From positions 1 to 39,073 of the IMG/VR virus record IMGVR_UViG_3300025274_000022: a stretch of 39,073 nucleotides of DNA; one strand, written 5' to 3'. Positions 1 through 39,073 of the stretch are shown one piece after another (position 1 is the first letter of the stretch; every line of letters starts with the position of its first letter). Below the pieces are notes generated by a model. That model saw nothing but the letters and a program-made list of their open reading frames with translations, did not search any database and was not told where the DNA came from. Both the position numbers and the translations under genes were made by a program. The stretch is from a virus.

Positions 1-215
1 GCTTTTTTTAGAATTGTTTGAGTTCGCAGTAGAATTTTGGTTGATTTCTCTTTGCGTTTAGGGGTGTCTTTTTCTTTTTTTCTTTCGTGTTTTATTTCTT
101 CAACAGCTCTTTCAGCCTGCAGCCTTTTTGCTGTGATGCGTGCACCAATAGCTTTAAGTTCTGCTTTTTTGTTTTCTTCTGGCGTGTCTGTATTTATATA
201 TTTTCCATCTCTCAT
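1..215 (-). CDS. Lysine-rich small protein, partial (runs off left edge)
   Basis: An open minus-strand frame runs off the window start without a stop. From the first ATG (227) it begins MSIIMRDGKYINTDTPEENK and continues into a charged, Lys/Glu/Arg-rich helical stretch of about 75 visible residues. I place the start at the second Met (215) because a strong promoter has its -10 box at 228-233, directly touching the ATG at 227. A transcript from it would begin near 221 and miss that ATG. Neither start has a clear Shine-Dalgarno, so this would be a nearly leaderless message. It has no recognised family; the composition would suit a nucleic-acid-binding or coiled-coil protein, but no function can be assigned. 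Confidence 0.55.
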   Translation of the reverse strand, partial: MRDGKYINTDTPEENKKAELKAIGARITAKRLQAERAVEEIKHERKKEKDTPKRKEKSTKILLRTQTILKK

Positions 216-227
216 AATTATTGACAT

Positions 228-256
228 ATTCTAAACCATTCTAATGGATTTGTCAA
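228..256 (-). promoter_or_regulatory. Sigma70-type promoter P1
   Basis: On the minus strand the -35 box is TTGACA (256-251), the spacer is 17 nt, and the -10 box is TAGAAT (233-228). It sits just upstream of the partial gene at the left edge. The order TTGACA, AATCCATTAGAAT resembles P2 at 461-489, so the two may be duplicated early promoters. A second TTGACA (221-226) faces it on the plus strand. Confidence 0.7.
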
Positions 257-259
257 GCT

Positions 260-430
260 TTATTTTGATTTGCCGTTAACTTTTTTTACTTTTTCGTTGG
301 CTAGTGATTCTATCGTCTTGCTAATAGATAATTTAGTACCATTTCCTAGTAAACTTCTTGATAATTTAATGAGGATGGCGTAAGTATCTTTAGATAACGA
401 TACATTTCTATATTTAGTGATGTCAGTCAT
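260..430 (-). CDS. Small ribbon-helix-helix-like protein
   Basis: A 56-aa protein starting MTDITKYRNVSLSKDTYAIL. A short beta-strand-like stretch (YRNVSLSKDTY) is followed by two predicted helices (the second around SISKTIESLANEK), the layout of Arc/MetJ-type ribbon-helix-helix DNA-binding proteins. I chose the ATG at 430 because AAGGA lies 6 nt upstream. The longer ATG at 451 has no ribosome site and lies at the predicted transcription start of promoter P2. The tail is Lys-rich. If the fold is right, it would bind DNA as a dimer and could regulate phage early promoters, perhaps its own. The family match is by pattern only; a structure prediction would settle it. Confidence 0.6.
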   Translation of the reverse strand: MTDITKYRNVSLSKDTYAILIKLSRSLLGNGTKLSISKTIESLANEKVKKVNGKSK

Positions 431-460
431 CTTCTTTCCTTTTGTTGGCATTGAAAGGAA

Positions 461-489
461 ATGATACTACGATTTTAGTGGATTGTCAA
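461..489 (-). promoter_or_regulatory. Sigma70-type promoter P2
   Basis: On the minus strand TTGACA (489-484), a 17-nt spacer and TATCAT (466-461) lie upstream of the ribbon-helix-helix gene, giving a leader of about 24 nt with a ribosome site. A weaker plus-strand element faces it: TTGAAA at 451-456 with a poor -10 near 474-479, which could serve the plus-strand gene at 497. Confidence 0.75.
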
Positions 490-496
490 GGATAAT

Positions 497-712
497 ATGA
501 AGTTTGTTTTAACATTATGGGTGTGTTCGTTTCTCCAGGGAAACGCCTGTATGGCCCCAATTGAATATCCCACCTTATATGATAGTTGGTATGAGTGCTC
601 TCGTAACGCTCAGGTGGAGTCTATGAAATTAATGTCTAAAATGGGTTATAAATATGTGAATGATTACAAGGTAGGAACAAAGTATAATTGCAAACCAGTT
701 AGAACTTATTAG
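497..712 (+). CDS. Small secreted cysteine-containing protein
   Basis: A 71-aa plus-strand protein, one of only three plus-strand genes recognised here. It begins with a short hydrophobic signal-like segment (MKFVLTLWVCSFLQGNAC), followed by a soluble part with Cys residues near 18, 34 and 63. Tyr and Trp are enriched (YDSWYEC, MGYKYVNDYKVG). AAGGATAAT just before the ATG gives a ribosome site. The pattern of leader, 'CMAP', 'YDSWYEC' and one more Cys recurs in small proteins of marine phages as I recall them, with no known role. It likely acts in the periplasm or inner membrane of the infected cell. Its stop overlaps the stop of the convergent gene at 709 (TTATTAG). Confidence 0.7.
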   Translation: MKFVLTLWVCSFLQGNACMAPIEYPTLYDSWYECSRNAQVESMKLMSKMGYKYVNDYKVGTKYNCKPVRTY

Positions 713-843
713 TGTCCCTGACCGCGTGTTTTCTTTCTGCGGGGAATTCTTTTTCCGTACTTTTTTGCATGTCGCCCTCGGCGCTTGCGATGGGTAACTT
801 TAATATGGACGTATCCGTAACCTCTAGGCCTTTTCTGAGCCAT
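709..843 (-). CDS. Very basic 44-aa protein
   Basis: A 44-aa protein beginning MAQKRPRGYGYVHIKVTHRK and ending KKTRGQGH. About 45% of residues are Lys, Arg or His and there is almost no acidic residue, so the pI should be above 12. Such composition suits binding of RNA or DNA, or an unstructured arm like those of ribosomal proteins. The start codon lies inside the last 20 nt of the upstream zinc-ribbon gene, and TAGG lies just upstream, so it is probably translationally coupled. The stop overlaps the plus-strand gene stop. I do not recognise a family. Confidence 0.6.
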   Translation of the reverse strand: MAQKRPRGYGYVHIKVTHRKRRGRHAKKYGKRIPRRKKTRGQGH

Positions 844-1069
844 GGCCTAACGAGATTGTAGGTCCCCCATTGGCAGATGTAATAGGAATATAAGTAATAA
901 CACCATTTATCTTTTGCTCCATATCCTGTCCGCACGTCGTGCAACGATAATTATGGGCATATAATGAAATAAGAACAGAATTTTGGCTACAGGTAGGACA
1001 TACACCATTTACAATTTCAGCGTCAAAGTGCATCCCTCTTCCCCATATTCCTTTTCCAAAGTCGGCCAT
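824..1069 (-). CDS. Small zinc-ribbon protein
   Basis: An 81-aa protein with two CxxC knuckles: CPTC near residues 24-27 and CTTC near 43-46. The spacing matches a one-zinc ribbon. The rest (ITSANGGPTISLGHG) is polar and probably flexible. The start at 1069 has AGGAAACAAG upstream. An internal ATG at 1033 (MHFDAEIVNG) has GGGGAAGAGGG directly before it and is an alternative that would cut the overlap with the upstream gene from 47 to 11 nt. Zinc ribbons of this size often bind nucleic acid or other proteins; the specific role is unknown. Confidence 0.7.
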   Translation of the reverse strand: MADFGKGIWGRGMHFDAEIVNGVCPTCSQNSVLISLYAHNYRCTTCGQDMEQKINGVITYIPITSANGGPTISLGHGSEKA

Positions 1070-1166
1070 CTTGTTTCCTATTGTATTTAGTCTTATCTTT
1101 AAATCTTTTGGGTGTAAAGTATTTTAAAACCCTGGCTATAGGATTACGGCTTTTTTTCTTAGCCAT
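1023..1166 (-). CDS. Small basic hypothetical protein
   Basis: A 47-aa protein beginning MAKKKSRNPIARVLKYFTPK, rich in Lys and Arg with a few aromatics. The ATG at 1166 is preceded by GGAG. The start overlaps the end of the 37-aa membrane peptide gene (ATGGCTAA), and its end overlaps the zinc-ribbon gene by 47 nt. It has no recognised domain. The charge suggests nucleic-acid or membrane-surface contact, but this is inference. Confidence 0.55.
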   Translation of the reverse strand: MAKKKSRNPIARVLKYFTPKRFKDKTKYNRKQDGRLWKRNMGKRDAL

Positions 1167-1272
1167 AGACTCCACAACAACTAAACTTAGCCATAAAGAA
1201 ATAGTGATAGATACTGAATCCTGCAGCAATTCCGATAGAAAGTCCAATTAAAATTGCTATAATCCATTTCAT
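1159..1272 (-). CDS. 37-aa membrane peptide
   Basis: MKWIIAILIGLSIGIAAGFS is one hydrophobic segment, followed by a short polar tail with adjacent Cys residues (FSCCGVYG). The ATG overlaps the stop of the preceding 38-aa gene (ATGA), and its own stop lies just inside the next gene start. There is no good Shine-Dalgarno, so it probably depends on coupling. A single-pass inner-membrane peptide is expected; its role is unknown. Confidence 0.5.
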   Translation of the reverse strand: MKWIIAILIGLSIGIAAGFSIYHYFFMAKFSCCGVYG

Positions 1273-1385
1273 TTTTTTATATTCCAAATAAGGGTTCCAC
1301 CTAGGATAAAGGCTAACCAAAACATCCACGCATCATTAGCAATAAATATAAAGTTCATCACATCTATAAAATCAGTCCACATCAT
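1269..1385 (-). CDS. 38-aa membrane peptide
   Basis: MMWTDFIDVMNFIFIANDAW leads into a hydrophobic span (MFWLAFILGGTLIW) and a Lys-Lys end. Trp and Phe are frequent. It is the first gene after the hairpin at 1433-1456. A TATGAT/GATAAT-like -10 lies about 10-20 nt upstream, though no convincing -35 accompanies it. Its stop overlaps the next start by 4 nt. Two alternative Met starts are adjacent. Probably a single-pass membrane peptide of unknown role. Confidence 0.5.
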   Translation of the reverse strand: MMWTDFIDVMNFIFIANDAWMFWLAFILGGTLIWNIKK

Positions 1386-1432
1386 TAGAATATTATCATA
1401 ATAACTAAATATAAAGTAATAAAGATAAACAT

Positions 1433-1456
1433 CCCCATGATTTGAATATCATGGGG
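1433..1456. terminator. Perfect 9-bp hairpin, likely terminator
   Basis: CCCCATGAT (1433-1441) and ATCATGGGG (1448-1456) are perfect inverted arms around a 6-nt loop. The hairpin lies 17 nt after the lipoprotein stop. On the minus strand it is followed by ATGTTTATCTTTATTACTTT, a broken T-rich tract; on the plus strand by AAAATTAA. A moderate intrinsic terminator for the minus-strand operon is the best reading. Confidence 0.55.
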
Positions 1457-1472
1457 AAAATTAACCATCTTT

Positions 1473-1631
1473 TTAGTTGCAGTTATTTTTATCTAGATCG
1501 ATTGGTTTGTCGCCATAGAACCACACCCACGATGAAATTTTCGTTCCATCCTGTGTATAGGTACATTTTTTGCCTACCGAGCAGGCGCTCAGGGCAAATA
1601 ATAGGGCTAACACCAAGAATAGTTTATTCAT
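1473..1631 (-). CDS. Small lipoprotein
   Basis: A 52-aa protein starting MNKLFLVLALLFALSACSVG. Lys at residue 3, a hydrophobic core and LSAC with Cys17 form a classic signal-peptidase II lipobox. The mature part would be about 36 residues with two further Cys and several Trp/Phe (SSWVWFYGD). AAGGAG lies 8 nt before the ATG. A longer reading starting at 1658 lacks a ribosome site and was discarded. Small phage lipoproteins made early can block receptors and exclude other phages (T5 Llp is the known case). Here that is only a possibility. It could also be an outer-membrane spanin, but the lysis genes are 11 kb away. Confidence 0.75.
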   Translation of the reverse strand: MNKLFLVLALLFALSACSVGKKCTYTQDGTKISSWVWFYGDKPIDLDKNNCN

Positions 1632-1764
1632 TGTTGCTCCTTTTAGCTTCGTTCTCATACGTTAACGCTTCCGCGTTTTCTTGATTGCTTTGTTGACAGC
1701 ACTCGCCTTTGTCTTCTTTTTCTTTTGAGTGCGTACCACAACATTTTTTTAGATCTATTGGCAC
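1624..1764 (-). CDS. 46-aa acidic/polar protein with two CC pairs, GTG start
   Basis: A GTG start at 1764 has GAGGAG 8 nt upstream and overlaps the stop of the preceding Cys-rich gene (GTGCCAATAG). The product begins MPIDLKKCCGTHSKEKEDKG and is rich in Lys, Glu, Gln and Asn, with Cys pairs at residues 8-9 and 22-23. Its TAA overlaps the lipoprotein start (ATGAATAA). Both junctions have the spacing of coupled genes, which is the main support because the protein itself resembles no family I know. The CC pairs may join the neighbouring 11-Cys protein in metal or disulfide chemistry. Confidence 0.5.
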   Translation of the reverse strand: MPIDLKKCCGTHSKEKEDKGECCQQSNQENAEALTYENEAKRSNNE

Positions 1765-1907
1765 GTTTCACACTCCTCTGTGTCATCTTGCACTACCTCT
1801 TTGTCACACGCGCAGGCTTGACAAGAACACACTCCATACATATCAGAATGTTCCTGTAAAGAACAGTGACAAATGCAGCCACAATTTTTGCATTTAACTT
1901 CAGTCAT
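1755..1907 (-). CDS. 50-aa cysteine-rich protein (11 Cys)
   Basis: Starts MTEVKCKNCGCICHCSLQEH; the second half carries CSCQACAC and a final ECETC. Eleven of 50 residues are Cys, spaced CxxCxCxC, CxCxxCxC and CxxC, with one or two His. This is the composition of metallothionein-like or multi-zinc proteins, and an Fe-S scaffold cannot be excluded. It has no signal peptide, so it should be cytosolic. The ATG overlaps the stop of the 19-aa ORF upstream, and the gene's stop overlaps the next start. It is too short for most gene finders, so it may be missing from databases of related phages. Confidence 0.65.
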   Translation of the reverse strand: MTEVKCKNCGCICHCSLQEHSDMYGVCSCQACACDKEVVQDDTEECETCQ

Positions 1908-1959
1908 AGAAGCCCTTAAAGAACCAGTCCATAAATTTTTTCCACCATTTTTTAATCAT
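1900..1959 (-). CDS. 19-aa aromatic/cationic micro-ORF
   Basis: The peptide is MIKKWWKKFMDWFFKGFYD: three Trp, four Phe, one Tyr and five Lys in 19 residues, an amphipathic membrane-active pattern. AGGAG sits 7 nt before the ATG. The ATG overlaps the stop of the 217-aa gene (ATGATTAA), and its TGA overlaps the start of the Cys-rich gene (ATGACTGA). It may be a real peptide that inserts in the membrane, or a coupling leader that hands ribosomes to the next gene. Detection of the peptide would decide. Confidence 0.45.
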   Translation of the reverse strand: MIKKWWKKFMDWFFKGFYD

Positions 1960-2605
1960 TTTTGGTCTCCTCTATGTTATAGAAGAATCTATCCGAATCT
2001 TCTGTTTTCCATTTGCGATCATCTTCCACGTTCCATTCACTGCTTTGGGTCTTCCAGTCATAAGGTATTTCATCTCTCACAGTAAAGGATGGAATACTCC
2101 ATATTAATCTATTGTTTGGCTGAGCCGCATAGTTGCCATTCTCCAAAGCAAGTATGTGTGCGCACTTATGTTCTTGCGGGATCTCTGAATGATCAGTATC
2201 TACTATATTACTCTCTGGATGAGCCCAGTCAACTGTAAAAAGATACGCGCCAGCATACCACTTCTTGTCTTTTCCTATGAATTTCCCGGATTGACCGTCA
2301 AGGATGTCAAAAGAAGTAACGCTAGGATAGTAACTAAAGCAATTCCACAACTCCAGCTCATCAAGTCGCATCCTAGGAACTTCTTTGACATTATATCCTT
2401 TTTGGATAAATGCAGAGATGGGTAAACGGTAAAAGATTGCACCGTTTTCCATAATGGCATGGAACAAAACCGGACGACCCGTGATTGAAGCCAGCCCAAA
2501 AATGAGACAGTCTTCCACTTCTCCACGATGTTCTTTAAGATCATAGAGATACTCTCTCCGGATCTGTGCATAGATCGCCGGTGTGTTTACATTTAGATAG
2601 GCCAT
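1952..2605 (-). CDS. Conserved hypothetical phage protein, 217 aa
   Basis: A 217-aa soluble protein starting MAYLNVNTPAIYAQIRREYL. It is rich in aromatic and acidic residues, with no signal peptide or membrane span and no motif I can tie to an enzyme. The C-terminal 40 residues are highly charged (EWNVEDDRKWKTEDSDRFFY). AGGAG lies 11 nt upstream of the ATG, with an intervening ATGATAA that could distract ribosomes. It follows the 33-aa membrane peptide and the DNA polymerase gene, so it is expressed with the replication genes. Proteins of this general look are common in marine phages as unknowns. Function not assigned. Confidence 0.8.
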   Translation of the reverse strand: MAYLNVNTPAIYAQIRREYLYDLKEHRGEVEDCLIFGLASITGRPVLFHAIMENGAIFYRLPISAFIQKGYNVKEVPRMRLDELELWNCFSYYPSVTSFDILDGQSGKFIGKDKKWYAGAYLFTVDWAHPESNIVDTDHSEIPQEHKCAHILALENGNYAAQPNNRLIWSIPSFTVRDEIPYDWKTQSSEWNVEDDRKWKTEDSDRFFYNIEETKND

Positions 2606-2619
2606 TTATCATAAAACTC

Positions 2620-2721
2620 CTAAGTTGCTAAAAAATAAATGGCAACAATCGCTACCGCTATAGCGATAGATATTTTTGGATTAGCTTTTGCTAATGTCCA
2701 AACTTGTTTCACTTTTTCCAT
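2620..2721 (-). CDS. 33-aa membrane peptide
   Basis: MEKVKQVWTLAKANPKISIA is followed by a hydrophobic span (IAVAIVAIYFLAT) ending at the C-terminus. GGAGG with a 5-nt spacer precedes the ATG, a near-ideal ribosome site that strongly supports translation. It is a single-pass peptide with the charged N-terminus presumably cytosolic. It lies just after polA. Role unknown. Confidence 0.65.
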   Translation of the reverse strand: MEKVKQVWTLAKANPKISIAIAVAIVAIYFLAT

Positions 2722-2730
2722 AGTTTCCTC

Positions 2731-4590
2731 CTATTTGATACTACCCCAATTGGGGCCAGATTCATAGTCTACTTTGTTGGGAATTTCAAGGGTTACAGCA
2801 TTCTGCATAATGTTTTTTATTTTAGTTGCTTCTTCTATACTATGCACAGAAATGTCTAATTCGTCATGAATTTGAATGTGGGGTATAATTTTTTCCTTAT
2901 ATAATTCGATCATAGCTTTTTTGGTCATATCGGCAGCAGAGCCCTGTATTAATTTATTTAAAGCTTTATAGGTGTATGCTCTTTTAATTCCTGGTCCGTG
3001 TTCCCTGAGTGCTTCTTCGTGTGGTAATGCTTTATGAATCCCGAACTGATTGGGTTCCCATAAATGAAACCGGCACAATCGACCAAGTAAAGTTCTTATT
3101 TTTCCACTATTCTGTGCACGCTGCATAACGGCGTACATCAGTTGTTTTACAAAAGGAACCTTGGTATGATATTGGCTAAAAATTTCTTCGGCTTTTTCTT
3201 TATTCACCCCTAGTTCTGCCTGCAATTTATTTTTTCCCATTCCATAAAATAATCCTAGATTAATGGTCTTTGCTTGAAATCTTGGAATATGGGCCATGTC
3301 AGCGACAATACTATGAAAGTCTGCGTCGCCATCCTTATAAGCATTTAAAACTTCCTCTACGCCGAGCAGATTTTGAAGCGAAGCATAATGCACTACCAAC
3401 CTAGGCTCTTGCTGATTATAGTCAAAACAACCCCATGTATGGCCTTCCTCAGGGAGGAATAAAGACCTGATCCGTGGTCCAAGATCTTTGTTCCGTGCTG
3501 GAATTTGTTGAAGATTCGGGTTACTATAACTAAATCGTCCTGTTACCGTACCACCATTATCTCCGCGTAATTGATTAATCTCCGCATAGATACGTCCGTT
3601 GTGCGTGTGTTTAAGAATCGTATCAATAAAAGTGGTATGGGCTTTATTAATTTCTCTGGCTTTGGCAATTTTTTTAACAATAGGATCAGGATGGTTGAAT
3701 AAAAAATTCTTAGTAAAACTAGGTGATTTAGTTTTAACGGTTCGATCGTAGGGAAGTTTAAGTTGATCAAAGACTTTAGCAATAGAACGAGCTGCCCAAA
3801 TCTGAACGTCAACGTTCGTGCTTTGTTTCACTTCATGAAGTAATTGTTTCTCTTGTTCCAGTAATGTTTCCTTTTCGATCGCTGCCTGTTCTTGATTTAC
3901 ACGTACCCCGAGAAACCGCATTTCAACCAGACAAGGAAAAAGTTCCGTCTCCATTTTGAAAATAGATTCAATATCTTGATGCTCAATTTCTTTTTTTAAT
4001 TCTTGCCAAAGAGCCAATGTTAATTCTGCATCACGCTGAGCATAAGCTCCAACGTACATGGCTGGCAGTTTATACATTTCTTGTTTTGGATCTACGCCCC
4101 ATTCTTTTGCTGCATTATAAAGAGCTCCTTCATCTTTGCCTTGTCCTGTATAGCGACGGGCACAATGATTAAGATCATAACGTAATTGATTTTCATCAAC
4201 TAAGGCTGAGGCAATCATCGTATCAACGACATCTCCCCCAATGGCAATATTACCCAGAGTTTTAATCCAGCAGATATCATACATGGCATTGTGGAAAATT
4301 TTAACGGCGTCCGTTTTTAGAACAGCCCTAAACCATTCCAGGACTTTTTTTCTGTCCATATTGCCTCCGCCGGCATGAGCAATCGGATAATAACCTGACC
4401 AGTCTTTAACAGCGACTGCAATGCCTGTAATGACACCGTCTCCTCTTACGGATCCTGATCCCATCTTTATAAGGTTGACGTCTTTAGTTTCTAGATCAAT
4501 AGCAATTTCATCGTACTTGGATAAATTTGGAAAGGTTTCTGGAGGAATCCATTCGGTTTGTGGTGCAAAGAGGGGTGGTTGAATACTCAT
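2731..4590 (-). CDS. polA: DNA polymerase I, family A (Leu762 type) with 3'-5' exonuclease
   Basis: Replicative polymerase of 619 aa, without a 5'-3' exonuclease domain. The proofreading domain has D32/E34 (IDLETKD), FHNAMYD near 99-105 and Y183xxxD187. Polymerase motif A is D390YNQQE395; motif B is R437xxxK441xxxL445xxxY449G; motif C is H575D576E577. These match E. coli D705/E710, R754/K758/F762/Y766 and H881/D882/E883. The residue equivalent to Phe762 is Leu445. In viral PolA proteins this position varies (Phe, Tyr, Leu), and Leu has been proposed to mark slower or more accurate replication and often temperate lifestyles. No integrase is visible here, so lifestyle is open. It overlaps DUF3310 by 4 nt, in one operon with primase and helicase. 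Confidence 0.97.
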   Translation of the reverse strand: MSIQPPLFAPQTEWIPPETFPNLSKYDEIAIDLETKDVNLIKMGSGSVRGDGVITGIAVAVKDWSGYYPIAHAGGGNMDRKKVLEWFRAVLKTDAVKIFHNAMYDICWIKTLGNIAIGGDVVDTMIASALVDENQLRYDLNHCARRYTGQGKDEGALYNAAKEWGVDPKQEMYKLPAMYVGAYAQRDAELTLALWQELKKEIEHQDIESIFKMETELFPCLVEMRFLGVRVNQEQAAIEKETLLEQEKQLLHEVKQSTNVDVQIWAARSIAKVFDQLKLPYDRTVKTKSPSFTKNFLFNHPDPIVKKIAKAREINKAHTTFIDTILKHTHNGRIYAEINQLRGDNGGTVTGRFSYSNPNLQQIPARNKDLGPRIRSLFLPEEGHTWGCFDYNQQEPRLVVHYASLQNLLGVEEVLNAYKDGDADFHSIVADMAHIPRFQAKTINLGLFYGMGKNKLQAELGVNKEKAEEIFSQYHTKVPFVKQLMYAVMQRAQNSGKIRTLLGRLCRFHLWEPNQFGIHKALPHEEALREHGPGIKRAYTYKALNKLIQGSAADMTKKAMIELYKEKIIPHIQIHDELDISVHSIEEATKIKNIMQNAVTLEIPNKVDYESGPNWGSIK

Positions 4591-4844
4591 TTGGTTGTTA
4601 AGGTATATCCTGGAGGTAAGGGTTTAACGTTGGGTTTATCACCGTAATCTCTGTCAATAATCATATCAATATAATGTTTTGCTTTTTCTAGATCTTTAAC
4701 TTCTCCTTTAGATGCATGTCTGCAAATATATTTAATAGCATTTCCTTCTGCAAAGAGCAATTTGTTCTCATTGATAAATTCACTCGGTTGGATTTTCATA
4801 TCCTTATAATGAGTTCCGCCAATTTGTTTTTTATACACGCTCAT
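4587..4844 (-). CDS. DUF3310 family protein
   Basis: An 85-aa protein with the typical DUF3310 opening: GGTHYKDMKIQPSEFI, then EGNAIKYICRHASKG and a helix with DLEKAKHYIDMII. The length fits the family, which is widespread in phages and often beside nucleotide or replication genes. Biochemical role is not established; the helical core with conserved His/Tyr/Arg has been likened to nucleotide-handling domains. It is coupled by ATGA overlaps to the helicase before it and to polA after it, which points to a replication or nucleotide-pool job. Confidence 0.9.
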   Translation of the reverse strand: MSVYKKQIGGTHYKDMKIQPSEFINENKLLFAEGNAIKYICRHASKGEVKDLEKAKHYIDMIIDRDYGDKPNVKPLPPGYTLTTK

Positions 4845-6331
4845 AGTTGGTAACTTTTATATACATCCTTAGGTTCTACAATATGAAGATGTTCCTTGGT
4901 TCGTGTTGCCCCTACATAGAATAATCGATTAACATCATCGGGTCTTTTTTCATACTCCCCGTAAGTTCGTCTTGTTAAATCAGTGAGAAGAACAACGTTT
5001 TGGCATTCGCCTCCTTTGGCTCCATGGATGGTGGATAGGATAATTCGTGGAGCTTGATTCAATTTCTCTCCATTCTGTCTCATCTTTCTAATATAAGAAA
5101 CGCGTCTAAAAGGTGCTTCATCTAAAGCTTCGTACCAAACTTTATTTGTATGCAGGCCATATTTTTCTTGGCATTCTTTTAAAGAATAAAAATTATCCTT
5201 ATTCATAATCGCTAATTTTTCTTTTTCTAAATGGCGTGGACTCATATAAGTAAAGATTTGAGAAACAGTTTGATAATCTAGGATGCCACCTTTTCGCCAT
5301 TTTTCCCATTGAGTAATTGATTCATAGAGATCCGATTCATATGCTTTTTTAAATTTATTTTTGTAGAAATATCCTTTTTGATAAAGTACTTCTTCTAGTT
5401 CGTCTAATAAAGACCGTGTTCTAGTGAGTACGAGCCACTCCCCTTGAGCCATATCAATATCTCTAAAGTTAGAATATATAGAAACTTTTCCTTGTTTCAT
5501 CTTAGGTTTCCATAATTTAGGAATACGATTATGAACTTTACCAATAATTTTCATAGCAATTTCATGAATTTTGGCTGGGATTCTGTAAGACTGAGTTAAA
5601 TTAATAAATTTTCCTTGGAGCGTGATAAAACTATCTATGTCAGCACCCGCCCATTTAAAAATAGCCTGATCATCATCACCTGCTATATAATTATCTTCGG
5701 TTTTGTTCCATATCGTCTTAACCATATCCCACTGCATTAAGGATAGATCTTGGGCTTCATCGATAAAAACAACATCAAAATGAGGGGAAGCGTTCGATTG
5801 AATGAAGTTTAGAATCATATCGTTGAAGTCAACCAGGTTATATTCTTTTTTATATCTCTCTAATTCATTGGCAATAATCTTAAGTTTGTTAAATTCAACA
5901 TCCTGGGTGTGTTCTTTTAAATCATATTGTTTTTCAAAAGAGATGTTTCTAAGTTTAGCCAATTGAATAATTCTTAAGTAGTCACTCTTGGTTGAAAAAA
6001 TTCCATTCATTTCCTGATCATTTTCTTCATAGTCCACTGGAAAACCCAGTTTGTTTCCTAAATCAGCGTAGTGTCTTTTTTGCATTACATTTTGTTTTTG
6101 AATACCGAGTCTTCGGAAAGCTAGAGAGTGTAAAGTTCTAAAGTAGGGGAGATCATCTTCCGTTAAATTAAATTTTTCCATCGCTCTATCTGTGGCTTCG
6201 TTAGCCGCTTTTTGAGTGAAAGCAAAATAGCCTATTCGATTGGGATCTGTTTTTTTAAGATATTTATCCACTAGATTGAGAAGTGTGGTTGTTTTTCCTG
6301 TGCCTGGAGGTCCGAGTACAATGGTTTTCAT
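4841..6331 (-). CDS. UvrD/PcrA-like superfamily 1 DNA helicase
   Basis: A 496-aa SF1A helicase. The Walker A motif is GPPGTGKT (7-14). Motif Ia is near FAFTQKAANEA, motif II is DEAQD (191-195), motif III is GDDDQAIFKWAGA (218-230), motif IV is QSYR (247-250), motif V is HGAKGGE (436-442) and motif VI is YVGATR (472-477). It is shorter than cellular UvrD (about 720 aa) because the 1B/2B subdomains are reduced. It should use ATP to move 3'-5' on ssDNA and is the best candidate for the replicative or recombination helicase, since no DnaB-type helicase is seen. It overlaps its neighbours by 4 nt on both sides. Confidence 0.95.
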   Translation of the reverse strand: MKTIVLGPPGTGKTTTLLNLVDKYLKKTDPNRIGYFAFTQKAANEATDRAMEKFNLTEDDLPYFRTLHSLAFRRLGIQKQNVMQKRHYADLGNKLGFPVDYEENDQEMNGIFSTKSDYLRIIQLAKLRNISFEKQYDLKEHTQDVEFNKLKIIANELERYKKEYNLVDFNDMILNFIQSNASPHFDVVFIDEAQDLSLMQWDMVKTIWNKTEDNYIAGDDDQAIFKWAGADIDSFITLQGKFINLTQSYRIPAKIHEIAMKIIGKVHNRIPKLWKPKMKQGKVSIYSNFRDIDMAQGEWLVLTRTRSLLDELEEVLYQKGYFYKNKFKKAYESDLYESITQWEKWRKGGILDYQTVSQIFTYMSPRHLEKEKLAIMNKDNFYSLKECQEKYGLHTNKVWYEALDEAPFRRVSYIRKMRQNGEKLNQAPRIILSTIHGAKGGECQNVVLLTDLTRRTYGEYEKRPDDVNRLFYVGATRTKEHLHIVEPKDVYKSYQL

Positions 6332-6528
6332 TTTATTTTCCTAAAAAAATTTCGCCAAATAGCTGATCTTATAATAGAAACAACGGTAAAAATTAAAGCA
6401 ATCCCTATGCTGTCCCATATAGTTGGATAAAGTCCAAAGAAAGGAAAGATATAAAGTTGTATTAAAATAGCTAAAATAAACCCACTTCCTACATCTATAA
6501 AACTTTCTATAAAACATCTTTTAAACAT
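6328..6528 (-). CDS. Small membrane protein, DUF7220-like
   Basis: A 66-aa protein with two hydrophobic spans (GFILAILIQLYIFPFFGLY and IGIALIFTVVSIIRSAIW) joined by a short loop, ending in basic residues RNFFRKIK. The pattern ES..DVGSGF..A...Q..IFPFFG......IGIALIFTVVSIIRS closely follows the small phage membrane family named DUF7220. Its role is unknown. It sits between primase and helicase with stop/start overlaps on both sides, so it may tether replication to the membrane; that is inference. Confidence 0.75.
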   Translation of the reverse strand: MFKRCFIESFIDVGSGFILAILIQLYIFPFFGLYPTIWDSIGIALIFTVVSIIRSAIWRNFFRKIK

Positions 6529-8042
6529 TAAAAAGAATCCTTTGGTTTAAGTTCCTTAGCTTTATAGTCTTCGGGTGGTTTTTCGAATGAGTTTACGATG
6601 GTGACCGTTGGTCTATTTTTTCCTATTGTTATTCGATCCGTAGTGCAACCACATTCTTCCTTGAGCATTTGGCTTGTTTCTTGAAACTTAACGTCCCATC
6701 GTCTTCGTTGAAGGAAGCCGTAGTAAAAAGAATCAAATAAGAAATAATGTTTTCCCTCGTTCGTGTAGACACTTCCTTTTTTAATATCTTCTTTTTCTAC
6801 GGTCGAAGATCCACGATTAGTACAAAATTCTTCAAGGTGATTTGTCAGTTGATCTTTTTTAGTAGTTCCTGTTGGAGGAGTAATAATTTCGCGTGTCTTA
6901 AGTAATTGATTCACAAGGATTTTCCAGTCTTTGAGTTTCATGCTTGGCGGGTATAATCCAATTCCTGCTATGCAGGCTTCTTCAAATAAGGACTGTTGTT
7001 TTAAATATTTAGCACTTGGAAGTTTAAGACGTTTACCATCCACGTTTAAATAATAATAAGGTTCTTCCAACTGAATTTCTTGAAGATCGTTTAAATCGGG
7101 AAACATAGCTTGACCTCCGATTCCATAAGTTCTTGTTTTACATAATTCTTTATCACAATGATTGCACATTGGAATGTCATTACATTTCCAGCCCCAATCC
7201 TGTTTTTCATGTTGGTGTTTAATGATATCTATTTCTTTTTGTTCCAAGTCGCCAATAATATATTTAGCATGAAACCATGAAATTTTTTCTTTCCAATTAT
7301 TTGGCCATTTCTTTTTTGCGTAAATAGCGAAATGAAACAGAGCATTATTTCGACCTGGTTCGGATATTCCTTCCAAAGATAAGGTTTCAATACACGGTGG
7401 TCCATCCTTAAATTCTGATTCGGCTCTTTTAATTTGTATGTCTACAACATCCTCAGGTTTGACACTGTAACATTCATATAAACCATAAAACTCTTCGAGA
7501 TTAGCTGCGGTGCCGTCAATTTTAAATGCGTAACGAGTTGTTTTGTTTCCTTGAAAATAAGGTAAATTTAAAAAGTTTCCAGTGTCTTCTTCTGATTTTA
7601 ATTCAATTTGTTTAGGAAAGACTTCCGCATTTCCAAATCCTAAAATAGCACGGATTTGATTAAGTTTGTCTCTGACTGTTTTGGCATCAATATAGTCTTT
7701 GATAAATAAAAAAATATGGGCTCCCCCACTTTTGGAACGGCATACGACTAAAGGAAGTTCAAGGGTGTGAATTTTACTAAGTAATTTTTTATGGTCAAAC
7801 CCAGCATAACTATCAACATCTATGCATCCCCATTTACAATTATCTTCTTCATTAATAGGGATAATGCCTAGAGTGGGTTCTATACCATTTAAATGATTTT
7901 CAAAATGTTGGCGGGTGACAATTTCTCTTTTAACAAAAGATTTTGTTTTTAGTTTTGCTCCATTTTTGGGAACTGAATTAATATAAGTGCAGCCGTGTGC
8001 TCTTTTTAATCCTTCGAATATATTTATAAATTTATCTACCAT
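6528..8042 (-). CDS. Archaeo-eukaryotic-type primase (TOTE-like)
   Basis: A 504-aa primase. The catalytic pair is in GCIDVDS (D75, D77), and the partner motif is SKSGGAH (H109), as in archaeo-eukaryotic (AEP/PrimPol) primases. GNFLNLPY (155-162) and GRNNALFHFA (about 230-239) are further family marks. A likely zinc site is formed by C287, C293, C296 and C301 (CNDIPMCNHCDKELC). The primase domain resembles the one in TOTE conflict systems. It would lay RNA or DNA primers for the PolA polymerase, replacing the DnaG/T7 gp4 type. No helicase motifs are present in it; the UvrD-like protein next door would supply unwinding. Confidence 0.85.
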   Translation of the reverse strand: MVDKFINIFEGLKRAHGCTYINSVPKNGAKLKTKSFVKREIVTRQHFENHLNGIEPTLGIIPINEEDNCKWGCIDVDSYAGFDHKKLLSKIHTLELPLVVCRSKSGGAHIFLFIKDYIDAKTVRDKLNQIRAILGFGNAEVFPKQIELKSEEDTGNFLNLPYFQGNKTTRYAFKIDGTAANLEEFYGLYECYSVKPEDVVDIQIKRAESEFKDGPPCIETLSLEGISEPGRNNALFHFAIYAKKKWPNNWKEKISWFHAKYIIGDLEQKEIDIIKHQHEKQDWGWKCNDIPMCNHCDKELCKTRTYGIGGQAMFPDLNDLQEIQLEEPYYYLNVDGKRLKLPSAKYLKQQSLFEEACIAGIGLYPPSMKLKDWKILVNQLLKTREIITPPTGTTKKDQLTNHLEEFCTNRGSSTVEKEDIKKGSVYTNEGKHYFLFDSFYYGFLQRRRWDVKFQETSQMLKEECGCTTDRITIGKNRPTVTIVNSFEKPPEDYKAKELKPKDSF

Positions 8043-8059
8043 CTATTACCTATTTAAGA

Positions 8060-8117
8060 GAGGCGACTCCCTCTCGGTTGTCGCCTCCTCCTTGCAAGAT
8101 ATTCACTTTAGGTGAAT
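8060..8117 (-). promoter_or_regulatory. Two hairpins between ssDNA-binding candidate and primase genes
   Basis: In the 78-nt gap, GAGGCGAC (8060-8067) pairs perfectly with GTCGCCTC (8080-8087). A smaller stem, ATTCAC/GTGAAT (8101-8117), lies next to the upstream stop codon. On the minus strand the larger hairpin is followed by TCTTAAATAG, so the U-tract is poor. It may be a leaky terminator or an RNA-stability element that lets the upstream gene be made in excess over primase. Confidence 0.5.
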
Positions 8118-8120
8118 TCT

Positions 8121-8885
8121 TTAATACGGAACGTCTGTATTAGTTTCCGAAGGCGAATGTTTAATTTGCACTTGCCCTTTGCTCAATCTTTCAGCAAAGT
8201 TCTTTGCAACGTCGTAAGCACCTTTGTCTTTGATGGTATCTAATTTAGATACATCCCAACCATACCATGTTCCTTTGTCGTTAGACTGTTGAACAGTTTT
8301 AAGTCTATAAATATGACTGTATGTTGGAGGTGTAAATAAACCATTCTTGCCCTTCATTTTGGTACTCATCATCATTGTATTCCATTTTTTGCTAATCTTT
8401 AATTGAGTAGCCTTCATAGAAATCAATGCTGTAGAAGGGGTTGAACCCGAGAGTAAAACCACAAAATGGTTTGCTGTATTTTCAAGATAGTTTCCGTTAG
8501 GTAATCTATCCTTATTCATTTTGTCTCGAGTGGCATCTTTAATGATTCCACTGTTAACTTCATGAATTGCTACAGGAGCACCCATGCTTGTTCCTCTATC
8601 CTGCCATTCAACATATTGTCTTTTATAAAAGACGGGTAATACATTGATCTCAGTATAGAGTTCGGTTGTGACAGTATTATATATTTTGCCTGGTTCTGCA
8701 CCAGCAGTATATTTGCTGTCCTTCTTATTTACTTCGGGAGATAATTGTCCCAAAACTTTCAGAAAAGGTAACGCTAGATCTTCTTGCGTAATGTTCTGAG
8801 AGCCCGCATTTGCATCGGCTTCAAAAATATTTGTAGCTAATGCACCTGCTTTATCGCGTTTCACGATGTTTGCTTCTTGGTTCAT
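8121..8885 (-). CDS. Conserved phage replication-region protein (ssDNA-binding candidate)
   Basis: A 254-aa soluble protein with a disordered start, then a conserved core: EDLALPFLKVLGQLSPEV, GAEPGKIYNTVT, VLPVFYKRQYVEW. The C-terminus is polar and mildly acidic (SETNTDVPY). Proteins with this core are frequent in phage replication operons and are usually left as hypothetical. Its place beside primase, the hairpins that could raise its expression, and the beta-rich core would suit an ssDNA-binding protein, otherwise missing here. That is inference, not a family match. Structure prediction showing an OB fold would support it. Confidence 0.6.
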   Translation of the reverse strand: MNQEANIVKRDKAGALATNIFEADANAGSQNITQEDLALPFLKVLGQLSPEVNKKDSKYTAGAEPGKIYNTVTTELYTEINVLPVFYKRQYVEWQDRGTSMGAPVAIHEVNSGIIKDATRDKMNKDRLPNGNYLENTANHFVVLLSGSTPSTALISMKATQLKISKKWNTMMMSTKMKGKNGLFTPPTYSHIYRLKTVQQSNDKGTWYGWDVSKLDTIKDKGAYDVAKNFAERLSKGQVQIKHSPSETNTDVPY

Positions 8886-8887
8886 GG

Positions 8888-9448
8888 TTATTGTTTCCTT
8901 GTTATTTTGGTTCGGTTTCCTACGAACACGTTAAAAATATCCGTTGGCATTTCTTTTCCTGCCTCAACACGCTCACGGACGAGAGCCTTCAGGGTCATAG
9001 GCTCAACCTTCAACTTTTGTGTTGGTTGAAACCCTTGACCCTTCGCAAGTTCAGCATATTCTGCTGCCTTGTTATCTTCGTTACGCCCAAAGGAAACGGA
9101 GATTTCGTTCTTTATGATATCCCCTAGGCCGTTGATACGAAGCCAGTTAAATGCTTTCTCTCTGTTTGGAACAGTGATCGTAGCACTATAAAACGGTTTA
9201 ACATCTACAGAAGATCCATCCGCTAATTTAAGTGATGATAATCCCATTTCACTTAACATAGTTGGAATGACTTCTGCTGAGACGATTTCAAGTTCTCTTT
9301 TACTTATTTTGAGAGCTTCTTCCTGAAGTTTAACTTGATCTTCCATTGCTCTCAATTTTTTTACTTCTTCGGCTAAAGACTTAATATTAGAAGTTTTATC
9401 GATAACTTCCGTTTGATCTTTCTCCATTTGTTCTACAAGTTTATTCAT
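8888..9448 (-). CDS. Hypothetical protein with N-terminal coiled coil
   Basis: A 186-aa protein. Residues about 5-55 form a heptad-rich coiled coil (LAEEVKKLRAMEDQVKLQEE). A compact domain follows with a beta-hairpin (SLKLADGSSVDVKPFYSATI) and a charged C-terminal half (LKVEPMTLKALVRERVEAG). It lies directly before the ssDNA-binding candidate with a 2-nt gap, an order I recall from other phage replication operons, so the two may act together. No catalytic motif is visible. Function unknown. Confidence 0.75.
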   Translation of the reverse strand: MNKLVEQMEKDQTEVIDKTSNIKSLAEEVKKLRAMEDQVKLQEEALKISKRELEIVSAEVIPTMLSEMGLSSLKLADGSSVDVKPFYSATITVPNREKAFNWLRINGLGDIIKNEISVSFGRNEDNKAAEYAELAKGQGFQPTQKLKVEPMTLKALVRERVEAGKEMPTDIFNVFVGNRTKITRKQ

Positions 9449-9725
9449 ATTTTTTTATTTCCTCCTGTATTAGTTCTATTTCTTTTTTACATTTCTTGTA
9501 TGATTGGTATATTAAACCTTTTTTTATGAATGTCAAGCATAATATAGGAAAATTTAATAAATTTGTTAAAAAGTAAGTAATAGGGGCCTCTTTTCCCAAA
9601 GCCTGCGTCACTTGGTCGCTGATGGCTATTTGACGTTCGGTTTCTAAAAAATCCTTTTCCCAGCTTTGAGCCTTTTCCAGTCTTCCTTTTAATTTATAAT
9701 AATGCCAATCTTTATAATTCGTCAT
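9441..9725 (-). CDS. Small membrane-associated coiled-coil protein
   Basis: A 94-aa protein. The N-terminal half is charged and helical (RLEKAQSWEKDFLETERQIA). One hydrophobic segment follows (ITYFLTNLLNFPILCLTFI), then a Lys/Glu-rich helix (CKKEIELIQEEIKKYE). The start overlaps the upstream gene by 14 nt and lacks a clear ribosome site. A consensus-like promoter lies inside this gene. No recognised family. Confidence 0.6.
   Translation of the reverse strand: MTNYKDWHYYKLKGRLEKAQSWEKDFLETERQIAISDQVTQALGKEAPITYFLTNLLNFPILCLTFIKKGLIYQSYKKCKKEIELIQEEIKKYE
9509..9536 (-). promoter_or_regulatory. Possible internal sigma70-type promoter
   Basis: TTGACA (9536-9531), a 16-nt spacer and TAATAT (9514-9509) on the minus strand lie within the 94-aa gene, about 60 nt before the 186-aa gene. 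It would boost the coiled-coil protein and ssDNA-binding candidate. AT-rich coding can create such matches, though the full -35 consensus is uncommon in this window. Confidence 0.4.
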
Positions 9726-9897
9726 GTTTTTTAGTTCCCCAATCTATTGTTCTTTGAAAATTTCTAGCCTGTATATCTAGTTTTACACCAAATGGTCTCC
9801 AAGAATTTTTCATAAGATTTAATTCTAACAATAAAGTTGACCATTGTTTAGAACTAATATTAGGGGTTGTAATAATAATTTTATTCTTTTCCTTCAT
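9712..9897 (-). CDS. Small hypothetical protein, 61 aa
   Basis: Starts MKEKNKIIITTPNISSKQWS and contains NSWRPFGVKLDIQARNFQRT. It is a basic, soluble protein. AAAGGAG lies 6 nt before the ATG, which supports the start. It overlaps the preceding gene by 17 nt and the following one by 14 nt. No family is recognised. Confidence 0.65.
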   Translation of the reverse strand: MKEKNKIIITTPNISSKQWSTLLLELNLMKNSWRPFGVKLDIQARNFQRTIDWGTKKHDEL

Positions 9898-10282
9898 TTA
9901 ATTCTCCTTTTTCATAAATGTTGATTGAAATCGGATAATATCTACGTTCTTGTTTATCCCATTTTAATAGTTTAAATTTCCCGTTTGTATTTTCACTGGC
10001 AATGACTCCTGCTATTAGAATAAGTGCAGGATCTCCTGTGAGTAAAAGAAAGTCTTCTTTGGTAAAATTTTTTAAAAGTTTTCTAAGTTTGAATATCATA
10101 GGTCCAGGTGAGAAAATGATTTGGGAAAGTTCCGGTAATAAGAATTTAAATTCCCCATATTGAGATGCCCCTAAAATATTGATTTTAGGTCTACCAATAC
10201 GAGTACCTGCGATTTCTTGAATGACATAAACTGTAGGTTTATATCCCTCTTTCATAGTTTTATAATCTATACTTTCTGGCAT
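9881..10282 (-). CDS. Hypothetical first protein of the replication operon
   Basis: A 133-aa protein beginning MPESIDYKTMKEGYKPTVYV, with a mixed alpha/beta pattern and hydrophobic strands (TVYVIQEIAGTRIG, FLLLTGDPALILIAGVIASE). A longer reading starts at 10294, but that ATG overlaps the TATAAT box of promoter P3 and lies upstream of the expected transcription start, so I use the ATG at 10282. This leaves a very short leader without a Shine-Dalgarno. Its first position in the operon suggests early, strong transcription. No known domain. Confidence 0.7.
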   Translation of the reverse strand: MPESIDYKTMKEGYKPTVYVIQEIAGTRIGRPKINILGASQYGEFKFLLPELSQIIFSPGPMIFKLRKLLKNFTKEDFLLLTGDPALILIAGVIASENTNGKFKLLKWDKQERRYYPISINIYEKGELNEGKE

Positions 10283-10283
10283 A

Positions 10284-10312
10284 TTGACAAACATTATAAA
10301 CTATGATAGACT
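10284..10312 (+). promoter_or_regulatory. Plus-strand promoter for the helicase/HNH operon
   Basis: TTGACA (10284-10289), a 17-nt spacer and TAGACT (10307-10312) lie 20 nt before the helicase ATG, giving a leader of about 13 nt. The element overlaps promoter P3 almost completely on the opposite strand. Its -10 is weaker (4 of 6), so P3 would be expected to win under equal conditions. Confidence 0.55.
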
Positions 10313-10321
10313 TTCTGTCAA
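10293..10321 (-). promoter_or_regulatory. Perfect-consensus sigma70 promoter P3
   Basis: On the minus strand TTGACA (10321-10316), exactly 17 nt, then TATAAT (10298-10293): a full match to the bacterial housekeeping consensus. It would start the replication operon near 10286. Use of host sigma70 fits the absence of a phage RNA polymerase gene in the window. Confidence 0.85.
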
Positions 10322-10331
10322 GAAAGAAAAA

Positions 10332-11762
10332 ATGGAGTATAGATTTAAAACGAAACCTTATCAGCATCAGCTGACTGCATTAGAAAAATCCTGGAATAGG
10401 GAAACGTATGCCTATTTCATGGAGATGGGAACTGGTAAAACTAAAGTACTCATCGACAATATGGCTATGCTTTATGACAAAGGTAAGATTGATGGATGTT
10501 TAATTATTGCTCCGAAAGGGGTAATCAGTACTTGGGCGACTCAGGAACTTCCAGCCCATTTAGCAACGCATATAGAAGCTGTAACGGTATTATGGCAAGC
10601 CAATATTAATCAAAAACAACAATCCAAATTAAATCAACTTTTTGAAACTGGAGAAGATCTTCATATTTTAATTATGAATGTTGAAGCCCTAAGTACGGAT
10701 AAAGGAAGAACTTTCGCTGCTAAATTTATAAGATCTCATAAATCTTTAATGGTGGTTGATGAAAGTACAACCATTAAAAATCCAAAAGCGAAACGTACCA
10801 AAAATATTATTGATCTATCCCATTTAGCGAGTTATCGAAGAATTTTAACTGGTTCTCCAGTAACTCGAAATCCATTGGATCTTTACTCACAGTGTGAATT
10901 TTTGGATCCTTATCTTTTAGATTTTGCATCTTATTATGCCTTTAGAAACAGATATGCAGAGATGCGACAGATTAATGTTGCTGGAAGAATGATTAATTTA
11001 GTAAATGGATTTAAAAATTTGGAAGAACTCTCTGAGAAATTAAAACCTTTTTCCTACCGTGTTTTAAAAGAGGATTGTTTAGATCTTCCTGAGAAAATTT
11101 ATATGAAAAGAATCATTACCCTTACTTCGGAGCAAGAAAGAGTTTATGAACAAATGAAACAAGAAGCTTTAGCCACGTTAAACGGAAAAACCATTACTAC
11201 GATGAATGTACTTACTCAATTAATGAGATTACAACAGATTACCTGTGGACATTTTAAAGCAGATGATGGCACGATTCAAAAAATCAAGAGTAATCGCTTA
11301 TCAGAATTAATGGACGTTTTAGAAGAAGTTGAAGGTAAGGCCATTATTTGGGCTCATTGGCAAGCTGACATTAAAACTATTCTTAAAGCCATTAAAAAAG
11401 AATATGGTCCGAGCTCCGTGGTTGATTATTACGGATTAACGCCCCAGGATCAACGAACGATCAACCGCAAGAAATTTCAAGAAAATAAAAAATGCCGTTT
11501 TTTAGTGGGAACGCCTCAAACGGGCGGATACGGAATAACCTTAACTGCAGCGAATAACGTGATTTACTACTCTAACGGCTATGACCTTGAGAAACGATTA
11601 CAGTCCGAGGACCGTGCTCACCGAATCGGGCAGCATAAGCCTGTGACCTATGTGGATATTCTCGCGGAAGAAACTGTCGATGAAAAAATCGTCAAATCCC
11701 TCCGCAAGAAAGTTAACATCGCCTCCGAAGTTATGGGAGAAGAGTTAAAAGCTTGGATTTAA
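10332..11762 (+). CDS. SNF2-like superfamily 2 helicase/translocase
   Basis: A 476-aa protein with both RecA-like lobes. Q-like region KPYQHQLTALEKS; Walker A GTGKT (33-37); motif II is DEST (143-146) instead of DEAH/DEAD; motif III LTGSP; C-terminal motif V near GTPQTGGYGI; motif VI EDRAHRIGQ. The GYGITLTAAN...AHRIGQ end is typical of SNF2 family proteins. It should be an ATP-driven duplex-DNA translocase used in replication restart, recombination or protein displacement. An in-frame TTG at 10284 would add 16 residues but lies in the -35 box of the plus-strand promoter, so ATG 10332 is chosen. It is the first gene of a two-gene plus-strand operon. Confidence 0.93.
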   Translation: MEYRFKTKPYQHQLTALEKSWNRETYAYFMEMGTGKTKVLIDNMAMLYDKGKIDGCLIIAPKGVISTWATQELPAHLATHIEAVTVLWQANINQKQQSKLNQLFETGEDLHILIMNVEALSTDKGRTFAAKFIRSHKSLMVVDESTTIKNPKAKRTKNIIDLSHLASYRRILTGSPVTRNPLDLYSQCEFLDPYLLDFASYYAFRNRYAEMRQINVAGRMINLVNGFKNLEELSEKLKPFSYRVLKEDCLDLPEKIYMKRIITLTSEQERVYEQMKQEALATLNGKTITTMNVLTQLMRLQQITCGHFKADDGTIQKIKSNRLSELMDVLEEVEGKAIIWAHWQADIKTILKAIKKEYGPSSVVDYYGLTPQDQRTINRKKFQENKKCRFLVGTPQTGGYGITLTAANNVIYYSNGYDLEKRLQSEDRAHRIGQHKPVTYVDILAEETVDEKIVKSLRKKVNIASEVMGEELKAWI

Positions 11763-12346
11763 TGCCACTTAAAACTTCAGAGAGAAAAAGAGAGTACAAT
11801 AAAAAATATTATTTAAAAAATAAAGAACAAATAGAAAAACGAAAAAAAGAATACCGATTAAAAAATAAAGAAAAAATAAGAGAATACTGGAAAAGATATC
11901 ACTTAAGAATTGGAGACCAAGTGAAAGAATACAGTAAAAAATACTATTTAAAAAATAAAGAACGAATAATAAGACGTATAGTTAAATATGATAGGCATAA
12001 ACTTTGCATAGATTTAAATTACAGATTAAAGAAAAATTTAAGAGCAAGGATATGGACAGCTTTAAAAGGAAAGATGAAATCAGATTCAACCATGAAATTA
12101 GTTGGTTGTTCTCTCAAAGAGTTCTGGGATCACTTGGAAAAGAAATTTCAAGCCGGAATGACACGAAAAAATCACGGTCTATGGCATGTAGACCATATCA
12201 TACCTTGTGCTAGTTTTGATTTTTCAGATCCTGAACAACAGAAGAAATGTTTTCATTATATCAATCTTCAACCGTTGTGGGCTATTGATAATATACGTAA
12301 AGGAAAGAAGATCATCTCCGGGGACATTACATCCCCGAAAAAGTAG
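11762..12346 (+). CDS. HNH endonuclease with N-terminal Lys-rich repeats
   Basis: A 194-aa protein whose ATG overlaps the helicase stop (TAATG). Residues about 10-85 carry four imperfect copies of a Y-Y/R-L-K-N-K-E-x-I-x-x-R/Y unit. These Lys/Tyr-rich helical repeats are often found in front of homing-type HNH nucleases and likely bind DNA. The nuclease core is WHVDHIIPCASF, then INLQPLWAIDNIRKG, the H-N-N pattern of the HNH/ICEA-like family. It is probably a free-standing homing endonuclease rather than part of packaging, because terminase is absent nearby. The helicase it follows is not interrupted. Confidence 0.85.
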   Translation: MPLKTSERKREYNKKYYLKNKEQIEKRKKEYRLKNKEKIREYWKRYHLRIGDQVKEYSKKYYLKNKERIIRRIVKYDRHKLCIDLNYRLKKNLRARIWTALKGKMKSDSTMKLVGCSLKEFWDHLEKKFQAGMTRKNHGLWHVDHIIPCASFDFSDPEQQKKCFHYINLQPLWAIDNIRKGKKIISGDITSPKK

Positions 12347-12365
12347 GATATACGCGCGAGGCGTA

Positions 12366-12403
12366 GTAAAATTTTCAATCCACTATTTTACAGTTATTTT
12401 TTT
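12366..12403 (+). terminator. Possible plus-strand terminator
   Basis: GTAAAAT (12366-12372) pairs with ATTTTAC (12385-12391), and a run of seven T (12397-12403) follows 5 nt later on the plus strand. It lies just after the HNH gene and overlaps the 3' end of convergent hsp20. The stem is AT-rich, so strength should be modest. A second stem, CGGGGA/TCCCCG, lies inside the HNH gene end near 12318-12337. Confidence 0.4.
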
Positions 12404-12835
12404 CGGCTTTTTGCCTTCAGGAACAATCTGATGCAGGGATACTTTTAATAATCCGTTTTTTAACTCAGCACCTTCGATTTCTACATCGTCAGCGATGGTA
12501 AACGTTTTAGAGAAGTATCTCTTTGCGATTCCTTGATGAATCACTCCATCTTTATCTGTGTCAGATTTAGTTTCCTTGATCGACTTTATATGCAACAAGT
12601 TATCCGCATACTCTACCGAAATATCCTTCTTGTCGTAGCCTGCTAAAGCTAGTTCGATATCATATTTATCGTCTCCTTTTTTTACAATATTGTAAAAAGG
12701 AAATGTAGATGTAAGCGATGAACGAAAGAACTGATCGTCGTCGAAAAAATTTTCGAAGTGATCGAAAAGATTATCGAACCCAATCGATACAGGTCTCAGT
12801 TGCTTAAAGATTGATGGTAATTTATTGAACGTCAT
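12383..12835 (-). CDS. Hsp20 small heat-shock protein
   Basis: A 150-aa alpha-crystallin-domain chaperone. FKQLRPVSIGFDNLFDHFENFF is the usual N-terminal arm. The core includes FPFYNIVKKGDDKYDIELALAGYDKKDI and AELKNGLLKVSLHQ (the G-x-L signature), and the tail is KKPKKITVK. AAGGAGG with a 5-nt spacer precedes ATG 12835; an extension to 12880 is disfavoured. It resembles IbpA-type proteins, which hold unfolded proteins as oligomers without ATP. Phage copies are common in marine T4-like and other phages, where they are thought to help virion assembly under stress. It has its own promoter and sits after the lysis genes. Confidence 0.95.
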   Translation of the reverse strand: MTFNKLPSIFKQLRPVSIGFDNLFDHFENFFDDDQFFRSSLTSTFPFYNIVKKGDDKYDIELALAGYDKKDISVEYADNLLHIKSIKETKSDTDKDGVIHQGIAKRYFSKTFTIADDVEIEGAELKNGLLKVSLHQIVPEGKKPKKITVK

Positions 12836-12892
12836 TTTAACCTCCTTGTTTAGACAGTTAATAAAATGGGCCTTTCTCAAGCACCCAGACGT

Positions 12893-12920
12893 ATTATATA
12901 CTATTTATACCAGATTGCAA
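12893..12920 (-). promoter_or_regulatory. Promoter for hsp20
   Basis: On the minus strand TTGCAA (12920-12915), 16 nt, then TATAAT (12898-12893), with further upstream TATAAATAG. It gives a leader of about 50 nt ending in a strong ribosome site, so hsp20 may be expressed apart from the late operon. Confidence 0.6.
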
Positions 12921-13017
12921 GTAACATTAAAAAAAGAATTAATCCCTGGTATCTATTAAAAGTAGTTACCAAGAGAGTTTCTTTGTATGCTTTGCATTTT
13001 TCCCATAAGAATTTCAT
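12901..13017 (-). CDS. 38-aa membrane peptide in lysis cassette
   Basis: Starts MKFLWEKCKAYKETLLVTTF and ends in one hydrophobic span (GLILFLMLLAIWYK). AGGAG lies 8 nt before the ATG, and the start overlaps the endolysin stop (TAATG). Its place after endolysin and its single membrane segment suggest a lysis accessory, such as an inner-membrane spanin or pinholin-like partner. The length is short for a spanin, and no partner lipoprotein is adjacent. Confidence 0.6.
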   Translation of the reverse strand: MKFLWEKCKAYKETLLVTTFNRYQGLILFLMLLAIWYK

Positions 13018-13493
13018 TATGCATCTCCTAACATAGGTTTATATCGTGTGTAATTATCTTCATCTTTATACGCTCTGAGATTCTCCTTTATATTTTCATC
13101 TTGGTCAGGGTTGTAGGCGACGTGCACCCAGCCTGAGTTGGGTTCGTCTGGATTCCAGAATTCTAATATCATTTGATCATACATGAGGTTCTCTTTGATC
13201 CAGTTAAAGACGTCCCCATTGGGTGTTCCGTAGATTTCGAAGTCCGCTGCCATGCCTGAGGCATGTTGGCTGTCTGAGGAGCTCCCTAGAGCCACACAGA
13301 GCGCTGCGGAGCGATAACCTGAGGATACACTCACAACGTGATTAAAATGGTCTCTAACGGGCTGTAGGACCCTCTCACAGAGCAATCTGAGGTTTTCGAT
13401 ATGGTCTGGGCTAGGATCATTCGGAATACACTTGCGTTCAGCCATTTGAGACTTGGTCATTTCAACCAAGCTAAAATTCTTAGATAGTTGCAT
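13017..13493 (-). CDS. Endolysin, peptidase M15 family
   Basis: A 158-aa zinc peptidase of the D-alanyl-D-alanine carboxypeptidase / L-Ala-D-Glu type (peptidase M15_3). SSGYRS (57-62) is followed by H77ASGMAAD84 and W-V-H124. H77, D84 and H124 form the zinc site, and E111 (LEFW) is near the catalytic position. It has no signal peptide, so it needs a holin to reach the wall. ATG 13493 overlaps the holin-like stop. It should cut peptide links in peptidoglycan at the end of infection. Confidence 0.93.
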   Translation of the reverse strand: MQLSKNFSLVEMTKSQMAERKCIPNDPSPDHIENLRLLCERVLQPVRDHFNHVVSVSSGYRSAALCVALGSSSDSQHASGMAADFEIYGTPNGDVFNWIKENLMYDQMILEFWNPDEPNSGWVHVAYNPDQDENIKENLRAYKDEDNYTRYKPMLGDA

Positions 13494-13711
13494 TAAATAG
13501 TTTTAAATAACAGATTGACTAGTTGAAATGCGACGGCCCCCACCGTTGCTAATAGAACCCAATAGATTTTGTCTATCTTGCCACCCAAGCCCTTAATGTC
13601 GGTGCACATATGTTTCAGGTGATTGGTTTTGAGATTGGCAATATCCTTCTTCAACCCAGTCACGTGGCCGTGCAAACTTATGATGTGTTCTCTTGTCGTC
13701 TTAGGTGTCAT
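13493..13711 (-). CDS. Holin-like membrane protein (XhlA-like layout)
   Basis: A 72-aa protein. Residues 5-40 form a helical, heptad-like segment (HGHVTGLKKDIANLKTNHL). A C-terminal membrane span follows (IYWVLLATVGAVAFQLVNLLF) with a Lys near the end. This layout matches XhlA-type lysis proteins. It lies directly before the endolysin with a TAATG overlap and after the giant virion protein. Most likely it permeabilises the inner membrane for endolysin release. Confidence 0.75.
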   Translation of the reverse strand: MTPKTTREHIISLHGHVTGLKKDIANLKTNHLKHMCTDIKGLGGKIDKIYWVLLATVGAVAFQLVNLLFKTI

Positions 13712-16700
13712 TAAACAATTCCCATAATTCCTTGCTTGTTTTGGTTCTGCCTCTGAGCAATTAACTTTTCGCTCGGAGATAATAAAACTTCCTGGTTCCT
13801 TGTCAATCCCGTCATTTGATTGACTCCTTGACCCATATTAGTGGAAGAAATTAGATTAGCATCGACTGGTGGTACGTTTTGAGTTGTGCTTATATTGGTA
13901 TTTTGTGGGAGTGACGTTATTTTTTTATCAGGTACCACAAGACGTGTTTGATCCTCTATTTCTATTGGAGGTTCTTTAATTTTATCATAGAAAAATTCTT
14001 CGTCTAGTCTTTGATATTTTAAGTCTCTTAGAATATCTTTTAAGTCCCATTTAGGATAAAAAGAATCTCTATTAACTCTTCTGTTTGTGTTATGTTTTTT
14101 ATTGTACTCCCGATTAAGTTCTTCGAGTTCTTTAATCTTATCTTCAAATCTTGGTTTACTAAAAGGGATAGCATCAAATTCGCCATTTAAAATTTTGCGA
14201 ATATCTCCTCGTGATATGTTTCTTTCTTTCATTTCTTTTTGAATATCATAGTAACTTACATCAAATTTTTTAGCTGTTTGAATAGCGTTATAAATTCTTC
14301 TTTGTTCTCTCCAAATATTTCTTTGTATGTTAATAAAGTCTTGTTTAACTTCATCTCCGTAAGCATCCAAATCATACATGTCACTTGCGTCATAAGCTTT
14401 AGATCTAATTTTAGTATAATCATTAATTAAAAAGTCTATGGTTTTATTTACATCTACATCATAAGGCTTCACTCCAGTCGCTAAACCCGTTAATACATCG
14501 TGCTCGTCGTACACTCTTCCTTTATATGGAACCCCTGTGTATGCAGAATATAATTGTCTCAAAGTTGTAATGGCTCCGGGCTCTAATTGTTTATAAAAAT
14601 ACGACCAAGATTTATCCCATTTCTCTTCATCTGAATCCAACTCGCTCCAGATTTTTTTACCCGTTTTAGTATACCCTCTTTTTATATCAAGAAACGCTTC
14701 TAAACCAATAGGTGTAGAAATATATGGATCAAAGAATTCTCTCACGGGTCCATTTTCATCAAAGGCTAATCCGAGAACAAAATTGGTTGCATTCTGACTA
14801 GTCAGTCTTTTTTTAATAATCGCATTGTTCAACGCTTCCCACGGTCTTCTTACCTGATCATAGGGAAGGACGGTCGATAGATCGACCATTTTAAATTTAC
14901 CTTTTATCGCTTTAGTAATAGCCAATAGCTGAGAGTTTCTTTGATAGCCTGGAGCTAGATTGGCTTGGTACTCTTTCATAATATCTTGAGTTAAACCTGT
15001 TAAAGCCCCATACGTTTTCATGATGGCTATACCCTTAGCTCCTTGGGTAGTAAACAATCCAATCAAGCCTCTGTAACCCATCTCTCTTAAGATGGGATCC
15101 CCAGATAGAATTTCTTTGGTAGATATATTCATTACATTAAATGTACCTCTTAAAGTTTCTGCTGGAAAAGCTACGAAGTTTCCAAGTGGAAGGTTTCTTA
15201 CACCTTTAATAGCCATGGGTACTTTACTATAAGTAGGCATCGTGTTTCTTACATAATAAGCAGACGCTTCTTTGATCGCTTGGGCTAAAGTTTTTTTAGT
15301 ACCATCGATATTTAACCTATCCAATTCTTTGCCAGCTACATTTCTAAACCACTTAACCATTTTGTCCATGCCGACTTTACCTTTACCAGCATAGTCCGTT
15401 AAGAAAGATTTATACCAATTATAACCATACCATTTCCAGACATGGTCTCCCCCTGCATAAAGTTTACCCATCAATTCTATGATCCGTGCATTACCAGCCG
15501 CTTTGATCAAACTATCAAACGAGTTAATTGTTTTTCCTTTTTGGGTAGCAGCGAGTAATTCTCTTAATTCAGTTACCACTATGTTTTCATCGAGTGCCCC
15601 GTATCTAATTCCTTCGTCTATATTATCTAACAGTCTTTTTTCAGCTGAACCTACCAGTTTGCCAGAATGATAGATATCATCTACCTGCATTTTTACTGCA
15701 TTAGTCACTGAAGCCCGACCACCAATTAATCCTCTCAGCAACGCAAAGTCTGATGCCGTTACAAAGTTTCTTGATGCCGTAGCAGGTGAACCTACCGTCT
15801 TGCCCCATTGAACCCCCGCTTTAAATTGAAGGAAAGAAGCATACACGGGTAGTTGTGCCAAGATATCTAAGGGTCCTCTATTAGTTGTAAGTATTCTTGC
15901 TGTTTCAGGATCAGTCCATAAGTTACTTAGTTCAGTTTTTAAACCAGACAATCCATCAATTCTTCCTATTTGAACAACTTCCGCTGTCTGTTTACCTGTT
16001 CGTGCAGCGTTTTGATCCGTGAATACCTGGCCTTGTTTTAACATAACTCTTGCTAGGGAGTCGTACATTTGTTTATTAGCAACAGCAGTCATCATGCTTG
16101 ATGTCGTAAACAAGACATTGTTTCTAAGATTTCTTTCCTGACCTAATAATTCATTAATAACTTTGGGTAGTTGTTCTCCTTCTTTTAAAAAACCTTCCAA
16201 GTTTAATCTCTCTCCAACTTTTCTAAGGACTTCAAAAGGATTTCTATTATCTACTTTTCCTAAAGCTAGGATTTGTTTTATCATTACCTGGGAATAATTT
16301 TTGATAGCTTGTGATCTAGAAATACCTTTTCCTGCAGTGCCTATCGCTTCCGCAATTAAACCTTTATCTTTTCTAATAACTTGTGCAGCGAATTGAGCAG
16401 CCTTAACAAAAATAGGATCTGTAACAGGCATGGCATAATTAGGATTGCTTACGAAAGCAAAGGATTTTTTTACAATTCTTTTTGTTGCACCATTTAAAGC
16501 GTGAGCAAAATTCTTGTCCTCTGGTACGTATTTATTAAAGATTTTGTTTATTTTACGCAGTTCGTCTTTTAAAAGTTTAACCGTCGGTCTTACTAGTTCG
16601 GGTAAATCCGTTAATTTTCTTGTACCTTCCAATACTTCTAAGGCTTCATCCGCATATTTATTCATGATAGCAGGAGAAGTTTTATTAGTATTATACAGTT

Positions 16701-18063
16701 CTTGAAAACCTTTAGCTAACTCATAGTTTTTTAGTTCAATACTTTTTAATAAATCTTGAATTTTTTTTGCTGAAGCTCTGATCTCTCTGCCTGCATAGCC
16801 TTTAATAGATAAAGCTTCCGCAGTATTTTTTCCTGCAGATCGAATCCAAGAAATAGCATTATCTATTTTTTTTAAACCTGATTTTACTTCGTCAAGATTA
16901 TCAGCAGTAAATTTTCTCCACTGTTGATAGTCAGGAAGTTGCTCTTTCCATTGTTTGGTTCTGCCCATTCCAGTTAAAACAACTCGTGTTCCAATTTGAT
17001 TAAACATGAAATCTACATTAGTTCTAAAGCCTTGAGCTAGAGCTGGAAGTACTAAGGGATCCTTGGCTAATGTTTTTGTTATAGCTGAGTAGAAAGGATT
17101 AGCAACCCTACCTAGTACGTCATAAGCTACTCCTACTCCAAAACCTAAAGTTTTAACGAATCCTCCAAATGCGACTCCTACTAATGGAAAGCCCGCTCCG
17201 ATCATGGCCCCTTCTTTTCCATATTTAATTTTGTTGGAGAGTCTCGCTGCCGCTAATTCTTTACCTGTCTTTCCTTCTTCTTTAGTTCTTTTAAAAAAGA
17301 TAGGATCTAATTTTCTTTCGCCACCTGATATTAAAAAATCTGTAGCCCCTAAAGATAAAGCTCCAGTCCCCATTCTTTGAGCAAGACCAGCGGTCGATCG
17401 AATAAATCTATGCTTATCTGCAAGTTTGGCATTTTGCATAAACAAGGTTTTGTTTTTGAGATGTTTTAATTTTCCAACGTTTCCTATTATTTTATCTATG
17501 ATTTTAAAGGGTATTAGGAATTGAGTACCTATTTGCATAATCTCACCAGCTAATGTTTCTGGTTCACCTGTATTTTTTAAAAAATCTCTAGTGATATCAT
17601 CTAATTTTTTGGTAAAATTGGTATCAAATTTATGATCAATACCTATCGTTAAGAACTCTGCTAATGATTTAATAGCTAAGGGAGGGCCTGTAACTGCACC
17701 TTCTATTACGTCTGCTACAATATCAACTTCTTTCTTCGTATCTCTTGGTATTAGTTTGTTTGAAAACCAAGCGTTAGGATTTGTTTTACTTTCAAATAAA
17801 ATTTGTTCTTTCTTAGTTATTTCATCTACTTTCCCTTTAGCTATTTTTTTATTGTATCTAACTTTTTGTGCCCACAGTGATGGACCTATCATTGGATCTA
17901 AAAGCAGTGCAGATAAGGGGTTCCAAACTATTTTCTTTGATTCATGTTTAGGTTCTTTAGTATTATTTCTACTTATGTGAAATTTAATTTGATCTTGGAT
18001 GTCTTTATCATCCAGCTTTGAGGGTAGAGACTCAAGATACGTGAAGGGTTTCTCGTTGGCCAT
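13711..18063 (-). CDS. Giant internal virion / DNA ejection protein
   Basis: A 1450-aa protein, the largest in the window. It is mostly helical and basic, with hydrophobic patches around residues 285-345 (GAMIGAGFPLVGVAFGGFV, GVGVAYDVLGRV) and near 1010-1080. There is no signal peptide. The C-terminal 250 residues are charged, then end in a Gln/Asn-rich tail. Size and position between tail genes and lysis fit the internal core/ejection proteins of podoviruses (T7 gp16-like role), though I see no transglycosylase motif. Such proteins leave the capsid with DNA and help it cross the envelope. It overlaps both neighbours by 1 nt. Confidence 0.75.
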   Translation of the reverse strand: MANEKPFTYLESLPSKLDDKDIQDQIKFHISRNNTKEPKHESKKIVWNPLSALLLDPMIGPSLWAQKVRYNKKIAKGKVDEITKKEQILFESKTNPNAWFSNKLIPRDTKKEVDIVADVIEGAVTGPPLAIKSLAEFLTIGIDHKFDTNFTKKLDDITRDFLKNTGEPETLAGEIMQIGTQFLIPFKIIDKIIGNVGKLKHLKNKTLFMQNAKLADKHRFIRSTAGLAQRMGTGALSLGATDFLISGGERKLDPIFFKRTKEEGKTGKELAAARLSNKIKYGKEGAMIGAGFPLVGVAFGGFVKTLGFGVGVAYDVLGRVANPFYSAITKTLAKDPLVLPALAQGFRTNVDFMFNQIGTRVVLTGMGRTKQWKEQLPDYQQWRKFTADNLDEVKSGLKKIDNAISWIRSAGKNTAEALSIKGYAGREIRASAKKIQDLLKSIELKNYELAKGFQELYNTNKTSPAIMNKYADEALEVLEGTRKLTDLPELVRPTVKLLKDELRKINKIFNKYVPEDKNFAHALNGATKRIVKKSFAFVSNPNYAMPVTDPIFVKAAQFAAQVIRKDKGLIAEAIGTAGKGISRSQAIKNYSQVMIKQILALGKVDNRNPFEVLRKVGERLNLEGFLKEGEQLPKVINELLGQERNLRNNVLFTTSSMMTAVANKQMYDSLARVMLKQGQVFTDQNAARTGKQTAEVVQIGRIDGLSGLKTELSNLWTDPETARILTTNRGPLDILAQLPVYASFLQFKAGVQWGKTVGSPATASRNFVTASDFALLRGLIGGRASVTNAVKMQVDDIYHSGKLVGSAEKRLLDNIDEGIRYGALDENIVVTELRELLAATQKGKTINSFDSLIKAAGNARIIELMGKLYAGGDHVWKWYGYNWYKSFLTDYAGKGKVGMDKMVKWFRNVAGKELDRLNIDGTKKTLAQAIKEASAYYVRNTMPTYSKVPMAIKGVRNLPLGNFVAFPAETLRGTFNVMNISTKEILSGDPILREMGYRGLIGLFTTQGAKGIAIMKTYGALTGLTQDIMKEYQANLAPGYQRNSQLLAITKAIKGKFKMVDLSTVLPYDQVRRPWEALNNAIIKKRLTSQNATNFVLGLAFDENGPVREFFDPYISTPIGLEAFLDIKRGYTKTGKKIWSELDSDEEKWDKSWSYFYKQLEPGAITTLRQLYSAYTGVPYKGRVYDEHDVLTGLATGVKPYDVDVNKTIDFLINDYTKIRSKAYDASDMYDLDAYGDEVKQDFINIQRNIWREQRRIYNAIQTAKKFDVSYYDIQKEMKERNISRGDIRKILNGEFDAIPFSKPRFEDKIKELEELNREYNKKHNTNRRVNRDSFYPKWDLKDILRDLKYQRLDEEFFYDKIKEPPIEIEDQTRLVVPDKKITSLPQNTNISTTQNVPPVDANLISSTNMGQGVNQMTGLTRNQEVLLSPSEKLIAQRQNQNKQGIMGIV

Positions 18064-19175
18064 TATACCCCCGTTTGTTGCGGAAGGAATAGTTGAACGT
18101 TATATTTTATATTGAATTCATTAACATCCGCTTGGGTTTGAATTTCTGCAAAGTCAGCGAACGCTTCGTAACTTTGAGAAAGCAATAAAACTATTTCATC
18201 CTTAATTTCCGGAGGTAGTCTATTTCTTAATTGTTCGTAAGAAATATTAATTTCTTTTGTTTCTGGTGTGGCTTCTTCCACAGAGACTCCAAAAGCATCT
18301 TCAACTTCGGTGTCTGTAGCAGCTTTAGCCATAAGAGAAGGAGAACCTTGATTAGGGAGAGCTGTAACGGGACCTGCGTTTTGGTAACCAGCACGTCCCC
18401 CTGTTGCTTTTTTGTCCTTCTCAAGAAATTTAGTAGCGAATCTTAGATATTTATTAATTAATGCCTGAAGTTTCTCAGCATAACCTTTATCTTTTCTATC
18501 CCAAAAAATGCTTGTTGTAGGATTTGTTGTAGATTCAAGTTCCAGCCTAGCATTATCTTGAGCTATTTCAAGTGCTTGAGTATTACCTAAAATTTTGTAT
18601 TTATCAGAAATGTCTTCGCCTAATACGATGATATTATAGGTGTCACTTTTTTTCTGCTCTTCTAAATTTTTTCTTTCCGCAGGAGGAGCTTCTGCAATTT
18701 TTGGATCCCAGTATTTATTAATTTGTTCTACAATAAATTCTTTTTCACCCTTAGCCTCTAGCTCTGCTATCTTCCATTGAGTTTCACGATCCGCGACGTC
18801 TCTTTCTTTTTCATACTCCATTTTGCCTAAAGCTAAGTTCTCTGCTCTTGCTGTATCTGCTGCTTTGGCTCTCATAGCGTAAGCTAATGTTTCAGCCTCA
18901 CCCTTACCTTTGGTAAATTGAGCATAAGGCTCTCTCGCTTCCTTCGCTGCGGTTTGTATAACATTTCCACTCGGCGTTGCCGAAGCCATTCTTAAACCCC
19001 AGTCAGTTAAAAAATCATATACATTCGTTCTTCGTGGAGCAGGGCCATAACTTTTTAAAATATCTTCTGTTGTGACTCTTTCCCCGAACTGGTATCCCTG
19101 TCTTCGTAAACCTGAAGTTATACCTTGGCCCGTGGAGCCTCCTCGTTTGAACATGGGTCTGTTAAGTATTCTCAT
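18063..19175 (-). CDS. Virion protein with RPMFKRGG and GGRxGY motifs
   Basis: A 370-aa protein. It opens RILNRPMFKRGGSTGQGITS, followed by GLRRQGYQFGERV, a motif set that recurs in marine phage structural proteins. A long helical middle (about 95-215) is Ala/Glu/Lys-rich. GGRAGYQNAG occurs near residue 259. The last 65 residues form a compact domain (YEQLRNRLPPEI, SYEAFADFAEIQTQADVNEF) that I recall in the same setting. It probably belongs to the ejection or tail-core complex with its two large neighbours. No enzyme motif. Confidence 0.7.
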   Translation of the reverse strand: MRILNRPMFKRGGSTGQGITSGLRRQGYQFGERVTTEDILKSYGPAPRRTNVYDFLTDWGLRMASATPSGNVIQTAAKEAREPYAQFTKGKGEAETLAYAMRAKAADTARAENLALGKMEYEKERDVADRETQWKIAELEAKGEKEFIVEQINKYWDPKIAEAPPAERKNLEEQKKSDTYNIIVLGEDISDKYKILGNTQALEIAQDNARLELESTTNPTTSIFWDRKDKGYAEKLQALINKYLRFATKFLEKDKKATGGRAGYQNAGPVTALPNQGSPSLMAKAATDTEVEDAFGVSVEEATPETKEINISYEQLRNRLPPEIKDEIVLLLSQSYEAFADFAEIQTQADVNEFNIKYNVQLFLPQQTGV

Positions 19176-20002
19176 TATGCTGGTCTATCGTAAACCATTC
19201 CTCTCATTGGACCCATAACATTACCGTAGATACCACCTGCTGTTGCTCCGATACCTAATGCTGTTTGTAATGGTGTTGGATTAGGAACGTTGGACCATTG
19301 ATACTGTCCTGGCATTCCGCCCATGATACCCGTGATTCCTGTTCCGTAAGCTTGAAGTCTTTCCCATGGCTCGTAAGCTGCCATTCGATTCGCTTCTCGT
19401 TGTTGATCAAGTTGCGCCTGTGCCTGAGCCTGTTGAAGTGCACCGACCTGTCCCATTGCTCCGATTTGTTGTCCAACCAATCCTGGTTGAGTAGTTGCCA
19501 GATTCATTTGCTGACCGAAAGCGGTCTGAGCTCCTTGTTGAGCCTGACCGTATCCTTGTTGCAACAGTTGAGCATTGATTAATGCCCTGTTCCTGTCGGA
19601 TCCTGCTTGGTATTCTGAAAGCTGTACTCCTGTTCTGCCTGCGCCCAACGCATTCATTCGGGTTGCGGCATCCATAATACCTTGTTGTTGAATCTGTGCC
19701 TGTCGATCGTATTCTTCTAAAGTTTTATCAATAACTTGTTGCTGGTAAGGTGATTGAAAAGCTTGATAAGCATCTGGTCCCGAATAGGCTCCTGCCTGTG
19801 TGATATAAGGTTCATAGCCTCCTAGACCTGTTCCTGCCAGTGATGCTGCCTGAGTCTGTAAAACATCTTGGGGTGCCACACCAGGTTGAAACATCTTGGT
19901 GTCGATGGGTTGCTGATATCGTGCCTTTAATTCTGTTGCATAGTCCTTGCCTAGACCTTCTATAAAAGGTGCCGGTAAAGTTCTTGTTTCTTGTATTGCC
20001 AT
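19175..20002 (-). CDS. Gln/Ala/Gly-rich virion protein
   Basis: A 275-aa low-complexity protein rich in Gln, Ala, Gly and Tyr (QQQGIMDAATRMNALGAGRT, GALQQAQAQAQLDQQREANR). The N-terminal part has short Pro/Gly turns, the middle is a Gln-rich helix, and the C-terminus is Gly/Pro/Met-rich. It lies between two large virion proteins with 1-nt overlaps. The composition resembles small internal virion proteins that co-eject with DNA; this is inference. Confidence 0.7.
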   Translation of the reverse strand: MAIQETRTLPAPFIEGLGKDYATELKARYQQPIDTKMFQPGVAPQDVLQTQAASLAGTGLGGYEPYITQAGAYSGPDAYQAFQSPYQQQVIDKTLEEYDRQAQIQQQGIMDAATRMNALGAGRTGVQLSEYQAGSDRNRALINAQLLQQGYGQAQQGAQTAFGQQMNLATTQPGLVGQQIGAMGQVGALQQAQAQAQLDQQREANRMAAYEPWERLQAYGTGITGIMGGMPGQYQWSNVPNPTPLQTALGIGATAGGIYGNVMGPMRGMVYDRPA

Positions 20003-22038
20003 TAGACTACCTCGCTTAATCGTTCGGAGACTTCAAACATTTCCTGTGCTCCTTCGAGCCCTTGGGATTCTTCCGAAATCTTTCCGCCTGCTTCCAGGTT
20101 TTTCATTACATTCTGCATTCGTTCGGCACCCACATCAGGATCACCGTCGCCTGCACTCTTGACGGCATCCGCCGTAAAGACAAATTCATTTTTACTGAGT
20201 AAAGCTGGAACGTCGTCCGCTTTTTCTTTTTTACCTAAAGGCATAAAGCCTCCGTTGTCTCTTAAATCTATTTCCTCTATATCCAAAATGCCTCCGTTGG
20301 CATAGCCTACGCGTCCGCCTTTAGCTCCAGTATAAGATGGATAAGGCCAATCAATAGCGGCTGCGGGCTTAATCGCTGCCAACCATTCAGTTATATCATC
20401 AACTTCTTCATCTCGTTTTCCCATATCGAATTGCGTTTCGCCTGGGTTCTTAGCTGTGTATGCTCCTCCTGCTAAGGAAGCACCAGCAATCCAAGGCAAT
20501 GCACCTTTGTACCATGGTGTTGGAGCTTTAGCTAAAGCTGTTCCTAGTGTTGATCCTGTTGTAGCTCCACCTAAACTTAAATCACCCAAAGCGGCTACTT
20601 GAGCTTTATTAGCAGCGTCCATAGCTGCCCAATCTATTGTACCACTCTCAGTTAATGCGAGTGCGTCTTTTGCTTTTGCTACATTTTTCCAGCTCGCAGG
20701 TATAACTCGTGAAACAGCATCCTTAATATTAATCCCTACATTTTGAGGTTGTAACCATTTCCATCCACCTTTACCAAACCATTTTTGTGCTCCTCCTAAA
20801 CCTTGTTGAGCTGCTAGATTTGAAAATCCAGCCGTCGCCACATAGAGCATCGCCATTTTGCCTAAGTCACTTTTTAATATCTTCTTTGCTGATTTTAAAA
20901 TTTTCTTGGGAGCACTCGTAATAGCTTTAACAATATTTCCTATAAAATATCCTTGTCTTGGAACCACATCTATGATTCCACCTTCGGCTTTGGGTAATGG
21001 TTCGTACGGTTCAGGTTTAAAATTGTTAAGTTCATATTGTTGAGAAGATGTTAATTGACTATATGGTTTTTGAAAAATTGCAAATGCCAATTCATCTAAA
21101 GAGTGTACTCCACCTCCTTCTTGAAGACTAATCGTTTCTGTTTCTTCAACTTCTTCCGGTGCACCAAGACTTCTTAGTCCTTCTAAACCTAATCCTCCTG
21201 CTGCTTCTGCTGCTCCTCCTGGACCAAATTTCACTGCCGCTAGTAAAGCTTCCCAGACTTTTTTAAAATTTTCTTTGGTAAAAGGCATTCCCATTTTCCT
21301 TAAAAAATCCATAACCATTTCCTTAGTTATCTCAGGTGTTTGAGGAAGCGCTGCATCATAAGTTCCTGTTTGCAGTCGATCAACCCACGATGGTGGTTGT
21401 TCCGCGCCTTCGTGTTCATAAGGAACCAAAGGTTGTCCTCCCATACCGATATCGCCTTCTTGTCCTCCCAAAAGACCGCCGTAAGGATCCGGTGCTTGAC
21501 CCATGATACCTTCTGGAACTTGACCTCTCATAGGTTGAGCTTGTCTTAATAGTGTCTGTTCTGGCATCGCACCCATACGTTTAAAGAATTCTAGTCGTGG
21601 ATCGTGTTCGGGGCGTGGTTGAGGTAGTACGATTTCTCCACCCTGATAGCCGATCCTTCCACCCAGACTTGCTCTTTGTGGAACACCTACGGACTGCATA
21701 ATTTCCAGCATGTCCCCTGATCCAGGTTGAATGGTCATTTCTTCTTCGGTCTGAAGTGCATCTTCAGGACCTTGAGCCACGAGTTGTTCTGTTTTAATTT
21801 TTGTAATAGTTCCTGGTGCAAGTTGATGTATTTCTTCTAGGAACATATCAAACGTTCCATTATTATTTTGTTTCCATTCCCTAAACCTGTCTGTATATTC
21901 CCCGTAGTGTTCTTGAGGAACGCCTACGACTTGAAGCGTCTTAATGATATCCATTGTTTCTTCTGGAGAAAGCTCCATGTCTGGATCTCTAAAGTCTTCT
22001 GTTGTTTCTTGAATGTCTAGTATACCGTTGGTTGCCAT
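20002..22038 (-). CDS. Large virion protein with GGRxGY and LSKNEFVFTADAV motifs
   Basis: A 678-aa protein. It has acidic, Pro/Gly-rich linkers in the first half with GGRIGYQGGE near residue 126, an Ala/Gly-rich hydrophobic middle (about 380-560), GGRVGYANGG near 587-597, and a C-terminal VPALLSKNEFVFTADAVKSA with ERMQNVMKNLE. The last motif (P-A-x-L-[ST]-x-x-E-F-V) is widespread in phage tail and internal virion proteins. It likely acts with the following two genes as an ejection or internal core assembly. No enzymatic residues found. Confidence 0.75.
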   Translation of the reverse strand: MATNGILDIQETTEDFRDPDMELSPEETMDIIKTLQVVGVPQEHYGEYTDRFREWKQNNNGTFDMFLEEIHQLAPGTITKIKTEQLVAQGPEDALQTEEEMTIQPGSGDMLEIMQSVGVPQRASLGGRIGYQGGEIVLPQPRPEHDPRLEFFKRMGAMPEQTLLRQAQPMRGQVPEGIMGQAPDPYGGLLGGQEGDIGMGGQPLVPYEHEGAEQPPSWVDRLQTGTYDAALPQTPEITKEMVMDFLRKMGMPFTKENFKKVWEALLAAVKFGPGGAAEAAGGLGLEGLRSLGAPEEVEETETISLQEGGGVHSLDELAFAIFQKPYSQLTSSQQYELNNFKPEPYEPLPKAEGGIIDVVPRQGYFIGNIVKAITSAPKKILKSAKKILKSDLGKMAMLYVATAGFSNLAAQQGLGGAQKWFGKGGWKWLQPQNVGINIKDAVSRVIPASWKNVAKAKDALALTESGTIDWAAMDAANKAQVAALGDLSLGGATTGSTLGTALAKAPTPWYKGALPWIAGASLAGGAYTAKNPGETQFDMGKRDEEVDDITEWLAAIKPAAAIDWPYPSYTGAKGGRVGYANGGILDIEEIDLRDNGGFMPLGKKEKADDVPALLSKNEFVFTADAVKSAGDGDPDVGAERMQNVMKNLEAGGKISEESQGLEGAQEMFEVSERLSEVV

Positions 22039-22059
22039 AATTATCCTTGAATGTCCAAT

Positions 22060-22254
22060 CTACTTTGTTTTCGCAAATAAATCAAGCGAAGGAACCGTGA
22101 TTTTAATATCTCGGCGAATCTCTTTGGGGTCAATTCCCAAAGCCTTCCACTCCTTTTCAGTCTCATATTTTACCCCTGTTTTCAGGTTTGATAGTGTCAT
22201 AACTGCTGTTGCTTTCACCACAGGGACATCTTTGCCGTTAATCTTAATGCTCAT
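22060..22254 (-). CDS. Small hypothetical protein in virion operon
   Basis: A 64-aa protein, MSIKINGKDVPVVKATAVMT, then a Lys/Glu-rich region and ITVPSLDLFAKTK. Beta-strand then helix pattern. The start overlaps the preceding stop (TAATG). No family recognised; possibly a small virion or assembly factor. Confidence 0.65.
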   Translation of the reverse strand: MSIKINGKDVPVVKATAVMTLSNLKTGVKYETEKEWKALGIDPKEIRRDIKITVPSLDLFAKTK

Positions 22255-22592
22255 TAAGCGGTTACCTCCTTCACAATATTCAAATAACTAATACCTATGA
22301 CTACACCATCTGATACCGTACCGACAGTGGTATAGGTCAGAGTTGTAGATCCTTCTACAATTAAGGGAAGGCTTAAAATTTCCACACTCGTTGCCGTAGC
22401 TAAGGTTTGAGTATTAACGATTTCAAATGCATTATTTTTAATAGTGATAGTAGGGGCATTAGAACCTGATTTATTAGTTACTCTTAATGATTTAATAATT
22501 AAAGTTTCCGTAGCTGAAGGTGAAAGCAGTGTATCCGTTTCAGCCGCAGTGACGGTCGTCCCATAAAATTTATACTGATTGACTACAGCCAT
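22254..22592 (-). CDS. Small beta-rich virion protein
   Basis: A 112-aa Thr/Val/Ser-rich protein (VNQYKFYGTTVTAAETDTLL, TITIKNNAFEIVNTQTL, STTLTYTTVGTVSDG) with the alternating pattern of an immunoglobulin-like or jelly-roll beta sandwich. It has the general look of a decoration or tail accessory protein. Its composition is like the 106-aa protein at 37648. It overlaps neighbours by 1 nt on both sides. Confidence 0.7.
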   Translation of the reverse strand: MAVVNQYKFYGTTVTAAETDTLLSPSATETLIIKSLRVTNKSGSNAPTITIKNNAFEIVNTQTLATATSVEILSLPLIVEGSTTLTYTTVGTVSDGVVIGISYLNIVKEVTA

Positions 22593-22756
22593 TATTCAAC
22601 AAAGAAGCTTTTGGCTTCTATCTCCTGTTTAAGTTCCTCCTGGAACGTCGTGTTTAGTTTTTGCAGCACGGCATCCAGATCCCTGATCAGGGACTGTGCT
22701 ATCTGAGTGTCGTATTCCTTTGATGCTCTTGTTAATACCTGTACTATCTTTGCCAT
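22592..22756 (-). CDS. Small coiled-coil protein
   Basis: A 54-aa protein starting MAKIVQVLTRASKEYDTQIA, helical throughout with heptad-like LIRDLDAVLQKLN and EELKQEIEAK. I chose ATG 22756, inside the last 13 nt of the metallopeptidase-motif gene, with AAGGGAGG 12 nt upstream. A start at 22798 would add 14 out-of-pattern residues. Possibly a chaperone or head-tail accessory; unknown. Confidence 0.6.
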   Translation of the reverse strand: MAKIVQVLTRASKEYDTQIAQSLIRDLDAVLQKLNTTFQEELKQEIEAKSFFVE

Positions 22757-24333
22757 AGTGTTGCTAGGCCTCCTTTTCTGAATGGACTTCTGTCCCATCC
22801 TGAATCACTTCGACTATATCCTGCTCCTGCTGTAGCACTACCTTCATGTCCCCCTGTGAAAGTTATTCCTCCACTTGGACTTTTTTTATATCCATAGTCT
22901 TTTAAGAGTTGATTTACATTTCCAACAGGTTTTCCTGCTTGTGCTCTGTTTAATATATTGATTCGTCTTTGCCCTAATCGTCTTGCGTCTCTTGCAGGTC
23001 CACTATAATATCCTCCGAGTGCATTCATTCTATTCAATTGAGCTGGGGTATAAGTTCGACCTCCTCCTAAGTTTACTGCTGCTGTAGCTGGTTTATAAAA
23101 TCTATTTCTTAATCTATTAATAAAGCTTTGTTGAGTAGGTCTTTTAATGGCATAGGATAATGCTTTTTCATCATCGTCGGTGTCGTCATATTTGAATGGT
23201 CGTTTATTATCTGTTGAATAGCTAAAGTCTTTCATTACGTTAGGATTAGAAGCTGTTAAGTGTCGTTTATCTGCGTCCGCTAACCATGCTTCATCGCTTA
23301 AACGATTAGGATACGTTCTCATTTGTCCCATCATAGTATCTTCATGAGGATTGACGCCGAAGCCAAGTGCTTTTTTACTTTCGCTAGTTAGGCCTGACCA
23401 ACCAATTTTTTCATGGCCGTAGGGGGTATAACTTAAATCTGCTGCAATTAAGCCAGAATCTCTTAAAAACTTTTCAGCTTCTCCAGGATTATATTTTGCT
23501 CCTGTAAAGCTGTCAGATACTTCTAGTGCTTTGTTAAAAGCTTCTTTTCTTTCAGGAGACCGTGGAGGAAGATTTTGATATGTTGCTTGCAAGTCCGCTA
23601 AATTTGTTCTCCAATCTGTTGTTCCTCCATATATAAGATCATGCATACGATTCCATTGCTCTTCTCCTTCGTACTCTCCTGGGAGACCTGGAATTTTATC
23701 TTGGAGAAATTTAGGTAATCTAACACTCCCTAACAGTGCAGCTCGCTTACCTCCTTCTTTTCCTACTCCTGGTACATTTATTAATTCATCACGAGGTTTA
23801 TATGTCATACCCAAGTGACTCATTTCATGACCAAAAGTCTGTCCAAATTGAAGTTTTTCTTCCTCAGTAGCGGCACCTGATTTAATTTTATTAAGCATAT
23901 CATTTTTAAAACCTGCGGAAGTCTTTGTTCCCATTAAACCCGCCCCACCATAAGTAACTGATGGATCGTCTGCGAAACTTCCAAAAAAATTACCAGCTGG
24001 AATAGACCAGTTTTGAAGAACTTGAGAACCTAGGCTATAAGGATCCCACGCTTCAAGACCTCGATTAAAGATGGGACTATCTTCATAAGTAAGATTATTT
24101 TGTTTTGCTATATCTTGATACCGATTCAATATATTCTGTTTGTATGCATTTGGATCGTTTATATCACTACCTAGAATATTCAGTGGATATATACTTCCAT
24201 TCGCAAAAGGAATTCTTGTTATACCTCCTGTATCTTTCTTCACCCGACCACCATATTTATCACTCCAGTCACGAGCAATCTCTGGCTCGTTGGCCCATAG
24301 GTATCGTCTTTGTTTTTCTGATTTAAAAGGCAT
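22744..24333 (-). CDS. Virion protein with HExxH metallopeptidase motif
   Basis: A 529-aa protein. It opens PFKSEKQRRYLWANEPEIAR, a motif I recall from marine phage structural proteins, and includes GGRVKKDTGG near 28. Residues 162-175 read QFGQTFGHEMSHLG: H169-E170-x-x-H173 is the zincin signature. A later EEQWNRMHDLIYGG could supply a third zinc ligand (Glu or His). The C-terminus is Gly/Arg-rich (FRKGGLATLW). If active, it could mature virion proteins, open the cell wall on entry, or degrade a host protein after ejection. The motif alone is not proof; position next to the gp10-like tail gene suggests a virion-borne protease. Confidence 0.65.
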   Translation of the reverse strand: MPFKSEKQRRYLWANEPEIARDWSDKYGGRVKKDTGGITRIPFANGSIYPLNILGSDINDPNAYKQNILNRYQDIAKQNNLTYEDSPIFNRGLEAWDPYSLGSQVLQNWSIPAGNFFGSFADDPSVTYGGAGLMGTKTSAGFKNDMLNKIKSGAATEEEKLQFGQTFGHEMSHLGMTYKPRDELINVPGVGKEGGKRAALLGSVRLPKFLQDKIPGLPGEYEGEEQWNRMHDLIYGGTTDWRTNLADLQATYQNLPPRSPERKEAFNKALEVSDSFTGAKYNPGEAEKFLRDSGLIAADLSYTPYGHEKIGWSGLTSESKKALGFGVNPHEDTMMGQMRTYPNRLSDEAWLADADKRHLTASNPNVMKDFSYSTDNKRPFKYDDTDDDEKALSYAIKRPTQQSFINRLRNRFYKPATAAVNLGGGRTYTPAQLNRMNALGGYYSGPARDARRLGQRRINILNRAQAGKPVGNVNQLLKDYGYKKSPSGGITFTGGHEGSATAGAGYSRSDSGWDRSPFRKGGLATLWQR

Positions 24334-26495
24334 TATCTTCTTCCGCTCGCTTGTACGTCCAGCCTGAAGGTTCCAATCTTCCAGTCCTGGGAAACTCCCG
24401 TATTCTCAACTTTAAGGGCTACGGATCGTGCTCGAGCTCTGGTATCTACTTTCGTGGTTGAAGAACTAATGGTAAACGGTCCAAGAGACGAACCTGTTTG
24501 TGATTCATTGGGATAATTTCTTAAATTTAAAGTGACCTGAGTGTTTCCCGTTTGCGTTAGGAAATCGGGAATGAACCGTTTAATGCTCATTAGAAACTCA
24601 CCGTCGCCTCTGAAGGTGACACCTTGTCGTTCATCCTGGGTAATATCATAATCACCCGATTCAATATTAGCAGCAATAGCGGACGTTACCCCTCGTTTGA
24701 CTTGATCGTTTCCTGTTTCCTGCTCGTAAAAAGTTGTAATGCCATCCGTGTTCCCTACGACATCGTAAGAAGTATCGGTATCAGCATCATAATGCGTTGC
24801 ATAAGGCTTGCCGAAGACAGCCGAATCGGACCAGGTCGTTCGGTTTAAACTTCCTGTGGTCCAGATAGGACGTTGCGGGGAGGAATCAATATAGTTATAT
24901 GTAACCATTCGGTCAATGACATTTGAGCCATTAGTACAATAAAACCAGATGACTTCTCCAAAAAGATTATTCAAACCGGCATTAATAAGTTGGTTGGACG
25001 TAGTATTAATATCATCGTAAACATAGTCTTCCACCAGACAGATCATAGATTCCAGTTTACCCGTGTACCTGAAGAAACCATTTTCCGACATCCAGTAAGC
25101 CGAACCATCGACTTCCAAAGCAGCGTTCATACCGATAAGTCCGCAATTCGTTCCTACCTGTTCGAAAGCAAACGTAAAAGGTTGACCCACAAATCTCATG
25201 ATAAAGAGTGCGGTATCGGTCCAGATATAAATTGCATTACGACCTCTTAAACTTCCCATGATTTTTGATCCATCGGCGAGTCTTTGTGTACCCGCGGTGT
25301 TGATTGCCGTTGGAGCATAGGTATTCAGATCTTCCTGATCGGACCATCGAATATACATATCATCCTGGGTTGATGATGTTCCAATCGTTGTCTCTGTACC
25401 TAAAAAGACAATGTGTCTATCGGGTGCTGAAATAAGCATATCACGTGAAGCCGTGGGGGCTCCTGAAAGAATAGTAGCACGTATCGCAGTGGCGTTTGTT
25501 GTTGCTGAATCCCATTCAAAACATTCAGCGTTATAAATTAAAGCAATCAGTTTAGTTCCGTAATTATCCAAGGACCAAAGTCCAGGTTCAAAGACTTTAT
25601 CTCCTGAAGCCGCTTGACCCCATCCTACATAGTCGGTTGCATTACTCACTGTCGCTCCATCTGCATGAATGGCGACACTCGTGCCTTGGGTAGCTCGTGT
25701 AACGCCTGTTAAAGTATTGGTGCTAATTCCTGTATAACTAATAAGTTCAGTACCTACTAAAATATAAGAGGTTCCAGACGTTGGAAAAGCCGAGGCATCC
25801 GTTAATACCACGGTCGTATCGCTAGCATCCGCGGTCAAAGCTCCATTTAAGGTAGTCGTAGCTTCACCGGCCACTTCACCACTCCATTGGCCAATACCCC
25901 AGCCGTAAGCCCCGAGTTGTTGTGCGGGTCCTACGGGATAATAATGTTGAACTCGAATACCCCCCGATAAAGTGGCACCCGATCCTGTTTCAGTTGAAGA
26001 CATCGTGATGGTAAGTTGAGTAGAACTATCGATACTGGTTACCATAAATTTGATGTCATTAAAGTCGGCCGCCACATAATTGGAGTTCGTAATGGTCGTA
26101 AAACTGTCGAGATAGATAATATCACCAGCACTAATATTATGAGAACTACCAAAAGTTATTTTAACTGCAGCCGATCCATTGGTTGTGGTAAACGTATTAG
26201 TTAAGGTGCTGGTAGTTTTAATAGGATGAATGTCGTAGAAAATACCCCCTGAATAAACATAGAGAATACGATTAGTGCCAAGGGCTGCGTACTTGGTTCC
26301 TGCATCATCAATAAAATGGTGTTGAGCACGGGTAACTCCCGTTAAAGAACTCTCTCCCAGTTCTGACCAACCCCCTATTTTTTCAGGTGTTTCATAACGA
26401 AAACGTACATAATCGCCCCCAATCCATTGCCCTTCAGCAGTGGTGGCGGTTATTTGTTTATTGAATCCAGGTAAAAAATTTATCTTTTGTAGCAT
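24333..26495 (-). CDS. Tail protein, P22 gp10-like DNA stabilisation family
   Basis: A 720-aa protein. The start (FLPGFNKQITATTAEGQWIG, then DYVRFRYETPEKIGGW) matches the packaged-DNA stabilisation/tail hub family of P22 gp10, which is 472 aa. The extra length comes partly from two inserted beta modules: one at about 100-178 (GSAAVKITFGSSHNISAGD ... SIDSSTQLTITMSS) and one at about 215-287 (TTVVLTDASAFPTSGT ... TLTGVTRATQGT). The rest is a WD-like beta-rich body. It closes the portal channel and joins the tail hub. Its stop overlaps the next start. Confidence 0.85.
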   Translation of the reverse strand: MLQKINFLPGFNKQITATTAEGQWIGGDYVRFRYETPEKIGGWSELGESSLTGVTRAQHHFIDDAGTKYAALGTNRILYVYSGGIFYDIHPIKTTSTLTNTFTTTNGSAAVKITFGSSHNISAGDIIYLDSFTTITNSNYVAADFNDIKFMVTSIDSSTQLTITMSSTETGSGATLSGGIRVQHYYPVGPAQQLGAYGWGIGQWSGEVAGEATTTLNGALTADASDTTVVLTDASAFPTSGTSYILVGTELISYTGISTNTLTGVTRATQGTSVAIHADGATVSNATDYVGWGQAASGDKVFEPGLWSLDNYGTKLIALIYNAECFEWDSATTNATAIRATILSGAPTASRDMLISAPDRHIVFLGTETTIGTSSTQDDMYIRWSDQEDLNTYAPTAINTAGTQRLADGSKIMGSLRGRNAIYIWTDTALFIMRFVGQPFTFAFEQVGTNCGLIGMNAALEVDGSAYWMSENGFFRYTGKLESMICLVEDYVYDDINTTSNQLINAGLNNLFGEVIWFYCTNGSNVIDRMVTYNYIDSSPQRPIWTTGSLNRTTWSDSAVFGKPYATHYDADTDTSYDVVGNTDGITTFYEQETGNDQVKRGVTSAIAANIESGDYDITQDERQGVTFRGDGEFLMSIKRFIPDFLTQTGNTQVTLNLRNYPNESQTGSSLGPFTISSSTTKVDTRARARSVALKVENTGVSQDWKIGTFRLDVQASGRR

Positions 26496-26544
26496 AGAAA
26501 ATTCCGTTTCTATTACAAATATACTAGATTTTAGTGTAGATCAA

Positions 26545-27189
26545 CTACTTAGGAATACCCAGCATTGGGCGTTTATCAAAAAGGTTTGTTTTAGCAAAGG
26601 GTCCATTTGCATGATTATAATGCAGAAAGACTTGAGAACAAACCGTTCCTTGGAAAGGTTCTCGCCAATGCTCTAGTTCGCAACCAGAATAAATCAGCAT
26701 GTCTCCTACTTTTAAATCGACTCGCACTCCTTTAGGAGCTCCGGGTTTAATGGTTTGTTTATATTCATCGATAACAAAGTTAGCTCCAGTAGGATCTAAA
26801 AAGATAGGCCATTCATCTCCCCCTAAATGGAGAGTGGTAGAAATTTCACAACTCGGTCGATCCTTATGTCGTCTTAAAATATTTCCTTTTTCATAGAGGC
26901 GTGTGTAAGTATAAGTAGGAACTAATTCCATTCCTGTTTTCTCTTTCATGACAGGAATCATATACATAAGTAAAGTCTCCATGACCCAGTCTGCATATTT
27001 GGTATAGCAACCTGGAACCTGTGTATCATCACGTCTTCCAATAAAAGGATTAAGAGGATTCACTTTATTATTTTTCATCATAAAATCTACAGCGTCTCGT
27101 TGTAGCATCATATAATTAAAGATAAAGTTAGCGAGCTCTTTGGAAAGAGCTTGTCGAATCACTTGGTATTTTTTGGTTTTAAAACTCAC
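26545..27189 (-). CDS. 2OG-Fe(II) oxygenase 1 (HxD type)
   Basis: A 214-aa dioxygenase with Fe ligands H108-K-D110 (LRRHKDRPSCEIS) and distal H174 (CELEHWREPF). GDMLIYSG before the last His is typical of phage 2-oxoglutarate/Fe(II) oxygenases. IKPGAPKGVRVDLKVGD marks the double-stranded beta-helix edge. It is fifth and last in a five-gene oxygenase cassette, with a GTG start overlapping the preceding stop by 4 nt. It should couple oxidation of 2-oxoglutarate to hydroxylation of an unknown protein, nucleic acid or small-molecule substrate. A 50-nt gap follows before the gp10-like gene. Confidence 0.88.
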   Translation of the reverse strand: MSFKTKKYQVIRQALSKELANFIFNYMMLQRDAVDFMMKNNKVNPLNPFIGRRDDTQVPGCYTKYADWVMETLLMYMIPVMKEKTGMELVPTYTYTRLYEKGNILRRHKDRPSCEISTTLHLGGDEWPIFLDPTGANFVIDEYKQTIKPGAPKGVRVDLKVGDMLIYSGCELEHWREPFQGTVCSQVFLHYNHANGPFAKTNLFDKRPMLGIPK

Positions 27190-27803
27190 CCTACTTTTCC
27201 TTCTTCATTGACTTGAATAAAATTAAAAGAGACAGAAACCCTCCATCCTTTTTCTCCTTTTTCTTGGGATTCATTTATTTCTACACCATGATGGAGCCAT
27301 GCAGGAAACATAATCATCTGGCCTTCTATAGCAGGATAAACGACGACCCGCCATAAAGCTCTGGGTAAATCTTCTACTCTTCGAGGGAGTATAATATTAG
27401 GTCCAGGTCTCGGGTCTTCCACAAATAGACGTCCTGAATTTTTAGGAACTTTTATATAATACACACCGGACCATTGAGAATTAGGATGGATGTGTTGTTT
27501 ATTATAGGCGCCTGGGTAATTAATATTAGCCCACATATTGCCTAAACCTGGTTTAGGGGCCATTCCATAATCCTTATAAACTTCTTCTTGCATGGCAAAA
27601 AGTTCATCAAGCAAGGGTTGGTATTCTGCTTTATTATTCATATTAGTGGGACTATGCCAGCCCCCGCCTGCATTGGTTTTCGTTTCGCTTTTAGATTTTT
27701 TACTCCAGGCTTTAATATGTTTAAATAAATATGGATTTAATTTTTTAGAATCTTTCACCATCTTCATATAAATGGGAGTAGGAAACAGAATTTCTCGGTT
27801 CAT
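27186..27803 (-). CDS. 2OG-Fe(II) oxygenase 2 (TIGR02466-like)
   Basis: A 205-aa protein of the putative 2OG-Fe(II) oxygenase family TIGR02466. Candidate Fe ligands are H104-I-H106 and H172 (AWLHHGVE), with R188 (WRVSVSFN) for 2-oxoglutarate. The usual HxD is HxH here, as I recall for the family. SGVYYIKVP, EDPRPGPN and GWRVSVSFNFIQ are shared closely with oxygenase 5 at 29037, so the two are paralogs. It overlaps both neighbours by 4 nt. Substrate unknown. Confidence 0.88.
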   Translation of the reverse strand: MNREILFPTPIYMKMVKDSKKLNPYLFKHIKAWSKKSKSETKTNAGGGWHSPTNMNNKAEYQPLLDELFAMQEEVYKDYGMAPKPGLGNMWANINYPGAYNKQHIHPNSQWSGVYYIKVPKNSGRLFVEDPRPGPNIILPRRVEDLPRALWRVVVYPAIEGQMIMFPAWLHHGVEINESQEKGEKGWRVSVSFNFIQVNEEGKVG

Positions 27804-28384
27804 TTAAATGGAGGTCCTCCAAACCACATTACTAAAGACTGTCTAACCCCTTTTTTAACTTTTGCCACACGGTGACGAATCAGGCTATTAAAAAAAATGG
27901 CTTGACCTTGCATCAATTGAGGGGGTTTATTACCTTCACTCATAAATTCTAAATCCCCTCCTTCAAATTCATTTTGAGGAGATAGTAGAATCGTCATGGA
28001 TATTTTTCTAACGGGAGGTTCATAGTGACAGTTTACATCACCATCCATATGCCAGTCATAAAATCCTCCTTTTGGATATTCAGTAAATTGGGCAGGCTCA
28101 GTAAGAGTCATTCCTTCATAACCAAAATGATTACGGTTAGCCTGCTGCATACTTCCTTCAACAATTTTATACATATCCGGCATCACCTTAAACGGAATCC
28201 AGCTGATAGTGGTAATACGCATTTTAGTATCGTGCTTTCCACCGGCCTTATCTTTATGTCCTACTTTAGCTTTCTCGGCTTTTTGTTGATGACCAATATT
28301 TATAATATCCTGACATTGTGCAGGGGTAAAAATAGGCCCCACCGTATTAGCCATTAAAGATTTCCATTTAGGTTCAAAGATCAT
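27800..28384 (-). CDS. 2OG-Fe(II) oxygenase 3 (prolyl 4-hydroxylase-like)
   Basis: A 194-aa protein with the P4Hc/PKHD pattern: H112-M-D114 (YDWHMDGDV), H171 (LIRHRVAKV) and R181 (RQSLVMWFGG) for the 2-oxoglutarate carboxylate, plus FEGGDLEF and GQAIFFNS, both characteristic. Closest by look to PKHD-type hydroxylases (YbiX/PiuC-like), shorter than the 225-aa bacterial proteins. It is the most canonical of the five. Prolyl or other side-chain hydroxylation of a virion protein is plausible but untested. Confidence 0.92.
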   Translation of the reverse strand: MIFEPKWKSLMANTVGPIFTPAQCQDIINIGHQQKAEKAKVGHKDKAGGKHDTKMRITTISWIPFKVMPDMYKIVEGSMQQANRNHFGYEGMTLTEPAQFTEYPKGGFYDWHMDGDVNCHYEPPVRKISMTILLSPQNEFEGGDLEFMSEGNKPPQLMQGQAIFFNSLIRHRVAKVKKGVRQSLVMWFGGPPFK

Positions 28385-29031
28385 TGAGCTGTCCTTGTTT
28401 GTACTGAATTATATTCAACATCAACATTACACACGAGCGTTCTTCTTTTGGCTTTTTTATTAGTCATCGGATAAACCACATGTCTCACGTCATAAGGGAA
28501 AACATAAAAATCTCCAATTTTCATTTTAGGAGAGTAGTCTGAAGTTACAAATTGTCCGGCTGCATTACCTAGAATTTGAAGCTGTCCATTCAGAGGTTGA
28601 TCGGGTCTAATAATTTCCGGGCCCATATCTTTAGGAAGTTTAAGAATCATTACAGAAGATAAACCTGTATAAAGTTTACCTTGATGAATGTGTACAGGAT
28701 TATAATCTCCTACTTTCATTTCATTAACCCAGATTGAATTAATATCCATGCGATACTCACCAATCTTATTCCAATCTAAATAATGTTTAAAAATAGAATA
28801 GAACCATTTTAAAATATCATCAGGAATATAACTATGTTGATGCATTTTTTCCGTGTTAGGCCCCGAAAAGAATAAAGAGACTTCATCCGGAATCTTTCCA
28901 GAAAGTTGCTTGGTGGCATTAGGCAAATGTTTCTTTTGGTTTTCGTAGAGTTCGTTGAGTCCAACAAACACTTCAAGAGGTACCTGGTATTTTAAAACCG
29001 ATTGACCTAAAAATATAAAATCATATTGCAT
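28381..29031 (-). CDS. 2OG-Fe(II) oxygenase 4 (HxH type)
   Basis: A 216-aa protein beginning MQYDFIFLGQSVLKYQVPLE. Candidate ligands, counted from this start, are H114-I-H116 (NPVHIHQGKLY) and H184 (DVRHVVYPM), with R196/R197 for 2-oxoglutarate. GDFYVFPYDVRHVVYP is the typical distal strand. An in-frame TTG at 29046 would add five residues, but ATG 29031 is more likely; neither has a clear ribosome site. The N-terminal 100 residues form a helical cap that differs from the other four, suggesting another substrate. Confidence 0.83.
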   Translation of the reverse strand: MQYDFIFLGQSVLKYQVPLEVFVGLNELYENQKKHLPNATKQLSGKIPDEVSLFFSGPNTEKMHQHSYIPDDILKWFYSIFKHYLDWNKIGEYRMDINSIWVNEMKVGDYNPVHIHQGKLYTGLSSVMILKLPKDMGPEIIRPDQPLNGQLQILGNAAGQFVTSDYSPKMKIGDFYVFPYDVRHVVYPMTNKKAKRRTLVCNVDVEYNSVQTRTAQ

Positions 29032-29036
29032 TTTAT

Positions 29037-29708
29037 TTATACCCAATTTGCCTGTGTAAAATTAAAGGCAACAGATATTCTCCAACCTTTTTCTCCTTTT
29101 AATTTTGATTTATTAATTCCAGCACCATGAGCAACCCATGAAGGAAAGAAGATAGCCATTCCTTCTTTAGGGGGATAGGGTACCACTCTCCAAAGTTCTC
29201 GTGGAAGATTGTGTACAATTCTAGGTGCAATTAAATTAGGACCTGGTCGAGGATCTTCTACCCAAATACAACATTCGGGATCATCTACGGGAACTCTAAC
29301 ATAATAAACCCCCGACATTGTTGAATTAGCATGAGTATGGTGGGTATTAAATCCTCCTGGATAATTAATATTAGTCCATATGGTACTAAGTTCGACTTTA
29401 GGTTGATAACCCAGGTCTTTAAAAATGTGGTCGACCATAATATACAGCTGATTAATTAATGGTTGAAATGCGGGTCGCACATCGGTACTGCTACGCCAAG
29501 CATTAATATTGGAATAAATTAAGGGGGAGCTATGGTCATTTTTAATGTGAGTTTTTTCAATACCCTCTGGATCTTCTTTCTTCCATGCCTTAATATCTTT
29601 TAAAAGTTTCTTGTTTAATTCTTCTGTCTTTTGAAGTTCCTTTATATAAATAGGAGTGGGAAATAAAATCTCACGTTTAAGCCCTGGAAATTTAGTATCT
29701 TTCATCAT
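29037..29708 (-). CDS. 2OG-Fe(II) oxygenase 5 (TIGR02466-like, paralog of oxygenase 2)
   Basis: A 223-aa protein. Candidate ligands are H124-T-H126 (HHTHANSTMSGVYYV) and H194 (SWVAHGAGI), with R210 (GWRISVAFNF). EDPRPGPNLIAPR and LPRELWRVVPYP align almost residue for residue with oxygenase 2, so the pair arose by duplication and then diverged at the N-terminus. It is the first gene of the cassette, starting 17 nt after the coiled-coil gene. Its substrate is unknown. Confidence 0.88.
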   Translation of the reverse strand: MMKDTKFPGLKREILFPTPIYIKELQKTEELNKKLLKDIKAWKKEDPEGIEKTHIKNDHSSPLIYSNINAWRSSTDVRPAFQPLINQLYIMVDHIFKDLGYQPKVELSTIWTNINYPGGFNTHHTHANSTMSGVYYVRVPVDDPECCIWVEDPRPGPNLIAPRIVHNLPRELWRVVPYPPKEGMAIFFPSWVAHGAGINKSKLKGEKGWRISVAFNFTQANWV

Positions 29709-29725
29709 GTTAATGATGATCTTTC

Positions 29726-30409
29726 TTAATAAGTTTTTTGTTTCTTAGAAATACGTTTTCGATTGGCACCATCATACTTTAGTTCTCCTGATTTTCTTAC
29801 CCGTTTTAACGTTTCCAATTGTCCTAGAACATTGAAAATTTCAGGCTGTGAAGAACCTGCAGTCAAGGTTGACTTCCTCTGTTCCAGTTGATGCATGTAC
29901 GATTCGGCTTGATGGGTATTAACGTCTCGATCATCAAACTTGCCATCGTGAAATTCTTTCTTGAGTTTAGACCAGCTTGAAATTTCTCTCATTCTAGCTT
30001 TGGCTACCAGTTCCATACTTGCTCGGCCATAAAGTTTTTCTTCCAATTCAATTTGTTTAAGTTCTTTTTCTAAAGAGTCCTTTTCTTTTTTAATATCTCT
30101 TTGGGTCTTTTTAATTTCAATATCATTCTTTCGGTACTCAAATGAAAGTTGCATCAGGTTTTCAAAATGAGTGTTTTGTTCCCGAACCGATTGCCAGTAT
30201 TTGGCAGCGTTCGTTCCATATTTATTATCGGAGAGAACCGAGAAACGCATTTCAGTTTCCGTTCTAAACATCTGTTTTTTGACCCAATTGTCCTGAAGTT
30301 CAGGAACCATCTTTTTAAATTCAGAGGCCTGAGATCTATCAAGTAAAACCATAAGGTGTTTGACTTCCTTATCAGCGTGCGGTTGAATATTTCTTCTGTC
30401 TTTATCCAT
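29726..30409 (-). CDS. Coiled-coil protein upstream of oxygenase cassette
   Basis: A 227-aa highly charged protein. Residues about 70-150 form a long coiled coil (KKTQRDIKKEKDSLEKELKQ, IELEEKLYGRASMELVAKAR). The ends are polar with Lys/Arg clusters (ANRKRISKKQKTY). AAGGAAAG lies just before the ATG. It may be a tail-fiber connector, scaffold or assembly factor. Its place directly ahead of five oxygenases makes it a candidate partner or substrate. No family recognised. Confidence 0.65.
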   Translation of the reverse strand: MDKDRRNIQPHADKEVKHLMVLLDRSQASEFKKMVPELQDNWVKKQMFRTETEMRFSVLSDNKYGTNAAKYWQSVREQNTHFENLMQLSFEYRKNDIEIKKTQRDIKKEKDSLEKELKQIELEEKLYGRASMELVAKARMREISSWSKLKKEFHDGKFDDRDVNTHQAESYMHQLEQRKSTLTAGSSQPEIFNVLGQLETLKRVRKSGELKYDGANRKRISKKQKTY

Positions 30410-30418
30410 TCTTTCCTT

Positions 30419-30446
30419 AATATAGTTGTTTTAAACTAAAGTTCAA
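30419..30446 (-). promoter_or_regulatory. Possible promoter before coiled-coil/oxygenase genes
   Basis: TTGAAC (30446-30441), 16 nt and TATATT (30424-30419) lie in the 40-nt gap before the coiled-coil gene. The predicted start would fall within the ribosome site, which argues against it unless translation is leaderless. Listed as weak support for separate control of the oxygenase cassette. Confidence 0.3.
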
Positions 30447-30449
30447 GCA

Positions 30450-31463
30450 TTATGAAGAAGTAAAAGTTTTAGTGGCATCGGGTGTAGAAAATTCTTCACA
30501 GACATTTGTTCCAGAACCAGCGCCGGACCTACTTGTCATTCCTCCTGCTACAAGAGCATTAATAGATGTTCCTCCACCTCCTGGCGCTTGACGAGCTGTT
30601 GAAAGATCCGCAATTTCAGTCCAAGTGGATCCGTCATAACTTTCCACAATGCCTGTAACAGCTTCACCTGCTCCTGAACCACCCATATATAGAGCAGCCG
30701 CTGGAGATGAAACAGCAGCCGCTGCTTGTGGTCTCCCAGTATTTAAATCTCCTACTTCTGTCCAAGAAGTTCCATCAAATGTTTCAACAAGAGCTACGGC
30801 AGGTTCACCCCCAATACACATAGCTGCTGTTTGAGTACCCCCTCCAAATCCACCAGCGTAGCGAGCTGTCTGAAGAGCATTTTCTTCTGTCCAAGACGTT
30901 CCATTCCATGATTCTGTTAGAGCTGTGCCTGTGGTTACACCACCGCCATAAGCCAAAGCTGCCGTTGAAGTACCTGCTCCTCCGAAATAAGTTCGAGCTG
31001 TATCAAGAGCAGTTATTTCTGTCCAAGTTGAACCATCATAAGTTTCAGCTGTCCCTACAATTCCGGGACTGGTAGCGTCTGTTCCACCAGCTACGAGCAT
31101 TGCAGTTTGAGTTCCGCTTGTTGATGGTGCCGCTCCTCTTCGAGCCGTATTCATATCAGTTACTTCTGTCCAAGTTGAACCATCATAAGTTTCTGTAGTA
31201 GCAACAGGAGTGTTCCAAGTACCTGGAGGAGGCATTTCACCCCCGCCTGCCATTATAAATGCTGTCTGTGTTCCTGCTCCCATCATAAGAGCTTTAAATT
31301 GATTTAGACTTCCTCCACTAGCCCACGCTGCTGTTCCTTGAGCTCCGTATCCTTTTAAAGTGTTGGCTGTTGTATTGTACCAAACTTGTCCTACGAGAGG
31401 ATTAGCTGGATCACCCGCAATAGTTTGTATTTCAACACCTTTAATTCCTATGTAAGTTGCCAT
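30450..31463 (-). CDS. Kelch-repeat tail fiber/adhesin 1
   Basis: A 337-aa protein. Residues 1-52 are an N-terminal module (GIKGVEIQTIAGDP, VGQVWYNTTANTLKGYG) shared with two other genes here. Six Kelch-like blades follow, each about 45-50 aa, with the cycle L-x-T-A-R, G-G-x-G-T-x-T-A-A, GG, E-T-Y-D-G-S-T-W-T-E. They should form a six-bladed beta-propeller. The end (ATKTFTSS) resembles the other copies. Such proteins are probably receptor-binding or virion-surface adhesins. The start overlaps the stop of the mini-paralog (TAATG). Ser/Thr/Gly-rich composition is like other fiber genes. Confidence 0.85.
   Translation of the reverse strand: MATYIGIKGVEIQTIAGDPANPLVGQVWYNTTANTLKGYGAQGTAAWASGGSLNQFKALMMGAGTQTAFIMAGGGEMPPPGTWNTPVATTETYDGSTWTEVTDMNTARRGAAPSTSGTQTAMLVAGGTDATSPGIVGTAETYDGSTWTEITALDTARTYFGGAGTSTAALAYGGGVTTGTALTESWNGTSWTEENALQTARYAGGFGGGTQTAAMCIGGEPAVALVETFDGTSWTEVGDLNTGRPQAAAAVSSPAAALYMGGSGAGEAVTGIVESYDGSTWTEIADLSTARQAPGGGGTSINALVAGGMTSRSGAGSGTNVCEEFSTPDATKTFTSS
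30759..30788. repeat. 30-bp identical repeat shared by the two Kelch genes (copy 1)
   Basis: The 30 bases at 30759-30788 in Kelch gene 1 are identical to 32261-32290 in Kelch gene 2. They encode the blade junction ETFDGTSWT in both. Similar but shorter identities recur at other blade junctions inside each gene. These are sites where blades could be swapped by homologous recombination. Confidence 0.85.
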
Positions 31464-31612
31464 TAGCTTGTTGTCACTGTTTGAGTTGATGATCCATTAT
31501 AAAATTTTAAAACACTTGTTGCTGTATTATACCACACCACTCCCTCTATAAGAGTGGGATCAGATGCGAGGTTTTGAATCTTAACACCTTTAGTACTTAG
31601 ATATGTAGACAT
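31463..31612 (-). CDS. Kelch-less mini-paralog (N-terminal module only)
   Basis: A 49-aa protein starting MSTYLSTKGVKIQNLASDPT, with VVWYNTATSVLKFY and the end GSSTQTVTTS. It carries the same N-terminal module as Kelch 1 and Kelch 2 and a C-terminal tail like Kelch 2 (TQTVTVS), but all six blades are gone. The stop overlaps the Kelch 1 start (TAATG). AGGA lies 8 nt before the ATG. It is below usual ORF cutoffs. It could be a recombination remnant or a functional attachment-site cap or competitor; coupling to Kelch 1 favours continued translation. Confidence 0.7.
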   Translation of the reverse strand: MSTYLSTKGVKIQNLASDPTLIEGVVWYNTATSVLKFYNGSSTQTVTTS

Positions 31613-31621
31613 TATTAATTC

Positions 31622-31915
31622 CTATGGTAATATATATTTTTCAGGTCTTTTTGTACCAGGGGCAGCTAGTTTCTCTTCGTCAGACCAATTATCCCAAAGA
31701 ACTTGTGATTCTTCGACGTTAGCATCAACAAGCGCCTGTGCTTCTGATTTTACCATTGCATTGCCATTTACTCTGATGATCCAAGATACACCTGCAGGGT
31801 TATTACCTACTGCCCAAACATTGGCAGGATGACCGGACAGATAGAAATCATTACGATCTTCATGCGTAAAGAAATCTTTCCCCCAGTTACTCGCTACACA
31901 ATATATGTTTGCCAT
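31622..31915 (-). CDS. Small protein between fiber genes
   Basis: A 97-aa protein beginning MANIYCVASNWGKDFFTHED. The middle has a beta pattern, and the end is a helix with SEAQALVDANVEESQVLWDN, then EEKLAAPGTKRPEKYILP. The last part is like the C-terminal segment of small proteins found beside tail-fiber genes in marine phages, of unknown role, perhaps fiber assembly. Confidence 0.7.
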   Translation of the reverse strand: MANIYCVASNWGKDFFTHEDRNDFYLSGHPANVWAVGNNPAGVSWIIRVNGNAMVKSEAQALVDANVEESQVLWDNWSDEEKLAAPGTKRPEKYILP

Positions 31916-31948
31916 AGTTTCCTCCTTTTATTTTCTTATAATTCATTT

Positions 31949-32977
31949 TTAACTTACTGTCACGGTTTGTGTTGTATAGTTCGGACTATTAAATTCTTCT
32001 GTTCCAGCAGTATATATTGCTGGGGGCTGCAATTGACCTCCTACCCATAAACAAGCAGCGCTGGTGCCTGATGATTGCATATACCCTTGAAATTTAGTTA
32101 CTGCTAGATTACCTACTTCAGTCCAAGAACTTCCGTCCCAAACTTCTGTATTAGTTGTATATCCAGGAGGTCCATTATATCCTGCATATGCTATCGCCGC
32201 CGTACTACTTGCTCCTGAAGCGCCGCCAGATTCCCTAGCTGTGGTCATAGCAGTTCCTGTTGTCCAAGAAGTTCCATCAAATGTTTCAACCGTAGTCTGG
32301 ATGCTAGGGCCTCCTCCCCCACAGAACATAGCCGAAGTTTGAACTCCACACGAACCTGCATTGTGCCGAGCCGTATTTAGATCATTTACTTCTGTCCAAC
32401 TTGTACCATCAAATTTTTCTGTTGCAGCTATTTTAGAATCATCAGCTGCTTCTCCCCCAAAAGCTAAGCCTGCAGTGTTTGTGCCTGCACCACCAAATTT
32501 ACTTTTTGCTGTATTCATAGCATTAACTTCCGTCCAACTACTTCCATCATAATCTTCAGTAAGAGTCACAGCTTGAAGACCTGGAGGTCTTGCATCTCCT
32601 CCAAAAGCTAAAGTCGCAGTCGTAGTTCCACATGCTGCTAGAGTTCGTCTGGTAGTACCTAGTGTTGCAGGAGAAGTAGTCCAACTACTTCCATCATAAG
32701 TTTGTGTTACATTAGTATTAGAGAAGGGAGGTGGGCCCGATGCAGATCCATATCCTCCTACTACAATAGCTGCCGTTTGAGTTCCTGCAATACCCCCAAT
32801 ACCTCTAGCGGTACTTAGATCTCCCCCAGAAGCCCAGGCTCCACCGCCTTCAACTCCGAGTCTAAATTTTCCTGTACCAGAATTATACCAAAGTTTTCCT
32901 ACAGTTCCGGAACTTGCCGTGGGATCAGATGATAGACTCTGAACTGTAAAACCCTGTATACCTTTATATGTAGCCAT
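31949..32977 (-). CDS. Kelch-repeat tail fiber/adhesin 2
   Basis: A 342-aa paralog of Kelch 1. The N-terminal module (GIQGFTVQSLSSDP, GKLWYNSGTGKFRLG) precedes six Kelch-like blades (LSTARGIGGIAGTQTAAIVV, ..., TYDGSSWT) and the tail TTQTVTVS. Blade sequences differ from Kelch 1 mostly in loops, as expected for receptor-facing positions. It starts 3 nt after the fiber gene at 32981. With Kelch 1 it may offer two binding specificities on one virion. Confidence 0.85.
   Translation of the reverse strand: MATYKGIQGFTVQSLSSDPTASSGTVGKLWYNSGTGKFRLGVEGGGAWASGGDLSTARGIGGIAGTQTAAIVVGGYGSASGPPPFSNTNVTQTYDGSSWTTSPATLGTTRRTLAACGTTTATLAFGGDARPPGLQAVTLTEDYDGSSWTEVNAMNTAKSKFGGAGTNTAGLAFGGEAADDSKIAATEKFDGTSWTEVNDLNTARHNAGSCGVQTSAMFCGGGGPSIQTTVETFDGTSWTTGTAMTTARESGGASGASSTAAIAYAGYNGPPGYTTNTEVWDGSSWTEVGNLAVTKFQGYMQSSGTSAACLWVGGQLQPPAIYTAGTEEFNSPNYTTQTVTVS
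32261..32290. repeat. 30-bp identical repeat shared by the two Kelch genes (copy 2)
   Basis: Second copy of the element at 30759-30788, about 1.5 kb away and in the same orientation. Recombination between the copies would delete the mini-paralog, the 97-aa gene and parts of both Kelch genes, fusing them into one. Confidence 0.85.
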
Positions 32978-32980
32978 GGA

Positions 32981-34138
32981 TTATTTATCCTTTAATAGCC
33001 AGCCTTGAGTAGTGTCAGTAAAAACTAAAGTAAACGCAGCACGTTCAACGGCAACGGTTAAGTCAGCAGCTGTACCTTCAATTTTTTCCGAACCATCAGG
33101 GGCTACAGTTAAATTGTTTGTATCAAATGTTCCTGCATAATCAATAAAAGAACATTCATCTCCTATTGTGCCCGCAGGAAGTGTAGCTGTAAAAGCAGCT
33201 GAAGTCGTATCACAAAAATACCCTTCACCTGCAACCGCAGTAAAACCTGTTGTATCCACCGCTTGCCAAGAAGTTCCACCAGACATCGTTGTCCATGATA
33301 AAACTCCTGAAGCATTGGATGTTAAAGCATCGCCCGATGTTCCGGCATCTGCTAAAGGTAAAGTATAAGATATAGTTTCTGATAAATTGCCTGGTTTAAA
33401 TCCTGTGTAAAAAGATCCAAGATCTGTATCTTCATAAAGTCTAATTTCTCCACCTTGATCAGCATTTCCTTGAACAACAAAAGCTCCTGTTCCTTTAGGA
33501 AGGACTTCTAGTCCTATATTCGTAGAGCCTCCACTTAAGGTAATACGAGGGTCGTTGCCCGATGCAGCATTAGCTAAAGTAATTTCGTTAACTGCTGATC
33601 CTGTCGCCGTTAGTTTTATTAATTCATTTCCACCAGTATCTAAAATATCGGTTCCAATTTTTGGTGAAGTTAAAGTTTTGTTTGTTAAAGTTTGTGTTCC
33701 GGTAAGAGTTACATCTCCGAAACTTGCGCTAGCATCAACACAATTTGTTCCATCTGTATAAATAAGTTTGGCTCCTGTAATACCTGCAGCCCACTCGACT
33801 CCTGTACCTGAAACGGTTTTAAAAGTAACAGTATAAGTACTTCCACCTTCAGCATTATTAACGATCCACCAGTTTTCAATACTGTCTGGAACTGTTACAA
33901 TAGCATTTCCACTTGATAACGTTCCTGTTAATTTAATAACACGAGTAGCTAAGACAGATTCAGCACCATCACTTTTCGTTAAAGCGACTGTGCCTCCGTC
34001 GCTAAGAGCTTGTGCTACATAACCTCCTGCGATATTTTCCATCATATCCCAGTTAGTATTAGTTTTAGTTCCCCATGTACCAGCGTTTTCGCCAGTAGCC
34101 ATTTTTTGAATTCCTAAATTTGTATATGTTGATGGCAT
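32981..34138 (-). CDS. Tail fiber protein
   Basis: A 385-aa beta-rich protein. It opens PSTYTNLGIQKMATGENAGT, WGTKTNTNWDMMENIAGGYV, a virion-attachment domain I recall as common in marine phage fibers. The middle has LTGTQTLTNKTLTSPKIGTD, a trimeric-fiber shaft motif. The C-terminus is a jelly-roll-like domain (AFTATLPAGTIGDECSFIDY, LTVAPDGSEKIEG). It probably forms the trimeric fiber to which the Kelch proteins attach. No peptidase or lyase motif. Confidence 0.8.
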   Translation of the reverse strand: MPSTYTNLGIQKMATGENAGTWGTKTNTNWDMMENIAGGYVAQALSDGGTVALTKSDGAESVLATRVIKLTGTLSSGNAIVTVPDSIENWWIVNNAEGGSTYTVTFKTVSGTGVEWAAGITGAKLIYTDGTNCVDASASFGDVTLTGTQTLTNKTLTSPKIGTDILDTGGNELIKLTATGSAVNEITLANAASGNDPRITLSGGSTNIGLEVLPKGTGAFVVQGNADQGGEIRLYEDTDLGSFYTGFKPGNLSETISYTLPLADAGTSGDALTSNASGVLSWTTMSGGTSWQAVDTTGFTAVAGEGYFCDTTSAAFTATLPAGTIGDECSFIDYAGTFDTNNLTVAPDGSEKIEGTAADLTVAVERAAFTLVFTDTTQGWLLKDK

Positions 34139-34152
34139 ATTTTAAAATCTCC

Positions 34153-34941
34153 TTAAGCTGCTTTACCTGTTACATCACTATAACTGGTATTTGACCCAGT
34201 TGCAACATTTGTATACGATGTATTTGATCCTGTGTCAATATCGGCATAATGAATAACATAAGGTACTGCAACCGCAGTTGTAGCCGATACTCCCGTAGGA
34301 ATAACAGTAACATCAATCGTCAAACTTAAGGTTCCAATAGCTGAAGTAGCAGAAACTCCTGTAAGTCCCATTACATCAGCAGGATCCAAAGCCCCTACAC
34401 TAGAGGTAGCTGAAACTCCAGCAGGTTGAACGGTAGGATTCGAAGTAATTGTTACACTTCCTTCAGCAGATGTTGCAGAAACGCCAGTTAAGGATGCAGT
34501 AACATCTGCTACAGCAGTAGGAGAACCTACAGCAGTTGTCGCTGAGACTCCTGTTAAAGGAACTCCAATTATTATATTTAATGAACCATCGGCAGTAGTT
34601 GCAGAAACTCCTGTTAAAGAGACTGTTACATCCGCAACCGCTGTAACGGTTCCTAAAGAAGTAGTAGCTGAGACTCCTGTGAGTCCCATGACATCGGCTG
34701 GTGTAATGGCTCCTACACTTGTAGTTGCTGAAACTCCACTTGGTCTAACGACTGCTTCGTCAACTGATCCCCAACCATTTTCACCCCAGTTTAAAGTTCC
34801 CCATCCAGGATAAAAAGAAGCGGTTGCTGTTCCTAAAGTTGTAGTTGCTGATAAACCAGTTAATGTAAGAGTAACGTCAGCTTGTTCACCCCAAGCATTT
34901 TGACCCCAGGTGGTTAAGGCTTGATTCCAAGTGTTAGCCAT
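34153..34941 (-). CDS. Repeat virion protein (TGVSATT repeats)
   Basis: A 262-aa protein made largely of nine copies of an L/P-x-G-V-S-A-T-T/S-x-x-G unit, spaced 18-30 residues apart. Two copies of a longer block (PxGVSAT-S-V-G-A-x-x-PADVMGLTGVSAT) show internal duplication. N-terminal WNQALTTWGQNAWGE and WGTLNWGENGWGS are Trp/Gly turns, and the end has GSNTSY twice. Each unit probably adds beta-strands to a fibrous spine. The RBS and start codon lie in a hairpin with the upstream stop. I recall such repeats in marine phage structural regions. Confidence 0.75.
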   Translation of the reverse strand: MANTWNQALTTWGQNAWGEQADVTLTLTGLSATTTLGTATASFYPGWGTLNWGENGWGSVDEAVVRPSGVSATTSVGAITPADVMGLTGVSATTSLGTVTAVADVTVSLTGVSATTADGSLNIIIGVPLTGVSATTAVGSPTAVADVTASLTGVSATSAEGSVTITSNPTVQPAGVSATSSVGALDPADVMGLTGVSATSAIGTLSLTIDVTVIPTGVSATTAVAVPYVIHYADIDTGSNTSYTNVATGSNTSYSDVTGKAA

Positions 34942-34959
34942 AAGGAAGGACTCCTTATG
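34939..34959 (-). promoter_or_regulatory. Hairpin joining stop codon, ribosome site and start codon
   Basis: On the minus strand CATAAGGA (34959-34952) pairs with TCCTTATG (34946-34939) around a 5-nt loop. The 5' arm contains the UAA stop of the 144-aa gene and the AAGGAG ribosome site. The 3' arm ends in the AUG of the repeat-protein gene. A ribosome reaching the stop would melt it, so translation of the two genes should be tightly coupled. Confidence 0.65.
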
Positions 34960-35389
34960 CTATTTGTATGATTGCTGTTGATGCGGCTGCTGCTGGAAAT
35001 TCTACTGTAAAAGTTCCACTAGTAACGGTTTTGTCTCCACCAAAATCAATGGCACAGACCGAAGCATCACTTGCATGTGAATCATTAAAAATTAAACAAC
35101 CTCGCGCAGTGAACGAAGCTGAAGTCCAACTTGTATCTGCAAAATCACAAATCGCTGTATCAGTAGACAATACAGGAGTCACGCTTGTTAAAGCGTTTCC
35201 TTTTGCCGTATATCCTCCACTATCAGCTAATTCTTCTGAAGTTGTATAAGCCGTTGTAGATTTATTTAAAGTTGCATCACTATCGTATAATGCTAAGTTA
35301 AAAGTATTCCCACTCGATGCAGTAAAATTATGTTCAGCCTCTAAAATTTCTTGTTTAAAACTGTTACAAATTGCCGATGTTATTGCCAT
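34955..35389 (-). CDS. Virion structural protein, 144 aa
   Basis: Starts MAITSAICNSFKQEILEAEH, then a Thr/Ser/Ala-rich beta pattern (NTFNLALYDSDATLNKSTTA, FTARGCLIFNDSHA, TSGTFTVEFPAAAAS). The layout (helix, then beta sandwich) matches a structural protein often placed near connector genes in marine phages, of unproven role. It is expressed just after the adaptor gene at 35402. Confidence 0.75.
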   Translation of the reverse strand: MAITSAICNSFKQEILEAEHNFTASSGNTFNLALYDSDATLNKSTTAYTTSEELADSGGYTAKGNALTSVTPVLSTDTAICDFADTSWTSASFTARGCLIFNDSHASDASVCAIDFGGDKTVTSGTFTVEFPAAAASTAIIQIA

Positions 35390-35401
35390 GTTTATCTCCT
35401 A

Positions 35402-36103
35402 TTACGGTGTTGGTGACTGAATGGGTATTCGAATCGTTCCATCCGTATAATCATCCCGTCTCCGTCTTCCAATTTGCTCCGCAGCAAATTTCTCTAATTC
35501 TTGTTTATACTTATTTTCATAAAGTGTCAACATGTCCATCGGACCTTTTAAAAAGCCATAAGCCTCTATTAGGCACGCATATAAAAGGCCTGCTGGAAAA
35601 TATTGACTAAGATAGGTAGTAGTATTACCCGAACTTAAACCTGTTGGTTTTGCGTTAAAATGCACCTTAAATACATACGTACTGTCAGGAACTGGTGCAA
35701 ACATAATACGTCCTGAAGTCGTATCTGTCGTTCCTGTTGCACCACCAAACATTGCATAATATTTAGGGGGATTCGTCGCTGTTTCAGTAGGAATATATTC
35801 CTGTAAATAGGTTCTATCCTTTTTTTCAAGCCATTCATTGGCCCCTGTAGCAACGCTTGTAGAAGTATAAACTTGCACACCCCTTACAAACAAGCAGCCT
35901 GCAGGAGCGTTAATTGTAGATTGACCTGTAACTAAATTCCCTGTTTGAGCTTTTCGATCTGCATCAATAGGACAATCGCGCATAATACGATATTCTGAAT
36001 TTTCAATAAATTGATCTGTAATCGTTGATGTAAAAACACTGGTTCCTACTTCGGTATAACTACCAATTGCTGTGGTTAATGTTGCGTATGTAAATCCTGC
36101 CAT
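35402..36103 (-). CDS. Head-tail adaptor (SU10 adaptor/gp4-like) A
   Basis: A 233-aa protein: MAGFTYATLTTAIGSYTEVG, then FIENSEYRIMRDCPIDADRK, a beta central part (GRIMFAPVPDSTYVFKVHFN) and YLSQYFPAGLLYACLIEAYG with a C-terminal helix (YENKYKQELEKFAAEQIG). This alternation is that of the P22 gp4/SU10 adaptor family that binds under the portal. A second member lies at 36849. It probably forms the dodecameric adaptor ring. Confidence 0.75.
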   Translation of the reverse strand: MAGFTYATLTTAIGSYTEVGTSVFTSTITDQFIENSEYRIMRDCPIDADRKAQTGNLVTGQSTINAPAGCLFVRGVQVYTSTSVATGANEWLEKKDRTYLQEYIPTETATNPPKYYAMFGGATGTTDTTSGRIMFAPVPDSTYVFKVHFNAKPTGLSSGNTTTYLSQYFPAGLLYACLIEAYGFLKGPMDMLTLYENKYKQELEKFAAEQIGRRRRDDYTDGTIRIPIQSPTP

Positions 36104-36849
36104 TATGCTCTAGCGTTAACCGGCCCTGCAAAAGCCGGATAACCTCCTCCTGTTTGTGTTTTACTAGCGGCAGTGACCAATGTAAAGGTATAGCTATTAT
36201 CATCCACTTTGGTAATTGAATAAGATCCTCTTATCTTTACGCCTGAATCATGTGCCGAAGCCGTAGTTGTTTGAGGAGTTAAATTATAAGTCGGTGCTGA
36301 AGAACCTCGTGTTAAACCAGAAAGAACTCCGGTGCCTGTATTGTTAGCTGTATATTTAATAGTTTCATTATCATTGGCTCCTGGTTGAACGACAATATAT
36401 CCTGTGGAAGGAAAAGCAGATGAATCTGTTAAAGTCATCGTCGTTGCCGAATCCGTAAGATCCGAAGCTAAAGTTGTTTCTAGCATAAAAATAGACGGTG
36501 TTACTCCACCTATTGAAGATACCACACTTCTAAAACGAACCGCATCTCCCGTCGAACGGCCATGATCAGGTTGATCGACAGTTACTGTAGTCGAAGAACC
36601 CGTAGTGGTAAAAGGATTATTCGGTAAAATGGTTGGTGTATAAAATTCCGTTCGTGCTGGTCGTGCTCTTTGTAAAGCTTGAGGATCAGCTCCATACGGT
36701 TTTGGACTTATTAAAGGAGATTTTTTTTCATATTCAGAAATATGAACCCATGCTCCCGTCCATTCTTTAACCATTTCCAAATAAGGAAAAGCCTGACCTG
36801 ATCGATCAGAAATGGATAATGCATATCGACCTTGTGAAAATTTTGCCAT
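36103..36849 (-). CDS. Virion protein with nested beta modules
   Basis: A 248-aa protein. The N-terminal 75 residues are specific (WTGAWVHISEYEKKSPLISP). A module of the GSSTTVTVDQPDHGRSTGD type starts near residue 80 and is interrupted at about 124-207 by a second module (TTMTLTDSSAFPSTGYIVVQ ... GVLSGLTRGS). It resumes with SYSITKVDDNSYTFTLVTAA to 237. The same two modules occur side by side in the gp10-like tail protein at 24333. It likely decorates or extends the connector/tail. Overlaps both neighbours by 1 nt. Confidence 0.7.
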   Translation of the reverse strand: MAKFSQGRYALSISDRSGQAFPYLEMVKEWTGAWVHISEYEKKSPLISPKPYGADPQALQRARPARTEFYTPTILPNNPFTTTGSSTTVTVDQPDHGRSTGDAVRFRSVVSSIGGVTPSIFMLETTLASDLTDSATTMTLTDSSAFPSTGYIVVQPGANDNETIKYTANNTGTGVLSGLTRGSSAPTYNLTPQTTTASAHDSGVKIRGSYSITKVDDNSYTFTLVTAASKTQTGGGYPAFAGPVNARA

Positions 36850-37634
36850 TAATCGCTCGGATAATAAGTTTTAGGGGTTATATAAGTACTAGCAGCAGAT
36901 CCATCTTCAGCCAAAGATCTAGCTAATTCATCTTCATAATATAATTTCATTTGTTGAGACAGTTGTGGACTATATTTTTGGCTTAAATAAAAAGCTAAGC
37001 CTGCCACCATACAAGGAACAAAACGATAAGGAATCTGACCTACATTAGTATAGTCTCCGGAATCTTCGATTCTTTTGGTAAAATAAATATGTAATTTACT
37101 TGTTGCTGCCGCCGCTGTAGAATTAGGAGTCGGATAAATTGTTAAAGTTGTTCTATCAATAAAACGTTGAACCCAAAATTGAGTAGGTGTGCTTTTCGTT
37201 AGCTTATTGGAAAAAGCGGCATATGTTGAACGGTCAATTTTAGTCATCGCCAAATCAGCTTGAGTGCCACTTGTATTATTAATGTAAGTTCTAAATTCAC
37301 ATTGAGAAATATCCGATAAACCATATATGGTCTCGGATGAATTAGCATTATTTACGGTTGTTGCTTGATCACTTCCGCCAGCAGTAGCATCCGCTGCCGA
37401 ACGATAAAGCTTGTAAACCGCTTGACCTTCAACCGGACTAATGTTGGTGTCTCCTACTTCCCAATAGTGAATTCCTCGATTTCCCCATTCTTGAAAAAGA
37501 ATGTTTAAGGATCGTCTAGCTGTTTTTAATTGATAACCCGAGGTCGCTTGCAAACCGATTCGTTCGTAAGCATCTTCGATTACTTGATCAATATAGAACG
37601 ACTTCTCAAAAGTCGTTGTCCCTGAAGTAGCCAT
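36849..37634 (-). CDS. Head-tail adaptor (P22 gp4/SU10-like) B
   Basis: A 261-aa protein: FYIDQVIEDAYERIGLQATS, YQLKTARRSLNILFQEWGNR and GIHYWEV are typical of the packaged-DNA stabilisation / tail accessory family of P22 gp4 and related adaptors. Central beta strands (QFWVQRFIDRTTLTIYPTPN) lead to a helical C-terminus (AGLAFYLSQKYSPQLSQQMK). It is upstream of adaptor A, with one gene between. Probably the first ring on the portal. Confidence 0.82.
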   Translation of the reverse strand: MATSGTTTFEKSFYIDQVIEDAYERIGLQATSGYQLKTARRSLNILFQEWGNRGIHYWEVGDTNISPVEGQAVYKLYRSAADATAGGSDQATTVNNANSSETIYGLSDISQCEFRTYINNTSGTQADLAMTKIDRSTYAAFSNKLTKSTPTQFWVQRFIDRTTLTIYPTPNSTAAAATSKLHIYFTKRIEDSGDYTNVGQIPYRFVPCMVAGLAFYLSQKYSPQLSQQMKLYYEDELARSLAEDGSAASTYITPKTYYPSD

Positions 37635-37647
37635 TTAAATGCCCTCC

Positions 37648-37968
37648 TTAATCGAATGTAACTACTAAAAAATCACAATTCGAGAGAACCGCGTGCATAG
37701 CAGTGCTACAATAGATACCTCTTGGAGGAAGGTAGAAAGTAAAACTTTCATTCGCTGCTGTAGCCCATTTAGCTTCAAATACCAAAGTACTGGCTGTAGT
37801 CGCATCCGTAGCGTTATAAATTTTTACACTAGCATCGGCTGCACTTGATTGTGCCTGCACGGCTTTAATTCTTGCAACTCCAATATCAGTAGCCACAGTT
37901 CCTATGTACTTTTGTAAAGTATCCGTTGAACTAATTGCAATGGTCTGTTTTACGTCTGTTGGACTCAT
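37648..37968 (-). CDS. Small virion protein, 106 aa
   Basis: A Thr/Ala/Ser-rich protein (MSPTDVKQTIAISSTDTLQK, SSAADASVKIYNATDATTAS, YLPPRGIYCSTAMHAVLSNC) with a beta-sandwich pattern. It resembles in style the 112-aa protein at 22254. AGGAG lies 8 nt before the ATG. Likely a decoration or tail accessory protein; no named family. Confidence 0.7.
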   Translation of the reverse strand: MSPTDVKQTIAISSTDTLQKYIGTVATDIGVARIKAVQAQSSAADASVKIYNATDATTASTLVFEAKWATAANESFTFYLPPRGIYCSTAMHAVLSNCDFLVVTFD

Positions 37969-37985
37969 TTATTATTCTCCTAGTT

Positions 37986-38011
37986 CTGTGAGCTCCCGAA
38001 GGAGCTCACAG
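37986..38011 (-). other. 11-bp hairpin with UUCG tetraloop
   Basis: CTGTGAGCTCC and GGAGCTCACAG are perfect arms closing a 4-nt loop that reads TTCG on the transcribed minus strand, so the RNA has the very stable C(UUCG)G tetraloop. No U-tract follows on the minus strand (AACTAGGAG), so it is not a clear terminator; on the plus strand TTTATTTATT follows. It lies 8 nt after the 136-aa gene stop and may protect that message from 3' exonucleases. Confidence 0.7.
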
Positions 38012-38019
38012 TTTATTTA

Positions 38020-38430
38020 TTAAGACTCTTTAGCCCAAACACCTTGAACATCTACAACTGTCCAAAAAACAGTTGAGTTCAGAGATGCAATGGTCACATA
38101 GTCTCCAACTTTTGATGTACTTGCAGTATTAACAACGTCTTTATCGTCGGTTAAAGATCCTAAGTACAAAATACCATCAGACCCATTGGGACTAACGGTT
38201 AAGTTGTTTCCACCATCTCCTGCTGTATTGACAAATGTAAATACATTCCCAATAGCAATTGCGGGTAGTGTGAATACTACATCCGTAGTGTTTGATAAAA
38301 AGGTTTTTCCAGAATCAGTAGAAATAACGACAGTGTAATTTGAATCCTTCTGTTCTATATTGAATCCAGTTTTTCCTGCTTCGTTTTTCTTCCCTACTAA
38401 TACCGGGCCTCTAAACAATGTTGTTGCCAT
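38020..38430 (-). CDS. Head/decoration protein candidate, 136 aa
   Basis: A 136-aa beta-rich protein: TTLFRGPVLVGKKNEAGKTG, VFTLPAIAIGNVFTFVNTAG, LTVSPNGSDGILYLG. The second half resembles the C-terminal domain of the fiber at 32981. AGGAGG 8 nt before the ATG, a 150-nt leader and a tetraloop hairpin after the gene all suggest high expression. Such genes often follow the major capsid gene and coat the head. This is inference from place and expression signals. Confidence 0.7.
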   Translation of the reverse strand: MATTLFRGPVLVGKKNEAGKTGFNIEQKDSNYTVVISTDSGKTFLSNTTDVVFTLPAIAIGNVFTFVNTAGDGGNNLTVSPNGSDGILYLGSLTDDKDVVNTASTSKVGDYVTIASLNSTVFWTVVDVQGVWAKES

Positions 38431-38584
38431 GATTATATCCTCCTAATTTATATGATGTAGTCTTTAGGCCGTCGACTATACTCGTCTACATCAAATTAAT
38501 AATTGTATAGTAAGCGATTTATACTACTTTTTTTCAAATAGCGCAAGGGATCCCCTCAACAATGTTTGATTTTGGTGATAGTGC
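38431..38584 (-). promoter_or_regulatory. Leader region with possible promoter and hairpin
   Basis: This 154-nt gap has no gene that I can support. On the minus strand a possible promoter is TTGCGC (38546-38541), 17 nt, TATAAA (38523-38518). The leader then holds TGATGTAG/CTACATCA arms (38453-38460 and 38486-38493, 25-nt loop) just before the strong ribosome site. GGGATCCC is a perfect palindrome near 38547. It may be a late promoter for the capsid-associated protein. Confidence 0.4.
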
Positions 38585-38794
38585 TTAAGTGGCTATCGAA
38601 ACTTGGTCTTGGACTTCGCTTATTTTAGTTTGAAGCGTTTGTTCTTCAAACTCTTTGGCAATGATTTCTTTAACAATTTCCTGAATTTTCTTGTCAATAT
38701 AGGACATATTAATATTATACTTGCCCTCCTTCAGGTGTTCCTGTTGCCATTCTAACTCCAAGGACTTCTTTTGTATGTACAGGTCTTGGGTCAT
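38585..38794 (-). CDS. Small helical protein, overlaps upstream gene out of frame
   Basis: A 69-aa charged protein: MTQDLYIQKKSLELEWQQEH, then MSYIDKKIQEIVKEIIAKEF and KISEVQDQVSIAT, helical throughout. I chose ATG 38794 because AGGAGG with a 6-nt spacer precedes it. This makes an 80-nt overlap with the 88-aa gene in another frame. A start at 38707 would remove the overlap, but its GGAGG is 17 nt away. Coiled-coil scaffold-like proteins next to capsid genes are common; no family is recognised. Confidence 0.6.
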   Translation of the reverse strand: MTQDLYIQKKSLELEWQQEHLKEGKYNINMSYIDKKIQEIVKEIIAKEFEEQTLQTKISEVQDQVSIAT

Positions 38795-38981
38795 TTGTAA
38801 CCTCCTCATAGGTTATCCATTTACCACTTTTAGTAGTAAATCCATTTTTTTCAAATAATACCTCATTTTTTCCTAGTTTGTCAAGGATAGAGTTTTCGAT
38901 ACCTTGAGGAGAATCTTCCGCTGTGACTCGAAAATCAGCAGAATAGCCACAATATCGAATTTTTATTAGAAAAGTTTTCAT
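38715..38981 (-). CDS. Small hypothetical protein, 88 aa
   Basis: Starts MKTFLIKIRYCGYSADFRVT, then SPQGIENSILDKLGKNEVLF and a basic/polar end. The mix of strand, helix and strand resembles a small ferredoxin-like or swivelling fold. An extended -10 promoter (TGTTATAAT) lies 13 nt upstream, so the leader is only a few nt and there is no clear ribosome site. Function unknown. Confidence 0.65.
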   Translation of the reverse strand: MKTFLIKIRYCGYSADFRVTAEDSPQGIENSILDKLGKNEVLFEKNGFTTKSGKWITYEEVTNDPRPVHTKEVLGVRMATGTPEGGQV

Positions 38982-38993
38982 ATTAATTTCTTA

Positions 38994-39002
38994 ATTATAA
39001 CA
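38994..39002 (-). promoter_or_regulatory. Extended -10 promoter element
   Basis: TGTTATAAT on the minus strand is a perfect TGnTATAAT extended -10. No good -35 is found 17 nt upstream, which extended -10 promoters do not need. It lies directly after the terminator hairpin and before the 88-aa gene, so it may restart transcription. Confidence 0.5.
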
Positions 39003-39007
39003 TAGAA

Positions 39008-39041
39008 ATGGGGCGACATTGCGGCCGCCCCATCTTTTTTT
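39008..39041. terminator. GC-rich terminator hairpin
   Basis: ATGGGGCG (39008-39015) pairs with CGCCCCAT (39026-39033) around a 10-nt loop. Seven T follow on the plus strand (39035-39041). On the minus strand TTTCTATG follows. It probably separates the upstream gene beyond the window edge (possibly the capsid gene) from the 88-aa gene, and would block any plus-strand antisense transcript. Confidence 0.7.
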
Positions 39042-39073
39042 AGTTAAGATTTGTGTGTATGTTACTACGCACC

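Follow-up and report, generated by a model that had tools for sequence, protein, structure and literature searches.

A chain of overlapping micro-genes in HTVC027P-type pelagiphages and its possible role in membrane-anchored metal binding

Introduction

Phages of SAR11 are among the commonest marine viruses. Several described systems resemble parts of the pelagiphage locus reported here. Bacterial metallothioneins of the SmtA type (Pfam family PF02069) are very small proteins in which about 20% of the residues are Cys; they carry CxC and CxxC motifs, contain some His, and are poor in aromatic residues. Ordinary zinc fingers have a Cys density below about 20%. Disruptin of phage phiKT is a cationic peptide that permeabilizes membranes. 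Phage lipoproteins provide another point of comparison: T5 Llp is described in PMC9586334 as a periplasmic lipoprotein that jams FhuA. Finally, the early genes of the cultured pelagiphage HTVC027P are reported to be all of unknown function (PMC12753301).

We examined one IMG/VR virus record in full (39,073 bases; hereafter, the window). Its nearest named relatives are the Pelagibacter phages HTVC027P and HTVC023P, together with the uncultured 023Pt_psg01, and the host is therefore probably SAR11. On the minus strand, behind the gene for DNA polymerase A (4590-2731), lies a chain of five genes, four of them very small. The initial annotation of this chain proposed a module for host takeover or superinfection exclusion, a putative role that we find plausible. 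We describe the organization of the chain, the evidence that its parts are genes, the features of each product, and the exchange of parts among related phages, and we weigh explanations for what the set may do.

Organization of the chain

The features of the locus, including micro-ORFs that prolong the chain, are as follows.

1952..2605, minus strand: 217-aa gene of the PHROG 3704 family; pN/pS 0.12
1900..1959, minus strand: H19, a 19-aa cationic aromatic amphipathic peptide, MIKKWWKKFMDWFFKGFYD; 8-nt overlap with the stop of the 217-aa gene; pN/pS 0.36
1755..1907, minus strand: F50, a 50-aa Cys-rich protein with 11 Cys, CxxCxCxCHC...H...CxCxxCxC...CxxCQ; 8-nt overlap with H19; pN/pS 0.17
1624..1764, minus strand: F46, a 46-aa protein with a GTG start, CCxxH...CC; 10-nt overlap with F50; pN/pS 0.44
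1473..1631, minus strand: F52, a 52-aa lipoprotein with lipobox LSAC and two more invariant Cys; 8-nt overlap with F46; pN/pS 0.13
1967..1972, minus strand: ribosome site GAGGAG of the 19-aa gene, from the sequence
1385..1468, minus strand: 27-aa hydrophobic micro-ORF that prolongs the chain; found by HMM in 7/84 loci
1269..1385, minus strand: 38-aa hydrophobic micro-ORF; 1-nt overlap with the 27-aa ORF; 3/84 loci
1159..1272, minus strand: 37-aa ORF with one membrane stretch and an SCCGVYG tail; 4-nt overlap with the 38-aa ORF; 4/84 loci

All five ORFs first annotated are present: the 217-aa gene, the 19-aa ORF, the 50-aa ORF with 11 Cys, the 46-aa ORF with a GTG start and two CC pairs, and the lipoprotein. 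Successive stops overlap the next starts by 8, 8, 10, and 8 nt. The further statement that a purine-rich ribosome site precedes each small gene holds for H19 and F46 (GAGGAG in both) and for F52 (AAGGAG); it is slightly overstated, since the site before F50 (AAGGG) is weak. The length of F52 is counted from the start that has a ribosome site, and the ORF listing carries a longer 61-aa form. The chain extends past the 1473-2605 interval with the 27-, 38-, and 37-aa ORFs.

Other small or unusual genes occur in the window. An 81-aa protein (824-1069) has two CxxC pairs and is zinc-ribbon-like, with a weak Pfam match below cut-off. A 71-aa ORF on the plus strand (497-712), outside the minus-strand chain, has a signal-like start and several Cys. 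An M15-type endolysin (13017-13493) belongs to PHROG 894, and a small heat-shock-like protein, recognized by eye, lies downstream of it at 12383-12835. Four adjacent genes at 26545-29708 resemble, by eye, 2-oxoglutarate/iron oxygenases.

Conservation and selection

Viral contigs were scanned with the 217-aa protein, and the best 80 of at least 599 relatives were used; the tallies therefore hold for close relatives only. The window, four named phages, and these relatives gave 84 loci with a closed 217-aa frame (one locus, L018, has an open frame and was left out). A profile search of the downstream ORFs in these loci, many of whose contigs end early, recovered F50 in 72/84, F46 in 32/84, and F52 in 36/84. 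Of the loci from the window and the best-80 relatives, 61 extend 600 nt or more beyond the 217-aa gene; among these, F50 is present in 54, F52 in 30, and F46 in 24. H19, whether short, long, or fused, is present in 39 of the 61, or 40 if the fused form in locus L049 is counted. The best-80 loci and a second set of fetched loci partly share contigs, and identical sequences were removed ahead of the selection analysis.

All five frames are under purifying selection and are real genes. The pN/pS ratios, computed from disjoint pairs of relatives, are 0.36 for H19 (16 pairs), 0.17 for F50 (52 pairs), 0.44 for F46 (34 pairs), 0.13 for F52 (44 pairs), and 0.12 for the 217-aa gene (57 pairs), against 0.74-2.0 for the two shifted frames of each gene. 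The proposed check for constraint in related phages thus found purifying selection in every frame. For H19, the 95% interval is 0.23-0.56, and its shifted frames give 0.74 (0.48-1.20) and 0.93 (0.64-1.33); since these intervals touch or approach that of H19, the case for its coding rests on pN/pS and amphipathicity jointly. The overlaps are also kept: F50 and F46 overlap by 10 nt in 89/91 cases, and F46 and F52 by 8 nt in 73/83. When 39,073-nt strands were simulated under a dinucleotide model, 1 of 100 had four chained ORFs that matched or exceeded these lengths and overlapped in this way. Conservation is a stronger proof of coding than this simulation.

Stops or frameshifts in the micro-genes with the flanking genes kept, which had been named as grounds for doubt, were not seen: the F50 family is retained in all 30 of the loci that have F52 and at least 600 nt downstream. 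Decayed copies of the micro-genes were not seen either, and the absences inspected are clean; in the loci inspected that lack F46, the neighbors mostly abut cleanly. The claim that these frames are coding is now well supported.

A different reading would make the 19-aa ORF a mere leader for translational coupling, its sequence irrelevant, or would make the micro-ORFs chance frames. The ORF is indeed very short, and 91 of 135 loci have an ATG at -8 nt relative to where the 217-aa gene ends, whichever gene comes next. Against this stand the contrast between the pN/pS of H19 and that of its shifted frames, the maintained amphipathicity of the peptide, and the finding of the same type of peptide fused or elsewhere. 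Chance origin was rejected on the pN/pS contrast and the simulated strands. The reading as a whole is already largely refuted, and we regard it as highly improbable.

Features of the Cys-rich proteins

The alignment of F50 (48 rows of 38-72 aa) has invariant C6, C9, C13, H14, C15, C29, and C32. Members contain 8-11 Cys (median 10.5), with a median net charge of -4 and a median of 1 aromatic residue. Short forms retain CxxC, CHC, and CxxCxC, a ligand set that would suffice for two tetrahedral metal ions. In the divergent copies of L030 and L150, Cys is still dense, but the spacing differs and the CHC motif has lost its His. The alignment of F46 has invariant C9, H12, C22, and C23, and its median net charge is -5. 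The metal binding first suggested for the 50-aa protein remains a prediction, consistent with its invariant Cys/His pattern.

F50 shares with metallothioneins a small size, Cys density, CxC motifs, and few aromatic residues. It differs in being phage-only in the scans made, and an amphipathic helix often accompanies it or forms part of the same protein; its motif order presumably also differs from that of the SmtA type. Matches to PF02069 were absent among the 48 F50 members (E≤0.5) and for the forms in L030 and L150 (E≤1). More broadly, a Pfam search with the 48 members (E≤0.5) returned two stray matches only, PHROGs gave weak matches only, and NCBIfam and PDB gave none. For F50, F46, and the knuckle-bearing H19 described below, no zinc-finger family matched above its cut-off; PADLOC returned nothing; and the small proteins received no name from Pfam, PHROGs, NCBIfam, PADLOC, or PDB. 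Scanning 84,980 genomes of bacteria and archaea for conserved patterns gave 48 raw matches for F50 and 62 for F52, none of them a relative by tblastn; distant cellular relatives could be missed, because the scans require exact conserved stretches. The AlphaFold model of F50 (pLDDT 56) has no fold and was too poor for a structure search, and it neither favors nor excludes a protein organized by metal.

Features of the H19 peptide

H19 has the features of a cationic membrane-active peptide, being both cationic and amphipathic. Across 38 distinct peptides the mean hydrophobic moment is 0.63, compared with 0.39 after shuffling; 24 of the 38 are amphipathic at p<0.05, and the median net charge is +4. 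These values make H19 a candidate membrane-active peptide, as first proposed; peptides of the CWPW type are mostly not significant for amphipathicity.

Features of the F52 lipoprotein

F52 looks like a lipoprotein, as first annotated: across 31 rows, most carry the LSAC lipobox, and two further Cys are invariant. The Pfam model LPAM_1 scores 16.7 bits, under its cut-off of 20. Database hints of exclusion come from PHROG 1119 'Cor', which 26 of 31 members match at E≤0.1 (best 0.0041), and from T5 Llp, the best PDB sequence match (E=0.15). These hints rest on the signal-peptide end of the protein. F52 and Llp align with an hhalign probability of 90, and homology between them was rejected, as the signal peptide carries the likeness: the mature parts alone score 8.2, compared with a mean of 8.5 and a maximum of 12.9 for shuffled sequences, and 5 of 50 controls in which only the mature part was shuffled, behind an unchanged signal, score as high. 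T5 Llp and Cor are, like F52, short phage lipoproteins whose mature part contains a Cys pair; Llp differs in its length of 77 rather than 52 aa. F52 had no match in annotated phages.

Exchange of parts and spread among phages

Related ocean phages keep, swap, and fuse parts of the cassette. On the tree of the 217-aa gene (61 loci), the number of state changes is 13 for H19, 10 for F52, 6 for F46, and 4 for F50. H19 may stand alone; in 11 of 80 loci it forms the front of a longer protein with a CxxHxRYKKSCPxC-like motif (a CxxH...CxxC knuckle) at its end. An H19-like helix follows a Cys-rich part within one ORF in L049 and L052, where the Cys-rich part is F50 by HMM, and in gp12 of HTVC027P, by eye. 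The DDTxECxxCQ tail of F50 sits on F46 in L046 and L068. In loci without F46, F52 often begins with MSI, the first residues of F46, joined to its own start (L020, L028, L042, L069, and L081), which suggests that parts were exchanged cleanly at this junction.

F50-(F46)-F52 is also found with no 217-aa gene ahead of it. Examples are L091, L102, L103, L108, and L150, where capsid-like genes precede it; in L103, L108, and L150 the 217-aa gene lies downstream of the F50 block. A capsid gene of that type lies at most 1.6 kb upstream of F50 in 4/69, 6/64, and 0/33 loci of three sets. F50 stands without H19 in 17 of 61 loci (16 if the fused L049 is counted as H19-bearing), and H19 without F50 is rare (2 of 61, one being L030, which has a divergent Cys-rich ORF in that place). 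On the tree, with few informative pairs, no linked gain and loss was seen for H19 and F50 (9 independent pairs, F50 being the same in most) or for F46 and F52 (only 5 independent pairs, with no trend); the plain Fisher test for the latter pair (p=0.0016, 61 loci) ignores shared descent. NifU-like proteins (GSCSGCAMSKITL, by eye) follow F52 in L015, L016, L017, and L139, and 12 loci in total contain one.

Relatives of F50 extend to another phage family, the Autographiviridae pelagiphages, where they lie just before the capsid gene. In phages of the genera Fussvirus, Stopavirus, and Chosvirus (Gjalp gp42, Eyrgjafa gp29, HTVC041P, and Deep1-GF2-KM23-C739), the F50 core is 53-63% identical by tblastn, and an aromatic helix-like stretch adjoins or is fused to it, as with H19 and F50. 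F50 adjoins an aromatic peptide in Deep1-GF2-KM23-C739, has an FWKVM helix-like tail in Gjalp and Eyrgjafa, and is followed by an aromatic peptide of this kind in L344, L346, and L353. The Gjalp protein fetched 39 loci, and many of the 28 inspected have a MIKKIWNKI-type peptide nearby. The F50 ORFs of Deep1-GF2-KM23-C739 and HTVC041P lack annotation; the former (L163:3450-3644) lies directly after the gene of a 36-aa aromatic peptide.

Closer to the window, HTVC027P gp12 and the micro-ORFs of HTVC023P occupy the same site behind the 217-aa gene and combine a Cys-rich stretch with an aromatic helix, fused in gp12. They differ in having no match to the F50 model, and they are labeled 'hypothetical protein' or left unannotated. 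In HTVC023P (L002:4353-4833), an unannotated Cys-rich stretch and the peptide MIDKYLYKFFDALDKFGSLIDNLFKRKKKK stand right behind the 217-aa gene in reverse order.

The 217-aa gene and its purM label

The family of the 217-aa gene (PHROG 3704) matches 114 records, and many of the phage records listed are labeled PurM, phosphoribosylaminoimidazole synthetase, or ferredoxin. According to PMC9599517, purM is present in 45% of 82 HTVC023P-type genomes. No Pfam family, AIR synthetase included, matches the 217-aa protein at E≤0.1, and NCBIfam gives a stray match to another model. The predicted structure is all-beta (pLDDT 75). A fold search found no PDB match at E≤0.001; at the same threshold it matched three viral models whose function is unnamed. 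For Tudor/KOW-like barrels the highest Z is 7.5, across about 50 residues, a value below 8 that may reflect just a common arrangement, and the matches listed include no AIR synthetase. The name PurM looks doubtful for this family, given the lack of an AIR synthetase profile and the all-beta model, and the auxiliary metabolic gene label 'purM' may be wrong in pelagiphages and cyanophages alike (window 1952-2605; L248:2501-3148). In HTVC008M, a gene of the family lies between genes for ribonucleotide reductase subunits.

Possible functions of the cassette

Our best explanation, tentative and given somewhat less than an even chance, is a translationally coupled cassette of accessory micro-genes in HTVC027P-type pelagiphages whose products would be metal-thiolate proteins anchored at the inner membrane. 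The overlapping micro-genes would be translationally coupled. F50 and the optional F46 would be cytosolic metal-thiolate proteins of small size, in which the invariant CxxC...CHC...CxxC core most likely holds at least two Zn(II), or Cu(I). H19, a cationic amphipathic Trp/Lys peptide, would lie flat in the inner membrane and bring the metal-binding module to it, whether made on its own from an overlapping gene or fused to that module; F52 would be an optional lipoprotein partner in the envelope. The set may act at the infected cell's membrane by buffering or withdrawing thiol-binding metal or by shielding thiols. This proposal draws on the selection on all frames, the invariant Cys and His, the dense Cys of divergent copies, the fusions of helix and Cys-rich part, the aromatic helix-like stretches beside F50 in Autographiviridae pelagiphages, the amphipathicity of H19, and the fact that F50 without a separate H19 is common and the converse rare. 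Counted against it are the lack of a library family and an AlphaFold fold for F50 and the lack of tree-linked gain and loss. In a bolder form, the proteins would make up a phage-specific system of metallothionein-like mini-proteins, tethered to the membrane and assembled from interchangeable units (amphipathic helix, CHC cluster, CxxH knuckle, and DDTxECxxCQ tail), that takes over zinc or copper in SAR11 during infection, a version that we consider rather unlikely.

The same features lend themselves to other functions. If the cassette were an accessory to lysis, H19 would permeabilize membranes as disruptin does, the acidic F50 and F46 would restrain it, and F52 would be the outer-membrane subunit of a spanin. 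The opposite charges of H19 and the two Cys-rich proteins suit such an arrangement, as do the next genes of some relatives, which include membrane-plus-coil proteins (by eye) and sometimes an M15 endolysin: in 21 F50 loci of the best-80 set with at least 2500 nt downstream, the VQMP family occurs in 12, the MIEKL family in 6, and M15 in 3. F52 is lipoprotein-like, as an outer-membrane spanin would be, and membrane-plus-coil genes lie downstream in some loci and not in others. Each of two PHROG spanin models is matched by only 1 of 31 F52 members (E 0.083 and 0.095), and the M15 endolysin of the window is far from the chain. F50 is not merely an antidote, since it is mostly retained where H19 is absent, and an anchor is preferred to a toxin for H19 because the evidence from fusions and neighbors comes from unlike phages. 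We hold a role in lysis to be unlikely. Superinfection exclusion, in which F52 would block an outer-membrane receptor from the periplasm in the manner of T5 Llp or Cor while H19 and F50 act at the inner membrane against incoming DNA, appears unlikely to a similar degree. F52 is small, strongly constrained, and of similar plan (an acyl Cys, then a Cys pair), and the weak Llp and Cor matches, together with the action of Llp on FhuA from the periplasm (PMC9586334), point in this direction. The likeness to Llp is, however, limited to the signal peptide; F52 of the window sits among micro-genes downstream of DNA polymerase rather than beside a receptor-binding gene; and 31 of the 61 loci with enough sequence have no F52 within 1.2 kb.

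The metal itself may be purely structural. The invariant His and CxxC spacing would also suit a partner-binding finger with two zinc ions and no part in metal trafficking. In host takeover, F50, F46, and H19 in its knuckle form could then act as adaptors to a host target, for example RNA polymerase or an enzyme of the membrane. The invariant cores of F50 (CxxC...CHC...CxxC) and F46 (CxxH...CC) suit such adaptors, as does the repeated swapping of short modules between proteins, for instance the F50 tail on F46. The Cys density of F50, at about 20%, is above that of ordinary zinc fingers, the zinc-finger families gave no match above cut-off, and the divergent copies have a different spacing and no His in CHC; on balance we find structural adaptors quite unlikely. 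Anchored metal-thiolate proteins remain our preferred, and tentative, explanation.

Significance

Genes of about 17-60 codons are easily missed by usual annotation, as illustrated by the unannotated F50 of Deep1-GF2-KM23-C739 and by gp12 of HTVC027P, a bare hypothetical protein. The cassette described here is widespread among the relatives found, is under selection, and has been repeatedly rebuilt. Its small proteins are short enough for chemical synthesis, and the cultured relative HTVC027P, growing on HTCC1062, makes the question of their function testable now. The searches made found no literature on phage metallothionein; if F50-type proteins bind metal, they would constitute, as far as the literature was searched, an undescribed metal-binding module of phages.

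Follow-up and report, generated by a model that had tools for sequence, protein, structure and literature searches.

A conserved four-gene oxygenase block in the tail module of a marine virus and its possible role in modifying tail proteins

Introduction

Few "auxiliary" genes are as common in marine phages as those for oxygenases: S-SCSM1 has 24 of them (PMC9602691), and seasonal viral groups, most of them related to pelagiphages, are enriched in them (PMC11561400). Their role is usually taken to be metabolic. In a 2014 survey, Fe(II) oxygenases turned up among the genes that make up variable host-recognition islands (PMC3909814), and in phages of the HTVC023P type such genes have been described as nearby "although not adjacent," with one family (g1, below) treated as ferrochelatase (Wittmers et al., 2022; PMC9599517).

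Sequenced marine phages are already known to carry clusters of this sort, as exemplified by HTVC008M, with five genes in a row (gp68-gp72; NC_020484), by S-CREM1, with nine (ORFs 72-80), and by Syn9 (gp45-gp54). A preliminary description of the DNA considered here had called five consecutive oxygenase genes unusual, and these records contradict that view. As to whether such runs have been both described and assigned, a point raised in the same description, the former is true, but we found no paper in the literature on them that assigns a function.

Architecture of the locus

The window, the whole stretch of 39,073 nucleotides that was analysed, belongs to a virus whose hosts are probably bacteria of the abundant SAR11 group. 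On its minus strand, at 26545-29708, five consecutive open reading frames all encode 2OG-Fe(II)-type oxygenases, as judged from the ORF list, Pfam and fold, and they are flanked by a coiled-coil gene and a tail-hub gene. The features of the region are the following.

Tail-fibre-connector-like protein, 32981..34138, minus strand: T4 gp9/10 N-terminal-like; PF07880 E=4.8e-4 (below cut-off); phrog_967 E=2e-7
Kelch-repeat protein 2, 31949..32977, minus strand: paralog of Kelch-repeat protein 1; phrog_27227 E=2.9e-79
Kelch-repeat protein 1, 30450..31463, minus strand: candidate substrate; Kelch_6 E=7.7e-4 (below curated cut-off); phrog_27227
Coiled-coil gene (cc), 29726..30409, minus strand: lysine-rich coiled-coil-like protein, constant upstream neighbour; weak phrog_1409 match
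g5, 29037..29708, minus strand: extra PF13759 oxygenase, g2 paralog, rare; PF13759 E=2.8e-18
g4, 28381..29046, minus strand: divergent PF13759 oxygenase, HxH...H...RR type; PF13759 E=3.3e-9
g3, 27800..28384, minus strand: PF13640 prolyl-hydroxylase/PKHD-type oxygenase, complete HxD...H...R; PF13640 E=3.1e-13
g2, 27186..27803, minus strand: PF13759 2OG-Fe(II) oxygenase, HxH...H...R type; PF13759 E=1.6e-23
g1, 26545..27189, minus strand: DSBH oxygenase-fold protein, PHROG 2954 ("ferrochelatase" label); H108, D110, distal H174
Tail hub/stabilisation-type virion protein, 24333..26495, minus strand: downstream anchor of the cassette; phrog_3287 "virion structural protein" E=9e-101

Pfam identifies four of the five genes as oxygenases and the predicted fold identifies g1, upholding the original claim of five in a row, and the placement of the cassette inside the tail module is likewise borne out, by its coiled-coil and hub flanks and by the same siting in relatives. 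The hub protein has homologs in HTVC023P and HTVC027P, while for the coiled-coil and Kelch proteins no relatives were found in annotated phages at the cut-offs used, at which low-complexity filtering may hide Kelch matches. The mostly 4-nt overlaps reported earlier hold for three junctions (ATGA, ATGA, GTGA); the fourth overlap, of 10 nt (29037-29046), depends on a TTG start of g4. In most g4 relatives the gene begins instead at an in-frame ATG (29031), probably the true start here as well, and with this start the overlap turns into a 5-nt gap. No terminator was found inside the cassette, and promoter-like matches did not exceed their number in shuffled sequence.

Oxygenase class and metal ligands

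The ligand pattern is HxD...H in g1 and g3, and HxH...H in g2, g4, and g5. The g3 product possesses the DSBH domain, the HxD...H triad and the basic 2OG-binding residue of the Fe(II)/2OG superfamily; its profile matches PiuC (9ghl, 6e-19) and P4Hs, and residues H112, D114, H171, R181, and S183 are present in 145/145 members of the family.

The g1 product matches phrog_2954 (E=2.3e-51) and no Pfam family at E<=1. Its AF2 model (pLDDT 94.4, pTM 0.89) has 626 Foldseek matches in PDB at E<=0.001, headed by the prolyl hydroxylase of P. putida (4iw3/4j25), and the 50 listed of these 626 are all oxygenases or PF13759 proteins, except for two trypanosome RESC chains. The DSBH fold and the HxD...H triad of the superfamily are thus both present, with H108 and D110 in 193/193 family members and H174 in 192/193. 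However, the 2OG-binding Arg/Lys some 10 residues past the distal His is missing, with C184 in 178/193 members and with R176 and R111 conserved in place of the last-strand Arg, so the co-substrate of g1 is unsure and its 2OG binding may be non-standard. A ferrochelatase identity was rejected for g1, given the lack of a Pfam match, the HxD...H pattern and the fold matches to prolyl hydroxylases and other oxygenases, and the label carried by PHROG 2954 appears to be an annotation error.

For g2, g4, and g5, Pfam matches to PF13759, a DSBH domain, are above the cut-off. All three lack the HxD/E motif and carry HxH, aligned by profile to the HxD of g3; it is the PF13759 match and not the first two metal ligands that places them in the superfamily. 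As HxH is also present in the solved PF13759 relatives, a three-His metal site is likely. The profile of g2 matches 3BVC (3e-29) and 2RG4 (3e-27), with H104 and H106 in 151/151 members. A sequence search of PDB with the g1 and g4 profiles gave no meaningful match, and a structure search was needed; the AF2 model of g4 (pLDDT 89, pTM 0.87) has 2RG4 and 3BVC as its top fold matches, and H119 and H121 are found in 134/134 members. The structure predictions called for in the preliminary description, run on g1 and g4, both gave oxygenase-type folds.

Overall, across the 134-193 distinct members of each core family, the ligand columns show no variation or almost none, confirming for the core genes the His-x-Asp/His plus distal His site previously seen in each gene, and the median dN/dS of the core oxygenase genes is 0.07-0.10, comparable to the hub and coiled-coil genes. 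Together these place the observation far beyond chance, and the predicted oxygenase class of all five genes is well supported.

Conservation and linkage

Gene order was surveyed in related contigs, as had been suggested, and the order g4>g3>g2>g1 (28381, 27800, 27186, 26545) is kept in 96 of the 118 distinct loci whose upstream sequence is long enough, and it persists where the proteins are as little as about 50-60% identical. These scans took the nearest 80 loci, many overlapping, with de-duplication by identical g1 protein and kinship uncorrected. The conserved unit is thus of four genes, not five, situated behind the Kelch and coiled-coil genes and ahead of the hub. The coiled-coil gene is present in 58/59 long loci with g4, and so is a Kelch gene, the latter versus 2/10 loci without g4 (Fisher p=5e-8, uncorrected for relatedness).

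Nearly all near relatives possess two to five oxygenases beside the same tail-hub gene, and of the loci identified by the hub gene alone, 30/33 have 2-5 of them within 6 kb upstream, a distance used in place of strict adjacency as small ORFs break the chain. Among distant relatives, array makeup and strand vary (2-5 genes, some reversed), and the array is opposite in strand to the tail genes in L187, L188, and HTVC027P, and partly in L221. Consequently, the "stoichiometric coupling" proposed earlier is weaker than it looks, and so is the case for co-expression with the tail genes. A tryptophan halogenase, another oxidative tailoring enzyme, occurs within the arrays of relatives L228, L286, and L188 and also beside cyanophage arrays.

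The gene g5 is a rare extra outside the four-gene unit: a scan of viral contigs found it only in two near-identical contigs, plus one 30% relative. Its paralogy with g2, noted from the start, is confirmed by 53% identity. A recent tandem duplication of g2 is not supported, as in the tree g5 groups with a copy from L022 (100/99) in another clade and not beside the g2 of the window, though on a long branch whose exact place is unsure.

Possible functions

Our preferred reading, a tentative one, is that the block is a tail-module island oxidatively modifying the virus's own tail proteins during assembly. Four core Fe(II)-dependent DSBH enzymes, with g5 as an extra copy, would be translated together late in infection and would, presumably using 2OG, oxidise tail-protein side chains, by hydroxylation or in some other way, most likely in the Kelch-repeat proteins encoded upstream, or possibly in the coiled-coil or hub protein, with a possible effect on adsorption or stability. 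It is gene position that points to a tail-protein substrate: the fixed order, the lasting association with the Kelch, coiled-coil and hub genes, and tail-side siting that recurs in two unrelated phage groups (the relatives of the window and Kyanoviridae, the latter with arrays next to baseplate or fibre genes), along with the low dN/dS, all argue for this reading. The action on a virion component suggested earlier thus persists as a reading of recurrent siting, with the substrate itself putative. The nearest folds of known substrate are protein hydroxylases (the P. putida P4H with EF-Tu, PHD2, P4H). On the other hand, close Foldseek matches also include the small-molecule enzymes PolD, SnoK, and AsqJ, S-SCSM1 has further oxygenases scattered among its replication genes, and Kelch genes number from 1 to 4 among relatives while the enzyme set is constant at four. 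The texts on the virion proteomes of S-CREM1 and S-SCSM1, in the parts available to us, name no oxygenase and report no modification.

Alternatively, the enzymes might act on host proteins (EF-Tu, ribosomal or cell-surface proteins), redirecting the infected cell. The top structural match of g1 was solved with EF-Tu, and the Syn9 array holds a protein of the JmjC_2 family (PF08007), which contains ribosomal oxygenases, but such a role, which we consider unlikely, would explain neither why the array stays linked to the Kelch, coiled-coil and hub genes nor why it is sited in the tail modules of unrelated phages. Also unlikely, in our estimate, is that the array represents changeable cargo, lodged beside host-recognition genes where recombination is frequent, with enzymes whose functions differ and are unrelated. 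The changing composition and strand among distant relatives would fit, as would the rarity of g5 and its grouping with the copy of another phage, whereas the order kept in most loci at such low protein identities and the strong purifying selection on each core gene would not.

Metabolic roles, through 2-oxoglutarate drawdown, succinate supply or a link to iron/haem metabolism, have been proposed for cyanophages (PMC3037559) and pelagiphages (PMC9599517, PMC11561400), and infection by HTVC027P raises host iron-uptake genes (PMC12753301). However, the published haem/iron readings rest on the seemingly erroneous "ferrochelatase" label, at odds with the fold and ligands of g1, and consuming 2OG needs no set of several divergent tail-module enzymes; we judge this explanation improbable. 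Least probable by far is DNA modification or repair of AlkB or TET type, an idea raised for cyanophages (in work cited by PMC3037559 and PMC2984593) and, as base modification, in the preliminary description. It finds no backing in the window: the array is found in the tail module and not with replication genes, there is no specific AlkB/TET sequence match, and the window proteins scanned include no base-modification gene.

The four-gene core, its lasting association with Kelch, coiled-coil and hub genes, and the presence of halogenases in related arrays favour modification of virion proteins over the usual metabolic interpretation. A broader proposition, which we hold with more doubt than the one for this locus, is that at least two unrelated lineages of marine tailed phages, HTVC023P-type podoviruses and Kyanoviridae, may encode oxygenase arrays, some including a flavin-dependent halogenase, as islands dedicated to oxidative tailoring. 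The enzymes would act post-translationally on the tail or receptor-binding proteins of the phage itself, so that host recognition would depend on residues outside the gene sequence.

Comparison with known systems

Among characterised proteins, g3 shares the complete HxD...H...R with PiuC (a PKHD-type hydroxylase) and the prolyl 4-hydroxylases, but, unlike these, g3-type phage genes sit in tail operons. The solved PF13759 proteins 2RG4 and 3BVC, which match g2, g4, and g5 by profile or fold and have HxH in common with them, are in contrast bacterial and described only as uncharacterized. The nearest isolates, HTVC023P, HTVC033P, and HTVC027P, encode 2-4 oxygenases in the tail module, with the g1-family gene adjoining an oxygenase as in the window, but without the four-gene core and without Kelch and coiled-coil neighbours. 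The S-CREM1 and Syn9 arrays are likewise runs of 2OG/JmjC oxygenases near genes of the tail-fibre region, ending in a g1-family gene; they differ in size, at nine to ten genes, some of them of JmjC and DUF6445 types, with a tryptophan halogenase near both and collagen-like genes near that of S-CREM1. HTVC008M also has five consecutive oxygenase-family genes beside baseplate/structural genes, including g1-, g3-, and PF13759-type members, but this is a T4-like myovirus with another internal order, in which no Kelch and coiled-coil neighbours were seen and the array is on the strand opposite to the flanking structural genes. In HTVC008M, Syn9, S-CREM1, and S-SCSM1 alike, the arrays adjoin baseplate or fibre genes, and the window, with its consecutive oxygenases beside tail genes, belongs with these isolates and its own relatives among the tail-linked arrays of marine phages.

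Gene layout and the conserved core

The window is a linear viral record, 39,073 bases long. It carries five oxygenase-family genes at 26545-29708, the coordinates given in the preliminary description, all on the minus strand, and HMM searches of the window detected no sixth member. In reading order, these are:

29037-29708, minus: g5, first
28381-29046, minus: g4, second, listed from a TTG start
27800-28384, minus: g3, third
27186-27803, minus: g2, fourth
26545-27189, minus: g1, last

The cassette is flanked by a coiled-coil gene on one side and by the phrog_3287 virion structural gene (the tail hub) on the other. The junctions, described as mostly 4-nt overlaps, are such at g4/g3, g3/g2 and g2/g1, but not at g5/g4, where the apparent 10-nt overlap hinges on the TTG start of g4 (window:29046-29028); most g4 relatives align from an in-frame ATG at 29031, a start that would leave a 5-nt gap. 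Elsewhere, three genes (window:8121-10294) match the Pam3 phage gp34-, gp33- and gp32-like families (PF23977, PF23984, PF23992).

The suggested survey of related contigs revealed a conserved order: of the 118 distinct IMG/VR loci that extend 2.6 kb or more upstream of g1, 96 keep g4>g3>g2>g1. Where the upstream sequence reaches 5 kb or more, the complete core follows Kelch and coiled-coil genes in 57 of 69 loci, and Kelch genes are present in 58/59 long loci with g4 versus 2/10 without it (Fisher p=4.7e-8, descriptive, as the loci are related). Searching with nothing but the hub gene gave 33 loci with 3.5 kb or more of upstream sequence; in 30 of these, two to five oxygenases lie within 6 kb, some or all of them on the opposite strand in five cases. 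Median dN/dS versus the window is 0.068 (g1), 0.071 (g2), 0.093 (g3) and 0.104 (g4), with 0.097 for the coiled-coil gene and 0.094 for the hub. The additional gene, g5, is rare among relatives, and in a tree it groups with a copy in L022, not with the window's g2.

In three relatives (L283, L284, L285) the coiled-coil gene is preceded by a tandem series of three or four Kelch-type genes; the number of Kelch copies varies while the four oxygenases are constant. One of these (L283:1-7980, CACGJO010000010.1), from the Pelagibacteraceae single-cell genome AG-422-J20, shares with the window the layout Kelch>coiled-coil>g4>g3>g2 and likely represents a phage that was inside, or attached to, a SAR11 cell. 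As the nearest isolates also infect SAR11, this is the likely host of the phage group and presumably of the window's own phage.

Enzyme class and active sites

The assignment of all five genes as oxygenases is borne out by Pfam matches above curated cut-offs for g2, g4 and g5 (PF13759) and g3 (PF13640), and by fold matches for g1, which has no Pfam match; structure prediction and PDB fold search agree for g1 and g4. The AlphaFold2 model of g4 (pLDDT 89) best matches 2RG4 and 3BVC. The model of g1 (pLDDT 94.4, pTM 0.89) best matches Pseudomonas putida prolyl 4-hydroxylase, HIF prolyl hydroxylases and PF13759 proteins, at moderate TM-scores (about 0.5-0.6) that mark it as a distant member of the fold. 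Its family, PHROG 2954, is labelled 'ferrochelatase', an identity contradicted by these matches; no ferrochelatase is among the 50 PDB matches listed, and a cyanophage protein so named (E3SI68) shares the g1 fold in a viral structure library. The family is thus probably mislabelled.

Among the distinct family members aligned here, the active-site residues are nearly invariant: H108 and D110 (193/193) and H174 (192/193) in g1; H104 and H106 (151/151), H172 (150/151) and R188 (149/151) in g2; H112, D114, H171 and R181 (145/145) in g3; H119, H121, R201 and R202 (134/134) and H189 (133/134) in g4. The classical HxD...H site is found in g1 and g3, and HxH...H in the PF13759-type families. The second His aligns with the Asp of HxD in a profile alignment, and HxH is common to solved PF13759 relatives; the obvious candidate arrangement is an iron site of three His residues. 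The usual 2-oxoglutarate (2OG)-binding Arg is missing from g1 (mostly Cys184; R111, R176, Q186 and H190 are conserved instead), and so its use of 2OG is only putative. Overall, the array is real, conserved and active-looking.

Other genes within the arrays

Tryptophan halogenases (PF04820) and members of PHROG 274 occur in the arrays of relatives:

L228:2846-4393: halogenase, inside array
L286:4377-5948: halogenase, inside array
L225:4672-6219: halogenase, inside or beside array
L188:7521-8933, minus: halogenase, inside array
L286:3258-3758, L286:7204-7752, L227:7862-8855, L194:8683-9288: PHROG 274

PHROG 274, labelled 'DNA endonuclease V,' looks like another oxygenase family, since HxD is conserved, with a distal His in most members (11-sequence alignment). 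PHROG 7084 recurs inside or adjoining arrays (L286:2528-3286, L188:5383-6129).

Putative role and comparison with known arrays

We favor a role in tail-protein modification, in which the enzymes, expressed late in infection and using 2OG, would modify phage tail proteins as the tail assembles. This is suggested by the fact that two phage groups with no close relationship both have arrays adjoining their tail genes, by the arrays' association with Kelch genes, by the accompanying halogenase, another oxidative tailoring enzyme, and by the resemblance to protein hydroxylases. Against it, arrays are reversed relative to the tail genes in some relatives, some S-SCSM1 oxygenases are scattered among replication genes, small-molecule enzymes are among the fold matches, and the published text consulted reports no modification. 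The text consulted on HTVC027P transcription assigns its oxygenases to no time class. No paper giving the arrays a function was found in the open-access literature searched, and the published haem/iron readings are built on the 'ferrochelatase' label (PMC9599517, PMC11561400). Three points are worth retaining: the constant order of the four core genes, the combination of tail siting with halogenases, and the likely error in the 'ferrochelatase' label.

As to the proposal that five in a row is unusual, multiple examples now speak against it. The isolate HTVC008M possesses five consecutive oxygenase-family genes (gp68-gp72), and the cyanophages S-CREM1 and Syn9 possess nine (ORFs 72-80) and about ten (gp45-gp54, matches ranging from clear to weak), respectively, all three with a tryptophan halogenase in or beside the array, as in the window's relatives. 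The S-SCSM1 genome encodes 24 such genes (PMC9602691). HTVC023P and HTVC033P possess four and three oxygenases near their hub homologs, and eight non-orthologous 2OG-Fe(II) genes along with 'ferrochelatases' have been described for the HTVC023P phage type (Wittmers et al.; PMC9599517). The window array is a further case of a known array type, ordinary in gene number.
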